From: an uncultured Clostridia bacterium
GTDB taxonomy: Bacteria > Bacillota > Clostridia > Lachnospirales > CAG-274
Assembly (NCBI GenBank): GCA_944381435.1
Contig: CALWLD010000008.1
Coordinates: 1 to 64,000 of the forward strand
DNA: 64,000 nt
Direction of reading: 5' to 3'
Each line of letters opens with the position of its first letter. The first letter of the stretch is position 1. The notes under the pieces were generated by a model. The model did no database searches. It had not been told where the DNA came from and was given only the letters and a program-made list of their open reading frames with translations. The translations under genes were made by a program, and so were the position numbers. This document shows positions 1 through 64,000 of this stretch, one piece after another.

Positions 1-2
1 AA

Positions 3-37
3 ACCTCCTATGATAGTTTAATTCTACCACAGGAGGT
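3..37 (-). promoter_or_regulatory. Inverted repeat enclosing a Shine-Dalgarno-like sequence at the window edge
   Basis: ACCTCCT at 3-9 and AGGAGGT at 31-37 are perfect reverse complements. The stem continues inward with TG/CA and TAG/CTA pairs separated by single mismatches. Read leftward (downstream of rpsO), the distal arm is AGGAGGT, a strong ribosome binding site for whatever gene starts just outside the window. In Firmicutes that gene is often pnp. The hairpin would hide that site. Read rightward, the hairpin is followed by T6 (41-46) and could instead be a terminator. Both readings fit the sequence. Confidence 0.5.
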
Positions 38-124
38 CTCTTTTTTCTATTGTCCATTTTTTACGGACTTGTTCAAACTAATAGCCTTTATTTTTTTCTA
101 AGTATAGCTTTACTTAAAATAATA

Positions 125-385
125 TTATTTTCTTAAACCTAATTCTGCAATAAGCTCACGGTATTTAACAATGTCTTTGTTTTTGATATAGTTTAAAAGA
201 CCTTTTCTTTGACCTACCATTTTTAAAAGACCGCGTCTTGAATGGTGATCTTTTTTGTGTGTTCTTAAATGCTCTGTTAAGTGGTTGATTCTAGCTGTTA
301 ATAAAGCTACTTGAACCTCTGGAGAACCAGTATCTTCTGGGTTTCTACCAAATTTTGCAACGATTTCTTTTTTGTTAAATTCCAT
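125..385 (-). CDS. rpsO: 30S ribosomal protein S15
   Basis: S15 binds 16S rRNA helices H20-H22 and nucleates the platform of the small subunit. The 86-residue product contains the family signature from [15 protein letters not shown] residues ([17 protein letters not shown]) through [15 protein letters not shown]. An upstream ATG at 400 is in frame, but its own codons supply the GGAGG motif placed 8 nt before the ATG at 385. The start is therefore 385, and the resulting length matches the family (about 86-89 residues). The gene is monocistronic to the right; the gene expected next (leftward) lies outside the window. Confidence 0.97.
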
Positions 386-423
386 TTTTAATTCCTCCAT
401 AACATAAATAAACTCCTAATGCT

Positions 424-450
424 AAGAAGAGGTTGGAGTATCCTTCTTCT
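424..450 (-). promoter_or_regulatory. rpsO leader hairpin, candidate S15 autoregulatory site
   Basis: In the transcript strand AGAAGAAGG (450-442) can pair with CCTCTTCTT (432-424) with one bulge, leaving a 9-nt loop. It lies about 40 nt upstream of the rpsO start. S15 is known to bind its own leader in several bacteria, with varied structures. That this hairpin is the binding site is inference. Confidence 0.35.
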
Positions 451-620
451 GAACATAGGTTACTAATATATGATATCATAATTTATCATTTATTTCAAGT
501 ATTTTATCAAAATAAAATTCCTTTCCACGTATATTATTGTAGAAAGGAAGGTTAAAAAATGTTTTAAAAATATTAATAAATTTCTCTATTGAATTTAATT
601 TTATCATAGTTGTAAAAATA

Positions 621-1508
621 TCAATCATTTTTTTGATATAATATATCTATATCACTAAGGTCTTTACATTTTTTTAAATTAACAATAAGATATATTGTAA
701 ACGCTATGATAAGAATTAATGATAAAACTTGTGATGCACGTATATTAGTAGATGCTATCATAAGAGAATCTGTTCTCATTCCTTCTATCCATAGCCTTCC
801 TAAACCATAGCCTATAAAATATATAGCCATTAACTGCCCATCAAACTTTTTACGCTTTCTAAATATAAATATAACTATTAAAACGCCTATATTCCATAAA
901 GATTCGTATAAAAACGTTGGGTGCACTTGTATATATTCTACCCCATCTACAGTTATTACCTTGTCTAAAACATCTTTAGGTATGTTAGATGCTTGTTCTT
1001 TTATGTATCTCATAGCAAATAAAGAATCTGTATAGCCTCCAAAAGCTTCTCTGTTTACAAAATTTCCCCATCTGCCTATTATCTGTCCTATCAAAAGTGC
1101 AAATGAAAATGTATCTGCTACCTTATAAAAATTTTTCTTTCTAACTTTACAAATAATAAGAGCAGATATAACAGCCCCTATTATAGCACCATATATGGCT
1201 ATACCACCGTTTCTTATGGAAAATATTTCATTTAAATTATTTTTATAATAATCCCAAGAAAATATAACATAATAAAGCCTTGCAAACAATATGCTAACAA
1301 GAGCTGATATTAGCACAGTATCTATATAAAAATCTGGGTCTTGCCCTGTTCTTTTTGCCTCTCTTAAGGTAACGTAAAGCCCTAAAAGCATACCACAAGC
1401 TATAATTATACCATACCAATATACATCTATTCCAAATAAAGTAAAAGCCACCCTATCTAGATGGTTTATTTTTATGCCTAAATTTACAAACCATATTTCT
1501 GGTGTCAA
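621..1508 (-). CDS. lgt: Prolipoprotein diacylglyceryl transferase
   Basis: Lgt transfers diacylglycerol from phosphatidylglycerol to the lipobox cysteine of prolipoproteins at the membrane. The 295-residue product has about seven hydrophobic segments. It carries the Lgt signature around IGRWGNFVNREAFGG (residues about 140-155), the HPTFLYES block and the late GLGRLWIEGMRTD block. The start codon is TTG at 1508, preceded by AGGGGGT at suitable spacing; no in-frame ATG fits better. It stands alone between rpsO and the M16 gene pair, transcribed in the same direction as both. A substrate is encoded in this window: the lipoprotein at 47381. Confidence 0.96.
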   Translation of the reverse strand: MTPEIWFVNLGIKINHLDRVAFTLFGIDVYWYGIIIACGMLLGLYVTLREAKRTGQDPDFYIDTVLISALVSILFARLYYVIFSWDYYKNNLNEIFSIRNGGIAIYGAIIGAVISALIICKVRKKNFYKVADTFSFALLIGQIIGRWGNFVNREAFGGYTDSLFAMRYIKEQASNIPKDVLDKVITVDGVEYIQVHPTFLYESLWNIGVLIVIFIFRKRKKFDGQLMAIYFIGYGLGRLWIEGMRTDSLMIASTNIRASQVLSLILIIAFTIYLIVNLKKCKDLSDIDILYQKND

Positions 1509-1531
1509 AATAATACCCCCTAATTTTTAAT

Positions 1532-2758
1532 TTAGTTTATAATGCTTAAATATGCATCATTTTCAAAATAATCTAAAGATTTTTTTACATCTTCTAAAGT
1601 TATATTTCTAAGGGAATTATAATAATCTTTAATGTTAAATCCGTTAGAAAAATAATCTGCCTCTATAGATACTATATTATCTATAACGTTAAACTTTCTT
1701 ATAAAATTACCTATATGCTTGTTTTTTATACGCTTAAAATCTTTATCTAATATATTTTTATTTTTAAATAAATCTATTTCTTGGTTTATATATTTTATAA
1801 TGTCTTTAGGCTCTTTAGATATACCTGAAAATATATATGATGCATTTTTATCAAAGTTGTTAAAGTCAAAGCCAAAGGTATCGTCTATAATGCCTTTGTT
1901 ATATAGCTTTTCATAAAACAACGAGCTTTTTCCAAAAATAACATCTAAAACAATTTTATTACATATTATTTTCTCAAATATTGTACCATCTTTTTGTAAA
2001 TTTTTAAAGCCTATATTAAAAATTTTTTGATTTAACACCATATTTTTTTCTATAAATTTTAATTTTCCGTCATTGTTTTCTATATATTCTTTAACAAAGC
2101 CTGTTTTTTTATTGTTTATATCTAAATTTTTTAATATGCTATCTTCTATTTTTATTTTTTCTTCTATATCGCCACAACAAATGATTATACAGTTATCTTT
2201 TGTATAAAAATTATCATAACAAGTATATAGCATATTTTCATCTATCTTTTGTATATCTTCATAACTTCCCGCTATATCGTTAGTTATAGGGTTGTTTTTA
2301 TCATACATTATACACATAAGGTTAAAAAATACCCTCCAATAAGGGTCATCATCATACATTTTTATTTCTTGTCCTATTATACCTTTTTCTTTTTCCACAT
2401 TTTCTTTAGTAAAATAAGGTTTGCTAACAAGATTTAATAATTCATTAAAATTTTCATAAAAGTTATCAACACAATTAAAGTAATATGCTGTTGATAAAAA
2501 ATTTGTATAAGCATTTACGCTTGCTCCTTGGCTATTAAATGTTTCAAAAATATTATATTCTTTTTTTTCAAACATTTTATGTTCTAAAAAATGAGCAACT
2601 CCAGCAGGCAAGCTAATATCCTCTTTGTCTATTATTATGTTGTTATGGCTAGAGCCGTATTTAAAACATATCATAGCTTGTTTTTGCATAAAATCTTTTT
2701 TAGGTATAAATGCAAGGCTTGTCCCATTTATATTTTCGTATATAATATTATCTATCAA
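1532..2758 (-). CDS. ymfH: M16-family zinc peptidase-like protein, YmfH type
   Basis: The product has the inverted zinc motif HFLEH (H56, E59, H60) and a downstream glutamate near residue 131, so the catalytic site looks intact. The closest named family is YmfH, which in Bacillus subtilis is linked to 5-aminopentanol modification of elongation factor P; that role is known for the family, not shown here. TTG at 2758 is the likely start because GGAGAT lies 8 nt upstream inside the end of the preceding gene. A longer reading from 2785 would begin before that site. It is 2 bp downstream of its non-catalytic partner, so the two are probably translated together as a heterodimer. Confidence 0.85.
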   Translation of the reverse strand: MIDNIIYENINGTSLAFIPKKDFMQKQAMICFKYGSSHNNIIIDKEDISLPAGVAHFLEHKMFEKKEYNIFETFNSQGASVNAYTNFLSTAYYFNCVDNFYENFNELLNLVSKPYFTKENVEKEKGIIGQEIKMYDDDPYWRVFFNLMCIMYDKNNPITNDIAGSYEDIQKIDENMLYTCYDNFYTKDNCIIICCGDIEEKIKIEDSILKNLDINNKKTGFVKEYIENNDGKLKFIEKNMVLNQKIFNIGFKNLQKDGTIFEKIICNKIVLDVIFGKSSLFYEKLYNKGIIDDTFGFDFNNFDKNASYIFSGISKEPKDIIKYINQEIDLFKNKNILDKDFKRIKNKHIGNFIRKFNVIDNIVSIEADYFSNGFNIKDYYNSLRNITLEDVKKSLDYFENDAYLSIIN

Positions 2759-2760
2759 TT

Positions 2761-3987
2761 TTAATCTCCTTCCATAAAATAGCAAGTGTCTAAATATATA
2801 TTTTCAAAAGCTTTTTTTATGTCATCTTTTGTTACAAGGTTTATTTTTTCTGTTATGTTTTCTATATCTATTTTTGTATCTGCTAAATAATTTGTATAAT
2901 AATAGTCTATTGTAGCTGTGTTATAATCTATTATACCTTTATATTTTTTACATAAATTACTTTTTGCAATTTCTATATTATTGTCATCAAATTTACCTTT
3001 TATCACATTTTCTATATTTTGCTTTATACATTTTATAGCTTTTTCATAATCATTTTTATCTATGCCACTTTCTATAAAAACAATACCTTTAAAAATATAA
3101 ATAAAAGAATTTATATAATAGCATAGGCTTTCTTTTTCTCTTACATTGTTAAAAAGCATAGAGCCACTTCCACCACCTAATATTTCATTGCCTACTAAAA
3201 GTGGTATAAACATTTCACTGCTTGGCTCTATGTTTGTTCTATATGCCATACATAGCTTACCTTGTAATATATTATATTTTTCAACAACTATATTTTCTTT
3301 TATTTTTTCTTTATATACAAAGTTAAAATCATCTTTAATATAATTTCTTTCTATATCAAAATATTTTTTAACAAGGCCTTTTATATCATTTTCTTTAATG
3401 TTACCTATGGCAAATATATCTATTTGTGATGTTTTTAAGATTTCTTTATAATGCTTGTATAGTTTTTTATTGTCTATTTTTTCTAAATCTTCTATATAAC
3501 CATCTGCTAATATGCTAAATTTTTCGTCTTTACACATTATTTCTATACATCTGTCTTTAGCTAGTTCTTTTTTATCATTTTTTCTTGATAAAATACTTTC
3601 TTTTACTAGCTCTTTAGCCTTTTTAAAATAGTCTTCTTTAAAACAATCACCTTCTAACAAAGGATTTAATATTATTTCTTTTAAAAATATAAATATTTCT
3701 TCTAAGCTAACCTTATCTTCTATAAATTCTATTAAAAACTCTATTATCTGGCTATCACCTTTTTTTAATATATCGCTGTGAATATAAGCTCCATACATAC
3801 TTTCCATTTTTATGCTTATATCCTTTATCGTTTTGTATTTATCACAACCCATTGTTAAAATTTTAGATAACATACTGTTATATGTTACATATTCTTCATC
3901 AAGGGGCTGTTTTAGCAAAAAGGCAATGCATATTGTTTTAAATTTGCTTATATTTATAACCTTTATATTTATACCGTTGTCCTGCAT
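2761..3987 (-). CDS. ymfF: M16-family peptidase homolog without zinc site, YmfF type
   Basis: This 408-residue protein shares the M16 fold signature (for example GGGSGSMLFNNVREKESLCYY in the C-terminal half) but lacks the HxxEH motif. It is therefore expected to be the inactive partner of the M16 protein encoded directly downstream. M16 proteins often work as an active/inactive pair, as in mitochondrial processing peptidase. In B. subtilis the equivalent pair YmfF/YmfH is needed for EF-P modification. The start at 3987 is an ATG. sigG lies 9 bp further upstream in the same direction, so read-through from sigG is possible. Confidence 0.85.
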   Translation of the reverse strand: MQDNGINIKVINISKFKTICIAFLLKQPLDEEYVTYNSMLSKILTMGCDKYKTIKDISIKMESMYGAYIHSDILKKGDSQIIEFLIEFIEDKVSLEEIFIFLKEIILNPLLEGDCFKEDYFKKAKELVKESILSRKNDKKELAKDRCIEIMCKDEKFSILADGYIEDLEKIDNKKLYKHYKEILKTSQIDIFAIGNIKENDIKGLVKKYFDIERNYIKDDFNFVYKEKIKENIVVEKYNILQGKLCMAYRTNIEPSSEMFIPLLVGNEILGGGSGSMLFNNVREKESLCYYINSFIYIFKGIVFIESGIDKNDYEKAIKCIKQNIENVIKGKFDDNNIEIAKSNLCKKYKGIIDYNTATIDYYYTNYLADTKIDIENITEKINLVTKDDIKKAFENIYLDTCYFMEGD

Positions 3988-3996
3988 TTTTATCTC

Positions 3997-4770
3997 CTAC
4001 ATATATTTTCGCATATTTTTTAAAGCACTTTTTTCTAACCTACTAACTTGTGCTTGGCTTATATTTATTTCTTCTGCCACCTCCATTTGTGTTTTACCTT
4101 CAAAAAATCTAAGGTTTATAATATATTTTTCTCTTTCGTTAAGTTTTTTCATAGCTTCGTTTAGGCTAATATTTTCTATCCAATGGCTGTCTGTGTTTTT
4201 TTCATCTTTTACCTGATCCATAACAAAAATAGAATCGCTACCATCATTATAAACAGGTTCAAATAAAGAAACAGGTTCTTGTATGGCATCTAGTGCTAAT
4301 ATAATATCCTCTTTAGGTATGTTAATTTCTTTTGCTATTTCTTCAATAGTTGGTTCTTTGCAATTTTTGTTAATAAGCATCTCTTTTGCTTGTAAGGCTT
4401 TATAAGCAGTATCTCTTAAAGATCTGCTAACTCTTATTGTGTTATAATCTCTTAAGTACCTTCTTACCTCACCTATAATCATAGGCACTGCATAGGTGCT
4501 AAGCTTAACACCTTGTGTTACATCAAAATTATTAATAGCTTTTATAAGCCCTATAACGCCTACCTGAAATATATCATCTATGTTTTCTCCACGGTTTGCA
4601 AATTTTTTAATAACGCTTAAAACTAACCTTAAATTGCTATATATAAATTCTTCTTTTGCCTTTTCGTCTCCTGCTTGCACCCTTTTAAAAAGTTCTTCTT
4701 TTTCTTTATTTTTTAATATTGGTAATTTACTTGTATTAACGCCACATATTTCTACCTTATATACTGACAT
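3997..4770 (-). CDS. sigG: RNA polymerase sporulation sigma factor sigma-G
   Basis: Sigma-G drives late gene expression in the forespore. The N-terminus MSVYKVEICGVNTSKLP is diagnostic of SigG. Sigma region 2 follows (NLRLVLSVIKKFANRGENIDDIFQVG), then region 3 and a region 4 helix-turn-helix ending KTQMEVAEEINISQAQVSRLEK. The ATG at 4770 has GGAGG 8 nt upstream; a reading from 4833 would add 21 residues absent from the family. Product length is 257 residues, the usual size. About 30 nt further upstream GTATA and GGAAAATATC are 14 nt apart, reminiscent of sigma-F/sigma-G promoters but off-consensus. No sigE lies next to it. Confidence 0.97.
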   Translation of the reverse strand: MSVYKVEICGVNTSKLPILKNKEKEELFKRVQAGDEKAKEEFIYSNLRLVLSVIKKFANRGENIDDIFQVGVIGLIKAINNFDVTQGVKLSTYAVPMIIGEVRRYLRDYNTIRVSRSLRDTAYKALQAKEMLINKNCKEPTIEEIAKEINIPKEDIILALDAIQEPVSLFEPVYNDGSDSIFVMDQVKDEKNTDSHWIENISLNEAMKKLNEREKYIINLRFFEGKTQMEVAEEINISQAQVSRLEKSALKNMRKYM

Positions 4771-4852
4771 AAAAAATACCTCCGAAAAATTCCTTATATA
4801 AAGATATTTTCCAAAGGTATTAAATTTATACATTATTTAACTTGTAATTATT

Positions 4853-6352
4853 TTACATTTCTTGGCTTGTAGCTTCGCCACCAAAGCTTCCACCGCTTAA
4901 ATATGGTTTGTTAAATGTATATAAAGCTATTGTGTAATTTATTTTGTTTTGCTCTATTTGCTTTTCTACATTTAATATAGCAAGCTCTGCTTGTTCTACT
5001 TGATATATAGTAGCATTACCGCTAATATAGTTTGCAACTGTTGCGTTATAAGCATCTGTAGCTTTGTTAAGTTCTAATTTTAAGCTTTTATCTGTATCTC
5101 TCATTTTTAATAAATTATCATAGCTTGCTCTTAATTTGTTTTCCATATCTATTTTAGCATCTTCAAGCTTTCTTTGTGCTGTTTTTATATCATTTTCTGC
5201 TTTTAATTTATCTTCATCAGATGCTGTATGGCTGTAGTTTTCTCTTATTTCTTCTGTTCTTTTTAGATTTTGTTTAAGAAGTTGTATAGAGATATCTCCC
5301 TCTTTGCTTGTTGTTATATAAGAGTCTATATCTATTTTATCTATAGCATCAAAGTTTTCCTCAACAGGCATATCTACATTTACGTCATAACTTTGTCCTA
5401 ACATATTGTTTAATGTTTTTTGTTGAGTGTTTAAGCTGTTTTTTAAAGCTTCTAAGTTTAGTTTATTAGTTTTTTGAGCATCTTTAGCTTGGTTTAGTTC
5501 GTTTTCTGAAACCATACCATATTTATATTTAAGCTCTAAAGCCTCTATGTTTTTTTCATTTGTTTCTATAGTTTTTTCTAAAAATGCTATATTAAGCTTT
5601 GTTGTTTTTATGTTAGATACAGCAGTAATAACGCTAAGTTCTATAGTATCTTCAATAATTTTTTGATTTATATCTTTATCTTGTTCTTGCCCTTTTAAAG
5701 AATTTATATTTTTAAGGATAGCCTCTATAGTTGGGTCGTAATAATTTTGCCCTACAATTTGGTCGTTTAGCTCAAGCTTTACTTTTTTAGTATATTCTAT
5801 AGCATCGTTAAGATTTTTTATGTTAGAATTTTCCCTTTTAGCCATATCAACAGCGTCTTTTTGAGAAACAGTTTCTTCATTTTCTTCTATATATAAATTA
5901 TTTAAAAATTTATATTCATCGCCTGTAAGTATGTCTATTCTTTGTTTGTCGCTATCCCAATAAACTTTCATATCAAAAGCTTCACAAACTGTTCTTAAAG
6001 GCACATAGGTAGTCCCTTCTATTATTTCTACATCAACAGGCATATCTATATATTTATCGTTTAAAGTAGCTTTGCTAGTATCTACGTTTATAACTAATGT
6101 TTTTCCATCTTTTTTAGCAGTTATTATTCTTTTAACATCATTCCAATCTACATCTGCATCTAACATTTCAAATAAATCTCTAAAAGCTACTAATGTATAA
6201 CCATCTTTATTGATAGTGTTAGATTTGGTAGGTTGTAGCATATTATCTATATTTACAGACACATTTTTCTTTTCATAAGCATAAATACTATTTGTTAATA
6301 ACATAGTAGATAATGCAGTGCAAATTACAAACCTTTTTATATTTTTTTTCAT
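4853..6352 (-). CDS. Secreted TolC-like coiled-coil protein with copper amine oxidase-type N-terminal domain
   Basis: The 499-residue product has a clear signal peptide (residues 1-26, ending SIYAYE). A stalk domain of the copper amine oxidase N-terminal type follows (about 40-150; VAFRDLFEMLDADVDWN and TTYVPLRTVCEAFDMKVYWD are its two repeats). The rest, about 165-490, is heptad-rich helix with TolC-type segments such as ENELNQAKDAQKTNKLNLEA and a final SGNATIYQVEQAELAIL. TolC folds normally form outer-membrane channels; in a Gram-positive cell this must do something else, perhaps join an export or wall complex. ATG at 6352 has AGGAGG 9 nt upstream. Function unknown. Confidence 0.75.
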   Translation of the reverse strand: MKKNIKRFVICTALSTMLLTNSIYAYEKKNVSVNIDNMLQPTKSNTINKDGYTLVAFRDLFEMLDADVDWNDVKRIITAKKDGKTLVINVDTSKATLNDKYIDMPVDVEIIEGTTYVPLRTVCEAFDMKVYWDSDKQRIDILTGDEYKFLNNLYIEENEETVSQKDAVDMAKRENSNIKNLNDAIEYTKKVKLELNDQIVGQNYYDPTIEAILKNINSLKGQEQDKDINQKIIEDTIELSVITAVSNIKTTKLNIAFLEKTIETNEKNIEALELKYKYGMVSENELNQAKDAQKTNKLNLEALKNSLNTQQKTLNNMLGQSYDVNVDMPVEENFDAIDKIDIDSYITTSKEGDISIQLLKQNLKRTEEIRENYSHTASDEDKLKAENDIKTAQRKLEDAKIDMENKLRASYDNLLKMRDTDKSLKLELNKATDAYNATVANYISGNATIYQVEQAELAILNVEKQIEQNKINYTIALYTFNKPYLSGGSFGGEATSQEM

Positions 6353-6404
6353 TTTGTATTTCCTCCTAGTATTGTTAATTAATAACATATACGAAATATA
6401 TTTT

Positions 6405-6776
6405 TTATTGTTTGTTACTTATTAAAATAATATCTTTTATGTTTTTAATATTGTTAGTTACTATAGCTGTTTTTGTAATAATACATATCATATCTTTTCC
6501 GTTAAAGCCTACAAATTCACCTTCGTATATTTTTTTATGTAGCGTAGTAACTTTTATAAGCATACCCCTTTTATAAATATTACCTCTAAACATTATTACC
6601 TCTTTAGGAAACATTAAATAAAAATCTTTAACCATACTGTTAAAAACTTTTATAGGGTATTCGCATTCTCTTGATAGCTTTCTAAAAAGCATAAAAGCTT
6701 TTAAAAATATAAGGATAAAAAAAGATATAATCATACAAAGGATAATTTCTCCAAAGGTTAAAAACTCTATATCCAT
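6405..6776 (-). CDS. Hypothetical single-pass membrane protein
   Basis: A 123-residue protein with one N-terminal membrane segment (about residues 8-30, EIILCMIISFFILIFLKAFM) and a basic, beta-rich cytoplasmic remainder. GGTGGTG lies upstream of the ATG at 6776. It ends 52 bp upstream of the TolC-like gene in the same orientation and may be co-transcribed. I do not recognise the family. The late segment KIYEGEFVGFNGKDMICIIT looks like a small beta-barrel. Confidence 0.6.
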   Translation of the reverse strand: MDIEFLTFGEIILCMIISFFILIFLKAFMLFRKLSRECEYPIKVFNSMVKDFYLMFPKEVIMFRGNIYKRGMLIKVTTLHKKIYEGEFVGFNGKDMICIITKTAIVTNNIKNIKDIILISNKQ

Positions 6777-6975
6777 AATAGCACCACCCTTTTATAATAT
6801 AAATTAATTATATCATAAAAGTTATAATTAAGCAATTTTTTAAAAATTTATGCTTAAGGTAAACTAATAAACATTTTCTAACCTTTATCTAGTTGTAATA
6901 ATATATAAAATGCAAAAATTTTATACTAAGAAATTAAACATTTTTTTAGAAAATATACAAATTTTTTATTTTATA

Positions 6976-7004
6976 TTTACAAAACAAAAAATTTATTATA
7001 TAAT
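6976..7004 (+). promoter_or_regulatory. Promoter of the sucrose operon
   Basis: TTTACA (6976-6981), 17-nt spacer, TATAAT (6999-7004): a near-consensus sigma-A promoter. Transcription would start near 7011, 40 nt before scrA. Confidence 0.8.
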
Positions 7005-7016
7005 TTTAGCGAAAAT
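7003..7016 (+). promoter_or_regulatory. Candidate LacI-family operator (ScrR)
   Basis: ATTTTAGCGAAAAT is a 14-nt palindrome with one mismatched pair and a GC centre. It overlaps the end of the -10 box and the presumed start of transcription. That position, and the LacI-family regulator encoded in the cluster, make it the natural repressor site. Binding is inferred. Confidence 0.5.
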
Positions 7017-7050
7017 ATGAAACCAATTCCACATAAGGAGAGTGAAGAAA

Positions 7051-8433
7051 ATGAATTATAACAATACTGCTAAAGAAATTTTTGAAAAACTTGGTGGTAA
7101 AGAAAATTTAGTATCTGCAGCACATTGTGCAACTAGGCTTAGGCTAGTTGTTGCAGATAACGAAAAAATTGATAAACAGTCTATAGAAAATATAGACGGT
7201 GTTAAAGGTGCGTTTTTAGCATCTGGTCAGTTACAAATAATTCTAGGTACAGGCGTTGTAAACAAGGTGTATGAAGAATTTATCAAAATTGCTGGTATAA
7301 GCGAAGCAACAACGGAAGAAGTTAAAAACATTTCTATCCAAAAACAAAATGTATTTAAAAGAATTATTAAAACTATAGGTGATATCTTTGTTCCTATCAT
7401 ACCAGCTATCGTTGCTAGCGGGTTTTTAATGGGCTTGCTAGAAGCATTAAACTTTATGGTAAACAATAACTTCTTAAGCATAGATACATCTGGCTCTATA
7501 TATGTATTTGCAAAGTTATTTAGCAATACTGCTTATGTTTTTTTACCAATATTAATAGCTTTTAGTGCTGGTAAAGTTTTTGGTGCTAACCAATATTTAG
7601 CTGGTGTAATTGGTATGTTAATGATACACCCTGATTTACAAAATGCTTGGACTGTAGCATCACAAGGTGTATTAAATACTCAATCTGTATTTTTTGGTCT
7701 TTATGAAATAGATATGATAGGATATCAAGGTCACGTTATCCCTGTTATTATATCTGTTTGGATTTTAAGCGTTATAGAAAAGAAATTACACAAAATAGTT
7801 CCATCTATGATAGATTTATTTGTTACACCTTTAGTTAGTGTATTTTTAACAGGTTATATTACATTATCTATTGTTGGCCCTGTTTTTGTTTGGGTTGAAA
7901 ATGGTATAATCGATGGAATACAGTTTCTTTTAACATTACCTTTTGGCGTAGGTAGCTTCTTAATGGGTGGTGCTTATGCTACAACTGTAGTTTCTGGTAT
8001 ACACCATATGTACACAGTTATAGACTTAGGACAAATTGATAAATTTGGATACACTTATTGGTTACCTCTTGCATCTGCTGCAAACGTTGCTCAAGGTGGT
8101 GCTGCTCTTGCTGTTTTTGTAAAAACAAAAAACAAAAAAATAAAATCTATAGCTTTACCTTCTGCTCTTAGTGCTTTTATGGGCATTACAGAACCTGCTA
8201 TATTTGGTATTAACCTTAGATATATAAGACCATTTATTGCTGCATCTATTGGTGCTGCTTGTGGTGCTTTATATGCATCTGTAGTAGGCCTTGGTGCAAC
8301 AGGTACAGGCGTAACTGGTATATTTGGTATTTTATTACACCTTCATAGCCCATTAAATTACGTTATAACTATGCTTATTGCTATTTCAGTATCTTTTGTT
8401 TTAACTTGGTTATTTGGTGTAAAAGAAGATTAA
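7051..8433 (+). CDS. scrA: PTS sucrose-specific EIIBC component
   Basis: A membrane permease that imports sucrose and phosphorylates it to sucrose-6-phosphate. The EIIB domain occupies residues 1-85, with the phosphorylated cysteine in SAAHCATRLRLV. The EIIC domain follows with about ten membrane segments (about 105-460), including the conserved GITEPAIFGINLRY block. There is no fused EIIA domain, so a separate glucose-type EIIA must serve it. ATG at 7051 lies 10 nt after AAGGAG; an in-frame GTG at 7042 is too close to that site. Sucrose specificity is inferred mainly from the adjacent scrB and scrK. Confidence 0.93.
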   Translation: MNYNNTAKEIFEKLGGKENLVSAAHCATRLRLVVADNEKIDKQSIENIDGVKGAFLASGQLQIILGTGVVNKVYEEFIKIAGISEATTEEVKNISIQKQNVFKRIIKTIGDIFVPIIPAIVASGFLMGLLEALNFMVNNNFLSIDTSGSIYVFAKLFSNTAYVFLPILIAFSAGKVFGANQYLAGVIGMLMIHPDLQNAWTVASQGVLNTQSVFFGLYEIDMIGYQGHVIPVIISVWILSVIEKKLHKIVPSMIDLFVTPLVSVFLTGYITLSIVGPVFVWVENGIIDGIQFLLTLPFGVGSFLMGGAYATTVVSGIHHMYTVIDLGQIDKFGYTYWLPLASAANVAQGGAALAVFVKTKNKKIKSIALPSALSAFMGITEPAIFGINLRYIRPFIAASIGAACGALYASVVGLGATGTGVTGIFGILLHLHSPLNYVITMLIAISVSFVLTWLFGVKED

Positions 8434-8455
8434 TTTCAAAGAAAGGAGCATTTTT

Positions 8456-9874
8456 ATGAATTCCTTAACAAAACATTTAAAAAAATCTATAGAAATTATA
8501 GAAAAAAATAATATAAATGACGATTTATGGAGATTAAATTTTCATTTAATGCCTCCTGTTGGTTGGCTTAATGACCCTAACGGACTTTGTTATTTTAATG
8601 GTGAATACCACGTATTTTTCCAGTATTCACCTTTTGATGCAAAAGGTGCTCTTAAATTTTGGGGACATTATAAAAGTAAAGATTTAATAAATTGGGAGTA
8701 TTTAGGCGTACCTCTTTTACCTGACCAACCTTTTGATTGTCACGGTGCTTATTCAGGTTCTTCTTTAGTAGAAGATGATAAAATGTATATTTATTATACA
8801 GGTAACGTTAAACACACTGGTGAAAATTATGATTATATAAATACTGGCAGAGGCTCAAACACTATTTTAGCTATTAGTGATGGAGTTAATATTATTAATA
8901 AAAAATGCTTGCTCACTAATAACGACTACCCTAAAAATTTAACTTGCCACGTAAGAGACCCTAAAGTTTTTAAAGAAAACGATGTTTATTATATGGTTTT
9001 AGGTGCTAGAACTAAAGAGGATAAAGGCGTTGTTCTTCTTTATAAATCTTTAGATAAAATAAACTGGACTTTTTTAAATACCATAGAAACAGAAAATACT
9101 TTCGGCTATATGTGGGAATGTCCTGATTTATTTACTTTAGATAATAAAACTATATTAATGGTTTCTCCTCAAGGGCTTGAAGAAGATGGTTATAAATATC
9201 AAAATATTTATCAATCTGGCTATTTTATTTTAAATGGTGATTATAAAAGCTGTAATTATAGCTTAAGTAGCTTTACAGAGCTAGATAGAGGTTTTGATTT
9301 TTATGCCCCTCAAACATTTTTAGATAATAAAAACAGACGTATTTTGATAGGTTGGTTAGGGCTTCCTGACATAGACCCATTTTATAAAAATAAAACTGTG
9401 GAAAATAACTGGCAACATAGCTTAACTATCCCTAGAGTTTTAAAAATAATTAATGACAAGCTGTATCAGCAACCTATTGAAGAGCTTAAAAACTTAAGAA
9501 AAGATAAATTAATAATAGAAAACAATAAAACATACAATGTAGATAGCTCTTTTGAGCTTATAATAGAAAATATTAATAACAATATAGAAATAAAACTAGA
9601 AAATGATATTAATATTTTATTTAAAGATAACTTATTTACATTAAGCTTTGATACTAATGATTTAGGTTGTGGAAGAAGTAAAAGAAGTGTGCCTCTTGAT
9701 TTTTGTAATAAACTTCAAATTTTTGTAGACCATTCTTCTATAGAAATTTTTATAAACGACGGAGAAGAAGTATTTTCTACAAGGTTTTACCCTAAAAATA
9801 GAAACATAGACTTAAAAATATCTTGTAATAGTGATAATATTTTATATCCTTTAGATAAATATTCTATAAAATAA
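8456..9874 (+). CDS. scrB: Sucrose-6-phosphate hydrolase (GH32)
   Basis: Hydrolyses sucrose-6-phosphate to glucose-6-phosphate and fructose in the cytoplasm. All three GH32 catalytic motifs are visible: the nucleophile in GWLNDPNGL (residue about 40), RDP in CHVRDPKVF, and the acid/base glutamate in MWECPDLF. A C-terminal beta-sandwich follows, ending with a VDHSSIEIFINDGE block typical of the family. The 472-residue length is normal, and no signal peptide is present. AAAGGAG is 8 nt before the ATG, 22 bp after scrA, so it belongs to the same transcript. Confidence 0.96.
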   Translation: MNSLTKHLKKSIEIIEKNNINDDLWRLNFHLMPPVGWLNDPNGLCYFNGEYHVFFQYSPFDAKGALKFWGHYKSKDLINWEYLGVPLLPDQPFDCHGAYSGSSLVEDDKMYIYYTGNVKHTGENYDYINTGRGSNTILAISDGVNIINKKCLLTNNDYPKNLTCHVRDPKVFKENDVYYMVLGARTKEDKGVVLLYKSLDKINWTFLNTIETENTFGYMWECPDLFTLDNKTILMVSPQGLEEDGYKYQNIYQSGYFILNGDYKSCNYSLSSFTELDRGFDFYAPQTFLDNKNRRILIGWLGLPDIDPFYKNKTVENNWQHSLTIPRVLKIINDKLYQQPIEELKNLRKDKLIIENNKTYNVDSSFELIIENINNNIEIKLENDINILFKDNLFTLSFDTNDLGCGRSKRSVPLDFCNKLQIFVDHSSIEIFINDGEEVFSTRFYPKNRNIDLKISCNSDNILYPLDKYSIK

Positions 9875-9877
9875 ATA

Positions 9878-9906
9878 TTGACACTTTAATATTTAATTGA
9901 TACCAT
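9878..9906 (+). promoter_or_regulatory. Promoter of scrR-scrK
   Basis: TTGACA (9878-9883), 17-nt spacer, TACCAT (9901-9906), 39 nt before scrR. It separates the regulator and kinase from scrAB, so the cluster has two units. Confidence 0.65.
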
Positions 9907-9945
9907 AAAAAATAAATATCTAAAAATATCTAAAAGAGGTTTTAA

Positions 9946-10947
9946 ATGGGCAAAATTACTATACAAGATATTGCTAATATGTGCCAAGTATCTAAAAGCA
10001 GTGTTTCTAGGTACCTAAATGGCGGATATGTTAGTGAAGAAAATAAAGAAAAAATTAAATATGCAATAGAAAAAACAGGTTTTCAATCTAACTTTTTTGC
10101 TAAAAGGTTAAAAACTAAAAATAGCAACCTTATAGGCGTTGTTATCCCTAGAATAGATTCTATAACTGTTAGTAAAGTTTTAAATGGTATAAACAATATT
10201 TGCGAAGAAAATAATTATACAATTTTAATGCAATCTTCAAATTTAGATATAAAAAAAGAAATAAGCTGTATAAACTCTTTGTATAACCAAGGTGTTGATG
10301 GAATTATAGTTTATACTTTAGATATAACTAATGAGCATATAAAAGCTTATAACAACCTAAAAATACCTATCATATTTTTAAATCAAAAAAATGATAAGGT
10401 AAATTGTATTTGTATTGATGATTATAAAGCAGGCTATATTATGGCAGAGCATTTTTATAAAAATAACCATAAAAACATAGTGTTTTTAGGGGTTAACGAG
10501 CAGGATAAATCTGTAGGTATAAACAGAAAAAAAGGATTTTACGATTTTTATAAACAAAATGTAAAGGATTATACTATAAATTTTGTAGAAACAGACTTTT
10601 CTTTTAAAAAAGCCTATAATATGGGCGAAAATGTTATAAAATATAAACCAACCGGTGTTATATGTGCTACAGATAATATTTGTTTAGGTCTTATGCTCTA
10701 TCTAAATGAACAAGGTATAAAAATACCTGATGAAATATCTGTTGCTGGCTTTGGAGGATATGAAGTTAGCTCTGTTATGAAACCTTCTATTACAACAATA
10801 GAGTTTGATTATGAGCTTTTAGGAAAGATAGCTACTAAAAATATTCTAAATTTAATAAAAAATATTGATAACCAAGAAAAAGTAGATATAAATTTAAAAC
10901 TTATTTTAGGAGAATCTATAAAAAATATAGGAGGTAGTTATGAATAA
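9946..10947 (+). CDS. scrR: LacI-family transcriptional regulator of sucrose use
   Basis: A 333-residue repressor with an N-terminal helix-turn-helix (TIQDIANMCQVSKSSVSRYLNGG, residues 3-25) and hinge helix, then a periplasmic-binding-protein-like sensor domain that normally binds sugar or sugar phosphate. Placement between scrB and scrK identifies it as ScrR. The most likely target is the palindrome over the scrA start site. It overlaps scrK by 8 bp, which points to coupled translation. Confidence 0.88.
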   Translation: MGKITIQDIANMCQVSKSSVSRYLNGGYVSEENKEKIKYAIEKTGFQSNFFAKRLKTKNSNLIGVVIPRIDSITVSKVLNGINNICEENNYTILMQSSNLDIKKEISCINSLYNQGVDGIIVYTLDITNEHIKAYNNLKIPIIFLNQKNDKVNCICIDDYKAGYIMAEHFYKNNHKNIVFLGVNEQDKSVGINRKKGFYDFYKQNVKDYTINFVETDFSFKKAYNMGENVIKYKPTGVICATDNICLGLMLYLNEQGIKIPDEISVAGFGGYEVSSVMKPSITTIEFDYELLGKIATKNILNLIKNIDNQEKVDINLKLILGESIKNIGGSYE

Positions 10948-11890
10948 AATTTATTGTATAGGTGAAATTTTAATAGATATGGTTTCTACTGATAGAGTTG
11001 GGCTTAAAAATGCTATATCATTTGATAAAAAAGCTGGTGGTGCTCCTGCAAATGTAGCTTGTGCTATCGCTAAAATGAACAAAGAGGCACATTTTGTTGG
11101 GCAAATAGGTAACGATTTTTTTGGTGAATATTTATCTGAAATATTAACAAAATATAACATAAAAACAGACCTTTGCTATAAAGAAGGTAACACAACTTTA
11201 GCTTTTGTTGCCCTAGATAAAGATGGGGAAAGAGATTTTTCTTTTATGCGTGGTTGCGATAAAGATTTTGATTATAAAAAAATAGATTTTTCTTGTATAG
11301 ATAATAAAGATATTTTACATTTTGGCAGTGCTACCGCTCTGCTAGATGGAAACTTAAAAAAATCTTATATAAAATTTTTTGAATATGCAAAAGAAAAAAA
11401 TATATTTATATCTTTTGACCCTAACTATAGAGCAAGCCTTATAAAAGAAAATATGCTTGATGATTTTATAGAAGACTGCAAGTTTTTTATAAAAAATAGC
11501 GACTTTATAAAAATGAGCGATGAAGAGATAAAGCTTATAGCTAAAAAAGATGATTTAAAAGACTGTATAAATTATGTACATTCTTTAGGTGGTAAAATAA
11601 TAGCTATAACATTAGGTAAAGATGGCACTATGCTATCTTACAACAACAACATAGAAACAATACCAAGCATAAAAATTAATCAAGTAGATTCTACAGGTGC
11701 TGGTGATGCTTTTGTAGGTGGTATGTTATCTTTAATCCTAGATATTATAAATGATAACAGGTATCCAACATTTGAAGAATTAAAAAATATATGTGAATTT
11801 GCCAACAAGGTAGGTGCTATCACTTGTACAAACTATGGTGCAATGGATTCTATCCCTACTAAAGACCAAGTTGCTAACTCTATGTATTAA
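10940..11890 (+). CDS. scrK: Fructokinase, PfkB family
   Basis: Phosphorylates the fructose released by ScrB. The 316-residue product has both PfkB signatures: the N-terminal GGAPANVACAIAKM segment (residues about 33-46) and the C-terminal DSTGAGDAFVGGM block with the catalytic Asp (residue about 255). Its ATG at 10940 lies inside the end of scrR, with GGAGG just upstream. It is the last gene of the cluster and runs into a perfect terminator shared with the convergent ABC ATPase gene. Confidence 0.92.
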   Translation: MNKIYCIGEILIDMVSTDRVGLKNAISFDKKAGGAPANVACAIAKMNKEAHFVGQIGNDFFGEYLSEILTKYNIKTDLCYKEGNTTLAFVALDKDGERDFSFMRGCDKDFDYKKIDFSCIDNKDILHFGSATALLDGNLKKSYIKFFEYAKEKNIFISFDPNYRASLIKENMLDDFIEDCKFFIKNSDFIKMSDEEIKLIAKKDDLKDCINYVHSLGGKIIAITLGKDGTMLSYNNNIETIPSIKINQVDSTGAGDAFVGGMLSLILDIINDNRYPTFEELKNICEFANKVGAITCTNYGAMDSIPTKDQVANSMY

Positions 11891-11927
11891 ATTTTAATGA
11901 AGAAAAATTAAGTCGTACCTTAATTAT

Positions 11928-11970
11928 AATAAATAAAAGCTGTAGATTTTATCTACAGCTTTTATTTATT
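11928..11970. terminator. Bidirectional terminator between scrK and the ABC ATPase gene
   Basis: A perfect 19-bp stem (11928-11946 / 11952-11970) around a TTTTA loop, A/T-rich at the base on both sides. It serves the convergent genes; the right arm overlaps the ATPase stop codon. Confidence 0.9.
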
Positions 11971-12723
11971 ATCCCATTTTTTTAAAGTATCTAACATATA
12001 TTTTTTTATATCTATATTATAAATACTATTTAAAATATTACTTTTTATTATGTTTTCACTTTTATCATACATTTTTATTTTGCCATTTTCCATAATTATT
12101 ATATTATCTGTTAAAAGCATAGCTAAATTTATATCGTGTATAACCCCTATTATAGTTTTATTTTCTTTTAAAGACCATTTTTTTAAAAAAGTTATTAGCT
12201 CTATTTGATATTTAAAGTCTAAATGGTTGGTAGGTTCATCTAATAAAATTATATCTGGATTTTGTGCTATTATTTTAGCTAAAAACACTCTTTGTAGCTG
12301 TCCACCAGATAAATTAGATATGTTTTTATCTTTTAAATTTAATAACTCCACCGTTTTTAAAGCATTTATTACAATTTCTTCATCTTCTTTGGTATTACTA
12401 ACAAAAAATCTATCTTGATGTATAAACCTTCCCATCATAACTGTATCAAATACAGAAAAATCAAAATTTATAGGTATTATTTGGCTAAGTATACCTATCT
12501 TTTTAGCAAGATCTTTTCTTTTAATATTTTTTATATTTTTATTATCTAAATATACATTTCCTTTAAAATCTAATATATTACATAAACATTTTAAAAATGT
12601 AGTCTTTCCAGAACCATTTGCACCAATTATGCTAATATTTTCTCCTTTTTTAAATTCAAAGCTAACATTATCTAAAGCTTTAAAGTTATTATAATAAACA
12701 GAAATAGAGTCTACTTTTAACAT
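11962..12723 (-). CDS. ABC transporter ATPase, FecE/FhuC (iron-chelate/cobalamin) type
   Basis: The nucleotide-binding subunit of a type II importer. It has Walker A GANGSGKTT (about residues 35-43), signature NLSGGQLQRVFLAK and Walker B IILLDEPTNHLD, and 253 residues is the usual size. The ATG at 12723 (MLKVDSISVYY) is the family-like start; a reading from 12774 would add 17 hydrophobic residues. It lies 4 bp behind the permease gene. Substrate (siderophore, haem or cobalamin) cannot be told, and no binding protein is encoded nearby. Confidence 0.92.
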   Translation of the reverse strand: MLKVDSISVYYNNFKALDNVSFEFKKGENISIIGANGSGKTTFLKCLCNILDFKGNVYLDNKNIKNIKRKDLAKKIGILSQIIPINFDFSVFDTVMMGRFIHQDRFFVSNTKEDEEIVINALKTVELLNLKDKNISNLSGGQLQRVFLAKIIAQNPDIILLDEPTNHLDFKYQIELITFLKKWSLKENKTIIGVIHDINLAMLLTDNIIIMENGKIKMYDKSENIIKSNILNSIYNIDIKKYMLDTLKKWDNK

Positions 12724-12727
12724 AATA

Positions 12728-13735
12728 TCATTTCCTTTTATCAAAATATAAATATATAAAAAAAGGAGCACCAACAGCAGATGTTATAGCTCCAACAGGT
12801 AGCTCAATAGGAGATGCTATAGTTCTTGCTATCAAATCACATAAAACCATAAAAGTGCCACCTAAAATTAAAGACATAAAAAGTACATATTTATGGTTAG
12901 CCCCAAATATTTTTCTTGTTATATGAGGTGTAAATAAATCTATAAACCCTATAACACCTACAACAGATACAATAAACCCTGTTAATAGAGATGACATAGA
13001 TAATAAAAAAAGCTTTATTTTTTTTGTTTCTATGCCACTAATAGTAGCTTGCTCATCTCCAAATGTTAATATATCCATTTGCCTATGTTTTAAAAATACA
13101 ACAAAAAATATAACCAAAACAACAGGATATAAAACCAATATATATATGCTATCTTTCATAGAAAAGCTACCCATCTGCCAAAATATAAGGCTTTGTAAAT
13201 CTTCTTTTGCAAAAGTCATTATTATTGATAAAACTGAATTTGCAAATAGAGAAAAAGCCATTCCTGTAAGTATTATGGCGTTATTTTGCATTGTTCTATC
13301 TAGCTTAGTTGCTATCCCTATTGCCAAAAACACAGTTATAATGCCAAATACAAAGCCAAATATTTGTACAGAAAAAATGCCAAATATATATACTTTAAAT
13401 AAGATACAAATGCTAGCACCAAGTGCTGCTCCTGATGAAACCCCAAGAGTATAAGATGATGCTAGCGAGTTTTTAAGTAAAGATTGTATAATACTACCAC
13501 TTAAAGAAAGCCCTGCCCCGCATATAAAAGCTAGTAATACACGAGGAAACCTTATCTTCCATAAGATAGATAAGAAAGTTTTATCTATTTCCATAAAACT
13601 AAAATTAAATAATTTATAAAATAAAATATTTATAGTTTGCAAAGGAGGTATAAAAACACTACCTATACCCATTGCTAAAATAAAAGTAAAAAAGCTTAGT
13701 AATATACAAAAAAACATTTTATATAAATTTTTCAT
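12728..13735 (-). CDS. ABC transporter permease, FecCD/BtuC family
   Basis: A 335-residue inner-membrane permease with about ten membrane helices. Family blocks include KIRFPRVLLAFICGAGLSLSG (about residues 58-75), YTLGVSSGAALGASI and the late GVIGFIDLFTPHITRKIFG coupling region. It would form a homodimer with the ATPase encoded 4 bp downstream. It starts 7 bp after speB ends and so appears to share the speA-speB transcript. The expected substrate-binding lipoprotein is missing from this locus and may be encoded elsewhere. Confidence 0.92.
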   Translation of the reverse strand: MKNLYKMFFCILLSFFTFILAMGIGSVFIPPLQTINILFYKLFNFSFMEIDKTFLSILWKIRFPRVLLAFICGAGLSLSGSIIQSLLKNSLASSYTLGVSSGAALGASICILFKVYIFGIFSVQIFGFVFGIITVFLAIGIATKLDRTMQNNAIILTGMAFSLFANSVLSIIMTFAKEDLQSLIFWQMGSFSMKDSIYILVLYPVVLVIFFVVFLKHRQMDILTFGDEQATISGIETKKIKLFLLSMSSLLTGFIVSVVGVIGFIDLFTPHITRKIFGANHKYVLFMSLILGGTFMVLCDLIARTIASPIELPVGAITSAVGAPFFIYLYFDKRK

Positions 13736-13742
13736 AAAATAC

Positions 13743-14606
13743 CTAGTTTTCTATAAGCATTGCACATAGCATTTCTCTAAGCACTTTACAAGATACAGCA
13801 GTAGAAACACCGCTATGGTCGTAATGAGGAGAAAGCTCAACTATATCTGCACCTATAATATTTAATTTAGATACTTCTTTTATAGCCTCTATAAGCTCAT
13901 TAAAGCTAACGCCTCCTGCTTCTGTTGTTCCTGTTCCAGACATAATAGAAGGGTCTAATACATCTAAATCTATAGAAAAATAAACAGGCTTATGTTTTAT
14001 TTTTTCTACTATTTCATCTAATGTATTAAAATTAAATTTATTTATATAAGTATGCCCTTCTTTAGACCAGTAAAACTCTTCTTTTGTTCCACTTCTTATG
14101 CCAAACTGAAAAATTTTACCATCACCTATAAAGTCCCATACTCTTTTAAATACGCTAGAATGTGATAGTTTTTCACCTAGATATTCTTCTCTTAAATCTG
14201 TGTGTGCATCAAAATGTATAATATGCAAATCTTTATATTTATTAAATGCCTCTTTTATAACAGGTAAAGATACTAAATGCTCCCCTCCTATCATAAGAGG
14301 TTTTTTGTTGGCATCAAATATTTCTTTTGCCTGCTTTTGTATCATATCTAAAGCTCCATTTGTAGAGCCAAAAGGCAAATCTAAATCCCCGTTATCGTTT
14401 ATTTTAAAATCTTCTAAATCTAAATCAAAATATGGGCTATATGTTTCAAGCCCTATAGATTCTATACGCATTGTTTGAGGTGCAAACCTTGTCCCTGGCC
14501 TAAATGTTGTTGTTCCGTCAAAGGGAGCCCCAAATATAACAATATTTGCATCTTCAAAGCTATCTTCACAGCCTAAAAATTTTTTAGGTAAAAAATTTAT
14601 ATCCAT
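13743..14606 (-). CDS. speB: Agmatinase (ureohydrolase family)
   Basis: Converts agmatine to putrescine and urea using a binuclear Mn centre. The metal-binding motifs are all present: GGEHLVSLP (about residues 110-118), IHFDAHTDLREE and SIDLDVLDPS. The 287-residue length fits agmatinase. It lies 18 bp behind the arginine decarboxylase gene, completing an arginine-agmatine-putrescine route. Members of the arginase superfamily are hard to separate by sequence; the genomic partner favours agmatinase over arginase or formiminoglutamase. Confidence 0.9.
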   Translation of the reverse strand: MDINFLPKKFLGCEDSFEDANIVIFGAPFDGTTTFRPGTRFAPQTMRIESIGLETYSPYFDLDLEDFKINDNGDLDLPFGSTNGALDMIQKQAKEIFDANKKPLMIGGEHLVSLPVIKEAFNKYKDLHIIHFDAHTDLREEYLGEKLSHSSVFKRVWDFIGDGKIFQFGIRSGTKEEFYWSKEGHTYINKFNFNTLDEIVEKIKHKPVYFSIDLDVLDPSIMSGTGTTEAGGVSFNELIEAIKEVSKLNIIGADIVELSPHYDHSGVSTAVSCKVLREMLCAMLIEN

Positions 14607-14624
14607 TTTTATATCCTTTCTAGT

Positions 14625-16103
14625 TTATTCGTTTTCGTCTTCACCAAGAACTTTTATTATACCTGGCTCTTCATCGTCGTTCATAACCACACAGTTTTGT
14701 TCCATATAATATTTATAGCTAGATATAATTTTCTCTGTAATAAGCTCCCCTGGTATAATAAGAGGTATACCTGGAGGATAAATCATAATAGATTCACCAC
14801 AAATTTGTCCTAAAGCATCATCTATACGCATAGTACTTTTAGGAGAAAAATATGCATCACGTGGTAAAACTATAGTTTTTGGCTTTTCAAAAAACTTAGA
14901 AATCTCTATTTTAAAAGGTTCTTTCTTTCCATAAAATCTTTTAGATAAATCTTCAAATGCTGAAACAAGCTTGTCTATTGTTTCGTCTGTATCACCAATA
15001 CCTACAACAGCTAAAACAACATAGCTTTCTGCAAGCTCTAACTGTATGTTGTATTCTTCTTTTAAAATTTTATAAACTTGAAAGCCTGAAAGCCCAAGCT
15101 CATTTACCTTTATAACAAATTTTGTATCATCAAAATCGTAAATTCCGTGTTCATCGTTTTCATCTATATAATCTTCTGATATAACAGATATACCATCTAC
15201 TTTAGAAAGCCTTGCTTTAGCTTCGGCACATTTTTTCAATAGCTCTGAAAATATTTTTTTACCTCTTAATGCAAGGTTTGAGCGAGCTATATCCATACTA
15301 GCTAGTAATAAATAAGATGCACTTGTTGTTTGCATAAGGTTTATTGTACCTCTTATCTTATTTATATCTATTAAACCTTCGTTATGAAAAAGTGCTGAGC
15401 TTTGAGTTAGAGAGCCTGCTGTTTTATGTAAGCTAGCAGTAGACATATCTGCACCAAGCTTCATAGCACAATCTGGCAAATAAGGATGGAAAGGAAGATG
15501 TGCCCCGTGAGCTTCATCTACTAACACCGCTATGTTATGCCTATGGCAAATTTTTATTATTTTTCTAAGGTCAGATGCTACGCCAAAATAGGTAGGATTA
15601 ATTATAAAAATAGCTTTGGCGTCAGGGTGAGCCTTTATAGTTTCTTTAACGTTTTCCACCTTTACGCCATTTGCTATACCATAATTATAGTCTATCTCTG
15701 GTTGTATAAATATAGGGGTTGCACCAGATAAAATAATTGCATTTATAACTGATTTATGTACATTACGTGGGATAATTATCTTATCTTTTGGCGAGCAAGC
15801 ACTAAGTATCATTGTTTGCACACCAAACGTAGAACCGTTAACCAACATAAAAGCATTATCTGCACCATATGCCTCTGCTAAAAGTTCTTCTGCTTCTAAT
15901 ATTACGCCAACAGGGTGAGATAGCATATCTAGCTCTTTTGTAGAGTTTGCATCAAAAGAGACAATATCTTCTCCCATAGCTTTGGCTATAAAAGTATCTT
16001 TATTTTTTTTATGACCTGGAACGTCAAAGTGTACTATATTTTTTTCTCTATATTCTGATAGAGCTGTAAAAATAGGAGTTAACTTTTGTTTTTCTAAGTT
16101 CAT
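14625..16103 (-). CDS. speA: Arginine decarboxylase (Orn/Lys/Arg decarboxylase family, PLP-dependent)
   Basis: A fold-type I PLP enzyme of the major domain family; it likely makes agmatine for SpeB encoded 18 bp downstream. Visible marks are VPGHKKNKD near the N-terminus, VDEAHGAHLPFHP and the PLP lysine in STASLHKTAGSLTQSSAL, with a C-terminal domain containing YPPGIPLIIPGE. Length is about 492 residues. The start is uncertain: ATG at 16103 sits 11 nt after AAGGG, while a GTG at 16115, four codons earlier, is also possible. Lysine decarboxylase activity cannot be excluded by sequence, but the speB neighbour argues for arginine. Confidence 0.88.
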   Translation of the reverse strand: MNLEKQKLTPIFTALSEYREKNIVHFDVPGHKKNKDTFIAKAMGEDIVSFDANSTKELDMLSHPVGVILEAEELLAEAYGADNAFMLVNGSTFGVQTMILSACSPKDKIIIPRNVHKSVINAIILSGATPIFIQPEIDYNYGIANGVKVENVKETIKAHPDAKAIFIINPTYFGVASDLRKIIKICHRHNIAVLVDEAHGAHLPFHPYLPDCAMKLGADMSTASLHKTAGSLTQSSALFHNEGLIDINKIRGTINLMQTTSASYLLLASMDIARSNLALRGKKIFSELLKKCAEAKARLSKVDGISVISEDYIDENDEHGIYDFDDTKFVIKVNELGLSGFQVYKILKEEYNIQLELAESYVVLAVVGIGDTDETIDKLVSAFEDLSKRFYGKKEPFKIEISKFFEKPKTIVLPRDAYFSPKSTMRIDDALGQICGESIMIYPPGIPLIIPGELITEKIISSYKYYMEQNCVVMNDDEEPGIIKVLGEDENE

Positions 16104-16188
16104 TTTATATAACACCCTTAAATATCCTTTTGAGATATCGCACCCATTCTATAATTTATTTTTGAAAATTTATTTTATATTTAAGATA

Positions 16189-16216
16189 ATTATATATCAA
16201 AAAAATAAATAGTCAA
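16189..16216 (-). promoter_or_regulatory. Promoter of speA-speB-ABC operon
   Basis: TTGACT (16216-16211), 16-nt spacer, TATAAT (16194-16189) on the minus strand, about 85 nt upstream of speA. Confidence 0.6.
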
Positions 16217-16318
16217 CTTACATTTTAACACATTTTATAGTAATTTCAATAACTTTTTTTAAAAGTTTATAATTTTTTTATTATAATAGGAAAAAATTGT
16301 ATATAAATGTAAAATAAT

Positions 16319-16371
16319 ATAACTAAAATATAATATATCCTATATTAACTTATAACTAAAATATAATATAT
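16319..16371. repeat. 20-bp direct repeat in the speA/antiporter intergenic region
   Basis: ATAACTAAAATATAATATAT occurs at 16319-16338 and again at 16352-16371, with starts 33 bp apart (about three helical turns). The 522-bp gap (16104-16625) is otherwise very A/T-rich and non-coding, holding only the two divergent promoters. The spacing could suit a regulator binding on one face of the helix, but A/T-rich repeats also arise by chance. Confidence 0.5.
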
Positions 16372-16551
16372 TAGATAATAATACATATAAATTTTATAAT
16401 TTTTGTAAAAATTTTTTTAGATATTGTTATTCATAATATATAATATCTATTTTTAACAATTTTTTATATATTTTAATATTAAAAATAATATATATTTACT
16501 AATTTTATTATATATTTTATTAAAATATTAATTATGTTGTTAAAAATTATA

Positions 16552-16580
16552 TTGAAATTTATCTTTTATAGATGTAAAAT
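16552..16580 (+). promoter_or_regulatory. Candidate promoter of the cation/proton antiporter gene
   Basis: TTGAAA (16552-16557), 17-nt spacer, TAAAAT (16575-16580), about 45 nt upstream of the ATG. The region is so A/T-rich that other choices exist. Confidence 0.45.
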
Positions 16581-16625
16581 ATATAATAAGCTCAATTGAC
16601 AAATAAATATAAGAGGTGCGAAAAA

Positions 16626-17810
16626 ATGGAATATGATTTTTTATTAATTTTAGCAATTATTTTGCTATCTACTAAATTTTTTGGACTAGTATCAAAAAAA
16701 GTTCATATGCCACAAGTTGTAGGAGCCTTATTAGCAGGTGTTATATTGGGTCCTTCAGTATTAGGAGTTTTAAGTGAAACAGAGTTTGTTGTGCAAACTG
16801 CTGAAATAGGTGTTATATTACTTATGTTTTTAGCTGGTCTTGATACAGACCTAGAAGAAGTTAAAAAAACAGGTATATCATCTGTTATTATCGCTATAAT
16901 AGAAATTATTGTAGCTTTAGCTGGTGGTACTATAGTTTATTATATATTCTATAAAGATAATGCTAGCATTGACCCATTATTTATGACAAAAGCTGTATTT
17001 ATGGGTGTTATTATAACCTCTACATCTGTTACAATAGCTATTGAAGCTTTAAGAGAAATGGGCAAGTTAAAAGGTAAAATGGGTACTACTATTTTAGGAG
17101 CTGCTATCATAGACGATATTATAGGTATTATAATCTTAACTGTTAGCATAAGCATTACAGACACAAGTGTTAAGCCTTCTAGTGTTTTTATGAAAATAAT
17201 CTTATTCTTTATATTTATAGCTATTTTATATTGGGTTATACATAAATTTAAAGGCTTTATCGAAAGCCAAGATGGAAAAAGAAGGTCTTCTATATATTCT
17301 CTAGCCTTTTGTTTTATTCTTTCTTATATTGCAGAAAGATTTTTTGGCATAGCAGATTTAACAGGGGCTTACTTTGCTGGTATAATCCTTTGTAATATAG
17401 GTGTTAAAGATTATATTGCTAGAAAGGCAACTATATTATCATACCTAATATTCTCTCCTATATTTTTTGCAAGCGTAGGTATTAAAACAAATATAAAAGG
17501 CATAACAACTAGCATATTGGCATTTACTGTTGTTCTTTTAATAGTTGCTATATTAACAAAAATTGTTGGTTGTTTTATTGGTGCCAAAATTTGTAAATTT
17601 AACAATTTTACTGCTTTAGCTATTGGTACAGGTATGGTAGCTAGAGGTGAGGTTTCTCTAATTGTGGCACAAAAAGGTTCTCAAGCTGGTCTTTTAGATG
17701 AATCTTTATTCCCTGCCATTGTTGTAGTTGTTATTTTTACAACTCTTTTAACACCTATTATGTTAAAGTTTGTATTATCTAGCAAAAAAGCTCAAGAACA
17801 AATAGAATAA
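16626..17810 (+). CDS. CPA2-type cation/proton antiporter (NapA/GerN-like)
   Basis: A membrane antiporter of 394 residues with about 12 helices and no C-terminal TrkA-N domain. The N-terminal repeat holds PQVVGALLAGVILGPSVLG. The ion-binding region is GAAIIDDIIGIIIL, with two adjacent acidic residues, which suggests an electrogenic Na+/H+ exchanger rather than a Kef-type channel. ATG at 16626 follows AAGAGGTG; an upstream TTG at 16596 has no ribosome site. The GerN subgroup acts in spore germination in Bacillus cereus, but nothing here proves that role. Confidence 0.88.
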   Translation: MEYDFLLILAIILLSTKFFGLVSKKVHMPQVVGALLAGVILGPSVLGVLSETEFVVQTAEIGVILLMFLAGLDTDLEEVKKTGISSVIIAIIEIIVALAGGTIVYYIFYKDNASIDPLFMTKAVFMGVIITSTSVTIAIEALREMGKLKGKMGTTILGAAIIDDIIGIIILTVSISITDTSVKPSSVFMKIILFFIFIAILYWVIHKFKGFIESQDGKRRSSIYSLAFCFILSYIAERFFGIADLTGAYFAGIILCNIGVKDYIARKATILSYLIFSPIFFASVGIKTNIKGITTSILAFTVVLLIVAILTKIVGCFIGAKICKFNNFTALAIGTGMVARGEVSLIVAQKGSQAGLLDESLFPAIVVVVIFTTLLTPIMLKFVLSSKKAQEQIE

Positions 17811-17818
17811 GTTCTTAC

Positions 17819-17850
17819 AAGGTGTAGGTATTTTCCTACACCTTTGCTTT
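17819..17850 (+). terminator. Terminator of the antiporter gene
   Basis: A 10-bp stem AAGGTGTAGG / CCTACACCTT (17819-17828 / 17835-17844) followed by a modest T-rich tail. Confidence 0.75.
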
Positions 17851-17891
17851 AAATATCAAATTTATTATATAAAAAAGAAAGAAGGTATATT

Positions 17892-18473
17892 ATGGAAAAT
17901 TTAAAAAAATTTATAAGCTATTTATGTGGTGAATTTAACAATGATAAACAAATAGAAAGTGAAGAAAAAGCTGGAAATATAATACACCCAAAAGCAAAAC
18001 ATATAAATAATATATGTAATCATAAAATAAAAAATTTACCAAGTGATTTTAAGGGTTTTTTTGTTATAGAAGAAAGTTATTATGAACAAAATAACTTTAA
18101 AAATATATTGCCTCATTTATTTTTATTTACAGAAAATAACGATGGTAATGTTGTTTTAACATCTTATGATTTACCAAAAGATGTTTCTAAAGAAGATTTT
18201 AGAAACGATAATGAAAGCTTAATTATGGACTATAATGAGCTTAAAATATCAGAAAAATTTACACCTATGGTATATAACTTTATAAATAACGGTTTTGAAG
18301 GTAATAGCATAAGCCATTTTACACCTGTTACTACATTTATTTTAAATGAAAGAACAGAAGAAGATACATTATATGTAAGTGAAATATTCAAAAAAGATGA
18401 TAAAATAACATTTGGCTTTGAAGAACCTATAGTATATAATAAAGTAAAAAAGTTTGATATAAAAATAAATTAA
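17892..18473 (+). CDS. CpeT/CpcT-like protein
   Basis: A 193-residue soluble protein. The layout LCGEFNNDKQIESEE (residues about 12-26), then FFVIEESYYEQ (about 56-66) and NILPHLFLFTENNDGNVVLTSY resembles the CpeT/CpcT family. In cyanobacteria that family acts as bilin lyases on phycobiliproteins (the usual pattern is G-x-FSN-x-Q-A, then Y-x-EQ). This organism has no phycobilisome, so the function here is unknown; the fold may bind another ligand. It is 9 bp upstream of aroA, so the two are probably one transcript. The family assignment is from pattern memory only. Confidence 0.5.
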   Translation: MENLKKFISYLCGEFNNDKQIESEEKAGNIIHPKAKHINNICNHKIKNLPSDFKGFFVIEESYYEQNNFKNILPHLFLFTENNDGNVVLTSYDLPKDVSKEDFRNDNESLIMDYNELKISEKFTPMVYNFINNGFEGNSISHFTPVTTFILNERTEEDTLYVSEIFKKDDKITFGFEEPIVYNKVKKFDIKIN

Positions 18474-18482
18474 GAGGTAAAA

Positions 18483-19757
18483 ATGAAAAAAATTCTTCCA
18501 TATAATAAAAATTTAAAAGGTAAAACAAAAGTTTTAGGTGATAAATCTATATCCCATCGTGCTATTATGATAGGTGCTTTAGCCGAAGGTATAACTACAA
18601 TTAAAGGGTTTTTAAAAGGTGAAGACTGCATATCAACAATTAATTGCTTTAAAGATTTAGGTATAAAAATAGAAGAACAAAATGATATAATAAAAGTATA
18701 TGGCAATGGGCTATATGGCCTTAAAAAACCTAAAAATACTCTTTATGTTGGAAACAGCGGTACAACCATACGTCTTATTTCTGGTATATTATCTGCTCAA
18801 GATTTTTCTTGTGAAATAACTGGTGATAGCTCTATTTTAAAAAGGCCTATGAAAAGGATAATAGAACCTTTGTCTTTGATGGGTGCTAATATTGATAGCA
18901 ATAACTATCTTGCCCCTTTAAATATAAAAGGCAGTAAACTAAAAGGGATAACATATAATATGCCTGTTGCTAGTGCACAAGTAAAATCTGCTATTTTATT
19001 AGCTAGCTTATATGCCGAAGGCAAAACTATTGTAAAAGAAAATTTCAAATCTAGAGACCATAGTGAAATAATGCTTAAAAATTTCGGTGCTAATATTAAT
19101 GTTAATGGAAATACAATAGAAAGCTACCCTATCCACAAATTAACACCTCAAAATATAGAAATATGTGGAGATATATCATCTGCTTGTTTTCTTATTGTAG
19201 GTGCTTTAATTACAAAAAACTCTCATATAATTATAGAAAATGTAGGAATAAATGAAACCAGAACAGGGTTTATAGATGTATTATTAAAAATGGGAGCTAA
19301 TATATCTTTTTTAAATACTAGATACATAAATGGAGAAAAGGTATGCGATATAGAAGTAAAATCTTCTAATTTAAAAGCTGTAAATATTGGTGGTTCAGTT
19401 ATACCACGTATGATAGATGAAATCCCTCTTTTTGCCTTAATAGCTTCTTTAGCAGATGGTAATAGTATAGTTAAAGATGCTAGTGAATTAAAATTTAAAG
19501 AAAGCAATAGAATAAAAACTATATCCACAGAGCTTAATAAAATAGGTTGTAACATTGTAGAAACTGATGACGGTATGATAATAGAAGGTAACAGAAAACT
19601 TGTTGCCAACGAATGTGAAAGCTATAATGACCATAGGATAGCTATGTGTATAGCAATAGCATCTTTAAGGTGTAATGAACCTATTGCGCTTAATAACTAT
19701 AAATGTATAGATATTTCTTTTCCTAATTTTTTTGGTATTTTAGAAAATTTATATTAA
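18483..19757 (+). CDS. aroA: 3-phosphoshikimate 1-carboxyvinyltransferase (EPSP synthase)
   Basis: Sixth step of the shikimate pathway, joining phosphoenolpyruvate to shikimate-3-phosphate. Diagnostic segments are GDKSISHRAIM (residues about 18-28), GNSGTTIRLISGIL, the ESNRIKTISTEL block and the late NDHRIAMCIAIAS. The 424-residue length is typical. AAGAGG is 6-7 nt before the ATG, and the gene follows the CpeT-like gene by 9 bp. No other shikimate genes are nearby. Confidence 0.96.
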   Translation: MKKILPYNKNLKGKTKVLGDKSISHRAIMIGALAEGITTIKGFLKGEDCISTINCFKDLGIKIEEQNDIIKVYGNGLYGLKKPKNTLYVGNSGTTIRLISGILSAQDFSCEITGDSSILKRPMKRIIEPLSLMGANIDSNNYLAPLNIKGSKLKGITYNMPVASAQVKSAILLASLYAEGKTIVKENFKSRDHSEIMLKNFGANINVNGNTIESYPIHKLTPQNIEICGDISSACFLIVGALITKNSHIIIENVGINETRTGFIDVLLKMGANISFLNTRYINGEKVCDIEVKSSNLKAVNIGGSVIPRMIDEIPLFALIASLADGNSIVKDASELKFKESNRIKTISTELNKIGCNIVETDDGMIIEGNRKLVANECESYNDHRIAMCIAIASLRCNEPIALNNYKCIDISFPNFFGILENLY

Positions 19758-19797
19758 ATAAATATATATTATATACTTTATTTTTAAACAACATATA

Positions 19798-19828
19798 AAT
19801 AAGGGCTACTTAAAAAGTAGCCCTTATT
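19798..19828. terminator. Bidirectional terminator between aroA and frr
   Basis: A perfect 14-bp stem (19798-19811 / 19815-19828) with a 3-nt loop between convergent genes. Confidence 0.9.
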
Positions 19829-19829
19829 A

Positions 19830-20381
19830 TTATATAGACATAATATCTTTATTTTTAAGCTCAATAGCTTTATCTATTTCACCTACATATTTATCTGTTA
19901 GTTTTTGAACTTTATCTTCTAAAGATTTAAGCTCATCTTCTGTAATTTCACTATTTTTTTGCATCTTTTTGAATACATCAATAGCATCTCTTCTAATATT
20001 TCTTATTGCAACTTTAGAGTCTTCCCCTCTTTTTTTAACATCTTTTGTAAGCTCTTTTCTTCTTTCTTCAGTAAGCTCTGGAAAAACAAGACGTATAACT
20101 TTACCATCGTTAGATGGATTTATGCCTAAATCTGATGCATTTATAGCTTTTTCTATATCTTTTAATGTAGAAATATCATAAGGAGCTATTTGTATAAGCC
20201 TAGCCTCTGGTGTAGATATATTACCTACTTGGTTTATAGGCATTTCCATACCATAAGCCTCAACTTTTATTCTATCTAAAACGTGTGGATTAGCTCTACC
20301 TGCTCTAATAGTGCTTAATTCACTTTCAAGGCTAGCAACAGATTTTTGCATTTTTTCTTCAAAAACTTTTATATCAGACAT
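19830..20381 (-). CDS. frr: Ribosome recycling factor
   Basis: Splits post-termination ribosomes together with EF-G. The family signature is clear: RAGRANPHVLDRIKVEAYG (residues about 26-44) and RKELTKDVKKRGEDSKVAIRNIRRDA. ATG at 20381 has GGAGG 8 nt upstream; a longer reading from 20396 adds five residues and lacks a site. The length of 183 residues is normal. It follows pyrH by 18 bp, the standard pyrH-frr pair. Confidence 0.97.
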   Translation of the reverse strand: MSDIKVFEEKMQKSVASLESELSTIRAGRANPHVLDRIKVEAYGMEMPINQVGNISTPEARLIQIAPYDISTLKDIEKAINASDLGINPSNDGKVIRLVFPELTEERRKELTKDVKKRGEDSKVAIRNIRRDAIDVFKKMQKNSEITEDELKSLEDKVQKLTDKYVGEIDKAIELKNKDIMSI

Positions 20382-20399
20382 ATAATTATCCTCCAATTA

Positions 20400-21101
20400 T
20401 TATATTGTTACAATAGTACCTATTTTTTCTCCTACACTAGCTCTAACTATGCTATTTTCTTCTAATAATCCAAAAATAATAACAGGTATTTTATGTTCAT
20501 AGCATAAGTTAGCAGCTGCTATATCTATAACTTGTAAATTCTTTTCTACAATATCTTTACAAGGTATTTCGTCAAATTTTTTGGCATCACTATGTTTAGC
20601 AGGGTCTTTGTCATATACACCATCTATACTTTTAGCAAAAAGTATAGCATCTGCCTCTAGCTCACAAGCTCTAAGAGCAGTTACTGTATCTGTAGAGAAG
20701 AAAGGATGACCTATACCACCTGCAAATATTAAAACTTTTTTATTTTGTAAGTGTTTCAAAGCTGTTTGTTTGTTAAATTGTTCTGTCATAGCTCCAACGG
20801 CAAAAGGCGTCATAACAACAGATTCTATGTCATTTTGTTCAAAGCTATCAGATAAATATATAGCATTCATAATTGTAGCCATCATACCTATTTGGTCTGC
20901 TTTTGTTCTGTCCATAGCTTCATTAGCGCTTCTGCCACGCCAAAAGTTTCCACCACCAACAACAACACAAACTTCAACACCTTTTTTTATAATCTCTTTT
21001 ATTTGTAAAATAAACCCATTTATAGTTTTATTATCAAATGCTTGGTTTGTATCTCCTGCTAATGCTTCACCACTAAGCTTTAGTATAACTCTTTTGTACA
21101 T
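20400..21101 (-). CDS. pyrH: UMP kinase
   Basis: Phosphorylates UMP to UDP; a hexameric amino-acid-kinase-fold enzyme. Motifs are KLSGEALAG at the N-terminus, VVGGGNFWRG (residues about 47-56) and the later AILFAKSIDGVYDKDP block. The 233-residue length is typical. AAGAAAGG precedes the ATG. It is separated from tsf upstream by a terminator and about 160 bp of A/T-rich DNA, so it probably has its own promoter, which I could not place with confidence. Confidence 0.96.
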   Translation of the reverse strand: MYKRVILKLSGEALAGDTNQAFDNKTINGFILQIKEIIKKGVEVCVVVGGGNFWRGRSANEAMDRTKADQIGMMATIMNAIYLSDSFEQNDIESVVMTPFAVGAMTEQFNKQTALKHLQNKKVLIFAGGIGHPFFSTDTVTALRACELEADAILFAKSIDGVYDKDPAKHSDAKKFDEIPCKDIVEKNLQVIDIAAANLCYEHKIPVIIFGLLEENSIVRASVGEKIGTIVTI

Positions 21102-21263
21102 AAATTTTACCTTTCTTAAGTAAATACATAAATAAAAATTAAAATATATAAGTTTTAAATATATTAGCCTTAAAATCTATAATTTTAATATTTTATTAAT
21201 AATAATTTCCAAACATAAAATTTTAAATAAGATAAATCAGCATTAAAGTAATGTATATTTTTA

Positions 21264-21298
21264 AAAAAATTCCTTAACAAAAGGCTAAGGAATTTTTT
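21264..21298 (-). terminator. Terminator of tsf
   Basis: A 13-bp stem (21264-21276 / 21286-21298) with a 9-nt loop. The minus strand reads into T-rich DNA just after the tsf stop. Confidence 0.85.
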
Positions 21299-21310
21299 AA
21301 AATATATATA

Positions 21311-22249
21311 TTAACCTTGCATAGCTTTGCTAACTTCTTCTGCAAAGTTTTCTTCTTTTTTCTCAATACCATCGCCAGTTTCGTAACGAACAAAGCTTTT
21401 AACAGTAACTGTAGCACCAATTTCTTTAGCAACTTTTTCTACGTATTTAGCAACAGTTTCTTTTTCTTCTGCTTTAACATATTCTTGTTCAAGAAGACAT
21501 TTTTCTTTTAAAGTTTTATCAAGTCTACCTTTGATAGTATTTTCTATAACTTTTTCTGGTTTATCTGCAAATTTAGGGTCGTTTTTAACTTGCTCTGCTA
21601 AGATTCTTGTTTCTTTTTCAATAAACTCTGCAGGAACTGCTTCTTTATTTAAGAATTCTGGGTTCATAGCAGCAATTTGCATAGCAACGTTTTTACCAGC
21701 TTCTACTAATCTTTCATCTTTAGAATCTGTTTCAAATTCTACTAAAACAGCAACTTTACCACCAGCGTGGATATAAGATACTAAAAAGCTATTACCGTTG
21801 TTTACAACTTTTTCAAAACGTCTGATAGTAAGGTTTTCACCGATTGTAGCAATGTTTTGAGTTAAGATAGAAGATACAGTTTCGTTGTTATCTTCGTTCC
21901 ATTTTTCTTCTAATAAAGCTTCAACAGTTTTAGCATCAGAAGTTACAATTTGTTTAGCAACAGCTTTAACAAAGTTTTGGAAAACTTCATTTTTAGCAAC
22001 GAAGTCTGTTTCACTGTTTACTTCTAATAAAACACCAACTTTGTTATCTTCTGTAATGTGAGCAAAGCTAACACCTTCTGCAGCAATACGTCCAGCTTTT
22101 TTAGCAGCAGTAGCAAGACCTTTTTCTCTTAAAACTTCAATAGCTTTTTCAATATCACCATTAGTTTCTACTAACGCTTCTTTACAAGTGCTCATACCAG
22201 CACCAGTTATTTCTCTAAGTTCTTTAATCATAGCAGCAGTAACAGCCAT
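21311..22249 (-). CDS. tsf: Elongation factor Ts
   Basis: Exchanges GDP for GTP on EF-Tu. The N-terminal UBA-like domain and the canonical LREITGAGMSTCKEAL are visible (residues about 8-30), followed by AAKKAGRIAAEGV and the TDFVAKNEVFQNFV core. The 312-residue length is normal. ATG at 22249 has GGAGG 8 nt upstream; a reading from 22264 adds five residues. It lies behind rpsB with an intervening terminator-like hairpin. Confidence 0.97.
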   Translation of the reverse strand: MAVTAAMIKELREITGAGMSTCKEALVETNGDIEKAIEVLREKGLATAAKKAGRIAAEGVSFAHITEDNKVGVLLEVNSETDFVAKNEVFQNFVKAVAKQIVTSDAKTVEALLEEKWNEDNNETVSSILTQNIATIGENLTIRRFEKVVNNGNSFLVSYIHAGGKVAVLVEFETDSKDERLVEAGKNVAMQIAAMNPEFLNKEAVPAEFIEKETRILAEQVKNDPKFADKPEKVIENTIKGRLDKTLKEKCLLEQEYVKAEEKETVAKYVEKVAKEIGATVTVKSFVRYETGDGIEKKEENFAEEVSKAMQG

Positions 22250-22284
22250 TTTAATTACCTCCAAAAATTTATATTATTTGCTTT

Positions 22285-22313
22285 AAAAAAGCCTAGCCCA
22301 ATAGGGCTTAGGC
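22285..22313 (-). terminator. Terminator/attenuator between rpsB and tsf
   Basis: On the minus strand GCCTAAGCCC (22313-22304) pairs with GGGCTAGGC (22299-22291) with one bulge, followed by T6 (22290-22285). It sits within the rpsB-tsf operon and should lower tsf expression relative to rpsB. Confidence 0.8.
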
Positions 22314-22357
22314 AATTTTTATTATTAAAATTAGGTATCCCTAAATTATATTTAAAA

Positions 22358-23077
22358 TTATTCTGCAGTTTCTTCTGTAGCTTCTGTCATTATTTCGCCT
22401 TGTCTAGCTTCAATAACAGCATCTGCAATTCTACCTGCAATAAGTTTAACTGCTCTGATAGCATCGTCATTACCAGGGATTACGTGGTCGATTTCTTCTG
22501 GGTCACAGTTAGTATCAACAATACCTACTGTAGTAATGTTTAAGTTGTGAGCTTCTTGAACAGCAATTCTTTCTTTACGTGGGTCAACAATAAACATAAC
22601 TTCTGGTATTTTTGTCATTTCTTTAATACCACCAATGTTTTTATCAAGTTTTTCTTTTTCGTGCATAAGTTTTGCAACTTCTTTTTTAGGTAATAAATCC
22701 ATTGTACCATCTTCAATCATAGCTTCAAGGTCTTTTAATCTTTGAATTCTAGTTTTGATAGTTTCGAAGTTAGTAAGCATACCACCTAACCATCTTTCGT
22801 TTACATAGTACATACCACATCTGATAGCTTCTTCTTTGATAGAATCTTGAGCTTGTTTTTTAGTACCAACGAATAAAACTTCGCCACCTTCTTTAGCTAT
22901 ATCAAAAACTGCTTGATAAGCATCTTCTACTTTTTTAACAGTTTTTTGAAGGTCAATGATATAAATACCATTTCTTTCTGCAAAGATATACTCTGCCATT
23001 TTAGGGTTCCAACGTCTAGTTTGATGACCAAAGTGTACCCCTGCTTCTAATAATTGTTTCATTGAAATTACGCCCAT
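22358..23077 (-). CDS. rpsB: 30S ribosomal protein S2
   Basis: A late-assembling small-subunit protein needed for S1-like docking and initiation. The N-terminus [20 protein letters not shown] is diagnostic, followed by [16 protein letters not shown] and [13 protein letters not shown]. The 239-residue length is normal. AGGAGG lies 8 nt before the ATG. The leader between promoter and gene (about 90 nt) is G-rich in its middle and may carry S2 autoregulation, but I see no certain structure. Confidence 0.97.
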
Positions 23078-23177
23078 TTTATTTCCTCCTATGGTTAATC
23101 CTCCATAAGCCTTGTTTAAGACTTTAAAAGCACCCCTTAAACTAAATAGCTTATGTGTGTTATATTTTTCCTAGGTG

Positions 23178-23206
23178 ATTATATCACAGTTTGTTTAACT
23201 TTGCAA
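23178..23206 (-). promoter_or_regulatory. Promoter of rpsB-tsf
   Basis: TTGCAA (23206-23201), 17-nt spacer, TATAAT (23183-23178) on the minus strand, with a TG one base before the -10 box. It leaves a leader of about 95 nt. Confidence 0.8.
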
Positions 23207-23234
23207 GCATTTTTTTAATTTTATATGAAAATCT

Positions 23235-24302
23235 TTATTCCATACCTTCTTTAAGTTTTTCTGCTTGTTCTGTTGTTATAAGAGTGTCCATTATTTCGTC
23301 TAAATCCCCATCTATTATAGCATCTAAACGGTGTAATGTAAGCCCTACCCTATGGTCTGTAACACGCCCTTGAGGGAAGTTATAAGTTCTTATCCTTTCA
23401 TTTCTGTTACCACGGCCAACTTGGCTTTTTCTTTCTGCTGATAGCTCTGCGTGTTGTTTTTCAAGCTCCATATCATAAAGCCTGCTAGCTAAAACTTTTA
23501 AAGCTTTCTCTTTGTTTTTAAGCTGGCTTTTTTCATCTTGACAAGATACAACAATACCAGTAGGTATATGTGTTGCACGCACGGCAGAATCTGTAGTATT
23601 AACGCATTGTCCACCGTTACCAGATGCTCTAAATACGTCTATACGTACATCGTTTAAATCTAGCTTAAAATCAATGTCTTCAACCTCAGGTAAAACTGCT
23701 ACAGTAACAGTAGATGTATGTATTCTACCGCTAGATTCTGTATCAGGCACACGTTGCACCCTGTGAACACCACTTTCGTATTTAAGCCTAGAATATGCAC
23801 CTTGTCCCATAATCATAAAAGATATTTCTTTAAAGCCACCCATATCACTAGGTGTAGAGCTCATTATTTCTGTTTTCCATTTTCTTCTTTCAGCATAACG
23901 AGTATACATTCTGTATAAATCACCAGCAAAAATGTTTGCCTCGTCGCCACCTGCTCCACCTCTTATTTCAACAATAACGTTTTTATCATCGTTAGGGTCT
24001 TTAGGTATCAAAAGTATTTTTAGCTCTTCTTTTATTTTCTCTAACTTTTCATTGTTTTCGTTAAGCTCTTCTTTTGCAAGCTGACGCATTTCTTCATCGC
24101 TTTCATTAAGCATTTCTTTTGCATCTTCAATAGCCTGTTTTGTTTGTTCATATTCTTTGTATTTATTAACAATAGGGCTAATATCGCTATGCTCTTTCAT
24201 AAGCTTACGCCATTCTTCATTATTGCTTATAATTTCTGGGTCGTTTATTTTATCCGAAAGTTCAATATATCTTTTTTCTAAATCTATTAATTTATCAAAC
24301 AT
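23235..24302 (-). CDS. prfA: Peptide chain release factor 1
   Basis: Reads UAA and UAG stop codons and triggers peptide release. The catalytic GGQ is in [18 protein letters not shown] (residues about 225-243). The 355-residue length is the usual one. The glutamine of GGQ is the substrate of the methylase encoded 26 bp upstream. It is the last gene of the DUF1385-prmC-prfA cluster, an arrangement common in Firmicutes. Confidence 0.97.
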
Positions 24303-24328
24303 TGTTTACCTCCTAAATTTATCTACAT

Positions 24329-25171
24329 CTATTTTATATTTCCAAACACCACTCTGTCAAGCCCCGATAAATCTTTTAGTACATTTATATTACAAAAATT
24401 ATTATCTTCCATAATTTTTACAACATCTCTAGCTTGGTCGTGTCCTATTTCAAATAATAAATATCCACCTTTGTTTAAATACTTATGTGCATTATTAGCT
24501 ATTTCTTCATAAAACACAAGCCCGCTTTCTCCACCGTCTAAAGCAAGTATTGGCTCATAATCTTTTACATTTGCATCTAATGTAGGGATAACATCTGTTC
24601 TTATATAAGGTGGATTAGATACAATAACATCATATTTGTTATCCACATTTTCAAAAACATTGCTTTCTATAAAATTAATATTTTCTATATCATTAAGTTT
24701 TGCATTTTCCATAGCCTTTAATAAAGCATTTTTATTTATATCAACTGCATCTATAGGGATATTACAATATTTAGCCAAAGATATAGCAATAGCACCACTT
24801 CCTGTACCTATGTCTAACGCACTTTTAAATTCATTTTCTTTTATGATATCTATTGCTTTTTCAACTAAAATTTCTGTATCTCCTCTAGGTATAAGAGTAT
24901 CTTTATTTAATAAAAAATTAAGCCCCATAAATTCGCAACTACCAATTATATAGGCAATAGGTTCATTTTTAAGCCTTCTATTAAATAAACTTTCAAACTT
25001 TTCAAACTCTTCCTTTGTTAATGTATAGTCAAAATCTGTATAAAGCTTTGTTTTGCTGAAGCCTGTAACGTTCATTAACAAAACTTCCACGTCTAAAGAA
25101 TAAGTATCAAAGTTATTATCTTTTAATATTTTTTTATAATGTATAAGTATGTCTTTTATTTTACTTTTCAT
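24329..25171 (-). CDS. prmC: Release factor glutamine N5-methyltransferase
   Basis: Methylates the GGQ glutamine of release factors. It has SAM-binding motif I ALDIGTGSGAIAISLA (residues about 110-125) and the substrate-binding NPPY in VSNPPYIRTD. The 280-residue length fits. ATG at 25171 has AGGGGA upstream and lies inside the end of the DUF1385 gene (11-bp overlap), so translation is probably coupled. A longer reading from 25198 is not supported by a ribosome site. Confidence 0.95.
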   Translation of the reverse strand: MKSKIKDILIHYKKILKDNNFDTYSLDVEVLLMNVTGFSKTKLYTDFDYTLTKEEFEKFESLFNRRLKNEPIAYIIGSCEFMGLNFLLNKDTLIPRGDTEILVEKAIDIIKENEFKSALDIGTGSGAIAISLAKYCNIPIDAVDINKNALLKAMENAKLNDIENINFIESNVFENVDNKYDVIVSNPPYIRTDVIPTLDANVKDYEPILALDGGESGLVFYEEIANNAHKYLNKGGYLLFEIGHDQARDVVKIMEDNNFCNINVLKDLSGLDRVVFGNIK

Positions 25172-26117
25172 TATAAGTCCCCTCTTCTTCCAAAACACCT
25201 TTTAAGGATAAAATAGCTGTTTCTATCATATCATCTTCTGGCTCTTTTGTTGTAACCTTTTGTAAAGCCATACCAGGAGCACTAATAATTTTTACAAAAA
25301 TATTATCACATCTACCTGCAAGCTTTATTATTTCATAGCTTATCCCAGCAATAAGAGGCACCAATATAACCCTAGATAAAACCCTAAAAGTAACATTATC
25401 TGTTCTTAAAAACATAAAAACAATCATACTAACAAGAATTACAATAATTAAAAAGCTTGTGCCACATCTTTTATGAAGTCTTGTATGTTTTTTAACATTT
25501 TCTATGGTAAGCTCATCGCCACTTTCAAAGCAATTAATAGTTTTATGCTCTGCCCCGTGATATTTAAAAAGCCTTTGAACATCTTTCATTTTAGATATAA
25601 GCAAGATATAGCCTAAAAATATAAATATCCTAACAAAACCTTCTACAATGCCAATGCCCCAAAGGCTAATTTCAAAAAATTTGGTAATAAAACTGCTTAT
25701 CCAAACAGGAAGCACCATAAATATAGCTATAGATAAAATAATTGATACAAAAACGCTAAAATAAATAATATAATCAGTTAATTTTTCACCAAACTTATTT
25801 TCAAGATATATGTCTAGTTTACTTTTTTTTACATCAGTATCATCATCTAGTCCAGATAATGTAGCCGATTTCATTATTATCTTCATACCTAAAACTAAGC
25901 TATCTATAAAGCTTGCAATACCACGTATAAAAGGCATTTTTAATATTTTAGATTTATTGGCTAAAGATTTAACATCTTCTTTTTCAATAGCTATTTCTTT
26001 TGTATTAACATTTCTAACTGCCATACAATAGGTAGATTTACCACGCATCATAACCCCTTCTATAACAGCTTGTCCACCAATAGATTTTGCTATTAGCTCA
26101 CAATTTTTATCAGACAA
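25161..26117 (-). CDS. DUF1385 membrane protein (YqhQ family)
   Basis: About 318 residues with a conserved N-terminal SIGGQAVIEGVMMRG (residues about 11-25) and about four membrane helices. The soluble block KYHGAEHKTINCFESGDELT between helices is the hallmark of DUF1385. Function unknown; the gene is regularly found next to prmC and prfA in clostridia. Start: a TTG at 26117 lies 6 nt after AGAGGTG; the upstream GTG at 26126 is part of that ribosome site, so TTG is preferred. Confidence 0.85.
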   Translation of the reverse strand: MSDKNCELIAKSIGGQAVIEGVMMRGKSTYCMAVRNVNTKEIAIEKEDVKSLANKSKILKMPFIRGIASFIDSLVLGMKIIMKSATLSGLDDDTDVKKSKLDIYLENKFGEKLTDYIIYFSVFVSIILSIAIFMVLPVWISSFITKFFEISLWGIGIVEGFVRIFIFLGYILLISKMKDVQRLFKYHGAEHKTINCFESGDELTIENVKKHTRLHKRCGTSFLIIVILVSMIVFMFLRTDNVTFRVLSRVILVPLIAGISYEIIKLAGRCDNIFVKIISAPGMALQKVTTKEPEDDMIETAILSLKGVLEEEGTYNEK

Positions 26118-26225
26118 TAGTATCACCTCTATAAAAAAATTATAATAATCTCTATTATTTTAACATAGTATTTAAAACAAGTCTATACATTAAGTAAAAT
26201 TATGTTAATTTTTATAGCAAAAATC

Positions 26226-26254
26226 TTGACAATAAATTTTACTTGTTTTATAAT
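26226..26254 (+). promoter_or_regulatory. Promoter of greA-lysS
   Basis: TTGACA (26226-26231), 17-nt spacer, TATAAT (26249-26254): full consensus. Leader about 55 nt. Confidence 0.9.
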
Positions 26255-26315
26255 TTTAAGGATATACTATGTTAATTATATTTTTAATATAAATTTATTA
26301 AGGAGTGTCAGTTAA

Positions 26316-26789
26316 ATGAATGAAGGAAAAAAAATAATTTTAACACACGAAGGTCTTGAAAATCTAGAACAAGAATTACAAGAATTAAAAGTTGTACGTA
26401 GAAAAGATGTAGCAGCTAAAATAAAAGAGGCAAGAGGTCAAGGTGACTTATCAGAAAATGCTGAATATGACGCTGCAAAAGAAGAACAAGCAGAAATCGA
26501 AGCTAGAATTGTAACTATAGAAAATATGTTAAGAAATGCAGAAGTTATAGATTCTGGCAATGTTACAGACACTGTAAGCATTGGTAACACAATCAAGCTT
26601 TTTGATGAAGAATTTGAAGAAGAAATAGAATATACTATTGTAGGTTCAGCAGAGGCAGACCCTTTTAATGGTAAAATTTCAAACGAATCTCCTATAGGTG
26701 CAGGCATTATAGGGCATAAGGTGGGAGATAAGGTAGAAATAGATACACCAGATGGTACTATCAGCTTAAAAATTTTAGAAATACACTAG
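26316..26789 (+). CDS. greA: Transcription elongation factor GreA
   Basis: Rescues backtracked RNA polymerase by stimulating transcript cleavage. The N-terminal coiled coil carries the acidic tip [15 protein letters not shown] (residues about 46-60), which enters the secondary channel. A C-terminal FKBP-like domain follows with the [12 protein letters not shown] block. Length 157 is typical. AAGGAG precedes the ATG, and lysS follows 9 bp downstream, a common clostridial pair. Confidence 0.97.
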
Positions 26790-26798
26790 GAGGTTTTT

Positions 26799-28298
26799 AT
26801 GGAAAATACAAACGAAAATCAAATTGAAAACCAACAACAATTAAACGAACTTTTACAAATAAGACACGATAAACTAAAAGAGCTTATAGAAAAAGGCAAA
26901 AACCCTTTTGAAATAACAAAAGCAACTGTTACTAACCATAGCAAAGAAATAAAAGATAACTTTGAAGATTTTGACCAAAAAGAAGTTTACGTAGCAGGAC
27001 GTATAATGAGCAAACGTGTTATGGGTAAAGCATCTTTTTGTGATATACAAGATAGAGATGGCAGAATCCAAAGCTATGTAAGCAAAAACGAAATTGGTGA
27101 AGAAGACTATGCCGAATTTAAGAAGTTTGATATAGGCGATTTAGTTGCTATAAAAGGTATGGTTTTTAAAACACAAAAAGAAGAAATATCTATAAAAGCA
27201 CATAGCGTTACCCTTCTTTCTAAAAGCTTACAAATTTTACCAGAAAAATTCCACGGTCTTAAAGACCAAGACCTTAGATACCGTCAACGTTATGTAGATT
27301 TAATTGTTAACCCAGAAGTTAAAGATGCATTTTTTAAACGTTCACAAATTATCAAAAGTATGAGAAACTACCTTGATAACAAAAACTTTTTAGAGGTAGA
27401 AACTCCTATTTTACAAAGCATCTATGGTGGGGCTCACGCAAGACCTTTTGTTACTCACCATAACACATTAGATTTAGATTTATATATGCGTATAGCTTTA
27501 GAACTTCCTTTAAAACGTCTTATCGTTGGTGGTTTTGAAAACGTATATGAAATAGGCCGTGTTTTTAGAAACGAAGGTATGAGCATTAAACATAACCCAG
27601 AATTTACATTAATGGAGCTTTATCAAGCTTATGCAGATTACAACGATATGATGGATTTAACAGAAGGCTTAATAAAAGCAGTTACTCAAGATGTATTAGG
27701 TACATTACAAATAACATATCAAGGTACAGAAGTAGATTTATCTAAACCTTTTGAAAAAATAACAATGGTAGATGCTGTTAAAAAATATGCTAATGTAGAT
27801 TTTAGAGAAATAAAAACTATTGAAGAAGCAAGAGAAATAGCTAAAAAACATAACATACAATTTGAAAAACATCATCAAAAAGGCGATATCTTAAGCTTAT
27901 TCTTTGATGAATTTGTAGAGCATAACCTTGTACAACCTACATTTATAACAGAGCACCCTGTTGATATATCTCCTCTTTCTAAGAGAAAACCACAAGACCC
28001 AGAATATACAGAAAGATTTGAGCTATTTATTGTAGGTAGAGAATTTGCCAATGCTTATTCAGAGCTTAACGACCCTATCGACCAAAGAGAACGTTTTGAA
28101 GCACAAGAAAAATTACGTTCAGAAGGTAACGACGAAGCTACTATGCTAGACGATGATTTCTTATTAGCACTTGAATATGGTATGCCACCTACAGGTGGTT
28201 TAGGTATGGGGATAGATAGGCTTGTAATGTTACTTACAGATTCTGCATCTATTAGAGATGTATTGTTATTCCCTACAATGAAACCTTTAAATAAATAA
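26799..28298 (+). CDS. lysS: Lysyl-tRNA synthetase, class II
   Basis: Charges tRNA-Lys. The N-terminal OB fold (about residues 55-160, [21 protein letters not shown]) binds the anticodon. The class II core has motif 2 [19 protein letters not shown] and motif 3 [15 protein letters not shown]. The 499-residue length is normal. It follows greA by 9 bp in one transcript and ends at a strong terminator. Confidence 0.97.
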
Positions 28299-28305
28299 AA
28301 ATATT

Positions 28306-28354
28306 AATAAAAAGCAAGATAAATACAACTTAAGTATTTAACTTGCTTTTTATT
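28306..28354 (+). terminator. Terminator of greA-lysS
   Basis: Arms AATAAAAAGCAAG (28306-28318) and CTTGCTTTTTATT (28342-28354) pair perfectly; the interior adds TAAATAC/GTATTTA. Confidence 0.88.
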
Positions 28355-28530
28355 ATGCAATTAAGATATGAATTAATATTTTATATTTCATTATAAAATA
28401 TTTTTTTACATTTTTTGAATACATTTTTATTCTGTTAAATAAGATTTATTCTACTGTAATGTTTTATCCATATAATACTATATTCATCACTCTCAATTTT
28501 TATTTTATACTTATATAAATATTGTTTTAT

Positions 28531-28577
28531 AAAAAATATACCCTAAATATTATTTTTTAATATTTAGGGTATATTTT
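28531..28577 (-). terminator. Terminator of infC-rpmI-rplT
   Basis: A perfect 19-bp stem (28533-28551 / 28559-28577) with a 7-nt loop; the minus strand continues into T residues. Between this and the lysS terminator (28355-28530) I see only A/T-rich non-coding sequence. Confidence 0.9.
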
Positions 28578-28590
28578 AAATGAACATATC

Positions 28591-28947
28591 TTATTTTAAG
28601 TTAGATTTAGCTGTTTCTACAAGTTTAGCAAAAGCATTAGCATCGTTTACAGCCATTTCTGCAAGCATTTTTCTGTTAATATTGATACCTGCATTTTTAA
28701 TACCGTTCATAAATTTGCTGTAAGATAAACCGTTTATTCTTGCAGCAGCATTAATTCTAGTAATCCAAAGTCTTCTATATTCTCTTTTAGTTTGTTTTCT
28801 ACCTGCAAAAGCGTGAGCCATAGCACGCATAACAGATTGTTTAGCTACTCTGTATTGTTTGCTTCTTGCACCAACAAAACCTTTAGCCATTTTTAAAACT
28901 TTTTTATGTTTTTTACGTGCATTCATAGCACCTTTAATTCTAGCCAT
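28591..28947 (-). CDS. rplT: 50S ribosomal protein L20
   Basis: Early-assembling large-subunit protein and, in Firmicutes, the repressor of its own operon. The sequence opens [20 protein letters not shown], followed by the globular C-terminal half with [19 protein letters not shown]. Length 118 is normal. AGGAGG precedes the ATG. It is the last gene of infC-rpmI-rplT; the structured leader upstream of infC is the expected target of this protein. Confidence 0.97.
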
Positions 28948-28975
28948 TATAAATTTCCTCCTTATGAGTTGTCAA

Positions 28976-29173
28976 TTAAATGTAAGGTAATACTTTTTTC
29001 ATTTGTTTCATATTAGATTTATCTACTAAGTTAGCTTTTCTTAAGCCTCTTTTTCTTTTTGTAGATTTTTTAGTAAGTATGTGTTGTTTGTTAGCTTTTG
29101 TTTTCTTTAATTTACCAGTACCAGTAACAGAAACACGTTTAGAAACAGCTTTTTTTGTTTTTAATTTAGGCAT
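28976..29173 (-). CDS. rpmI: 50S ribosomal protein L35
   Basis: A 65-residue basic protein with the family pattern [36 protein letters not shown], and a VLPYI end. It lies between infC (24 bp) and rplT (28 bp), the universal operon order. Confidence 0.97.
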
Positions 29174-29197
29174 TTTAAATGTCCTCCCTTGTAAGAT

Positions 29198-29704
29198 TTA
29201 TGCTTTAGGCGCTAGAAACATTGCCATAGATTTAGCTTCCATTTTAGGAGCTTTTTCTATAACGCCATATTCGCTAACTTGCTGTGCAAAATCAGCCATA
29301 ATGTCGTTTGCAATTTCTGTATGCCCAAGTTCTCTACCTCTAAATTTTATACTAATTTTAACTTTGTCACCATTTTTAAGGAACTCTATTGCTTTTTTTA
29401 CTTTAACTTGCACATCGTGCTTATCTATATTAGGGGATAAACGTAGCTCTTTAACAGAAACTACTTTTTGCTTTTTACGAGCTTCCTTTTCTTTTTTAGC
29501 TTTATCGAACTTAAATTTGCTATAGTCCATTATCCTGCAAACAGGTGGTTTAGCTGTAGGTGAAATTTTAACTAAATCTAGGTTTCTATCATCTGCTAAA
29601 GCTTGAGCTTCTTTAGATGACATAATGCCAAGCTGTTCTCCATCGTCACCTATAACCCTAACTTCCTTATCTCTAATTTGTTCGTTAATCATTAACTCGT
29701 TAAT
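29198..29704 (-). CDS. infC: Translation initiation factor IF-3, probable AUU start
   Basis: IF-3 keeps 30S subunits free and checks start-codon choice. Family marks are INEQIRDKEVRVIGDDGEQLG at the N-terminus and, in the C-terminal domain, VKISIKFRGRELGHTEI. The start is notable: AGGAGG is followed after 8 nt by ATT at 29704, while the first in-frame ATG is 20 nt from that site. An in-frame GTG at 29713 is part of the ribosome site itself. AUU starts are known for infC in other bacteria and make it self-regulating through IF-3 start discrimination. Product about 168 residues. Confidence 0.95.
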   Translation of the reverse strand: MNELMINEQIRDKEVRVIGDDGEQLGIMSSKEAQALADDRNLDLVKISPTAKPPVCRIMDYSKFKFDKAKKEKEARKKQKVVSVKELRLSPNIDKHDVQVKVKKAIEFLKNGDKVKISIKFRGRELGHTEIANDIMADFAQQVSEYGVIEKAPKMEAKSMAMFLAPKA

Positions 29705-29754
29705 TGCGAGCACCTCCTAAAACTTAAATAGCTATAAATATTAGCTTAAATTAA

Positions 29755-29885
29755 AATAAAAAAAGAGCAATAAAATGCTCCTACTTAAAAATCATAAAAT
29801 ACCTATAAAAAGGTAATAAAATATGAAATTTGATAACCTTAAAGCCAGATACCGTAAGGTGAGAAGTAGAGCTTCTTCTTTATTC
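29755..29885 (-). ncRNA. L20-type leader with attenuator, upstream of infC
   Basis: About 180 nt lie between the promoter and infC. Near the end GAGCA (29769-29765 side) pairs with TGCTC (29780-29776) followed by a run of T/A-rich bases: a terminator. An upstream segment GCTCTACTT (29872-29864) can instead pair with AAGTAGGAGC (29786-29777), which includes the terminator's arm, giving an antiterminator. Firmicute infC-rpmI-rplT operons are known to carry an L20-binding leader that works this way. The pairings are seen; L20 binding is inferred. Confidence 0.65.
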
Positions 29886-29891
29886 TTAATT

Positions 29892-29920
29892 ATTTTATCA
29901 TACATATTTACATATGTCAA
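29892..29920 (-). promoter_or_regulatory. Promoter of infC-rpmI-rplT
   Basis: TTGACA (29920-29915), 17-nt spacer, TAAAAT (29897-29892) on the minus strand. Confidence 0.8.
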
Positions 29921-29940
29921 TATCTTTTTTAGTTTTTTAT

Positions 29941-29994
29941 AAAAATTTTAGTATAAAGTGTGTTAAAATTAACTTTAACACACTTTATACTAAA
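29941..29994 (-). terminator. Terminator of ridA
   Basis: A perfect 21-bp stem (29947-29967 / 29974-29994), loop ATTAAC, then T5 on the minus strand. It begins at the base after the ridA stop codon. Confidence 0.92.
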
Positions 29995-30366
29995 TTATTT
30001 AACTAAAGCAATAACCTCTACCTCAACTAAAACTTGTTTAGGTAATTCTTTAACTGCTACACAAGAACGAGCAGGATTAGATGTAAAATATTTAGAATAA
30101 ACTTCATTAAATCCTGCAAAGTTAGCCATATCTGATAAAAAGCAAGTAGTTTTTATAGCATTTTCAAAGCTTGTACCAGCTTCTTCTAAAACAGCTTTTA
30201 AATTTTTCATAACTTGTTCTGTTTGTTCTGTTATGTTATCTCCCACTATGTTACCTTCTAAATTTAAAGGTATTTGCCCTGATGTATAAAGCATATTATT
30301 TACCAAAACAGCTTGAGAATAAGGACCTATTGCCTTAGGTGCTTTATCTGAATGTATTTTTTGCAT
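29995..30366 (-). CDS. ridA: RidA family reactive imine deaminase
   Basis: Hydrolyses reactive enamine/imine intermediates released by PLP enzymes. Family blocks: [12 protein letters not shown] (residues about 8-19), TSGQIPLN, and the C-terminal [23 protein letters not shown], with the arginine that holds the substrate carboxylate. The 123-residue length is typical of this trimeric family. AGGAGG precedes the ATG. It forms its own unit ending at a perfect terminator. Confidence 0.94.
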
Positions 30367-30438
30367 AGTTTTACCTCCTAAAAATATATATTAATAGTAT
30401 ATAATTTTAGGAGGTAAAAGTCAATTATTTATTATTTG

Positions 30439-31593
30439 TTAATTAAAATTTTTAACAACTTCTATAGCTTTTTCTAACTGTAAATCTTGGCTGTTATCTT
30501 CTGGGTTTTCAACCTTATAATCTGGCTCTATGCCTGTTCCATCTATGCAAACCCCGCTAGGTGTATAATACTTAGCTATAGTAACTTTTACGCCACTACC
30601 ATCTGTTAAGTTAAATGTATTTTGAACAACACCTTTACCGTAAGTTGTTTCTCCTACTATTTTCCCTACGCCAAAATCTTTAACTGCACCTGTTAAAACC
30701 TCAGATGCAGATGCCGAATTTTCATTTACAATTATAGCTAAAGGTTTGTTATAATAATTAGCATCTGATTTATGATATTCTCTATTTCCGTTTTTATCTT
30801 CTATATATGTTATATTTCCTTCAGGAACTAACATATCTGTTATTTTATTAACTGTTACCAAAAGCCCACCTGGGTTATTTCTTAAATCTATTATTAACCC
30901 ATCAGCACTAGATAAGTTGTTAAATGCCTCGTTAAATTGGTCGTATGTAACCCCGTCAAACTGATTTATTTTTATATAACCTATGTTATCTTCTAGCATT
31001 TTATGTTCTACAGTAGGAACATCTAGGTTTCTTCTTATAACATCTACGTCAAATGTTTTATTTTCACTTTCTCTATATATAGTAAGTTTTACGCTTGTTC
31101 CTTCTTCACCTTTTATGCTAGATACTACATCTTGATAATTTTCTAAATTAACTAAAACACCATCTACTTTTGTTATTTTATCTCCTTCTTTTAAACCGCT
31201 TTCTTTAGCTGGAGAACCTTCAAAAACTTGGTTTATGAGCATATTCTCATCTTCAGTTAAATTAACCGTTATCCCTATGCCAACATAATTACCTTCTGTA
31301 TTTTCTTTAAATTGCTTAAATTCTTCTTCTGTCATATAATAAGAATATGGGTCTTTTAAAGAGGCTACCATTCCCTTATACATAGTTTCTTCCATAAAGT
31401 CTTTGTCATATTCATTTACATAGTATGTGTCAACTATCTTTTGTATTTCAGCTATTTTTTGTTTTTGAGTTAGTTCTTTTGATACAAGTTTTCTATAAAT
31501 TAAGCTACCGTTTGTAACAATACTGTTTATAAAAAACAAAAGAGCCATACCAAAAACAATGCCTGTAAAAAAACTTTTTTTCTCATTTTTCAT
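30439..31593 (-). CDS. ctp: Carboxy-terminal processing peptidase (S41 family)
   Basis: A membrane-anchored serine protease. An N-terminal membrane segment (about residues 6-25) is followed by a PDZ domain (about 95-185, NQVFEGSPAKESGLKEGDKITKVDG) and the S41 core. The nucleophile is the serine in NENSASASEVL and the general base lysine is in TYGKGVVQ. The 384-residue length is typical. In sporulating Firmicutes members of this family cleave signalling proteins in the intermembrane space, but the substrate is not evident here. It lies downstream of a MATE exporter gene in the same orientation. Confidence 0.94.
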   Translation of the reverse strand: MKNEKKSFFTGIVFGMALLFFINSIVTNGSLIYRKLVSKELTQKQKIAEIQKIVDTYYVNEYDKDFMEETMYKGMVASLKDPYSYYMTEEEFKQFKENTEGNYVGIGITVNLTEDENMLINQVFEGSPAKESGLKEGDKITKVDGVLVNLENYQDVVSSIKGEEGTSVKLTIYRESENKTFDVDVIRRNLDVPTVEHKMLEDNIGYIKINQFDGVTYDQFNEAFNNLSSADGLIIDLRNNPGGLLVTVNKITDMLVPEGNITYIEDKNGNREYHKSDANYYNKPLAIIVNENSASASEVLTGAVKDFGVGKIVGETTYGKGVVQNTFNLTDGSGVKVTIAKYYTPSGVCIDGTGIEPDYKVENPEDNSQDLQLEKAIEVVKNFN

Positions 31594-31640
31594 AACTTCA
31601 CCTCTTAGCGTTAAAATAACATTTAAAAATGCCTTATATA

Positions 31641-32978
31641 TTATACTAAAGATTTAGCCCATTTATTCTTTTTAACCCTAGCACTACTAAAAAATCCTTT
31701 TACAATTTCTTCAGAATATACCATAGCATAAGTTATATATATCGGTAAATCTAAGAAATAAGCACCTAAGAAAGCCATAGGTATACCTATAAACCATACA
31801 CTTGAAAAATCTAATATAGCAGTGTATTTAGTATCTCCTCCACTTCTTAAAATACCAACAATGGTTGTGTAATTATAAGTTTTAAATACAATGCCAAAAG
31901 CAACTATCATTAAAAGCTTATGTGTATAGTCTTTTACCAAATCTTTAACTTTAAATATATCTATTATATAAGGTGATAAAACTATTAGTATAACGCCCAT
32001 AATACTACTTATAATTACAGTTAAAACCATACATTTTTTAGAGTAGTCTTTAGCTTTTTCTATATCTCCATATCCAAGTACGTTAGATAATAATATACCA
32101 CAGCCACCACCTATGGCAACCCCCATAACAGTAAATAAGTTTTGCACAGTACCTGTTATTTGTACAGCTGATTGTGCATCTGTTCCGCTAAACTTATAAG
32201 CCATATTACAAACAGATATACCTATACTCCAAAAAACTTCATTTAAAATAACAGGTGTACAAACATCAAAATAAGATTTAACAAAAGCCTTATTAAACTT
32301 AAAGTAATTTTTAATGTTAGTTAAAATAGGTAATTTTTTACTAAATACAATTAAAAGCTGTGATGTAAGCTCAACACATCTTGCACAAAGTGTAGCCATA
32401 GCAGCACCTTTTACCCCATATCCTAATTTAAAGATAAATAAATAGTTTAATGCTATGTTTGTTAGAAGTGCTATAAATGTTGTTATCATAGGAAAATGTG
32501 TTTTTCTTATAGCTTTTAACGCCGAATTTATAGCCATAATAAAAGCTATTACAAAATATGCAGGAGCTATAATTTGTAAATAATTTATCCCTTCTTGTAT
32601 AACAGCACTATCTTTAGAATATAAAGACATTAAAAACTCTGGTGCAAAATAAATAGCAGATACAAATATCAATGCATTTAATAAGCTTAAAATTACACCA
32701 AGCCCTATAACCTTATGTATCCCTGTAAAATCACCTTTACCAAAATATTGACCAACGAAAACAGCTGCACCACTGTTTACCCCAAATAAAATAAGGTTAA
32801 ATACAAAGAATATCTGGTTTGCAAGCCCAACCGATGTGATAGCAACCTCTCCTAATTGACCTATCATAAAATTATCTACAAGGTTTACAGAAGAGTTTAG
32901 TAGCTCTTGAAAAATAATTGGTATTATTATTAAAAATAAATTTTTAAAAAATACTTTGTCGGAAAAAAAGTTTTTCAT
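31641..32978 (-). CDS. MATE family efflux transporter
   Basis: A 445-residue Na+- or H+-driven exporter with 12 predicted helices in two repeats. Early blocks NSSVNLVDNFMIGQLGEVAITSVGLANQ and LFGVNSGAAVFVGQYFGKGD are typical of the family, and the middle AIGGGCGILLSNVLGYGD mirrors the latter in the second repeat. Substrate cannot be inferred; many relatives are drug or metabolite exporters. Confidence 0.92.
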   Translation of the reverse strand: MKNFFSDKVFFKNLFLIIIPIIFQELLNSSVNLVDNFMIGQLGEVAITSVGLANQIFFVFNLILFGVNSGAAVFVGQYFGKGDFTGIHKVIGLGVILSLLNALIFVSAIYFAPEFLMSLYSKDSAVIQEGINYLQIIAPAYFVIAFIMAINSALKAIRKTHFPMITTFIALLTNIALNYLFIFKLGYGVKGAAMATLCARCVELTSQLLIVFSKKLPILTNIKNYFKFNKAFVKSYFDVCTPVILNEVFWSIGISVCNMAYKFSGTDAQSAVQITGTVQNLFTVMGVAIGGGCGILLSNVLGYGDIEKAKDYSKKCMVLTVIISSIMGVILIVLSPYIIDIFKVKDLVKDYTHKLLMIVAFGIVFKTYNYTTIVGILRSGGDTKYTAILDFSSVWFIGIPMAFLGAYFLDLPIYITYAMVYSEEIVKGFFSSARVKKNKWAKSLV

Positions 32979-33158
32979 ATAGCCCTCCTATTTTAAGTTA
33001 AGTTTTTATCATTAAAAAATTTTATCATTAAAATAGCTAAATTGCAACCATATATTATTTATTTTATAAAATTTATTGAGTTTTTTATAAACTTTTATTA
33101 TAATAATTTCGTATATATATTTAAAGTATAATTTATAAAATAGAAAGGAGTAAAAACT

Positions 33159-33419
33159 ATGGAAAAAAAGCTTACATTATCTAAAAATGATAAAATGATA
33201 GCAGGTGTTTGTGGTGGCATAGGAGAATATTTTAAAATAGACCCTACTATAATACGTATATTTTTTGTTTTATTATCTTTTATCTTTTTAGGTTCCCCTA
33301 TTCCTATCTATATTATATTTTGGATTATAATACCAAGCAAAAAAAATTACATTCCTTCAAAGACAGAGAAATATAAAGAAGGTTTTTATGATTTTAGTGA
33401 ATTTGATGACAATAAATAA
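33159..33419 (+). CDS. PspC domain membrane protein
   Basis: A small protein of 86 residues: LTLSKNDKMIAGVCGGIGEYFKIDPTIIR (split here by function) is the PspC domain start, followed by one hydrophobic segment (FVLLSFIFLGSPIPIYIIFWIIIP). PspC proteins sense envelope stress in enterobacteria; stand-alone versions in Firmicutes are poorly understood. AAAGGAG lies upstream of the ATG. The gene has its own terminator and no partner psp genes nearby. Confidence 0.88.
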   Translation: MEKKLTLSKNDKMIAGVCGGIGEYFKIDPTIIRIFFVLLSFIFLGSPIPIYIIFWIIIPSKKNYIPSKTEKYKEGFYDFSEFDDNK

Positions 33420-33420
33420 T

Positions 33421-33454
33421 TTAAAAGGTTGTAGTTTAATCTGCAACCTTTTAA
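33421..33454 (+). terminator. Terminator of the pspC-like gene
   Basis: TTAAAAGGTTGTAG (33421-33434) pairs with CTGCAACCTTTTAA (33441-33454) with one G-U pair. Confidence 0.8.
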
Positions 33455-33524
33455 GCTATTTATCACTAATTACATCAATTTTTATTTAAAATAACATTAA
33501 TTATTTATAAAAGGAGGTTTATCT

Positions 33525-34409
33525 ATGAAAGTTCTTAACTTTGGTTCATTAAATATTGATTATGTATATAATGTAGAACATTTTGTAAAAAAAGGAGAAA
33601 CTATATCTTCTAATATGTTAAATATATTTAGTGGTGGAAAAGGGCTTAATCAATCTATAGCTTTAAAAAAGGCTGGGCTAAATGTATATCACGCTGGAGC
33701 TATAGGCACTGATGGGCTGTTTTTAAAACAAATATTAGATGATATAGGTATTGACACTAGCTTTTTATATACATTGCAAGATGTTAGAACAGGTAATGCT
33801 ATTATACAAAATGATATTTCTGGAGATAACTGTATCATTTTATACGGTGGTGCTAATAAAGCTATTACAAAAGATATGATAGACAATGTTCTTAAAAATT
33901 TCACTGATAACGACTATCTTTTACTTCAAAATGAAATCAGCGAAATACCTTATATAGTTGAAAAAGCTCATAATATAGGTATGAAAATAATTTTAAACCC
34001 TTCACCTATTAATGAAAATATATTTAAAATAAATTTAGATTACATAGACTATTTTATTTTAAATGAAATAGAAGCAAAGGCTTTAGTTGGAAACTTTGAT
34101 GATAAAAATACATTATGTAAAAAACTAAATGAAAAATTTAAAAATGCTTCTGTAGTTTTAACATTAGGTGAAGATGGCTCTATGTATATAGGAAAAGAAG
34201 GCATTATAAAACAAAATGCATATAAAGTAAATGTTGTAGATACTACTGCTGCTGGTGATACATTTACAGGCTATTATCTTGCAAGTATCCTTGAAAATTT
34301 ACCTATAAAAACTGCTTTAGATATAGCTTCAAAAGCATCCGCTATTGCTGTATCTAAAAAAGGTGCATCACCTTCTATACCAAATAGAGAAGATATTGAA
34401 AATTTTTAA
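33525..34409 (+). CDS. Ribokinase-like carbohydrate kinase, PfkB family
   Basis: A 294-residue sugar kinase. It has GGKGLNQSIALKKAG (residues about 38-52), the ribokinase-type variant of PfkB signature 1, and VDTTAAGDTFTGYYLAS (about 240-256) with the catalytic Asp in signature 2. The GGKG start favours ribokinase over fructokinase, but no ribose transporter is adjacent, so the sugar is uncertain. AAAGGAGG precedes the ATG. It is a single-gene unit ending at a terminator shared with clpC. Confidence 0.9.
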   Translation: MKVLNFGSLNIDYVYNVEHFVKKGETISSNMLNIFSGGKGLNQSIALKKAGLNVYHAGAIGTDGLFLKQILDDIGIDTSFLYTLQDVRTGNAIIQNDISGDNCIILYGGANKAITKDMIDNVLKNFTDNDYLLLQNEISEIPYIVEKAHNIGMKIILNPSPINENIFKINLDYIDYFILNEIEAKALVGNFDDKNTLCKKLNEKFKNASVVLTLGEDGSMYIGKEGIIKQNAYKVNVVDTTAAGDTFTGYYLASILENLPIKTALDIASKASAIAVSKKGASPSIPNREDIENF

Positions 34410-34540
34410 TATATTTTATATTTAAAATACCTTTAAATGTATGGCATAAATATTATGCTATAAGGTACTATAACTCTACCTTTTTAAATAATATTTTTTA
34501 CATCTTATTTTATATAAAATATTTATAATTAAACTTACAT

Positions 34541-34583
34541 AGTAAAATAAAAGGAAGTGTTATACACTTCCTTTTATTTTACT
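34541..34583. terminator. Bidirectional terminator between the ribokinase-like gene and clpC
   Basis: A perfect 20-bp stem (34541-34560 / 34564-34583) with a 3-nt loop between convergent genes; it overlaps the clpC stop codon. Confidence 0.9.
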
Positions 34584-37038
34584 TTTTATTAAATGTGAAA
34601 TCATCTTTATAGTCTATAACTACAGTATCTCCGCTAGCAAAAGCCTCGTCAAGATATTTTTCAGCAAAGCTATCTTCTATGTTAGTTTGAATAGCTCTTC
34701 TTAAAGGTCTTGCACCATAAGTGCTATCATATCCTATTTCTACAAGTTTATCCATAGCTTCTTCTGTAAAAGATACTTCTATGTTTAAGCTATTTTTTAT
34801 ACGTTCTGTAAGTTCTTTTAACATAATTTTAGATATTTCTTTTACTTCTTCTTTATTTAAAGTAGTAAAGACTATTATATCATCTATTCTATTTAAAAAC
34901 TCAGGCTTAAATGTTCTTTTAACTTGCTCCATAACATTTTTCTTCATATCTTCATATTTTTTAGTTTCATCTTCAGATGTAGCAAAGCCTAGTTTTTTAT
35001 TTTCTGTAATGTTTCTAGCTCCAACGTTAGATGTCATTATTATAACTGTATTTTTAAAATCTATTTTTCTTCCTTGTGAATCAGTTATATGTCCATCATC
35101 TAAAACTTGTAATAAAATATTAAATACATCTGGGTGAGCTTTTTCTATCTCATCAAATAAAACAACAGAATAAGGTTTTCTTCTTATTTTTTCGCTTATT
35201 TGTCCACCATCATCATATCCAACATATCCTGGAGGTGAGCCTATAAGTTTAGAAACACTGTGTTTTTCCATAAACTCACTCATATCAACTCTTATCATAG
35301 AATCTTCATCACCAAATAAGACTTCACTTAAAGTTTTAGATAGCTCTGTTTTACCAACCCCTGTAGGTCCTAAGAATAAGAATGAACCAATAGGTCTTTT
35401 AGGGTTTTTAAGCCCAACACGTCCTCTTCTTACAGCTTTAGCAACAGCTTTAACTGCTTCTTCTTGCCCTATAACTCTTTCGTGTAAAATATTTTCCATA
35501 TTTTTTAGCCTTTGGCTTTCTTCTTCTTGCATTTTTTTAACAGGTATACCAGTCCAGTTAGATATAATTTCTGCTATTTCTTCAGGAGTTACAACTTGTG
35601 CTTCATTGCCATTTTTATTTTTCCAGTTATTTTTTTCTTCATCTAATTTTGTTCTTATTTCTTCTTCTCTAACTTTTATTTGGCTTGCTCTTTCATAGTT
35701 TTCTGTTTTTATAGCCTCTTCTTTTTCTTTAGATAAATCTACAAGCTCATCTTCTAGCTTTTTAATATCTGGTGGCATTGTAAAGGTAGCAAGCCTAACT
35801 TTAGAAGATGCCTCATCTAAAACATCAATAGCTTTATCTGGTAAAAATCTATCTGTTATATAACGATTAGATAATTTTACTGCTGATACTATAGCTTCAT
35901 CTGTAATTTTTACACTATGGTGTATTTCATATTTATCTCTTAAGCATTTTAACATTTTTATAGCATCTTCTTCTGTAGGTTCTTCCACTTTTACAGGTTG
36001 AAACCTTCTTTCTAAAGCTGCATCTTTTTCTATATGTTTTCTATATTCATTTAATGTTGTAGCACCTATTATTTGTATTTCACCTCTTGCAAGAGAAGGT
36101 TTTAATATGTTAGATGCATCTATGGCACCTTCTGCTCCCCCTGCACCTATTATAGTGTGAATTTCGTCTATAAATAAAATAACATTGTTACTTTCTTTTA
36201 CTTCATTAATTATTTTTTTGATACGGTCTTCAAACTCTCCACGGTATTTAGAACCTGCAACAACAGATGCTATATCTAAAGATACAACCCTTTTATTTTT
36301 TAATATTTCAGGCACATCACCTTTAGCTATTTTTTCTGCAAGCCCTTCTACAATAGCAGTTTTACCAACACCAGGTTCACCAACAAGGCAAGGATTGTTT
36401 TTTGTTCTTCTTGAAAGAATTTGTATAACACGCTCTATCTCTGTATCTCTACCATCTATAGGGTCAAATTTATGCTCTATAGCAAGTCTTGTAAAATCTC
36501 TGCTAAATTGGTCTAATGTTTTTGTGTTAGTATTTTTGTTAGCATTTTTAGAGCTTCTGTTAATAGGTGTACCTGTTGGGTTTTCCCCTTCTCCTAGCAT
36601 AACTAATATATCTTCATATAGTGCTTGAGGGTTTACATTTAAGTTTTGCATAATCCTTATAGCAACGCTATCACCATATATAGAATTAGATTCTTTTATA
36701 AGAGCTATAAGTATATGTTCTGTTCCTATATAGTTTGTTCCCATACCTACAGCCTCATCACAACTTCTATTTAAAATACGTTTAACACGAGGGGTAAAAG
36801 CATCTGATGACAAGCTACTTTGTAAATTAGATTGACCTACTAAATCTATTATTTCTTTTTTAACGTTTTCATAATTTACATTTTTTATTTCTAAAGCTTT
36901 AAATGCAACGCTATTTTTAACATAAGTTAAGCCTAATAGCAAATGCTCTGTTCCTATATAATTATGCCCAAGCTCTATAGCACTTTTGCCAGCATAGTTT
37001 ATTACATCTTCTGCTTTTTTTGTAAATTTTAATTGCAT
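34579..37038 (-). CDS. clpC: ATP-dependent Clp protease ATPase subunit ClpC
   Basis: An AAA+ unfoldase of 819 residues that feeds ClpP. Two N-terminal Clp repeats (residues 1-150) precede AAA module 1 (Walker A GEPGVGKTAIVEG, about 205). A middle domain with a UVR-type coiled coil (EKEEAIKTENYERASQIK, about 420) follows, then AAA module 2 (Walker A GPTGVGKTELSK, about 545). In B. subtilis ClpC needs an adaptor and degrades proteins tagged with phospho-arginine; the McsB kinase is encoded next door. It ends the mcsA-mcsB-clpC operon. Confidence 0.97.
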   Translation of the reverse strand: MQLKFTKKAEDVINYAGKSAIELGHNYIGTEHLLLGLTYVKNSVAFKALEIKNVNYENVKKEIIDLVGQSNLQSSLSSDAFTPRVKRILNRSCDEAVGMGTNYIGTEHILIALIKESNSIYGDSVAIRIMQNLNVNPQALYEDILVMLGEGENPTGTPINRSSKNANKNTNTKTLDQFSRDFTRLAIEHKFDPIDGRDTEIERVIQILSRRTKNNPCLVGEPGVGKTAIVEGLAEKIAKGDVPEILKNKRVVSLDIASVVAGSKYRGEFEDRIKKIINEVKESNNVILFIDEIHTIIGAGGAEGAIDASNILKPSLARGEIQIIGATTLNEYRKHIEKDAALERRFQPVKVEEPTEEDAIKMLKCLRDKYEIHHSVKITDEAIVSAVKLSNRYITDRFLPDKAIDVLDEASSKVRLATFTMPPDIKKLEDELVDLSKEKEEAIKTENYERASQIKVREEEIRTKLDEEKNNWKNKNGNEAQVVTPEEIAEIISNWTGIPVKKMQEEESQRLKNMENILHERVIGQEEAVKAVAKAVRRGRVGLKNPKRPIGSFLFLGPTGVGKTELSKTLSEVLFGDEDSMIRVDMSEFMEKHSVSKLIGSPPGYVGYDDGGQISEKIRRKPYSVVLFDEIEKAHPDVFNILLQVLDDGHITDSQGRKIDFKNTVIIMTSNVGARNITENKKLGFATSEDETKKYEDMKKNVMEQVKRTFKPEFLNRIDDIIVFTTLNKEEVKEISKIMLKELTERIKNSLNIEVSFTEEAMDKLVEIGYDSTYGARPLRRAIQTNIEDSFAEKYLDEAFASGDTVVIDYKDDFTFNKK

Positions 37039-37053
37039 AATAAAACCTCCTAT

Positions 37054-38067
37054 TTAATTAAAAACATCGTTAAGATATTTTGCTCTATATTTTTCTATAT
37101 CATCTTTTTCTGTTATGTTAAATTCTTGTATAATGTTAGCTGTTTGTATTTTCATCATAATGCTATATATATTTGTATTTCTAACATTATCTAAAACTTT
37201 TATATCTAACCCTAATAATATATTAGATAAATGTTCCATAGCCTCTTCAAATTTTATTTTTTTACAGTAATTTATTATACCATAAGAACGATATATTGTA
37301 TCTAAAATATTAATATTTTCTTCATTTTTTATATTTTTTCTAATTTCTTTTTCTCTTTGTACTATTTGCATAGTTATGTTTTTTAAATCTTCAATTATTT
37401 GATTTTCTGTTTTTCCAAGGGTTGTTTGGTTAGATATTTGATATATACCGCCAAAGGCTTTTGTACCTTCACCGTGCATACCTCTTAATGTCATACCAAA
37501 TTTAGCTATATTTCTAGCTATAGCCTGTATTTGATTATATTTTTCTAACATAGGTATATGTAGCATAAAAGATGCCCTCATACCTGTACCTACATTTGTT
37601 ATACAAGATGTAAGATAACCATATTGTTTATCAAAGGCATAGTCTAGGCTTTCTTCTAAAAGGTTATCTATCCTGTTAGCCTCTTCTAAACATTTTTCTA
37701 TATTATAGCCACTATTTATAGCTTGTATTCTTATATGGTCTTCTTCGTTTATCATAATATTAATATTGCCATTTTTTTCTAAAATAATAGCCTTAGGTTT
37801 ATCACTTTCTAAAAAGTTATTACTGATAATATATTTTTCTAGCATAGCATATTTCTCTATGTCATCAAGGCTATCAAAATCTATTTTTTCAAAATAACTT
37901 CTGCTGCTTATTCTGTCATTAAATATAGCTTTATTTATCTTTTCAATCATTTCTTTAGAATCTTTATTGCTTATTGCATAATAAAAGGGATAATCTTTAA
38001 GGTTTCTTGCAAGACGTACTCTGCTAGATATAACAATATTATCTTTTTGTTCTTCATACCATAACAT
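37054..38067 (-). CDS. mcsB: Protein arginine kinase McsB
   Basis: Phosphorylates arginines on damaged or regulatory proteins, marking them for ClpC-ClpP. A 337-residue phosphagen-kinase-fold protein with SSRVRLARNLKDYPF near the N-terminus (residues about 13-27), the NEEDHIRIQAI loop holding the catalytic glutamate, and RASFMLHIPML later. Its start overlaps the mcsA stop by one base (38067), typical of tight coupling with its activator. Confidence 0.96.
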   Translation of the reverse strand: MLWYEEQKDNIVISSRVRLARNLKDYPFYYAISNKDSKEMIEKINKAIFNDRISSRSYFEKIDFDSLDDIEKYAMLEKYIISNNFLESDKPKAIILEKNGNINIMINEEDHIRIQAINSGYNIEKCLEEANRIDNLLEESLDYAFDKQYGYLTSCITNVGTGMRASFMLHIPMLEKYNQIQAIARNIAKFGMTLRGMHGEGTKAFGGIYQISNQTTLGKTENQIIEDLKNITMQIVQREKEIRKNIKNEENINILDTIYRSYGIINYCKKIKFEEAMEHLSNILLGLDIKVLDNVRNTNIYSIMMKIQTANIIQEFNITEKDDIEKYRAKYLNDVFN

Positions 38068-38564
38068 TAAATATCACCTCTTTCTAGAGATTTTATCTTG
38101 TCCCTAATCTCTATGGCCTGTTCATAGTCTTCATTTTGTATAGCTATGTTAAGCTTTTGTTTTAAAGCTTCTATATTTTCTTTTTCATCAGTTTCTATAT
38201 TAGGCTTAAATGTTTGTAAATTTTTAGGTGATTTGCCTAAATGGATATTTTTTTCTTGCATATTATTAAATATAGAATCTAGTTTGTTTCTAAAAACATT
38301 ATAGCAATTAGCACAGCCCATTTTCCCTGTTCTTTTTAAATTTTCTAATGTATTTCCACATACGTTACATCTGTAATTATCGTCATATTCGTTAAAAAAT
38401 AAATTGTTAGTAAAGAAGCTGTTAAAAAAATTGTCTATAAAGCTATCCCCATAATTCAACTTATTAAAACAATTATTACATAAATTATGTTCCACCTTTT
38501 TACCATTAACATTTTGGCTATATTTAACAGTAGCATTATTTAATTTACATTTTTCACATAACAT
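38067..38564 (-). CDS. mcsA: McsA, zinc-binding activator of McsB
   Basis: A 165-residue protein with two pairs of CxxC motifs: CEKC and CNNC in the first 30 residues, then CNVC and CANC near 60-90. It ends in a UVR domain (EDYEQAIEIRDKIKSLE) that contacts ClpC. It activates McsB. ATG at 38564 lies just after GGGTGG; a reading from 38615 would add 17 unrelated hydrophobic residues. No ctsR precedes it, in contrast with the B. subtilis ctsR-mcsA-mcsB-clpC order. Confidence 0.93.
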   Translation of the reverse strand: MLCEKCKLNNATVKYSQNVNGKKVEHNLCNNCFNKLNYGDSFIDNFFNSFFTNNLFFNEYDDNYRCNVCGNTLENLKRTGKMGCANCYNVFRNKLDSIFNNMQEKNIHLGKSPKNLQTFKPNIETDEKENIEALKQKLNIAIQNEDYEQAIEIRDKIKSLERGDI

Positions 38565-38605
38565 AAAAACCACCCTTTTATATAATATTATTTTACTATA
38601 ATAAT

Positions 38606-38634
38606 AGAATACCACTATTAGCCACCTTTGTCAA
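38606..38634 (-). promoter_or_regulatory. Promoter of mcsA-mcsB-clpC
   Basis: TTGACA (38634-38629), 17-nt spacer, TATTCT (38611-38606) on the minus strand. The -35 box lies within the CIRCE-like element. Confidence 0.8.
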
Positions 38635-38644
38635 TGAGTGCTAA
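38618..38644 (-). promoter_or_regulatory. CIRCE-like operator (HrcA site)
   Basis: On the transcript strand the left half TTAGCACTC is a perfect CIRCE half-site. A 9-nt spacer follows, then GGTGGCTAA, which matches six of nine bases of the right half-site GAGTGCTAA. It spans the -35 box. CIRCE is bound by HrcA; hrcA is not in the window. Confidence 0.75.
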
Positions 38645-38704
38645 TATACTTTTTTAATTATGTAACCTATATTTATTAACTTATAGATTACATAATTAAG
38701 CTTA

Positions 38705-38857
38705 TTAATTAATCTTTTTTAAACATTTTTTACATCTTTTATTTTTTATGTTATTAAGTGTATAGCATTTTTTACATATATTAACTAGGTTTACACCATT
38801 TTTATTTCTACATATTTTTATAGAATAGCTAAATTCTTTATCTTTCATATATTCCAT
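38705..38857 (-). CDS. Small protein with CxxC-x10-CxxC zinc-ribbon pattern
   Basis: A 50-codon reading frame beginning ATG at 38857 with GAGG 6 nt upstream and ending TAA. The second half carries CKKC, ten residues, CKKC, with many lysines: a minimal zinc ribbon. It starts 9 bp after the neighbouring zinc-ribbon gene stops, so it is probably the last gene of that transcript. I do not recognise a family. The coding assignment rests on the ribosome site, the tight spacing and the paired cysteines. Confidence 0.55.
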   Translation of the reverse strand: MEYMKDKEFSYSIKICRNKNGVNLVNICKKCYTLNNIKNKRCKKCLKKIN

Positions 38858-38866
38858 AAAATACCT

Positions 38867-39298
38867 CTACAAGCTTCTTCCACATTTTACACAAAATCTG
38901 TCATTAACGCCATTTTTCTGCCCGCAAGCATTGCATATTCTGCATTCTTCCACACTAGAAACTTGCGGTCTCATATCTATTATGTCCTTATCTATATTCT
39001 GCGTAGGCTTTGCTTCTTCTTGTTTGGCTTCCTTATTTTCTGCTATCTTTTGTTTAATGCTATCTATTTCTTTTTCTATAGCTAGCATTTCTTTATATTT
39101 TTCATCAAAAAACTCACCTATGTTACCACCATAAGAATATATTTCATAAACTTTTTTTCCTATTTCAATATATACATTTTTTAACTTTTCTTCTTGTGAT
39201 GATAACTGTATAGAAAGTTTTGTATTTTTTATAATATCTTTAGATGTTTTAGTAATATTTCTACCTATTTTATTAATCATAGATTTTATTTCTTCCAT
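38867..39298 (-). CDS. Coiled-coil protein with C-terminal zinc ribbon
   Basis: A 143-residue protein. Residues about 1-95 are helical with heptads (SSQEEKLKNVYIEIGKKVYEIY); a short linker follows, and the end is a zinc ribbon, CNACGQKNGVNDRFCVKCG. Such short coiled-coil/zinc-ribbon proteins are frequent in clostridia and their role is unknown. It is followed 9 bp later by a second, smaller CxxC protein. Confidence 0.75.
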   Translation of the reverse strand: MEEIKSMINKIGRNITKTSKDIIKNTKLSIQLSSQEEKLKNVYIEIGKKVYEIYSYGGNIGEFFDEKYKEMLAIEKEIDSIKQKIAENKEAKQEEAKPTQNIDKDIIDMRPQVSSVEECRICNACGQKNGVNDRFCVKCGRSL

Positions 39299-39321
39299 AA
39301 AACCACTCTTTCTTTATGTTA

Positions 39322-40389
39322 TTATATTATAATACAGTTTTTCGTAGCTCTTTTACCTTTATATAAATTGTTATCTGCTATTTTTAGTACATTTTCTATG
39401 TTATCATTTTCCTCATTAAATTCTGCTATACCTATAGTCATTGTAACTTTTATATGCTTATCTTGGTATGCTAGAGAATTATCTCTTACACGGTTTAAAA
39501 TGATTTCACATTCTTCTTTAGCTTGTTTAATACTATTTTTTAAAAGGATTAAAAATTCTTCTCCTCCCCATCTAGAAACTTCTATATCACTTTTATCTTT
39601 AGAATCTTTTAAAATGTCTGCAATACTTTTCAAAACAATATCTCCACAATCGTGTCCATAAGTATCGTTTATTTTTTTAAAATTATCTACATCACATATG
39701 GCTATACAAAAAGGTTCTTTACTATCATAAAATTTTTCTACCTCTTTTTTTATTATTTCATTCATACATCTTCTGTTATTTATTTCTGTAAGAGCATCAA
39801 TATTAGCAATATTAACTAAGATTTTATTCTTATTTTCCAATTCTTCTTGTGCATACCTTATTTCATATAAAAAAGAACAAATAAGCATAATAAAAACTAT
39901 TGCAGCACTAGCAGAATTAAAAATATATAAAAACAAATCAAACCTTTGCATAACACCTTGGAAAGGTGCCAACTCGTTTCTAATAGCATTAAAAACTCTC
40001 ATATATAAGTATGTAGCCATACTTATAAGTGCTATAAAATGTCCATACTTTCCTTTTTTCATCATATTTATACTTATAAAGTACATTGTTGGTATAAGGC
40101 ATAATGGATATACATAAAAGCCACCTATCCAACCAAATAAATATACACATAAAATAGAATGAAGATACACTTCTATATAAGTTAATATACTTACATATAT
40201 CAATTTTTCTTTCACTATACAAACTAAATATATATACAAAAGTACACTTATAGCATTAAAAATTACTAAGCTATATATTCCTACTAAATAAAAGAAAATT
40301 AAAAATAATGAATGTAATATAAAAGCCATAAAGAGAACTATTCTAAAAACTATAAGAAAATTAAATTTTGTTTCATTAAGTTTATCCAT
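39322..40389 (-). CDS. Membrane diguanylate cyclase (GGDEF), copy 2
   Basis: A 355-residue protein with about six membrane helices (residues 10-185), then a GGDEF domain. The active site is RWGGEEF (about 280), and the DNFKKINDTYGHDCGD block binds magnesium and GTP, so cyclic-di-GMP synthesis is likely. No RxxD inhibitory site is present at the usual place five residues before GGEEF. It follows a close paralogue by 9 bp; the two look like a tandem duplication. The membrane part may sense a small ligand. Confidence 0.9.
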   Translation of the reverse strand: MDKLNETKFNFLIVFRIVLFMAFILHSLFLIFFYLVGIYSLVIFNAISVLLYIYLVCIVKEKLIYVSILTYIEVYLHSILCVYLFGWIGGFYVYPLCLIPTMYFISINMMKKGKYGHFIALISMATYLYMRVFNAIRNELAPFQGVMQRFDLFLYIFNSASAAIVFIMLICSFLYEIRYAQEELENKNKILVNIANIDALTEINNRRCMNEIIKKEVEKFYDSKEPFCIAICDVDNFKKINDTYGHDCGDIVLKSIADILKDSKDKSDIEVSRWGGEEFLILLKNSIKQAKEECEIILNRVRDNSLAYQDKHIKVTMTIGIAEFNEENDNIENVLKIADNNLYKGKRATKNCIII

Positions 40390-40398
40390 TACCTTCTC

Positions 40399-41475
40399 CT
40401 AAATTACAATGCAATCCTTATTACCTGCCTTCCCTTTATAAAGATTAACATCTGCAATTTTTAAAACTTTTTCTATATTATTATTATTCATATCAAATTC
40501 TGATATACCTATAGTCATTGTAGCTTTTAGGACTTTTCCATTATAAATTAAAGAATAATTTCTTACTTCTTTTAATATTATTTCACAAATTTCTTTTGTG
40601 TCATAAACATTGTTTTTTGATAATATTAAAAATTCTTCACCACCCCACCTACAAATTTCTATATCATATTCATTTTTAGCTGTTTTTAATATGTTAGCTA
40701 TTTCTTTTAAAAAAATATCTCCACAATCGTGTCCATATGTATCATTTATCTTTTTAAAATCATCTATATCGCATATGGCTATAGAAAATGCTTTCTTATC
40801 TTTCTTAAATTTTTCAACCTCTTGCATCAGTTTATTAGTCATATACCTTCTATTATATATTCCCGTAAGCATATCTATATTAGCAATATTATTTAATACT
40901 TCATTCCTATCTTCCAAAGCTTCTTGTGTATCACGCATTTCTGATAAAAAACCATACATTAAAAATGCAAATATAAAGCTAGCATTTAATGTATTAAATT
41001 TATACAACATTTCGTTTATTGGTAAAAATGCTTCTTGATATTCTGCTATTCTGGAATCTGCAAAAATTTTAGATAGCTGATATATTAAAAATGTTATTAA
41101 TACTGCAATGTGCCCATACGAATCTTTTTTCAATATGCTTATACTAACAAAATATATAATAGGTACCATACATAAAGGATATACATAAAAGCCACTGTCC
41201 CAGCCTATATAATACGTACAAACTAAAGTTTGAGATAATACCTCTATACAGGAAATAATAGTTGATAGTACAGGATTTCTTTTTATATAATAAGCTGAAA
41301 AAAATATAAATAGTATTACACTGCATATGTTAAATATAATTAAAGGGGTAACCCCTTTAATTATAAATATTATTAAAAATAATAAATGTAATGTAGCAGC
41401 TCCTGAAATAGCTATCCTAAATGTATTTATAAAGGTAAATTTTATTCTCTTTTTTTTCTTTAATTTATTTTCCAT
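40399..41475 (-). CDS. Membrane diguanylate cyclase (GGDEF), copy 1
   Basis: A 358-residue paralogue of the protein encoded directly downstream, with the same layout: about six N-terminal helices, a short linker, then GGDEF with RWGGEEFLIL (about 282) and DDFKKINDTYGHDCGD. The two share long runs in the cyclase domain and in the membrane region (IGWDSGFYVYPLCMVPIIYF here, a near-identical run there). The RxxD inhibitory site is also absent here. Activity is expected but not proven. Confidence 0.9.
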   Translation of the reverse strand: MENKLKKKKRIKFTFINTFRIAISGAATLHLLFLIIFIIKGVTPLIIFNICSVILFIFFSAYYIKRNPVLSTIISCIEVLSQTLVCTYYIGWDSGFYVYPLCMVPIIYFVSISILKKDSYGHIAVLITFLIYQLSKIFADSRIAEYQEAFLPINEMLYKFNTLNASFIFAFLMYGFLSEMRDTQEALEDRNEVLNNIANIDMLTGIYNRRYMTNKLMQEVEKFKKDKKAFSIAICDIDDFKKINDTYGHDCGDIFLKEIANILKTAKNEYDIEICRWGGEEFLILSKNNVYDTKEICEIILKEVRNYSLIYNGKVLKATMTIGISEFDMNNNNIEKVLKIADVNLYKGKAGNKDCIVI

Positions 41476-41512
41476 TTATTATTATACCATTACCTATTCA
41501 TTTTTATGAAAA

Positions 41513-42511
41513 TTATTGATTATTTTTACCTGTTCCTCTTACACCAACTTCAAAGTTCATATTGCTAAGACTTTCTTTAAGAGATATATCTGCTTTAGTT
41601 TTTTCTAGGTTATAATAATCCATAACGCCTATATTACCATTTCTTAAAGCTTCTGCAATGGCATTAGGAACCATAGCCTCTGCCTCTATAACTTTTGCTT
41701 TCATCTCTTCTACTTGAGCTTTCATTTCTTGTTCAACAGCAATAGCTAAAGCTCTTCTTTCTTCTGCTTTTGCCTGTGCTATTTTTTTATCTGCTTCTGC
41801 TTGTTCTATTTGTAAATGTGCACCAATGTTTCTGCCGATATCAATATCTGCAATGTCTATAGATAAAATTTCAAAAGCAGTTCCAGAGTCTAAGCCTTTG
41901 CTTAAAACAACTTGTGATATCCTATCAGGATTTTCTAAAACTTCTTTATGGCTTTTAGCAGAGCCAACTGTTGTAACGATACCCTCGCCAACACGAGCAA
42001 CTATAGTTTCTTCGCCAGCACCACCAACAAGCCTTGCAAGGTTAGCTCTAACTGTAACACGAGCAACAACCTTAACCTCTATACCATCTACTGCAACAGC
42101 TGATATCCAAGGAGTTTCTATTATCTTTGGATTTACGCTCATTCTAACAGCCTCAAAAACATCTCTACCTGCTAAATCTATAGCAGCAGCTTTTTCAAAA
42201 GAAAGTTCAAGGTTAGCTCTATGTGCTGCAATCAAAGCATCTACAACATTATCTACTCTACCACCTGATAATAAGTGAGATTCTAGCTGGTTTGTATTAA
42301 TATCTAAGCTAGCTTTTGTACCTTTTATAAGTGGTTTTATAATTCTATCAGGGCATACCCTTCTAAGCCTCATACCTATTAACGAAAATATACTAACTTT
42401 AACCCCTGCAGCTGCTGCAGATACCCAAAGACCAACAGGTATAAAGTTAAGCACTATAATAATCGCTATTAATATAACAAAAAATAAAACTGAAAATACT
42501 ATAGTTTCCAT
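41513..42511 (-). CDS. floA: Flotillin-like membrane scaffold FloA
   Basis: Organises membrane microdomains. The N-terminal hairpin segment anchors the protein (residues about 5-40). The SPFH-like core contains [19 protein letters not shown] and [21 protein letters not shown]. The C-terminal helix has the Ala/Glu-rich flotillin repeat ([38 protein letters not shown]). The 332-residue length is standard. It lies 11 bp downstream of an nfeD gene, its usual partner. Confidence 0.96.
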
Positions 42512-42522
42512 ATATATCCCTC

Positions 42523-42996
42523 CTAGTTTCCATTTACTAACCTTACATAAAGCTTATTATCTTCAAACTTTATAATTTTTATTAATGAATTTTTCTTAAT
42601 ATATCCATCGTCAGATAAAACTTCAAAAACAACTCCGTTAAATTCTGCATTTCCAAAAGGTCTTAAATCTGTTTTGCAAATACCTTCTCTACCTATAAAT
42701 TCTTCCATATTTCCTATGTCTTTTTTGTCTTTTTCTACAACATCTGATAAAATAAATTTACCATATATTTGCATATGTTTTAATCTTTTAATAAGCAAAT
42801 ATAAACCTAGAGTGATAACAACTAACTCTATTAACACTATTCCTATACCAAAAGTATATTTAAATATAGTTATCCCCCAGGATAAAATCATAAGTATAAC
42901 ACCTGTTATGCCAAAAACACCAAAACCAGGCATTAATAGCTCTATGATTAGAGAAGCTAAACCTACTATTAATAATAAAATTATAAGTATTTCCAT
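42523..42996 (-). CDS. NfeD-like protein, short form
   Basis: A 157-residue protein with three to four membrane helices (residues 1-75) followed by a C-terminal OB fold (about 95-155, [25 protein letters not shown]). The N-terminal protease domain of long NfeD proteins is absent, as usual for forms paired with floA. It probably binds FloA assemblies. The pair is transcribed as one unit, nfeD first. Confidence 0.9.
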
Positions 42997-43081
42997 AAAA
43001 TCTCCCCCTATCTAAGTAAGACTAAAAATACTATATAAATAGTAATTTAAAAATAATACGTAAAAACTATATTAAAGTTTA

Positions 43082-44179
43082 TTAAACATTAAATCTAAAT
43101 AAAATAACATCACCATCTTTAACTATATATTCTTTTCCTTCGCTTCTTACAAGCCCTTGCTCTTTAGCTTGTGTTAAAGAGCCAAGCCTTACTAAATCAT
43201 CGTAAGAAACAACCTCTGCTCTAATAAAACCACGCTCAAAGTCTGAATGTATTTTCCCTGCTGCTTGAGGTGCTTTTGTACCCTTTGTTATAGTCCAAGC
43301 TCTAACCTCTTGTGGCCCTGCTGTTAAATAGCTTATAAGCCCAAGGAGAGAATAGCTAGCACTTATAAGTCTATCAAGACCGCTTGTTTCACAGCCTAAA
43401 TCTGCTAAAAATTCTTTTTTCTCATCATTATCAAGCTCTGCTATCTCTTCTTCTATTTTAGCACAAACAACAAATACCTCTGAGCCTTCTTCTTTTGCAA
43501 GAGCTCTTACCTCATTAACAAATGGGTTGTTTTTTGCATCATCTGCAAGTTCTTCTTCTGCCACGTTTGTAGCATATAAAACAGGTTTAAATGTAAGAAG
43601 GTTTAATTCTTTAACAAAGTTTACCTCTTCTTCGTCGTTAAGCTCAATGTTTCTTGCAACAATGCCTTCTTCAAGGCTAGCTTTTAACCTTTCTAAAACA
43701 TTAAGTTCTTTTTGTAAAGATTTATCTGCTTTTGCCGCTTTTGCTGTTCTTGATATCCTTCTATCTATAACCTCAATATCAGAGAAAATAAGCTCAAGGT
43801 TTATAGTTTCTATATCTCTAACAGGGTTTACAGATGCATCTACGTGTACAATGTTGCCATCTTCAAAGCATCTAACAACGTGTACAATAGCATCTACCTC
43901 TCTAATGTGAGATAAAAACTTATTACCAAGCCCTTCACCTTTGCTTGCTCCTCTTACAAGCCCTGCTATATCAACAAATTCTATAACAGCAGGCAAAACC
44001 TTTTTAGAATCATAAATTTCTCTTAGCTTTTCAAGCCTTTCATCAGGAACAGGTACAATACCTACATTAGGGTCTATTGTACAAAATGGATAGTTTGCCG
44101 ATTCTGCACCACCTTGTGTAAGAGAATTAAATAATGTGCTTTTACCTACATTAGGTAAGCCAACGATACCTAGTTTCAT
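43082..44179 (-). CDS. ychF: Redox-regulated ATPase YchF (OLA1 family)
   Basis: A P-loop protein of the Obg class that binds ATP rather than GTP. G1 is GLPNVGKSTLFN (residues about 6-17), G3 is DIAGLVRGASKGEGLG, and the NxxE-type G4 replacement follows. A coiled coil and a C-terminal TGS domain (near residues 280-365, AWTITKGTKAPQAAGKIHSDF) complete it. The 365-residue length is typical. It is divergent from rqcH. Confidence 0.96.
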   Translation of the reverse strand: MKLGIVGLPNVGKSTLFNSLTQGGAESANYPFCTIDPNVGIVPVPDERLEKLREIYDSKKVLPAVIEFVDIAGLVRGASKGEGLGNKFLSHIREVDAIVHVVRCFEDGNIVHVDASVNPVRDIETINLELIFSDIEVIDRRISRTAKAAKADKSLQKELNVLERLKASLEEGIVARNIELNDEEEVNFVKELNLLTFKPVLYATNVAEEELADDAKNNPFVNEVRALAKEEGSEVFVVCAKIEEEIAELDNDEKKEFLADLGCETSGLDRLISASYSLLGLISYLTAGPQEVRAWTITKGTKAPQAAGKIHSDFERGFIRAEVVSYDDLVRLGSLTQAKEQGLVRSEGKEYIVKDGDVILFRFNV

Positions 44180-44292
44180 AATCTATTTCTTCCTTTCAAT
44201 AACTAATCATTTTTATATATTATATAGTATACTTTATATTGTAAATTTCTTCAAGTAAATATTTATAATTATACCATAATATTTACATTTTG

Positions 44293-44321
44293 TTTACAAA
44301 AATGTATTTAAGGGGTATAAT
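44293..44321 (+). promoter_or_regulatory. Promoter of rqcH
   Basis: TTTACA (44293-44298), 17-nt spacer, TATAAT (44316-44321), about 28 nt before the start codon. Confidence 0.75.
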
Positions 44322-44349
44322 ATAAAAATATATAAAAGGAGGTTATGAT

Positions 44350-46119
44350 ATGGCTTTAGACGGTTTTTGTCTTTCAAATATAATTTATGAACTTAAAAAT
44401 ACTATTTTAGGAGGTAGAGTTGATAAAATCTATCAACCTGAAAAAGATGAAATAATAATGCAAATAAGAAACAAAGGCAATGCATATAAGCTTTTATTAA
44501 CTGCTAATGCATCTAGCCCTAGGCTTAATTTTACAAACATACAAAAGGAAAACCCTATAAATGCTCCTTTATTTTGTATGGTGCTTAGAAAGCATCTTTC
44601 TAGCGGTAAAATAGTAAACATTACACAGCCTAATTTTGAACGTATTGTTAACATAGAAGTAGAATCTATTAATGAACTTGGAGATTATTCTATAAAAACA
44701 TTAATTTTTGAAATAATGGGTAAACATAGTAACATTATTTTAATAGACGATAAAAATAACATTTTAGAAAGTATTAAGCATATATCTTTTGATAAAAGCT
44801 CTGTAAGAGAGGTTCTTCCTGGTAGGCAATATATCCTGCCACCTTCTCAAGATAAAAAAAGCCCTCTTGAAACAAATTATAATGAATTTTTAAATATAAT
44901 AAAAAATGCTATCCCAACAAAAACACAACAAATAATATATAAATCTTATAATGGCATAAGCCCTATCCTTGCATCTGAAATATGTAATAATGGAGCTATA
45001 GACCCATCAAAAAATACAAGCGAACTTACAGATGATGAAATAAATAACTTATATAAAGCTTTTAATAATATAGTTTTATTAAACAATAATACACATTTTA
45101 ACCCACAAATTGTTTATAACGAAAATAATACTGTGCTTGATTTTACAGTTTTTGATTTTAATATATTTAAGCATTTAGAAAAAAAATATTTTTCTTCTAT
45201 ATCAGAGCTTTTAGAATTTTTCTATAAATCTAAAGATTTAACATATAGGCTAAACCAAAAATCTCAAGATTTAAAAAAGCTTATTACTCAAAACATAGAA
45301 CGTTGTGCTAAAAAGAAAGAAATGCAACAAAAAACTTTAAAAGATATAGAAGATAGAGATACATTAAAACTTTACGGTGAGCTTATAACTGCTAATATAT
45401 ATGCAATAAAAAAAGGTATGACAAAAGTTACCCTTAATAACTTTTATTCTGAAAATTTTGAAGAAATAGAAATAAGGTTAGATAGCAATTTAACGCCAGC
45501 AGAAAATGCTCAAAAATACTTTAAAAAATATAACAAAGAAAAACGTACTTTTGTAGCTTTACAAGACCAAATTAAGCAAAATAACGAAGAGCTTTTATAT
45601 TTAGAAAGTGTATTAAATTCTGTTAATTCTTGTACAGATGAACAAGATATAAAAGAAATAAGAACAGAGCTTGCCGAACAAGGCTTTTTAAAACGCCAAA
45701 AAAACAATAAAAATAACAAACAAAAATCTAATAAAAAATCAAAACCGCTACATTATATATCTACAGATGGTTTTCATATTTATGTTGGTAAAAACAATAC
45801 ACAAAATGACGAACTTACCTTACGTTTTGCAAAACCTTTAGATATATGGTTTCACACAAAAGATATAGCAGGCTCTCACGTTATTGTTGTAGCTGATGGT
45901 AAGGAAATACCAAATTCTACCTTAAATGAAGCAGCAAACCTTGCTGCCTTTTATAGCAAGGCTTCAAATTCTAGCTTAGTACCTGTCGATTATACCCCTA
46001 AAAAATTCGTTAAAAAGCCAAACGGTGCAAAGCCTGGTATGGTTATTTATGAAACAAACAAAACAGCATACATAACACCTAACGAGGAACTTATAAATGC
46101 TATGGAAAAAATAGATTAA
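44350..46119 (+). CDS. rqcH: Ribosome quality control factor RqcH (NFACT/Rqc2 family)
   Basis: Binds stalled 50S-peptidyl-tRNA complexes and adds C-terminal alanine tails. The 589 residues comprise NFACT-N (1-190), helix-hairpin-helix and coiled-coil parts (about 220-440), and NFACT-R (about 470-589, DGFHIYVGKNNTQNDELTLR). The tRNA-contact pair known as Asp97-Arg98 in B. subtilis reads Glu97-Arg98 here (NFERIVNI). Older annotations call this family fibronectin-binding protein. AAAGGAGG precedes the ATG, and an M20 gene follows 29 bp downstream. Confidence 0.94.
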   Translation: MALDGFCLSNIIYELKNTILGGRVDKIYQPEKDEIIMQIRNKGNAYKLLLTANASSPRLNFTNIQKENPINAPLFCMVLRKHLSSGKIVNITQPNFERIVNIEVESINELGDYSIKTLIFEIMGKHSNIILIDDKNNILESIKHISFDKSSVREVLPGRQYILPPSQDKKSPLETNYNEFLNIIKNAIPTKTQQIIYKSYNGISPILASEICNNGAIDPSKNTSELTDDEINNLYKAFNNIVLLNNNTHFNPQIVYNENNTVLDFTVFDFNIFKHLEKKYFSSISELLEFFYKSKDLTYRLNQKSQDLKKLITQNIERCAKKKEMQQKTLKDIEDRDTLKLYGELITANIYAIKKGMTKVTLNNFYSENFEEIEIRLDSNLTPAENAQKYFKKYNKEKRTFVALQDQIKQNNEELLYLESVLNSVNSCTDEQDIKEIRTELAEQGFLKRQKNNKNNKQKSNKKSKPLHYISTDGFHIYVGKNNTQNDELTLRFAKPLDIWFHTKDIAGSHVIVVADGKEIPNSTLNEAANLAAFYSKASNSSLVPVDYTPKKFVKKPNGAKPGMVIYETNKTAYITPNEELINAMEKID

Positions 46120-46148
46120 TATTTTTATCATTTTTGAGAGGTGATTTT

Positions 46149-47312
46149 ATGGACATTAAAAGTTTAGCAGAAACATATAAAGATTATATCATTGAAAAAA
46201 GACGTTTTTATCACGCCCATCCTGAAGTATCTAACGAAGAGTTTAAAACAAAAGAATATTTGATAAAAGATTTACAAGATATGGGCATTGAGGTTTATCC
46301 TTGTAAAAACTGTAATGGGCTTGTTGGCTTAATAAAAGGTGGAAAACTAGGGAAAACTGTTGCTCTTCGCTCTGACACAGATGGACTTAAGATAGAAGAA
46401 AAAACAAACTTAACTTTTGCATCTAAAAATGGTAATATGCACGCCTGTGGGCACGATGCTCATATATCTATGCTTTTAGGAGCTGGCAAGATTTTATCTT
46501 CTATAAAAAATGAGCTTTGTGGAAATGTAAAGCTTATTTTCCAACCAGCAGAGGAAGTTGTTCAAGGTGCTAGAGATATGATAAAAGAAGGTGTTTTAGA
46601 TGATGTTGATGCTATATATGGTGTGCACGTTTGGGGTACATTTGATGCACCTCTTGTAGACTTTTCATCTGGTAACCGTATGGCTGGCGCATATTGCTTT
46701 AAAATAACTGTTGAAGGCTTATCTAGCCACGGTAGCTCTCCTCATTTAGGTATAGATGCTATTTTTGTATCTGCTTCTATTATACAAAATTTACAAGCCT
46801 ATGTTTCTAGGCAAAATGACCCTTTAAACCCTCTTGTTTTAACAATAGGCACTATAAACGGTGGTAGTCGCTTTAACGTTATTGCTAATAAGGTTGTTAT
46901 GGAAGGTGCTGTAAGAAGCTTTAACACAGATATGGATAAAATTATAAATGATTTAAAAAAAATAGTGGAAAATACAGCAAAAGCTTTTGATGCAACCGCT
47001 AATATAGAAATGATGCATTATACACTTCCTGTAATAAACAACAACGAAAACTTAAATAATATTGCTAGAAATGCTGTTAAAAAATTATATGGTGAAAGCT
47101 CATTAGGCACATTACCTACTCTTATGGGAAGTGAAGATTTCTCATTGTTTATGAAGGAAGTACCAGGTGTATATGGATTTATAGGTATAAGAAATAAAGA
47201 AAAAGGCATAATATACACAAACCACCACGAAAAATTTGATATAGATGAAGATGTTCTGCATAGAGGCTCTGCCATAGCTAGCCAGTTTGCTTTAGATTTT
47301 TTAAATAATTAG
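46149..47312 (+). CDS. M20-family amidohydrolase
   Basis: A 387-residue metal-dependent hydrolase of the M20D group (hippurate/N-acyl amino acid hydrolases). Metal ligands are visible in HACGHDAHISM (residues about 98-108, cysteine-type site), QPAEEVVQGA and, near the C-terminus, LMGSEDFSLF. The dimerisation lid domain is in the middle (AGAYCFKITVEGLSSHGSSPHLG). ATG at 46149 follows GAGAGGTG. Substrate unknown; many relatives hydrolyse N-acetyl or aromatic acyl amino acids. It follows rqcH closely and is probably read from the same promoter. Confidence 0.9.
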   Translation: MDIKSLAETYKDYIIEKRRFYHAHPEVSNEEFKTKEYLIKDLQDMGIEVYPCKNCNGLVGLIKGGKLGKTVALRSDTDGLKIEEKTNLTFASKNGNMHACGHDAHISMLLGAGKILSSIKNELCGNVKLIFQPAEEVVQGARDMIKEGVLDDVDAIYGVHVWGTFDAPLVDFSSGNRMAGAYCFKITVEGLSSHGSSPHLGIDAIFVSASIIQNLQAYVSRQNDPLNPLVLTIGTINGGSRFNVIANKVVMEGAVRSFNTDMDKIINDLKKIVENTAKAFDATANIEMMHYTLPVINNNENLNNIARNAVKKLYGESSLGTLPTLMGSEDFSLFMKEVPGVYGFIGIRNKEKGIIYTNHHEKFDIDEDVLHRGSAIASQFALDFLNN

Positions 47313-47341
47313 TTGACAATATTTTTCTAAGGTGTTATGAT
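47313..47341 (+). promoter_or_regulatory. Promoter of the SsuA/ThiY-like ABC importer operon
   Basis: TTGACA (47313-47318), 17-nt spacer, TATGAT (47336-47341). The leader is only about 33 nt, too short for a riboswitch. TTGACA begins directly after the amidohydrolase stop codon. Confidence 0.8.
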
Positions 47342-47380
47342 TTAATCACTATCAAATTACTATAGATTAAGGAGTTACTT

Positions 47381-48307
47381 ATGAAAAAATTATTACTTTT
47401 AATTTTATTTATTATAGCTTTAACAGGTTGTAGCCAAAAAGAAGTATCTGATAAAAAATTTAATGTTGTTGCATTAAATGGACCTACAGGTATAGGCTTT
47501 GTAAATATGATGGAAGAAGAAAAGCACAATTTCACCCTTGTTTCTGACCCAAACCAAGTTGTAACTGGACTTACAAATGGAGATTTTGACATAGCTTCTA
47601 TCCCTTCTAACCTAGCATCTGTATTGTATAACAAAAACCAAGATGTATCTGTTGTTGCTATAAATACCCTTGGTGTTTTATACGTTGTGGAAAACGGCAA
47701 TACAATAAACAGTATAGAAGATTTAAAAGGTAAAACTATCCTTTCAACAGGAAAAGGTGCAACGCCTGAGTATTCTCTTAACTATATTTTAGAAAAAGCT
47801 AACATAAAAGATGATGTAACTGTAGAATTTAAAACAGAACACGCAGAGCTTGCTGGCTTATTAGCTCAAGATAAAGCTAGTGTAGCTGTTTTACCTCAAC
47901 CTTTTGTTACTGTTGCTATGGAAAAAAACAAAGATTTAAGAATCGCCTTAAATTTAGATGAAGAATGGTTTAAACTAACTAACGATAATATGATAACAGG
48001 TGTTTTAGTTGTAAAAAATGATATTATAGAAAACAACAGAGAAGAATTAGATGCATTTTTACAAGATTATAAAAAATCTATAGAACTAGCTAATTCTGAT
48101 ATTGAAAAAACTGCTACATTATCAGAAAAATACGATATACTTCCAAAAGATGTTGCAACAAAAGCTATCCCTTACTGCAATATAGTTTATATAGATGATA
48201 AAGAATTAAATACCCTTTTATCAAGCTATTATCAAGTGCTTTTTGAGCAAGATCCAAAATCTATTGGAGGAAAACTACCTGATGAAAAATTTTATTACCA
48301 GAAATAA
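47381..48307 (+). CDS. ABC transporter substrate-binding lipoprotein (NMT1/SsuA-like)
   Basis: A 308-residue lipoprotein with a lipobox LTGC (Cys17) after a hydrophobic signal. The mature part has the two-lobe fold of the NitT/TauT/ThiY group: NGPTGIGFVNMM near the start, then TNGDFDIASIPSNLASVLYN and LKGKTILSTGKGATPEYSLNYIL. Members bind sulfonates, nitrate, or thiamine precursors; the substrate here is open. AAGGAG precedes the ATG. Its gene overlaps the permease gene by 26 bp. Confidence 0.9.
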   Translation: MKKLLLLILFIIALTGCSQKEVSDKKFNVVALNGPTGIGFVNMMEEEKHNFTLVSDPNQVVTGLTNGDFDIASIPSNLASVLYNKNQDVSVVAINTLGVLYVVENGNTINSIEDLKGKTILSTGKGATPEYSLNYILEKANIKDDVTVEFKTEHAELAGLLAQDKASVAVLPQPFVTVAMEKNKDLRIALNLDEEWFKLTNDNMITGVLVVKNDIIENNREELDAFLQDYKKSIELANSDIEKTATLSEKYDILPKDVATKAIPYCNIVYIDDKELNTLLSSYYQVLFEQDPKSIGGKLPDEKFYYQK

Positions 48308-49058
48308 ATTAATAAATATATTTTGTATTTTATTTTGGCTAATAATATGGCATATATTAAGTGTTATTATAGGAGAAGATATTATTTTAACTTCTCCTAT
48401 AAGTGTATTTAAAAGAGTTTTTAGCCTTATGTTAGAAAAAGATTTTTTTATAACAATTTTTAATAGCCTTTTTAAAGTTTCTTGTGGGTTTTTAATAGGT
48501 AGTATTTTAGGTGTTTTATTAGCTATTTTTTGTAAAAAAAGCTATATTTTATATAAACTGTTTATTGTACCTATTACCTTTATGAAGGTAACCCCTATAG
48601 CTTGCTTTATTGTTTTAGTTTTAATATGGCTTAATGCAAATATGCTTTCTATATTAATATCTATTTTTATGAGCTTACCTATATTTTTCTTCAATATTTA
48701 CAACGGTATAGATATAATAAGAAAAGATACTTTGCAAATGTGCAATATATTTAAAATAAGCAAAGTTAATAAAATTATATATGTTTATTTTCCTAATCTT
48801 TTTAAAATAATATTAACTACATCTACCCTTTCCTTTTCTATGTCTTGGAAAGCAGGAGTTGCTGGAGAAATTATAGGTATTGCTAACTATTCCATAGGTG
48901 GTAAGCTACAAGAGGCTAAAACATTGCTAGAAACAAATGACCTGCTAGCCTGGACAATAATCATTATAACAATTAGCTTATTAATTGAAAAACTAATAAC
49001 TTTTATTTTAAAATCAATAAGCTTTTATTTTAAGGTGGATAACTATGATAGAACTTAA
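48282..49058 (+). CDS. ABC transporter permease (SsuC/ThiX-like)
   Basis: A 258-residue permease with about six helices. The EAA-type coupling loop is around KISKVNKIIYVYFPNLFKIILT, and the following MSWKAGVAGEIIGIANYSIGG block is typical of the NitT/TauT permeases. ATG at 48282 follows GGAGG after 11 nt and lies inside the 3' end of the binding-protein gene; a reading from 48243 would add 13 residues. It overlaps the ATPase gene by 14 bp. Confidence 0.9.
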   Translation: MKNFITRNKLINIFCILFWLIIWHILSVIIGEDIILTSPISVFKRVFSLMLEKDFFITIFNSLFKVSCGFLIGSILGVLLAIFCKKSYILYKLFIVPITFMKVTPIACFIVLVLIWLNANMLSILISIFMSLPIFFFNIYNGIDIIRKDTLQMCNIFKISKVNKIIYVYFPNLFKIILTTSTLSFSMSWKAGVAGEIIGIANYSIGGKLQEAKTLLETNDLLAWTIIIITISLLIEKLITFILKSISFYFKVDNYDRT

Positions 49059-49623
49059 AAATATACATAAAAAATTTAATGATAAAACTGTAATAGATAA
49101 TCTTTCCTTTAATATTAAAGATAAAGGTATAACAGGTATAATGGCTCCTTCTGGAACAGGCAAAACAACTATAATAAATTTAATGTTAGGTATATATCCA
49201 TTAGATAAAGGAAGTATAATTAACCTTCCTAAAGATATATCTGTTGTTTTTCAAGAAGATATGTTGCTCCCATATCTAACACCTTATAAAAATTTAACTA
49301 TATGTAAAAATATGGATAAAAGCAAAATTGATTATCTTTTTAAAACATTTAATATAGATAATAGCCAAATTGTGGCTAATTTAAGCGGAGGTATGAAAAG
49401 AAGAATAGCTATATGTAGAGCATTAGCTTTTAAATCAAATTTTCTTATTTTAGATGAACCTTTTAAAGGGCTTGATGATGCCATAAAAAAAGTTGTAATG
49501 GATACAATAATAGAAGAAGGTAAAGCTAAACCTATCCTTCTAATAACTCATAATATAGATGAAATTACATACTTAAAATTGAATTTTTCAGAAAAAATAG
49601 AAAATTTTTCAATATATAAATAA
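49045..49623 (+). CDS. ABC transporter ATPase, short form (SsuB-like)
   Basis: At 192 residues this is clearly shorter than the usual 240-260, but the essential parts remain: Walker A APSGTGKTT (about residues 34-42), Q-loop in VVFQEDMLLPYLTP, signature NLSGGMKRRIAICRAL and Walker B FLILDEPFKGLD, then the H-loop histidine in LITHNIDE. Only the C-terminal tail is missing, which is variable in this family. It is likely functional as the motor of the importer encoded by the two overlapping genes upstream. Confidence 0.9.
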   Translation: MIELKNIHKKFNDKTVIDNLSFNIKDKGITGIMAPSGTGKTTIINLMLGIYPLDKGSIINLPKDISVVFQEDMLLPYLTPYKNLTICKNMDKSKIDYLFKTFNIDNSQIVANLSGGMKRRIAICRALAFKSNFLILDEPFKGLDDAIKKVVMDTIIEEGKAKPILLITHNIDEITYLKLNFSEKIENFSIYK

Positions 49624-49700
49624 TTTTTTATATAGGACAGGCAAAAAAATTATTTTACATCATACAATATATTATAAATCATTTTTAAGGAGAATTTTTT

Positions 49701-49880
49701 ATGAATAATTCAATTGGTGTAACAAATTCATTTTGTGGTTGTAATGACAATATGCTATTAATATTAGTTTTGTTAATGGTATTATGTCCTGGATTTTTAG
49801 GTTGTGGCAACGATTCATTTATCATCATCTTATTCTTATTAATTCTTATGCCTAACGGATTAAACAGAAATATTTGTTAA
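49701..49880 (+). CDS. Small Cys-containing hydrophobic protein, possibly sporulation-related
   Basis: A 59-residue protein with ATG at 49701, AAGGAG 10 nt upstream and TAA at 49878, followed at once by a perfect terminator. The sequence has FCGC near the N-terminus, a hydrophobic stretch, CPGFLGCGND in the middle, and a second hydrophobic stretch. Upstream, CATACAATA (49661-49669) matches the -10 pattern of sigma-E/sigma-K promoters, though no matching -35 is clear. I do not recognise the family; a spore-coat or mother-cell membrane peptide is a guess. Confidence 0.7.
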   Translation: MNNSIGVTNSFCGCNDNMLLILVLLMVLCPGFLGCGNDSFIIILFLLILMPNGLNRNIC

Positions 49881-49884
49881 TTAT

Positions 49885-49911
49885 AAAGCCTGTATTAATA
49901 CAGGCTTTTTT
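49885..49911 (+). terminator. Terminator of the small Cys-containing protein gene
   Basis: AAAGCCTGTA (49885-49894) pairs with TACAGGCTTT (49899-49908), followed by T3. Confidence 0.9.
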
Positions 49912-49939
49912 GAAACTATTAAGCTAAATATAAAATAAT

Positions 49940-49971
49940 AAAAATACCACGGTTTTATACGTGGTATTTTT
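49940..49971. terminator. Terminator of spoIIID (bidirectional)
   Basis: AAAAATACCACG (49940-49951) pairs with CGTGGTATTTTT (49960-49971). It begins at the base after the spoIIID stop codon on the minus strand. Confidence 0.88.
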
Positions 49972-50133
49972 TTATTTTATATTTATTCCAATACATTTCG
50001 ATAAATATTTTTCCTTTGTTGCTAATCCCCCTCTTATATGCCTTTCAGATTTATTAAGGTCTAATACCTTTTTTGCCCTATTAGCAAGGTTAGGATTTAT
50101 CATAAGTAATCGTTCTGTAACATCTTTATGTAT
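49972..50133 (-). pseudogene. spoIIID: 3' part of spoIIID, separated from its 5' half by a mobile element
   Basis: SpoIIID is a helix-turn-helix regulator of the mother-cell line in sporulation. From 50133 leftward the frame encodes 53 residues that match the second half of B. subtilis SpoIIID: HKDVTERL (for HKDLTERL), INPNLANRAKKVLDLNKSERHIRGG and LATKEKY, then the stop at 49972. Upstream in this frame there is only a short run and then a TAG; there is no start codon and no DNA-recognition half. The native terminator follows. The preceding DNA is the 3' end of a serine recombinase gene, which overlaps it by 8 bp. The N-terminal half was not found in this window and should lie beyond its right end. 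Confidence 0.9.
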
Positions 50134-51661
50134 AATTATTTCTAATAAGAACGTTTTTGTCTACACCAATATCTGAAAATGCTTTTAAATATATATTTAC
50201 ATTTCCTCTTTCATCTACTACTATTTTATCTATTATTTTTTTAAGGCTAGCATTTGTTAAATTGTCCATATTTAAAATATTTTCTAAATCTTTAAATGTA
50301 TTATATATTGTTTCTTCTAGCCTGTCCCCTTTTGATAGGTTGTTTTTTATAAATTCAAGCTCTTTTTTATTTTTTTCTATATCTTGATTTAATTCTTTAA
50401 CTTTTTTATTAAGTTCATCTCTTGTTATTAAATCATCTGTATACATTTCCATATACTTTTCTTTTGTTTTTTGTAATTTACTTAATTTTTTTTCTATTTC
50501 CTTTTCTATATTGATATTATCTTCTTTATTTTTATATATTTTGTTAAATTCTTTTACTATCCTTTCTACTGTATCTTTTTTACTTTCTAATATACTTTTA
50601 AAATATCCTTTTATAGCCTCTGTAAGCTCTGTTTCATCTATTTTACTAAAGTTTGGGCAACTGTCTTTTCCCTTAGCATTTCTTCCACTACATACCCATT
50701 TTATATAAGTATTTCTATAAACTCTCTCAAGCCTTCTAAAACTATAACCACAACAACTGCAACGTATAAGTGTGCTAAATAAATGCTTGTTACTTTCTCT
50801 TTGCTTATTCAAATTAAAATCTATATTTCTCTTTTTAAGTATAGCTTGTACTTTTTCAAAATCTTCATTACTTATAATAGCTAACTCTGGCTTTTCTATT
50901 ACATACCATTCTTCACTATCTTTTTTCTTTCTAACTCCTGTTAAAAAGTCTTCTACTTCTTCTTTACCATTTACAATTTTACCTGTGTATATTGGATTTG
51001 TTAAAATTCTTGATATTGCATTTTGGCTCCAATTACAATTCCTTTTTGTTCTATATCCTTCATTATTTAATATTTGTGCTATTTTATTTGCACCATTACC
51101 TTCATTTAAATATAAATTAAATATTTTCTTAACTACTTCTGCTTCCTTTTCATTTATTGTAAGATTAAAATAATCCCCTTTTATTTTGTCATATCCATAT
51201 ACAAAGTTAGGTACACGCCCTTTTTCTGCATTTATTCTCTTGCCAAACTTTACTCTTTTTGATGTGTTTGCACTTTCTTCTTGTGCTAATGCTCCAAATA
51301 TTGTAAGTACAAATTCCGAATTACCTAAAACAGTTTGATTTGATGTTAAAAATATTGTTTCTATACCTAAAGCCTTTAACTGCCTTATACTCTGTAAAAA
51401 ATCTACTGTGTTTCTTGCAAAACGTGATATATCCTTAACTATTACTATATCAAATAGACCTTTTTTAGCATCTTCCATTAACTTTTGAAAACTTTCTCTT
51501 TTTTTAATTTTAGTCCCACTTATACCTTCATCACTGTAAATTTTTAATAGTTTATAACCATTTTTATTGGTATATTCTTCAAAAAATTTCTTTTGTGCCT
51601 CCAAGCTATTCAACTGGTCTTCTTTATCCGTACTTACCCTACAATACGCTACTACATTCAT
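50126..51661 (-). CDS. Large serine recombinase, SpoIVCA-like
   Basis: A 511-residue site-specific recombinase. The resolvase-like catalytic domain (1-145) has the nucleophile Ser10 in YCRVSTDKEDQ and the DISRFARN block. A recombinase domain (about 150-270) follows, then a zinc ribbon (CSCCGYSF ... C ... C, about 300-345) and a long coiled coil (about 375-450), as in SpoIVCA and other large serine integrases. AAAGGAG precedes the ATG. Its last codons run into the SpoIIID reading frame, placing it at the element's left boundary. It is the likely integrase/excisionase of the element. No sigma-E type promoter was recognised upstream. Confidence 0.95.
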   Translation of the reverse strand: MNVVAYCRVSTDKEDQLNSLEAQKKFFEEYTNKNGYKLLKIYSDEGISGTKIKKRESFQKLMEDAKKGLFDIVIVKDISRFARNTVDFLQSIRQLKALGIETIFLTSNQTVLGNSEFVLTIFGALAQEESANTSKRVKFGKRINAEKGRVPNFVYGYDKIKGDYFNLTINEKEAEVVKKIFNLYLNEGNGANKIAQILNNEGYRTKRNCNWSQNAISRILTNPIYTGKIVNGKEEVEDFLTGVRKKKDSEEWYVIEKPELAIISNEDFEKVQAILKKRNIDFNLNKQRESNKHLFSTLIRCSCCGYSFRRLERVYRNTYIKWVCSGRNAKGKDSCPNFSKIDETELTEAIKGYFKSILESKKDTVERIVKEFNKIYKNKEDNINIEKEIEKKLSKLQKTKEKYMEMYTDDLITRDELNKKVKELNQDIEKNKKELEFIKNNLSKGDRLEETIYNTFKDLENILNMDNLTNASLKKIIDKIVVDERGNVNIYLKAFSDIGVDKNVLIRNNYT

Positions 51662-51772
51662 AACGCTTTTCTCCTTTCATAGTTTTATATAATTATATTA
51701 ACATTTTTATATAACTTATTCAATAATTATTAATATTTTTATATCTCTTGCATATAATATTAAAAGTAGTAA

Positions 51773-51801
51773 TTGACAAAAAAACTATTCTATGTTATAA
51801 T
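51773..51801 (+). promoter_or_regulatory. Promoter of the Abi leader RNA and gene
   Basis: TTGACA (51773-51778), 17-nt spacer, TATAAT (51796-51801): full consensus. Confidence 0.88.
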
Positions 51802-51807
51802 TACTAC

Positions 51808-51875
51808 CAGTGATCGCGTTGTATTACTTGCGTGGTGTACAACCTAAAGGCTCCTGCGGGAGCCTTTAATTTTGT
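51808..51875 (+). ncRNA. Structured leader RNA upstream of an Abi_2 gene (AbiF-RNA-like)
   Basis: From the promoter to the gene the sequence has GTTGTA (51818-51823) pairing with TACAAC (51838-51843), then a 10-bp terminator-like hairpin TAAAGGCTCC / GGAGCCTTTA (51845-51854 / 51859-51868). It is far more G/C-rich than its surroundings. A conserved structured RNA upstream of AbiF-type genes has been described and has been proposed to act with them; I judge this to be that kind of RNA from position and shape, not from a covariance model. Confidence 0.6.
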
Positions 51876-51887
51876 AAAGGAGTATTT

Positions 51888-52786
51888 ATGAGCAAAAAAT
51901 TTTTAACTTATGATGAATAAATAGATAAATTAACCTCTAAAGGCATCATTATTAATGATAAAGACTTTGCTATAAAATGTTTAAAAGAAACTAGTTATTT
52001 TTCTTTAGTATCAGGATATAAAGATGCTTTTAGAGATAAAAAAACTAAAATATATAATAAAAATGTAAAATTTGAAGATATTTATTATTTATATAAATTA
52101 GATGAAGAACTTAGGAATCTATTTTTAAAATATATTTTAAAAATAGAAAAAAGCTTAAAATCTCGTTATTCATATTTCTTTTGTGAAAAATTTGGTGAAG
52201 AACAAAAAGAATATTTAAATGTAAATAATTTTAATTATCAAAACTATCAAAATGAAATTAATGAACTTATAAAAATATTAGATGAATATACTAAGTCTGA
52301 TAAATATGATTATATTACATACAATAGAGATACTTATAGCAACATACCTTTTTGGATTTTAACTAATTGTTTGACTTTTGGTAATCTCTCAAAAATGTAT
52401 GAATACTCTAACATAAATATCAAAATTGATATTGCTAAGGAATTTAATATACAAAATTCTCAACTTGAATCAATGTTAAAAATTATTACAAAATTTAGAA
52501 ATGTTTGTGCTCATAATCAAAGATTATATAACTATAAAACTAAAAATTTCAATAATAAAAAAATTCCATAAAAGATTTACCTATTCATAAAACTAAAAAT
52601 CTTAATAATATGGGTAAAAATGATTTATTTGGAATTTGTCTATGTTTTAAATACTTATTAAATGAAATTGATTTTAATATATTTCTTGAAACATTAAATG
52701 ATATTTTAATAAATTATAAAACTAATTGTTCTAATTTATTAAAAATATTAAAATGTATGGGTTTTCCTCAAGATTGGTATGATTGA
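51888..52786 (+). pseudogene. Abortive infection Abi_2 (AbiD/AbiF) protein, inactivated
   Basis: The frame starting at ATG 51888 (MSKKFLTYDE) meets TAA at codon 11 where relatives have glutamine (CAA), then continues as a full Abi_2 protein. The hallmark FRNVCAHNQRLYN (RxxxxH, HEPN-type RNase motif) is at about 52496-52534. A second lesion follows at 52556-52562, where an A7 run appears one A short; restoring one A resumes the frame through IKDLPIHKTKNLNN to the TGA at 52784. Two independent defects make it a pseudogene, unless the A-run is a sequencing error and the stop is read through. A terminator follows. Confidence 0.85.
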
Positions 52787-52797
52787 TTAGAACAGTA

Positions 52798-52833
52798 AAT
52801 AAGGCTAGATATAAAATTATATCTAGCCTTATT
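52798..52833. terminator. Bidirectional terminator downstream of the Abi pseudogene
   Basis: A perfect 16-bp stem (52798-52813 / 52818-52833), loop AAAT, between convergent genes. Confidence 0.9.
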
Positions 52834-52835
52834 TA

Positions 52836-52967
52836 TTAACTTATTTCTCTTTCTAACTCTTTATTATTTATTTTATTTAAAATATTTTCTACTAAAATAT
52901 GTACTATTTGTTCATAAGTTTCTTCTATAGTATTAGGATTATGAAATATAAATTTTATATTCCCCAA
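52836..52967 (-). CDS. Small conserved mobile-element protein, 43 residues
   Basis: TTG at 52967 follows AGGGGG by 7 nt and opens a 43-codon frame ending at 52836. The protein begins GNIKFIFHNPNTIEETYEQI and continues with a short helix rich in N, K and E. Short proteins with the pattern FIFHNPNT-EET are frequent in Firmicute plasmids and integrative elements, of unknown function. It lies 80 bp downstream of the RHH gene in the same direction. Confidence 0.65.
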   Translation of the reverse strand: MGNIKFIFHNPNTIEETYEQIVHILVENILNKINNKELEREIS

Positions 52968-53047
52968 AGATAAGCCCCCTTTTATATTATTTAATTTATA
53001 CTATGCTTGTACAAGATTAAATATGCTTATCTCTATTTATAAAAATA

Positions 53048-53521
53048 TTAATCTAATTTATTTGATATATTTTTTAAGTTTTCTGTATCTTCTAAAAAAG
53101 GATTAATAGCAAAATCTTTCTTTTGCATATAATCAATACCATTTGAAATAGACTGGCTTAAAATTTCATCAAATCTATCTTCGTCACTAATATCAATCAT
53201 TCTTAAAAACATATTTATAAGTAAAAATAATTGCCCTGATGATATCTTGCCTATTTTCATAATCATTTTAGCAAGTCTATTTGTTTGTATATCTAAAATT
53301 TGTTTTATATCATTAATATTATATATAGAGGTAAGCTCTGCTCTAACTATACCAGCAAAAAAATCAACATCTTCTTTATAACTTTCTACATTTAACCCTT
53401 TATCTATAAATCTTCTGACTAATTCAGACATAGACATATGTTTTTTTGTACTTAATGTTTTTAATATTTCTGCCTTTTCTTTTGTTACCTTAACTGTTAT
53501 TTGCACTATTTCTTCTTTCAT
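53048..53521 (-). CDS. Ribbon-helix-helix (CopG/Arc-like) DNA-binding protein
   Basis: A 157-residue protein. The first 50 residues fit a ribbon-helix-helix fold: a beta strand VQITVKVTKEKAEILKTLS, then KKHMSMSELVRRFIDKGL. The remaining helical region is probably for oligomerisation; no family was recognised. ATG at 53521 follows GGGTGAT and lies inside the 3' end of the upstream ATPase gene (32-bp overlap). The ATPase-plus-RHH pair resembles plasmid partition or replication modules. Confidence 0.75.
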   Translation of the reverse strand: MKEEIVQITVKVTKEKAEILKTLSTKKHMSMSELVRRFIDKGLNVESYKEDVDFFAGIVRAELTSIYNINDIKQILDIQTNRLAKMIMKIGKISSGQLFLLINMFLRMIDISDEDRFDEILSQSISNGIDYMQKKDFAINPFLEDTENLKNISNKLD

Positions 53522-54437
53522 TAATATCACCCTTTTCTATATAGTTTAAGATTATTATTTTATTTAAATCAATTCTTCTATTTTCATATAAAATATTGTA
53601 TTTATCTTGTAATATACTTTTATATGAATTTAATTTCCTTGTAAGTGTATTTACTTTTGTTTTTAAGTTATTATTTATCTTTAAAAGCTCATTTAATAAA
53701 TCTGTAGAAGTACCTTTAAAGCTTTTATTTTCATTATTTATAAATTGACTTAATGCTAATATAGTTTCATCTTCATTTTTATCAAAATATGTAATATTTT
53801 CATTTTTTATAAATCTTAAATTTTCATCTATCTTTAAGTTTATAGTTGTGGTTTGAATATCTTTACCTATTATTTTTAGACTATATAAGTCTACTGTATT
53901 TTTACTTAAATAAAATATTGTATCCATAAAACAACTTATACTATTATCATTACTTATAACAAATATACCTATATTTTTAACATCTGATAAAATTTTTAAA
54001 TTATGTAATATTTCATATTTACTTTTATTACATTTAATTACTTTATCAAAACTATCTATAACAATAAAATTAATATTTCTATTTTCTAATAGAATTTTAG
54101 ATATTGTTGTTATAAAATCTTCATATATTAAATTTGGGTCTGTTAAAAAATGTATTATACCTATTTTTATATCAAACATTTTCTTCAATCTTTTTTGCAC
54201 AAGCCCTATACTATCATTAAAATTTACATACAAAACTTCTCCATATACAGTATTTAATTCTAAAAAATCAAATCCTACACTCTTTCTCACAGATAAATAT
54301 AATGCAAACATACTTTTTCCTATTTTTTCTTTACCTGTTAATAAAGATAATCCTGTTGGTAATATTTTATTTATTATCCATCTTCTAGGCTCAAACTCAC
54401 TACTAAATATTTTTTCAGTTGTTATTATATTATTCAT
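53490..54437 (-). CDS. RepA-like AAA ATPase (RecA/KaiC fold)
   Basis: A 315-residue protein with Walker A TGKEKIGKSMFALYLS (about residues 35-50) and a Walker B-like NINFIVIDSFDK (about 120). The pattern fits the AAA_25/RepA hexameric helicase family found in plasmids and integrative elements. The C-terminal 90 residues are less conserved and may bind DNA. It is divergent from the gene at 54565, and its 3' end overlaps the RHH gene. A role in replication or maintenance of the excised element is inferred. Confidence 0.75.
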   Translation of the reverse strand: MNNIITTEKIFSSEFEPRRWIINKILPTGLSLLTGKEKIGKSMFALYLSVRKSVGFDFLELNTVYGEVLYVNFNDSIGLVQKRLKKMFDIKIGIIHFLTDPNLIYEDFITTISKILLENRNINFIVIDSFDKVIKCNKSKYEILHNLKILSDVKNIGIFVISNDNSISCFMDTIFYLSKNTVDLYSLKIIGKDIQTTTINLKIDENLRFIKNENITYFDKNEDETILALSQFINNENKSFKGTSTDLLNELLKINNNLKTKVNTLTRKLNSYKSILQDKYNILYENRRIDLNKIIILNYIEKGDINERRNSANNS

Positions 54438-54564
54438 TATATCACCTCCGTTTTTTAGTATAGGTAAATATTTACATTTTGTCTATATTATTATATAATT
54501 TTTAGTATAGTTATAGCTAAATTAAATATTTTAATTATATATTTTTGCTAAATTGGAGGTAAAA

Positions 54565-55653
54565 ATGTTAGGTAAAGCTTATATTAAAAATAAAGATATT
54601 TATGTTCTTTTTGACAAAACAAATATAGGAGAAAGAACAGGTATAATTTATCCTTTAGGTTATCATATTACAAATTTTACAACTTTAGATATAAATAGAT
54701 TAAAAGAAGAATATATAAAAATGATTGACTATACATTATCAACTAAATTTAATATTGATGATTATTTTAAAAACTTATCATTAATAGTTGATAACTTTGA
54801 TAAATGTTCTCCATATTTACACTATTATACACAAAAACTAATTAATAATATATTTGATGCTCTTAATTATCTTAAAAGAACACAACCTCTATATGATACA
54901 TATAAATTACTAAATTTAAATAAATATGCCTACAATAGTCTATATGATGTAAAATTAGATTGCTTAAGTTTTTTAGATGCTATTCTAAATGATATTAATA
55001 ATATCAAAAATAAATTAATTGAAGAATTAGAATTTTTACAAAATAAATTTGAAGATTTAAACCCTATGGAAAAATTATATTTAATAGACTATAATAGAAA
55101 ATTGTTAGGAAAAAGCACTTATTATACAGAAAATTATTTTACTTCTGCTTTTGAACCTAGTAAAATTTTTATAAAAAAATATGTAAATCAAGATAATATA
55201 ATTAATGAATTAAAAAATAAAACAGTTGAAATAGTAGAAACATTTATACTCTATAATAGTGATGATTTAATTAGATTTGAATTAATTCAAGTAGTTAAAA
55301 ATAATATTAAAATTAATAAGTGTAATCTATGTAACAATTACTTTATTCCAATAGGTAGAAATGATACATTATATTGTAATAGAATTTATAAAAATCAAAA
55401 TAAAACTTGTAATCAAATAGGTGCAAGGCTAAAATATATAGAAAAAAATAAAGAAAATCCTATACATATACAATATGAAAAAGCCTATAGAAGAATGTAT
55501 TCTAAACAGAGAAGAAATGTTATTAATAAAAAACAATTTTTTAACTGGACAGAAAAAGCTAAAAATTTAAGAAATAAGTGTATAAATAATGAAATTTCAT
55601 TTGATGAATTTTTAATATTTTTAAATAGTGATAAAATAAAGCCTACTAATTAA
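54565..55653 (+). CDS. Hypothetical protein with C-terminal Cys-rich motif (DUF6076-like)
   Basis: A 362-residue protein, mostly helical. Near residue 255 it has CNLCNNYFIPIGRNDTLYCN, then KTCNQIGARL: a four-cysteine zinc site. A basic tail follows (YRRMYSKQRRNVINKKQF). This layout is seen in proteins labelled DUF6076 in Firmicute mobile elements; I am moderately sure of that name. ATG at 54565 follows GGAGG. Codon use is markedly A/T-rich. Function unknown. Confidence 0.7.
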   Translation: MLGKAYIKNKDIYVLFDKTNIGERTGIIYPLGYHITNFTTLDINRLKEEYIKMIDYTLSTKFNIDDYFKNLSLIVDNFDKCSPYLHYYTQKLINNIFDALNYLKRTQPLYDTYKLLNLNKYAYNSLYDVKLDCLSFLDAILNDINNIKNKLIEELEFLQNKFEDLNPMEKLYLIDYNRKLLGKSTYYTENYFTSAFEPSKIFIKKYVNQDNIINELKNKTVEIVETFILYNSDDLIRFELIQVVKNNIKINKCNLCNNYFIPIGRNDTLYCNRIYKNQNKTCNQIGARLKYIEKNKENPIHIQYEKAYRRMYSKQRRNVINKKQFFNWTEKAKNLRNKCINNEISFDEFLIFLNSDKIKPTN

Positions 55654-55667
55654 AGATAGGCTTTTTA
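55636..55667 (+). terminator. Terminator of the DUF6076-like gene
   Basis: AAAGCCTA (55638-55645) pairs with TAGGCTTT (55657-55664), followed by T-rich DNA; it overlaps the stop codon. Confidence 0.75.
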
Positions 55668-56201
55668 TTATATATATGTTCTGACTTCAGTAACCTCAAA
55701 ACTATTACTGTTAATATATATTATATTTTTATTTTCTTTTAAAGCATAGTTTAAAGTAGAATATGTTCCACTATGTTTATCAATACCATTATATATACCT
55801 ACTAATGTAGTACATTTGTCTACTAAAAATTTATTTCTTTTTAAGTAACAATCTTTTGAAAAATCTTTTTGTAAAACTATTTTACCTGTACAATTATTAA
55901 TTAAATTATTATATCTAAATTTATAATTATCATTCCATCTTTCCATTTGATTTTCAAAAGGTATTATACAATATAATTTTATATCATCATATTTTTCTCT
56001 CAAATTTAAAATAATTTCTCCCAACCAAATATCTACACCTATTGCACAACCTGTCAAAAAAATTTTATTACCATCTAAATACAATTTTATAATTTGTTCT
56101 ATAAGTAAATACTTTAGTCTAATACAATCTATATGATTTTCGTTATTTTTAAAATGAAATTTATTAGGTCTATGTCCTGTAATTGAACAAATCTTTTCCA
56201 T
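55668..56201 (-). CDS. SLOG/DUF1273 (YpsA-like) nucleotide-binding protein
   Basis: A 177-residue protein with a Rossmann-like fold. TGHRPNKF at the N-terminus and LTGCAIGVDIWLGEIIL (about residues 50-66) mark the YpsA/SLOG family, followed by CIIPFENQMERWND. SLOG proteins are thought to sense nucleotide-derived signals and are common in defence and mobile loci; B. subtilis YpsA affects cell division. The glycine-rich loop reads TGCAIGVD where relatives often have TGGALGVD, a small departure. It is convergent with the DUF6076-like gene. Confidence 0.85.
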   Translation of the reverse strand: MEKICSITGHRPNKFHFKNNENHIDCIRLKYLLIEQIIKLYLDGNKIFLTGCAIGVDIWLGEIILNLREKYDDIKLYCIIPFENQMERWNDNYKFRYNNLINNCTGKIVLQKDFSKDCYLKRNKFLVDKCTTLVGIYNGIDKHSGTYSTLNYALKENKNIIYINSNSFEVTEVRTYI

Positions 56202-56310
56202 AAAACCCTCCTTTATACATAATTATAAATTAGTAATAAATGCAAGTATTGTTATATTAATTTTAATTTAATTATAATGCATAATATTAGTAATGTAAAG
56301 GGGTGTTTTT

Positions 56311-56622
56311 ATGAATATAGGTTCAAAATTAAATTTTATAAGAGAAACTAAAAAAATTAGTGTATATAAATTATCAAAATTAACTGATATTTCAGAAAAT
56401 CATATTCACAATATTGAAAAAAGTGTTACTCAACCTTCTGTTTTAATTTTAGAAAAGCTTTTATCTGCTCTTGGTACAAATCTTTCAGAATTTTTTAATG
56501 AAAATGATAATGTTGTTTCCTTAAATAAATTTGAAACAGAGCTTATTCAAAATATTAGATTACTTGATGATGAAAAATCAGATGCTATTTTAAAAATAAT
56601 TAAATTGATGAATAATAAATAA
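56311..56622 (+). CDS. XRE-family helix-turn-helix regulator
   Basis: A 103-residue regulator. An HTH_3 domain spans residues 5-60 (GSKLNFIRETKKISVYKLSKL, then EKSVTQPSVLILEKLLSALG), and a short helical tail follows. It lies upstream of the reverse-transcriptase locus in the same direction but is separated by a terminator. It may regulate neighbouring element genes; no operator was identified. Confidence 0.88.
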   Translation: MNIGSKLNFIRETKKISVYKLSKLTDISENHIHNIEKSVTQPSVLILEKLLSALGTNLSEFFNENDNVVSLNKFETELIQNIRLLDDEKSDAILKIIKLMNNK

Positions 56623-56636
56623 ATTTTTTTAATATA

Positions 56637-56668
56637 AAAAAGTGTGAAATCCTATATTCACACTTTTT
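56637..56668. terminator. Terminator of the XRE gene
   Basis: AAAAAGTGTGAA (56637-56648) pairs with TTCACACTTTTT (56657-56668). Confidence 0.88.
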
Positions 56669-56746
56669 ATATTAGTCTACATATTTAGAAACATTCTTTT
56701 ATCGGGAAAAAAGTCTTTTGTTCGGAAACTTTTTCTTGAAATGTCG

Positions 56747-56795
56747 TTAAAACCTTTGGTTTTAAGCTGTTTAAAGTGAAATGGGACATTTCACT
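56747..56795. repeat. Two short palindromes upstream of the reverse transcriptase promoter
   Basis: TTAAAACC-TTT-GGTTTTAA (56747-56765) and AGTGAAATG-GGA-CATTTCACT (56775-56795) are two perfect inverted repeats 10 bp apart. They lie 35-80 bp upstream of the promoter at 56829 and could be regulator sites or short hairpins. The stretch 56669-56828 shows no credible gene. Confidence 0.5.
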
Positions 56796-56828
56796 ATTCC
56801 TGCCTAAAGTATACAAACATAATAAATA

Positions 56829-56857
56829 TTGACATATATTGTAAAAAGATATATAAT
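56829..56857 (+). promoter_or_regulatory. Promoter of the ncRNA and reverse transcriptase
   Basis: TTGACA (56829-56834), 17-nt spacer, TATAAT (56852-56857): full consensus. Transcription near 56864 leaves about 350 nt before the reverse-transcriptase ATG. Confidence 0.85.
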
Positions 56858-56863
56858 TAATAA

Positions 56864-57195
56864 TATAAGTTAACAAATAGTTTTCTTATAAGTTTACTTT
56901 ATACAATATAAGGTATAAAGGTAGAGGATTGATGTCAAGACCTGTTGAATATATTTATTTTGCAAGGCTTGAATAAGATTAATAACTATAGAACTTATTA
57001 TGTCTTCAATAGATATTATATTGTATCCTAAAGTTATTATGATAATCACCTCCAATAGATATGCTATTTCTATTATAGCATAATTTATAATTGCAAATTT
57101 TGGACAGCTAATATTGATATTAAAAAATATTAATATTAAGTTTTTGTATATACCTGTCAACATTAGGAACGCTGTCCTCCCTGTTGACAGGTTTA
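56864..57195 (+). ncRNA. Structured non-coding RNA of the reverse transcriptase system
   Basis: No protein fits this stretch on the plus strand, yet it folds well. CTTTATAC/GTATAAAG form an 8-bp stem near 56897-56920. TATGCTAT/ATAGCATA (57060-57067 / 57075-57082) form another. TAATATTGATATT and AATATTAATATTA (57109-57121 / 57126-57138) form 13 bp with one G-U. ACCTGTCAACA/TGTTGACAGGT (57152-57162 / 57182-57192) form a perfect 11-bp stem just before the ribosome site. GGACAGC (57102-57108) complements GCTGTCC (57171-57177) in that last loop, a possible pseudoknot. Defence RTs of the DRT2 and DRT9 types use an ncRNA in this position as template. Confidence 0.7.
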
Positions 57196-57216
57196 TGCTA
57201 TTTTAAGGAGATTTTT

Positions 57217-58590
57217 ATGAATTGGATAGAATGGAAAAAGAATAATAATACTTTATCAAAGTATACACATTTTGATAAACGAACTTCCATATGTAAATGT
57301 TTTAATTATATTATTAATCCTGATAATATATCAAAACATAGTTTTTATCCTTTTATATACTATGAACAAGAAATAAGAAAATTTTCTAGAAAAAATTACT
57401 TAAAATATAAGCAAGGCATAAAAGAAAAACCTAAACCTAAAACTAGACCTATATGTTACTCATCTCATATTGATAAATGTATTTATAAATATTATAGTGC
57501 GTTATTAAATTTAAGTTATAATTCTTATAGTAAAGACAATAATATTGATGATTGTGTATTAGCATATAGAACTAATAAAGATAAAAAAAATAATAATAAT
57601 ATTTATTTTGCTAAAAATGCTTTTGATTTTATAAAAAAATATGATTGTAATATTATAGTTGGTGATTTTTCTAATTTTTTTGATAACTTGGAACATAATT
57701 ATTTAAAGAAATGTATTAAAGAAGTTTTAAATGTTAATACATTATCTAATGATTGGTATGCTATTTTTAAAAATATAACTAAATATTCTTATTGGAAATT
57801 AAAAGATTTATTAGAATTAAATAACATGAAATATAATTTTAATGGTATAAAAGAATTTAATAAATTAGATATAGCTTTATCTAGAAGTAAATTTAAAGCT
57901 TTAAAAAAGAAATATATTATACCAAATAAGAAGAAATATGGTATTCCTCAAGGTTCTGCTATTAGTGGTGTTTTATCAAATGTGTACATGATAAATTTTG
58001 ATAAATCTATAAATACATATATTTCAAGTTTAAATGGTTTATATTTAAGGTATAGTGATGATTTTATTATTATATTTCCTAAAAATAATAATATAAATGA
58101 TGTTCGCTCCTATATAAATAAACAATTAGAAACTATCCCAAATTTAAAGTTACAAGAAGAAAAAACTCAAATTTACACTTTTTGTAATAATACTATAAAA
58201 AATTGTACAAATTTATATTATATTAATATTAAAGAAAATAGTAATAAAATTGATTATTTAGGATTTGTCTTTGATGGTAAAAAAGTTACTTTTAGAGACA
58301 AAACTATTTCAAAATATTATACAAAAATGTATAGAAAACTAAATCATATAATAAGATGTCAAGGTAAATCTAGACTAGGAAAAAAAATAAGTTGTAAAAA
58401 CTTATATAGAGATTATACTCAAAAAGGTATAAAGTATATTAGAAATTCAAAATATCCTCATAATAAAGGTAACTTTCTAACCTATGTAAATAGAGCAAAA
58501 AAAATATTTGGTAATGATTACTTGATAACTACTTCAACCAATAGACATTTACTAAAAATACGTAGAAAAAGACAAAAATTTGGTATTTAA
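57217..58590 (+). CDS. Defence-associated reverse transcriptase (UG/Abi class, DRT2-like)
   Basis: A 457-residue reverse transcriptase. Catalytic residues are D150 in VGDFSNFFDNLEH, PQGSAIS (244-250) and the YSDD box (279-282). The thumb region follows (about 340-457), ending in a very basic tail (LKIRRKRQKFG). There is no maturase, endonuclease or integrase domain, and no group II intron or retron msr/msd pattern was recognised. The start HFDKRTSICKCFNYI and the YSSHIDKCIYKYY block recall UG2/DRT2 proteins, from memory only. ATG at 57217 follows AAGGAG by 6 nt, directly after the ncRNA hairpin. It would act by copying the upstream RNA. Confidence 0.88.
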   Translation: MNWIEWKKNNNTLSKYTHFDKRTSICKCFNYIINPDNISKHSFYPFIYYEQEIRKFSRKNYLKYKQGIKEKPKPKTRPICYSSHIDKCIYKYYSALLNLSYNSYSKDNNIDDCVLAYRTNKDKKNNNNIYFAKNAFDFIKKYDCNIIVGDFSNFFDNLEHNYLKKCIKEVLNVNTLSNDWYAIFKNITKYSYWKLKDLLELNNMKYNFNGIKEFNKLDIALSRSKFKALKKKYIIPNKKKYGIPQGSAISGVLSNVYMINFDKSINTYISSLNGLYLRYSDDFIIIFPKNNNINDVRSYINKQLETIPNLKLQEEKTQIYTFCNNTIKNCTNLYYINIKENSNKIDYLGFVFDGKKVTFRDKTISKYYTKMYRKLNHIIRCQGKSRLGKKISCKNLYRDYTQKGIKYIRNSKYPHNKGNFLTYVNRAKKIFGNDYLITTSTNRHLLKIRRKRQKFGI

Positions 58591-58617
58591 CTATATTTTA
58601 TAAATGCAAAATATAAG

Positions 58618-58665
58618 AGGTTAACTTAAATTACTATACAATAATATTTGAGTTAACCTTTATTT
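58618..58665 (+). terminator. Terminator of the reverse transcriptase gene
   Basis: AGGTTAACTTAAAT (58618-58631) pairs with ATTTGAGTTAACCT (58646-58659) with one G-U pair, then T-rich DNA. Confidence 0.82.
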
Positions 58666-58728
58666 GTTATAAATATACATATTTATATTATGTTTATTTT
58701 AAAAAATATATATTTTTAAAATATTTTA

Positions 58729-59001
58729 TTAAAACAAATCACTATGTGTACCTGTTCTTGTCAAATACAAAATAAGCTCATTATCACATATTTCATAAAT
58801 TAATAACCAATCTGGAGTTATATGACATTCTCTACAACCCAAATAATTACCAATTAAATTATGGTCTTTATTTTTATCTGGTAATTTTTCACCTTTTGCT
58901 AATTTTTCTACTATATCATTAAGTAAACTTATATTATATCCTCTTTTTATAGCTAGTTTTAAATCTTTTTTAAATTTATTAGTAGCAACTATATTATACA
59001 T
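58729..59001 (-). CDS. yafQ: YafQ-type mRNA interferase toxin
   Basis: A 90-residue RelE-superfamily RNase that cuts mRNA on the ribosome. YafQ marks are present: DHNLIGNYLGCRECHITPDW (about residues 45-64) and the C-terminal LYLTRTGTHSDLF, with the catalytic His and Phe-ending tail. It overlaps its antitoxin gene by 8 bp. In YafQ-DinJ pairs the toxin is neutralised by direct binding. Confidence 0.94.
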   Translation of the reverse strand: MYNIVATNKFKKDLKLAIKRGYNISLLNDIVEKLAKGEKLPDKNKDHNLIGNYLGCRECHITPDWLLIYEICDNELILYLTRTGTHSDLF

Positions 59002-59272
59002 CTTCTTCTACTTCCTTTAATAATTCTCCAAAACTTGAATATACTTTTTTATTAGGATTATTTTTAAGTTGTTTAACTTCTTCAATTGCTTCTAATGTTT
59101 CTATATTATTTGTATTTAATGATAATTCAAAAGGTATTTTTTGTTGTCTAACAACTGTTTTAGCAAAAATATTAAATGCTGTTGTCATAGTTAAACCAAG
59201 TTCATTACAAAATAACTCAAATTGTTTTTTCAAATTTTCGTCCATTCTTATATTTATATTTGTTTGTGCCAT
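58994..59272 (-). CDS. RelB/DinJ-type antitoxin
   Basis: A 92-residue antitoxin with an N-terminal ribbon-helix-helix (TNINIRMDENLKKQFELFCNELGL, read as the operator-binding part). The conserved MTTAFNIFAKTVVRQQKIPFEL block follows, then a flexible acidic C-terminus that wraps the toxin. GAGGTGAT precedes the ATG. It precedes yafQ, the standard order, and probably represses its own promoter. Confidence 0.93.
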   Translation of the reverse strand: MAQTNINIRMDENLKKQFELFCNELGLTMTTAFNIFAKTVVRQQKIPFELSLNTNNIETLEAIEEVKQLKNNPNKKVYSSFGELLKEVEEDV

Positions 59273-59322
59273 AAAATCACCTCTAATAATATTTATATCT
59301 TATATACATATACCATATAGAT

Positions 59323-59377
59323 ATATTATATACATATATTATATACATATATTATATAATTTTATTTATGTTGTCAA
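59323..59377 (-). promoter_or_regulatory. Promoter and tandem 13-bp operator repeats of the toxin-antitoxin operon
   Basis: TTGACA (59377-59372), 17-nt spacer, TAATAT (59354-59349) on the minus strand. Overlapping and just downstream is ATATTATATACAT repeated in tandem from 59323, two full copies and a third partial copy to about 59358. Such iterated sites suit cooperative binding by a ribbon-helix-helix antitoxin. Confidence 0.6.
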
Positions 59378-59388
59378 TAATTAATAAT

Positions 59389-59418
59389 AAAAAAGAGAGT
59401 ATAAACACTCTCTTTTTT
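59389..59418. terminator. Terminator of the hsdR-ygjP-like operon
   Basis: AAAAAAGAGAGT (59389-59400) pairs with ACTCTCTTTTTT (59407-59418); symmetrical, works on both strands. Confidence 0.88.
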
Positions 59419-59553
59419 ATTTAACTTTCCATTTGCCAAAACAATTCTATTTTACTACAACTATATATACATATAAAAAACTCTTTATTTATTACTTATA
59501 TTTTATAGTAATAAAATAATAAATTATATGAAAAATTATCTATAATTAATAAT

Positions 59554-60282
59554 TTAATATTCCATATTTATAAATTGATTTTCTAAAATACTTTTTCTTT
59601 CTTTCCAATCTGGCATCATAACAGTTAAAAAATTATAAAAATTTTTTGAATGATTAGGATATATAAAATGACAAAGCTCATGCAATATTACATACTCAAT
59701 ACAATTTTTAGAGACTTGTATTAGCAAAATATTTAAATTAATTTTATTTTTATTAGGCAAGCAAGAGCCCCATCTTTTTTTCATATTTCTAACTTCAATT
59801 ATAGGCATATTAACATTGTATTTTTCAAAGTTTAAATGTAATTTTTTAGTTATATCTAAAAATGTATTATAAGCTATATTTTTAATATAGTTATCAACCA
59901 TTTTTTTCTTTTTATTAAAATCTAAAGTATTTTTAGTATAAACATATAAAAAAACTGTATCATTAAAAACTTTTTCTTTATTACTTTCAATTAATTTTAA
60001 TCTTATATGTTTACCCAAAATATAAAAACTTTCACCACTAATATATTGCTTATCATTACTTTTATACTTGTTGATTTCTTCAAACTTATTAACAGTATTT
60101 AAAATATACCTGCCATGTTTTAAAACAAAATTATCTATAAAAGTAAATGGTATATTTTCATTGGCAGAAACAAAAATTTTACCACTATCTTTTATTCTCA
60201 TATTAAGATTTTTTACTTTTTTAATTTGTAAAGTATATTTTATTTGTTTGTCATTATATTTTACTGTTCTATCATAGCTCAT
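59554..60282 (-). CDS. YgjP-like metallopeptidase (DUF45/M48-like) of the type I restriction operon
   Basis: A 242-residue protein with the zincin motif HELCHFIYPNHSKNFY: HExxH-type (H, E, H) with a third His six residues on, as in the YgjP/WLM family. RWGSC just before it is also characteristic. Genes of this family are very often placed behind hsdR. Its ATG overlaps the hsdR stop (TAATG), and its ribosome site AAGGAG is inside hsdR, so translation is coupled. Substrate unknown. Confidence 0.88.
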   Translation of the reverse strand: MSYDRTVKYNDKQIKYTLQIKKVKNLNMRIKDSGKIFVSANENIPFTFIDNFVLKHGRYILNTVNKFEEINKYKSNDKQYISGESFYILGKHIRLKLIESNKEKVFNDTVFLYVYTKNTLDFNKKKKMVDNYIKNIAYNTFLDITKKLHLNFEKYNVNMPIIEVRNMKKRWGSCLPNKNKINLNILLIQVSKNCIEYVILHELCHFIYPNHSKNFYNFLTVMMPDWKERKSILENQFINMEY

Positions 60283-63200
60283 TAGTATCTCCTTATAGCA
60301 ATTAATTTAACTTTTTCAATTATTTTATCAATAATAGAAAAATCTATTTTTATATTGTACTTATTTTCATAACTAAAAAATAAATCATCTATTTGCATTT
60401 CAATTTTTTTATGTATATCAATATTTTCTTTCCAATCTACTTGTTTATTTTCTTTAAAAATTTCCGTTATATATATTGAAATATCTGTAATAAAATCTTG
60501 TGTAAAAAATTGTTTACCTTGTAAATTATCTTGTATAGTGTCTAGTACCATGCATATACCACCATAAAAAGCCTGTGCATTATAATCATTTTTTATTTTT
60601 TCTGGGTATTCAATGCTACTTTTATTATTTTCAAAGTCTTCTAATATGGAACGCATTTTATTTAAGTAATCGGTATCATCTATTAATTTATTTTTAAATT
60701 CTTCTAAAGTTTGTTTAATTTTTTTAGAAAAACTTTCATAATAAGATGGATTTTCGTCATATTTTTGTTTTATAACTTTAGTCAATTTACTTGTTATAGC
60801 ATCAGCTTTTGCACGGGTAGAAGTAAGGTTTTCAATTTCTTTTTCTATCTCTTCTTTATTTAAAATATCTAAAGGTGCGACAATTTTTTGAAGCCCTGAC
60901 ACATATAGATGAGTATCTAAAAGATTTTGCATAATAGGTTCATACTCTGTATTATCTATTGCATCATAATATCTAATTTTAACACTACGGCGTATTTTAG
61001 AATAAAAAACAAAGTTATCTTTATACTTTTTAATTTCATCTTTATCTACACTAATATATAATTTTTCAGAATTTAACACAATATTAAGGTATTTACCTAA
61101 ATTACAAAGCAGTTTGTAAAATGTTTCTCTTTTCTCTTCATCTGCCAAAGATACTTCTATTTCTTCAACATCTTGTTTATTTTTTAAATTTATAAATAAA
61201 TCTTCTAACGATTCATTACAAGCTCTAATTTTATTAATAATATCTATTATATCTGTAATAGTATTTTTTAAATCACTACTTTCAAAATTTTCAAGCCCAG
61301 CACCACTATAAATTTGCATTGCATCATCTAATTTTTTTATAAGTTGTCTATAATCTATAATTAGCCCATAATCTTTTCCATCTCTTAGTCTATTAGTTCT
61401 TGCTATTGCTTGTAAAAGGCTATGTTCTTTTAATTCTTTATCAATATATAAAACTTGGCAAATAGGTGCATCAAAGCCTGTTAAAAGTTTGCTACAAACT
61501 ATTAAAATATCTATATCCCCATTACAAAATTTATTTTTTATAATTTCTTCATATTTATCTTCATTTCCATATAATTTCATCATTTTAGTCCAAAAATTTA
61601 ATACTTGATTATCAGAAGCTTCGTTTATATCTTCTTCGTCTTCTCTCATATCTGGTCTAGATATAATAGTAGAACAATTTAAATCGCCCATTTCTTCAAA
61701 AGCTTCTAAGTATCTAATAGCATCTTTTTTACAGCTTGTAGCCAACATAGCTTTAAAACCTGTTTCTTTAATAGTAGTAATAAAGTGATTATTTATATCA
61801 AGAGCAATCATATTAATTCTAGCACTAGATGAGTTTAATTTTTGTAATCGACTCCACTTATTTTTTAAATCTTTCTTTTGTTTTTCTGTACATCTTTTAC
61901 TACGCTCTTCAAACCACAAATCAATATTTTTTTCATCTACATCTTGTATAACTGCTCTACCCTCATAAATAAGTGGTACTATTGCATTGTCATCAACACC
62001 ATCTTTAATAGTATATTTATGAATAAGTTTACCAAAACGATTAGAAGTTTTTTCATCTTTCATAAGTGGTGTACCAGTAAACCCAATATAACAAGCATTG
62101 GGGAATACTGTACGCATTTTTATAGATAATTCGCCATAGTTAGAACGGTGGCTTTCATCTATAAGAATAAAAATATTTTTACAATCTATTTTTACATTTG
62201 ATTTTTCTACTATATCAAATTTATTTATAATAGTTGTAATAATATCAGCTCTATTTTTTTCTATAAGTTCAATTAAATTTTTACTTGTTGTAGCATTAGC
62301 TGGCTTTAAGCCTGTATGAGCAAAAGTAGTTGAGATTTGTCTGTCAAGCTCTTTTCTGTCTGTAACAATTATAACTCTAGGTTTTATGTTAGACATTTCC
62401 ATAAGAAGATATTTTGTAAGCATAACCATAGTAAGACTTTTTCCACTGCCTTGAGTATGCCAAATAAAGCCACCTTCATAATTATTATCATTTTTACTTT
62501 TATTAATATTTTTAATAACTTCATTTATTGCAAAAAACTGTTGATAACGACATATTTTTTTCACATTGGCATCATATAATATAAAATATCTAATAATCTT
62601 TTCAACTCTTTCTTTAGAAAAAAGGGCAATAATATTTTTATCTTGTGTTGTTGGTTGTCTATCTGTAACATAATTTTCTAATTTTGCGTTTAAAAAATGA
62701 TTATCTTGTTCTTTCCAAACACTCCAAAATTTTTTAGGTGTACCACAAGTTGCATATTTAACGCTATTTTTATTTGTAGCCATTAATATTTGAGCAAATT
62801 TAAAAAGTTGAGGTATATATTCTGATTTTTGGTTTCTTATGTTTTGCTCAACAGCCTGTTCAACAGATATGTAAGGGGACTTACATTCTATAACACCAAA
62901 AGGAATACCATTTATAAAAAGTACAATATCAGGTCTTGCATTTTTAGTTGTGTTAATTTTATTAATGTCAAATTTTTCTGTTGTATGGTTAGTGTTTTTG
63001 TTCTGCAATTCAACAGAAAATTCTTCTGTTATATGGAAAACATTATTTTCAAAATTGTCCCAATCAATATATTTTAAATTAAAACTAAGATTTTTACCAT
63101 TTCCAACATTTTCAACATAGCTTTTACCGTATAATAAGTAGTTATAAATTTTTTCATTCGTACGGACTAATCCCTCAATTAAAGGTTCATCTAAATCAGT

Positions 63201-63431
63201 TATAGCTTTTTCAATATTGTTTAAAGAAAACTTATTTTCTTTATTTGCAAATTTATAACTATTTATTTTTATTAACTGTTGTCTTAAAATATCTTTTAAA
63301 ATTACATTATATTTGTTTCCACGCTGTTCTAAACATTGGGTAGGAGATATATAAGTATATCCCATTTTTTTCAGTAAATCTATTGCAGGCTGTTGGCTTA
63401 CTATCTTTTCGTTATATAAATTTTTCTCCAT
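60282..63431 (-). CDS. hsdR: Type I restriction enzyme R subunit (HsdR)
   Basis: The motor and nuclease subunit of a type I restriction enzyme, 1049 residues. The N-terminal PD-ExK nuclease core is NARPDIVLFINGIPFGVIECK. The SF2 helicase follows with Walker A HTQGSGKSLTMVML, motif II LIDESHRSNYG (DESH for DEAH) and motif VI RTNRLRDGKDYG. A C-terminal helical region binds the methylase core. ATG at 63431 has AAAGGAG 7 nt upstream; a reading from 63470 adds 13 residues. hsdM is not in the window. Confidence 0.95.
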   Translation of the reverse strand: MEKNLYNEKIVSQQPAIDLLKKMGYTYISPTQCLEQRGNKYNVILKDILRQQLIKINSYKFANKENKFSLNNIEKAITDLDEPLIEGLVRTNEKIYNYLLYGKSYVENVGNGKNLSFNLKYIDWDNFENNVFHITEEFSVELQNKNTNHTTEKFDINKINTTKNARPDIVLFINGIPFGVIECKSPYISVEQAVEQNIRNQKSEYIPQLFKFAQILMATNKNSVKYATCGTPKKFWSVWKEQDNHFLNAKLENYVTDRQPTTQDKNIIALFSKERVEKIIRYFILYDANVKKICRYQQFFAINEVIKNINKSKNDNNYEGGFIWHTQGSGKSLTMVMLTKYLLMEMSNIKPRVIIVTDRKELDRQISTTFAHTGLKPANATTSKNLIELIEKNRADIITTIINKFDIVEKSNVKIDCKNIFILIDESHRSNYGELSIKMRTVFPNACYIGFTGTPLMKDEKTSNRFGKLIHKYTIKDGVDDNAIVPLIYEGRAVIQDVDEKNIDLWFEERSKRCTEKQKKDLKNKWSRLQKLNSSSARINMIALDINNHFITTIKETGFKAMLATSCKKDAIRYLEAFEEMGDLNCSTIISRPDMREDEEDINEASDNQVLNFWTKMMKLYGNEDKYEEIIKNKFCNGDIDILIVCSKLLTGFDAPICQVLYIDKELKEHSLLQAIARTNRLRDGKDYGLIIDYRQLIKKLDDAMQIYSGAGLENFESSDLKNTITDIIDIINKIRACNESLEDLFINLKNKQDVEEIEVSLADEEKRETFYKLLCNLGKYLNIVLNSEKLYISVDKDEIKKYKDNFVFYSKIRRSVKIRYYDAIDNTEYEPIMQNLLDTHLYVSGLQKIVAPLDILNKEEIEKEIENLTSTRAKADAITSKLTKVIKQKYDENPSYYESFSKKIKQTLEEFKNKLIDDTDYLNKMRSILEDFENNKSSIEYPEKIKNDYNAQAFYGGICMVLDTIQDNLQGKQFFTQDFITDISIYITEIFKENKQVDWKENIDIHKKIEMQIDDLFFSYENKYNIKIDFSIIDKIIEKVKLIAIRRY

Positions 63432-63480
63432 ATAAATACTCCTTTTATAAATAAGGTGGGATAAACCCACCTTATAAAAA

Positions 63481-63729
63481 TTAAAATTTAAAATAGTTAT
63501 TATTTAGTGTATAGTTTTGATTATTCATTAAATAATATTGAGTTCTTGCTTGTTGATTATTGTAACTAATATGTGATAAAAGTTTACATACTTCATAAAA
63601 TAAATCTATTTTATCTTTAATATATTTTTTATCGAATTCATTAATATTACATATATCAACAATAAATTTAGTAAAGTTTTTTTGAAAATCTATTTGATTT
63701 TCTGTCTTAATATTGCCACCTCCTTTCAT
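63481..63729 (-). CDS. Small protein between hsdS and hsdR
   Basis: An open frame of 82 codons from ATG 63729. GGAGG is inside its first codons and the promoter at 63739 puts the transcript start almost at that ATG. Initiation may therefore be at ATT 63711 (7 nt after GGAGG) or be leaderless at 63729. The product is helical and A/T-rich (FTKFIVDICNINEFDKKYIK and a Asn-rich end NNQNYTLNNNYF). I do not recognise it. Lying between hsdS and hsdR, it might regulate the system. Confidence 0.5.
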   Translation of the reverse strand: MKGGGNIKTENQIDFQKNFTKFIVDICNINEFDKKYIKDKIDLFYEVCKLLSHISYNNQQARTQYYLMNNQNYTLNNNYFKF

Positions 63730-63738
63730 TTTTATTAT

Positions 63739-63767
63739 ATCATAAATAAAAATTTGAAAAGTGTCAA
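63739..63767 (-). promoter_or_regulatory. Internal promoter before the small gene and hsdR
   Basis: TTGACA (63767-63762), 17-nt spacer, TATGAT (63744-63739) on the minus strand. It would give hsdR its own transcript, apart from hsdS. Confidence 0.6.
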
Positions 63768-63795
63768 AAAAGTATCAAAAAAGTGTCAAAAAAAC
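63757..63795 (-). repeat. Three tandem 12-bp repeats at the hsdR-side promoter
   Basis: On the minus strand the unit TTTTTTGACACT occurs three times in a row, the middle copy with GATACT. The last copy supplies the -35 box. Tandem TTGACA-like units could bind a regulator or offer alternative -35 boxes. Confidence 0.65.
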
Positions 63796-63804
63796 ATCAT
63801 TTTT

Positions 63805-64000
63805 TTATACCCTAACAATACCTGTTAACAGTAATTGCATTAATGCTTTCTTTTTTTCTTTCTCTTGCTCTAAATCTTTTTGTAAAAACTCTATTTCTTC
63901 ATCTGCTTTTGATAAAACCTCGGCTATTGCATTTTGTTCTTGTAATGTTGGTAGGTTAAGTTTATACAAAATAAAATCTTCAGACTTTACAGCCATTCTT
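63805..64000 (-). CDS. hsdS: Type I restriction specificity subunit HsdS, C-terminal fragment (cut by window end)
   Basis: The visible 64 or so codons match the C-terminal end of HsdS: LYKLNLPTLQEQNAIAEVLSKADEEIEFLQ is the conserved exit from target recognition domain 2 into the spacer coiled coil, followed by KKKALMQLLLTGIVRV. The frame is open to the right edge, so the gene is cut by the window rather than broken. HsdS chooses the recognition sequence; that part is not visible. Confidence 0.9.
   Translation of the reverse strand, partial: RMAVKSEDFILYKLNLPTLQEQNAIAEVLSKADEEIEFLQKDLEQEKEKKKALMQLLLTGIVRV

Follow-up and report, generated by a model that had tools for sequence, protein, structure and literature searches.

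The window analyzed here, a stretch of 64,000 nucleotides from an uncultured Clostridia bacterium, contains the C-terminal half of spoIIID directly beside a gene coding for a large serine recombinase (Table 1). The recombinase carries the Resolvase, Recombinase, and Zn_ribbon_recom domains, which are the three domains of large serine recombinases, and its gene abuts the spoIIID half with a 5-base overlap. Its stop codon, TAA, is built of spoIIID-side bases, and therefore excision would change the tail of the recombinase. The stop codon of the C-terminal half lies at 49972-49974 on the minus strand, and the half comprises 52 codons plus the stop when counted from the His codon common to both halves. 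The N-terminal half was located on the same strand 4.3 kb past the right end of the window, with a TTG start and a ribosome-binding site, and it ends in ..SKSTVH at the far end of the element. The two halves are separated by 18.1 kb, and the element spans approximately 18.15 kb from His codon to His codon. The halves meet at an identical codon and in identical phase: one His codon (STVH/KD) is present in both, and around that codon each half departs from the intact gene. A PF12116 profile search of the source genome (98.8% complete, 38 contigs) returned these two half-matches and no other. The profile and domain searches thus bear out the initial annotation, which had described a C-terminal SpoIIID remnant next to a serine recombinase gene overlapping its start and had proposed looking for the N-terminal half to the right on the minus strand. 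Its reading of the stop and of the C-terminal half also stands, while its count of 53 codons has to be corrected, the extra codon belonging to the element.

Table 1. Features of the split spoIIID locus and of the intervening element
Feature	Position	Strand	Basis
spoIIID C-terminal half, His codon to stop	49972..50130	minus	PF12116 profile 35-80, E 1.4e-19; junction reading
Large serine recombinase, 511 aa	50126..51661	minus	PF00239, PF07508, PF13408
His codon CAT, attR junction	50128..50130	minus	common to both halves; symmetry center of the element ends, sole best
C-terminal piece of AbiD-like gene	52371..52571	plus	PF07751 E 1.5e-16; PADLOC AbiD
Candidate recombination directionality factor, 43 aa, TTG start, motif FHNPNT	52836..52967	minus	profile E 1.4e-5, 3.9e-14; translation
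Sigma-E-like promoter GCATATT-N14-CATAGTAT before the candidate factor	52998..53026	minus	only exact match of the string in the window
GTACAAG box inside the promoter	53006..53012	minus	one base off the presumed SpoIIID consensus
DRT type 2 reverse transcriptase	57184..58590	plus	PF00078; PADLOC Drt2 E 1.8e-135
YafQ-type toxin and RelB-type antitoxin	58729..59272	minus	PF15738, PF04221
YgjP-like metallopeptidase	59554..60282	minus	PF01863 E 5.8e-54
HsdR, type I restriction-modification system	60282..63470	minus	domain and PADLOC searches
spoIIID N-terminal half	C8:68275-68388, outside the window	minus	PF12116 profile 1-37, E 2.3e-14

The cargo of the element extends beyond the window: HsdS, from 63805 on, is only partly inside it, and HsdM lies outside. 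Among 19 proteins of the region, no phage structural gene was detected with Pfam, which speaks against a prophage. The AbiD-like gene (51886-52571) is broken by a stop soon after its apparent start, and only its C-terminal piece is open. The type I restriction-modification system of this element (L003:11283-18997) includes a second HsdS-like fragment, and genome G102 (L012:1281-4890) carries several similar cargo proteins resembling, by eye, the C-terminal domains of spore-surface (BclA-type) proteins. Cargo varies between elements, and thus the part common to them is the recombination module.

Among the eight genomes of the genus, spoIIID is split in three (G000, G040, and G043), intact in four (G038, G039, G041, and G044), and without a match in one (G042, 81% complete). 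The recombinase was present in the three split genomes and absent from the four intact ones. In the source genome, the N-terminal half has as its neighbor a methionine sulfoxide reductase gene that in G039 is found upstream of the intact spoIIID. The genes that follow the C-terminal halves of G040 and G043 also follow the intact gene in G039 and G044. These neighbors are common to split and intact spoIIID, and therefore the insertion was into the normal locus. Our results show that spoIIID is cut in two by a mobile element of about 18 kb that carries its own recombinase. An intact spoIIID at this position in close relatives, for which the initial annotation had suggested looking, was accordingly found in congeners with common neighbors. 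The annotation had read the locus as a skin-like arrangement at a different sporulation regulator, and had regarded either a complete spoIIID elsewhere or a missing N-terminal half at the right end of the element as the mark of a simple integration scar. The 98.8% complete source genome holds no complete copy and the N-terminal half is in place, so this reading is supported.

Several loci carry material resembling the element or its target. In G041, two genes coding for a YpsA-type and a helix-turn-helix protein (L077:6158-7111) are 90-94% identical to cargo of the source element and lie beside the intact spoIIID, as if an element had formerly been there. Extra, partly decayed N-terminal halves occur near the intact or split copy in G035 (L070:4015 and 15650), G038 (L075:11749-11823), and G043 (L062:810-869), and on another contig in G033 (L073:9718-9801); they may be read as traces of repeated insertion. 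Genome G042 (L005) contains approximately 11 kb of the source element at 97.5% identity, with the recombinase frame broken and no spoIIID following its end, and this copy is perhaps at another landing site.

Split spoIIID was also found in G004, G027, and G031 among 48 genomes of the family. At the level of the order, 393 Lachnospirales genomes were sampled, all at least 90% complete and many of them probably metagenome assemblies. A SpoIIID match was present in 271 of the 393 and absent altogether from 122, and 45 genomes had only half matches by score. According to the junctions as read, spoIIID is split at the His codon in 39 of the 393, approximately one in ten. Both halves were found in 32 of the 39, and one half in the other seven (the C-terminal half in G060 and G180, the N-terminal half in G069, G199, G205, G351, and G394). 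Left out of the 39 were G105 and G203 (cut by contig ends), G108 (degenerate), G248 and G299 (broken two codons later by another element), and G021, which was considered as a split case and dropped, with 10 N at the site and no such recombinase at E<=1e-60. Also outside the 39 are G219 and G326, in which a C-terminal half beside a recombinase is accompanied by a match (E 2.9e-35 and 7.3e-36) stronger than a half alone would give. In G248 (L193, L143) and G299 (L186, L144), the different element that splits spoIIID two codons further on has the ends GGTGTCA and TGACACCA.

The recombinase (E<=1e-120) was detected in 34 of the 393 order genomes, namely in 31 of the 39 split genomes versus 3 of the 354 others (Fisher p 4e-35, for genomes that are not independent). 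The three others are G219 and G326, with a C-terminal half near the recombinase and the stronger match described above, and G320, in which the recombinase runs off the contig. Broken recombinases paired with intact spoIIID were considered and rejected, as the stops in the recombinases of G031, G219, and G326 are natural ends. When the two ends of each element were placed together and the best center was sought within 12 bases of the junction, an imperfect palindrome centered on the CA of the His codon was found in 35 of the 36 elements tested. The CA was the sole best center in 33, the source element included, and tied in 2 (G132 and G170); in the exception, G206, it was one match short of the best. 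In 30 elements, the palindrome arms read GTTC on one side in 18, GAAC on the other side in 15, and both in 12. The crossover is thus predicted to take place at the CA dinucleotide of the His codon. The N-side codon of G206 is CAA, and a crossover at CA would still give His in the rebuilt codon. In G027 (L064) and G132 (L122), related recombinases with 50-52% identity lie in the opposite orientation to the C-terminal half, yet the same codon is split.

Besides the recombinase, the sole widely common gene in the 16 full elements compared codes for a small protein with the motif FHNPN, which was found in 13 of them. A profile built from ten sequences matched 30 genomes at E<1e-3, 29 with split spoIIID plus G042, including the source genome and the G050 element, which was located via its recombinase and is only 3.3 kb long. 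At the same threshold, the profile had no match in any intact spoIIID locus examined. Across the order, the small protein was present in 31 of 393 genomes (27 of the 39 split ones, plus G219, G320, G326, and G327), and the recombinase was also present in 28 of these 31. Conversely, the small protein is missing from 6 of the 34 recombinase genomes (G004, G031, G132, G180, G205, and G234); two of these, G180 and G234, have the recombinase close to the edge of a contig. In G327 (L180:6968-7117), spoIIID is intact and the small-protein gene lies 3.6 kb upstream of it; no recombinase reached E<=1e-120 in this genome, and the locus is possibly what is left of a decayed element. The protein database contains 3354 relatives at E<=0.001, some of which are hypothetical proteins of Blautia glucerasea and Extibacter muris. 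The small protein has no family in Pfam or NCBIfam and no match below E 0.05 in PHROGs, and its AlphaFold model is one long helix (mean pLDDT 82, pTM 0.48). Judging from its co-occurrence with the recombinase, its size, and its promoter, the small protein is likely a recombination directionality factor.

When the sequence before the candidate factor was scanned with the sigma-E consensus alone, 8 of 25 elements stood out at a shuffle fraction <=0.05. A pattern sharpened after inspection of the sequences, TATT/ATAWY/TAWH-N14-CATA, was present 50-97 bases before the small-protein start in 24 of 25 elements, the exception being G053; in shuffles of that stretch it turned up in a mean of 0.3 and a maximum of 2 of 25. 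The 25 were scored out of 30 small-protein genomes, with G050, G051, G091, and G109 (no clear start) and G102 left out. The pattern preceded none of 26 recombinases and 13 of 33 spoIIID N-terminal halves, and over 16 whole elements it occurred at background density (145 versus 131 in shuffled sequence). In addition, many of these promoters contain a box similar to GGACAAG, presumably the SpoIIID consensus. In 17 of 24 promoters, GGACAAR occurs 8-24 bases downstream of the first base of the -10, and in 3 more, including that of the source element, GTACAAG immediately precedes the -10. Together these make 20 of 24, against a mean of 0.6 and a maximum of 4 in shuffles. Since related elements are not independent, the promoter and box counts overstate the number of independent events. 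The spoIVA gene of the source genome is preceded by a similar string, ACATATT-N14-CATATATT, and spoIVA of B. subtilis is reported to be sigma-E driven (PMC517825). From the promoter sequences, we infer that sigma E drives the small protein.

Both spoIIID halves are under purifying selection. Their dN/dS was 0.02-0.07 in the split pairs G000-G040 and G282-G362, in which the divergence of the recombinases (dS 0.41 and 0.43) is roughly comparable to that of the halves (dS 0.63/0.68 and 0.36/0.71). Several other pairs were saturated at synonymous sites. No stop codon was found in the compared half codons of 44 genomes. Both sigK and spoIVA are intact in the source genome. Taken together, the association with the recombinase, the symmetry of the attachment sites, the selection on the halves, and the mother-cell-type promoter before the likely factor point to regulated excision.

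Excised forms were searched for in several ways. A pattern modeled on the commoner att type gave no attP junction in any of the 393 order genomes or in IMG/VR, and the predicted junction of the source element itself had no match in IMG/VR. A search of IMG/VR for recombinase relatives gave 15 stretches with a word match, and none was confirmed. The record MT838016.1 ("Bacteriophage sp.", human faeces; L149) was considered as an excised circle and rejected: it is linear, with the recombinase abutting the spoIIID C-terminal half and with host-type genes, and it looks like a piece of chromosome. Genome G320, followed as a possible excised copy, has an intact spoIIID and a recombinase running off the contig edge, and a search for the rest of this recombinase did not locate it.

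These negative searches would fit an integration scar, in which a conserved spot in spoIIID served as a landing site and SpoIIID function, perhaps together with sporulation, was lost. The order genomes without any SpoIIID match would fit it as well, and so would G004 and G109, in which the halves lie in opposite orientation as assembled and excision would thus not restore spoIIID. However, a scar is unlikely given the low dN/dS of both halves, their freedom from stop codons, the intact sigK and spoIVA, and the conservation of the small protein together with its promoter. Many contigs break off close to the halves, and in G021 the gap of N falls exactly at the site, as would be expected if the halves had been misjoined to foreign sequence in assembly. 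Such an artefact can hardly explain the data, however, because 19 of the 39 genomes carry the two halves in the same orientation on a single contig, with a spacing of 4.4 to 120 kb, three of them being single-contig genomes (G091, G227, and G362), and because the same junction recurs across families with related recombinases.

Another alternative is that excision is real and not tied to the mother cell, with the element lost at a low rate in growing cells and only element-free cells sporulating. The yabG element of C. botulinum, yin, offers a parallel, with mixed integrated and excised populations reported for it (PMC10747680). The elements studied here do move: the recombinases of G181 and G227 are nearly identical (dS 0.04) in diverged hosts (dS of the halves 0.39 and 1.67), which is a sign of recent transfer, and host families are mixed in a tree of 36 recombinase sequences computed without support values. 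This mobility, and the presence of intact and split spoIIID within one genus, are compatible with loss in growing cells. Against it stands the position of the sigma-E-like promoter, which in the elements scored is found almost always before the small protein and never before the recombinase, and we regard excision outside the mother cell as improbable.

Regulated excision in the mother cell is therefore the reading that we favor, and the locus is best read as a developmental switch of the skin type, acting on a new target that stands one step above sigK. It is probable that the recombinase and the likely directionality factor, with its sigma-E-like promoter, precisely excise the element in the mother cell and rebuild spoIIID. 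G320 and G327, which combine an intact spoIIID with parts of the module, fit this reading less well. In this scheme, sigma E would make the small factor in the mother cell, the factor would turn a standing recombinase to excision, and precise excision at the His codon would rebuild spoIIID. Excision would presumably occur in the mother cell alone, and the spore would thereby keep the element. With its own gene divided, SpoIIID could not take part in starting the switch. The rebuilt SpoIIID may then bind the box at the small-protein promoter and shut the factor off. More tentatively, with a little less than even confidence, the element might be regarded as a mobile self-limiting switch, running from sigma E through the factor and excision to SpoIIID and to shut-off via the GGACAAR box, which spreads between species, persists in the spore line, and here carries phage-defence genes.

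If this holds, DNA would be rearranged one sporulation step before sigK, and the gene affected would be that of the regulator on which the known skin elements themselves depend to be excised. The order in which this would happen is widespread and counts many gut bacteria among its members. The elements also offer a family of recombinases whose target codon is defined, together with a candidate directionality factor, both amenable to direct tests. In addition, gene counts may call such species spoIIID-negative though the gene is merely split. A literature search, with most subscription papers and preprints outside its scope, found no prior report of a spoIIID-intervening element.

The closest likeness is to the skin element of C. 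difficile, which lies in sigK. Its recombinase CD1231 is reported to be constitutive, and its directionality factor CD1234 to be under a sigma-E promoter and to require SpoIIID as well as sigma E (PMC5025042). Similarly, the spoIIID element combines a large serine recombinase with a small candidate factor under a sigma-E-type promoter and splits the gene of a mother-cell regulator. However, its target is spoIIID rather than sigK, and the SpoIIID requirement of CD1234 cannot hold here. Excision of the C. difficile skin is proven, whereas here it is predicted. Like the skin element of B. subtilis (sigK; SpoIVCA), the spoIIID element has a serine recombinase gene beside half of a split mother-cell regulator gene (PMC5025042, PMC6957869). 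In B. subtilis, the recombinase itself is controlled by sigma E and SpoIIID, whereas no sigma-E-like site was found before any of the 26 recombinases scored in the spoIIID elements. The skin elements of both species need SpoIIID, which the switch of the spoIIID element could not. Skin proper interrupts sigK, and with sigK intact in the source genome, the element is not skin proper.

Five other elements, SPbeta (spsM), vfbin (spoVFB), vrin (spoVR), gin (gerE), and yin (yabG), are reported to bear recombinases, with the gene rebuilt by excision (PMC4191935, PMC5595907, PMC10747680). The spoIIID element likewise sits in a sporulation gene and carries a site-specific recombinase, and like gin it has no phage structural gene among the proteins tested. 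It differs from these five in its target, spoIIID, and in its spread over many genera of one order. We therefore place the spoIIID element with the sporulation gene-intervening elements, among which it would work like skin at a different target.
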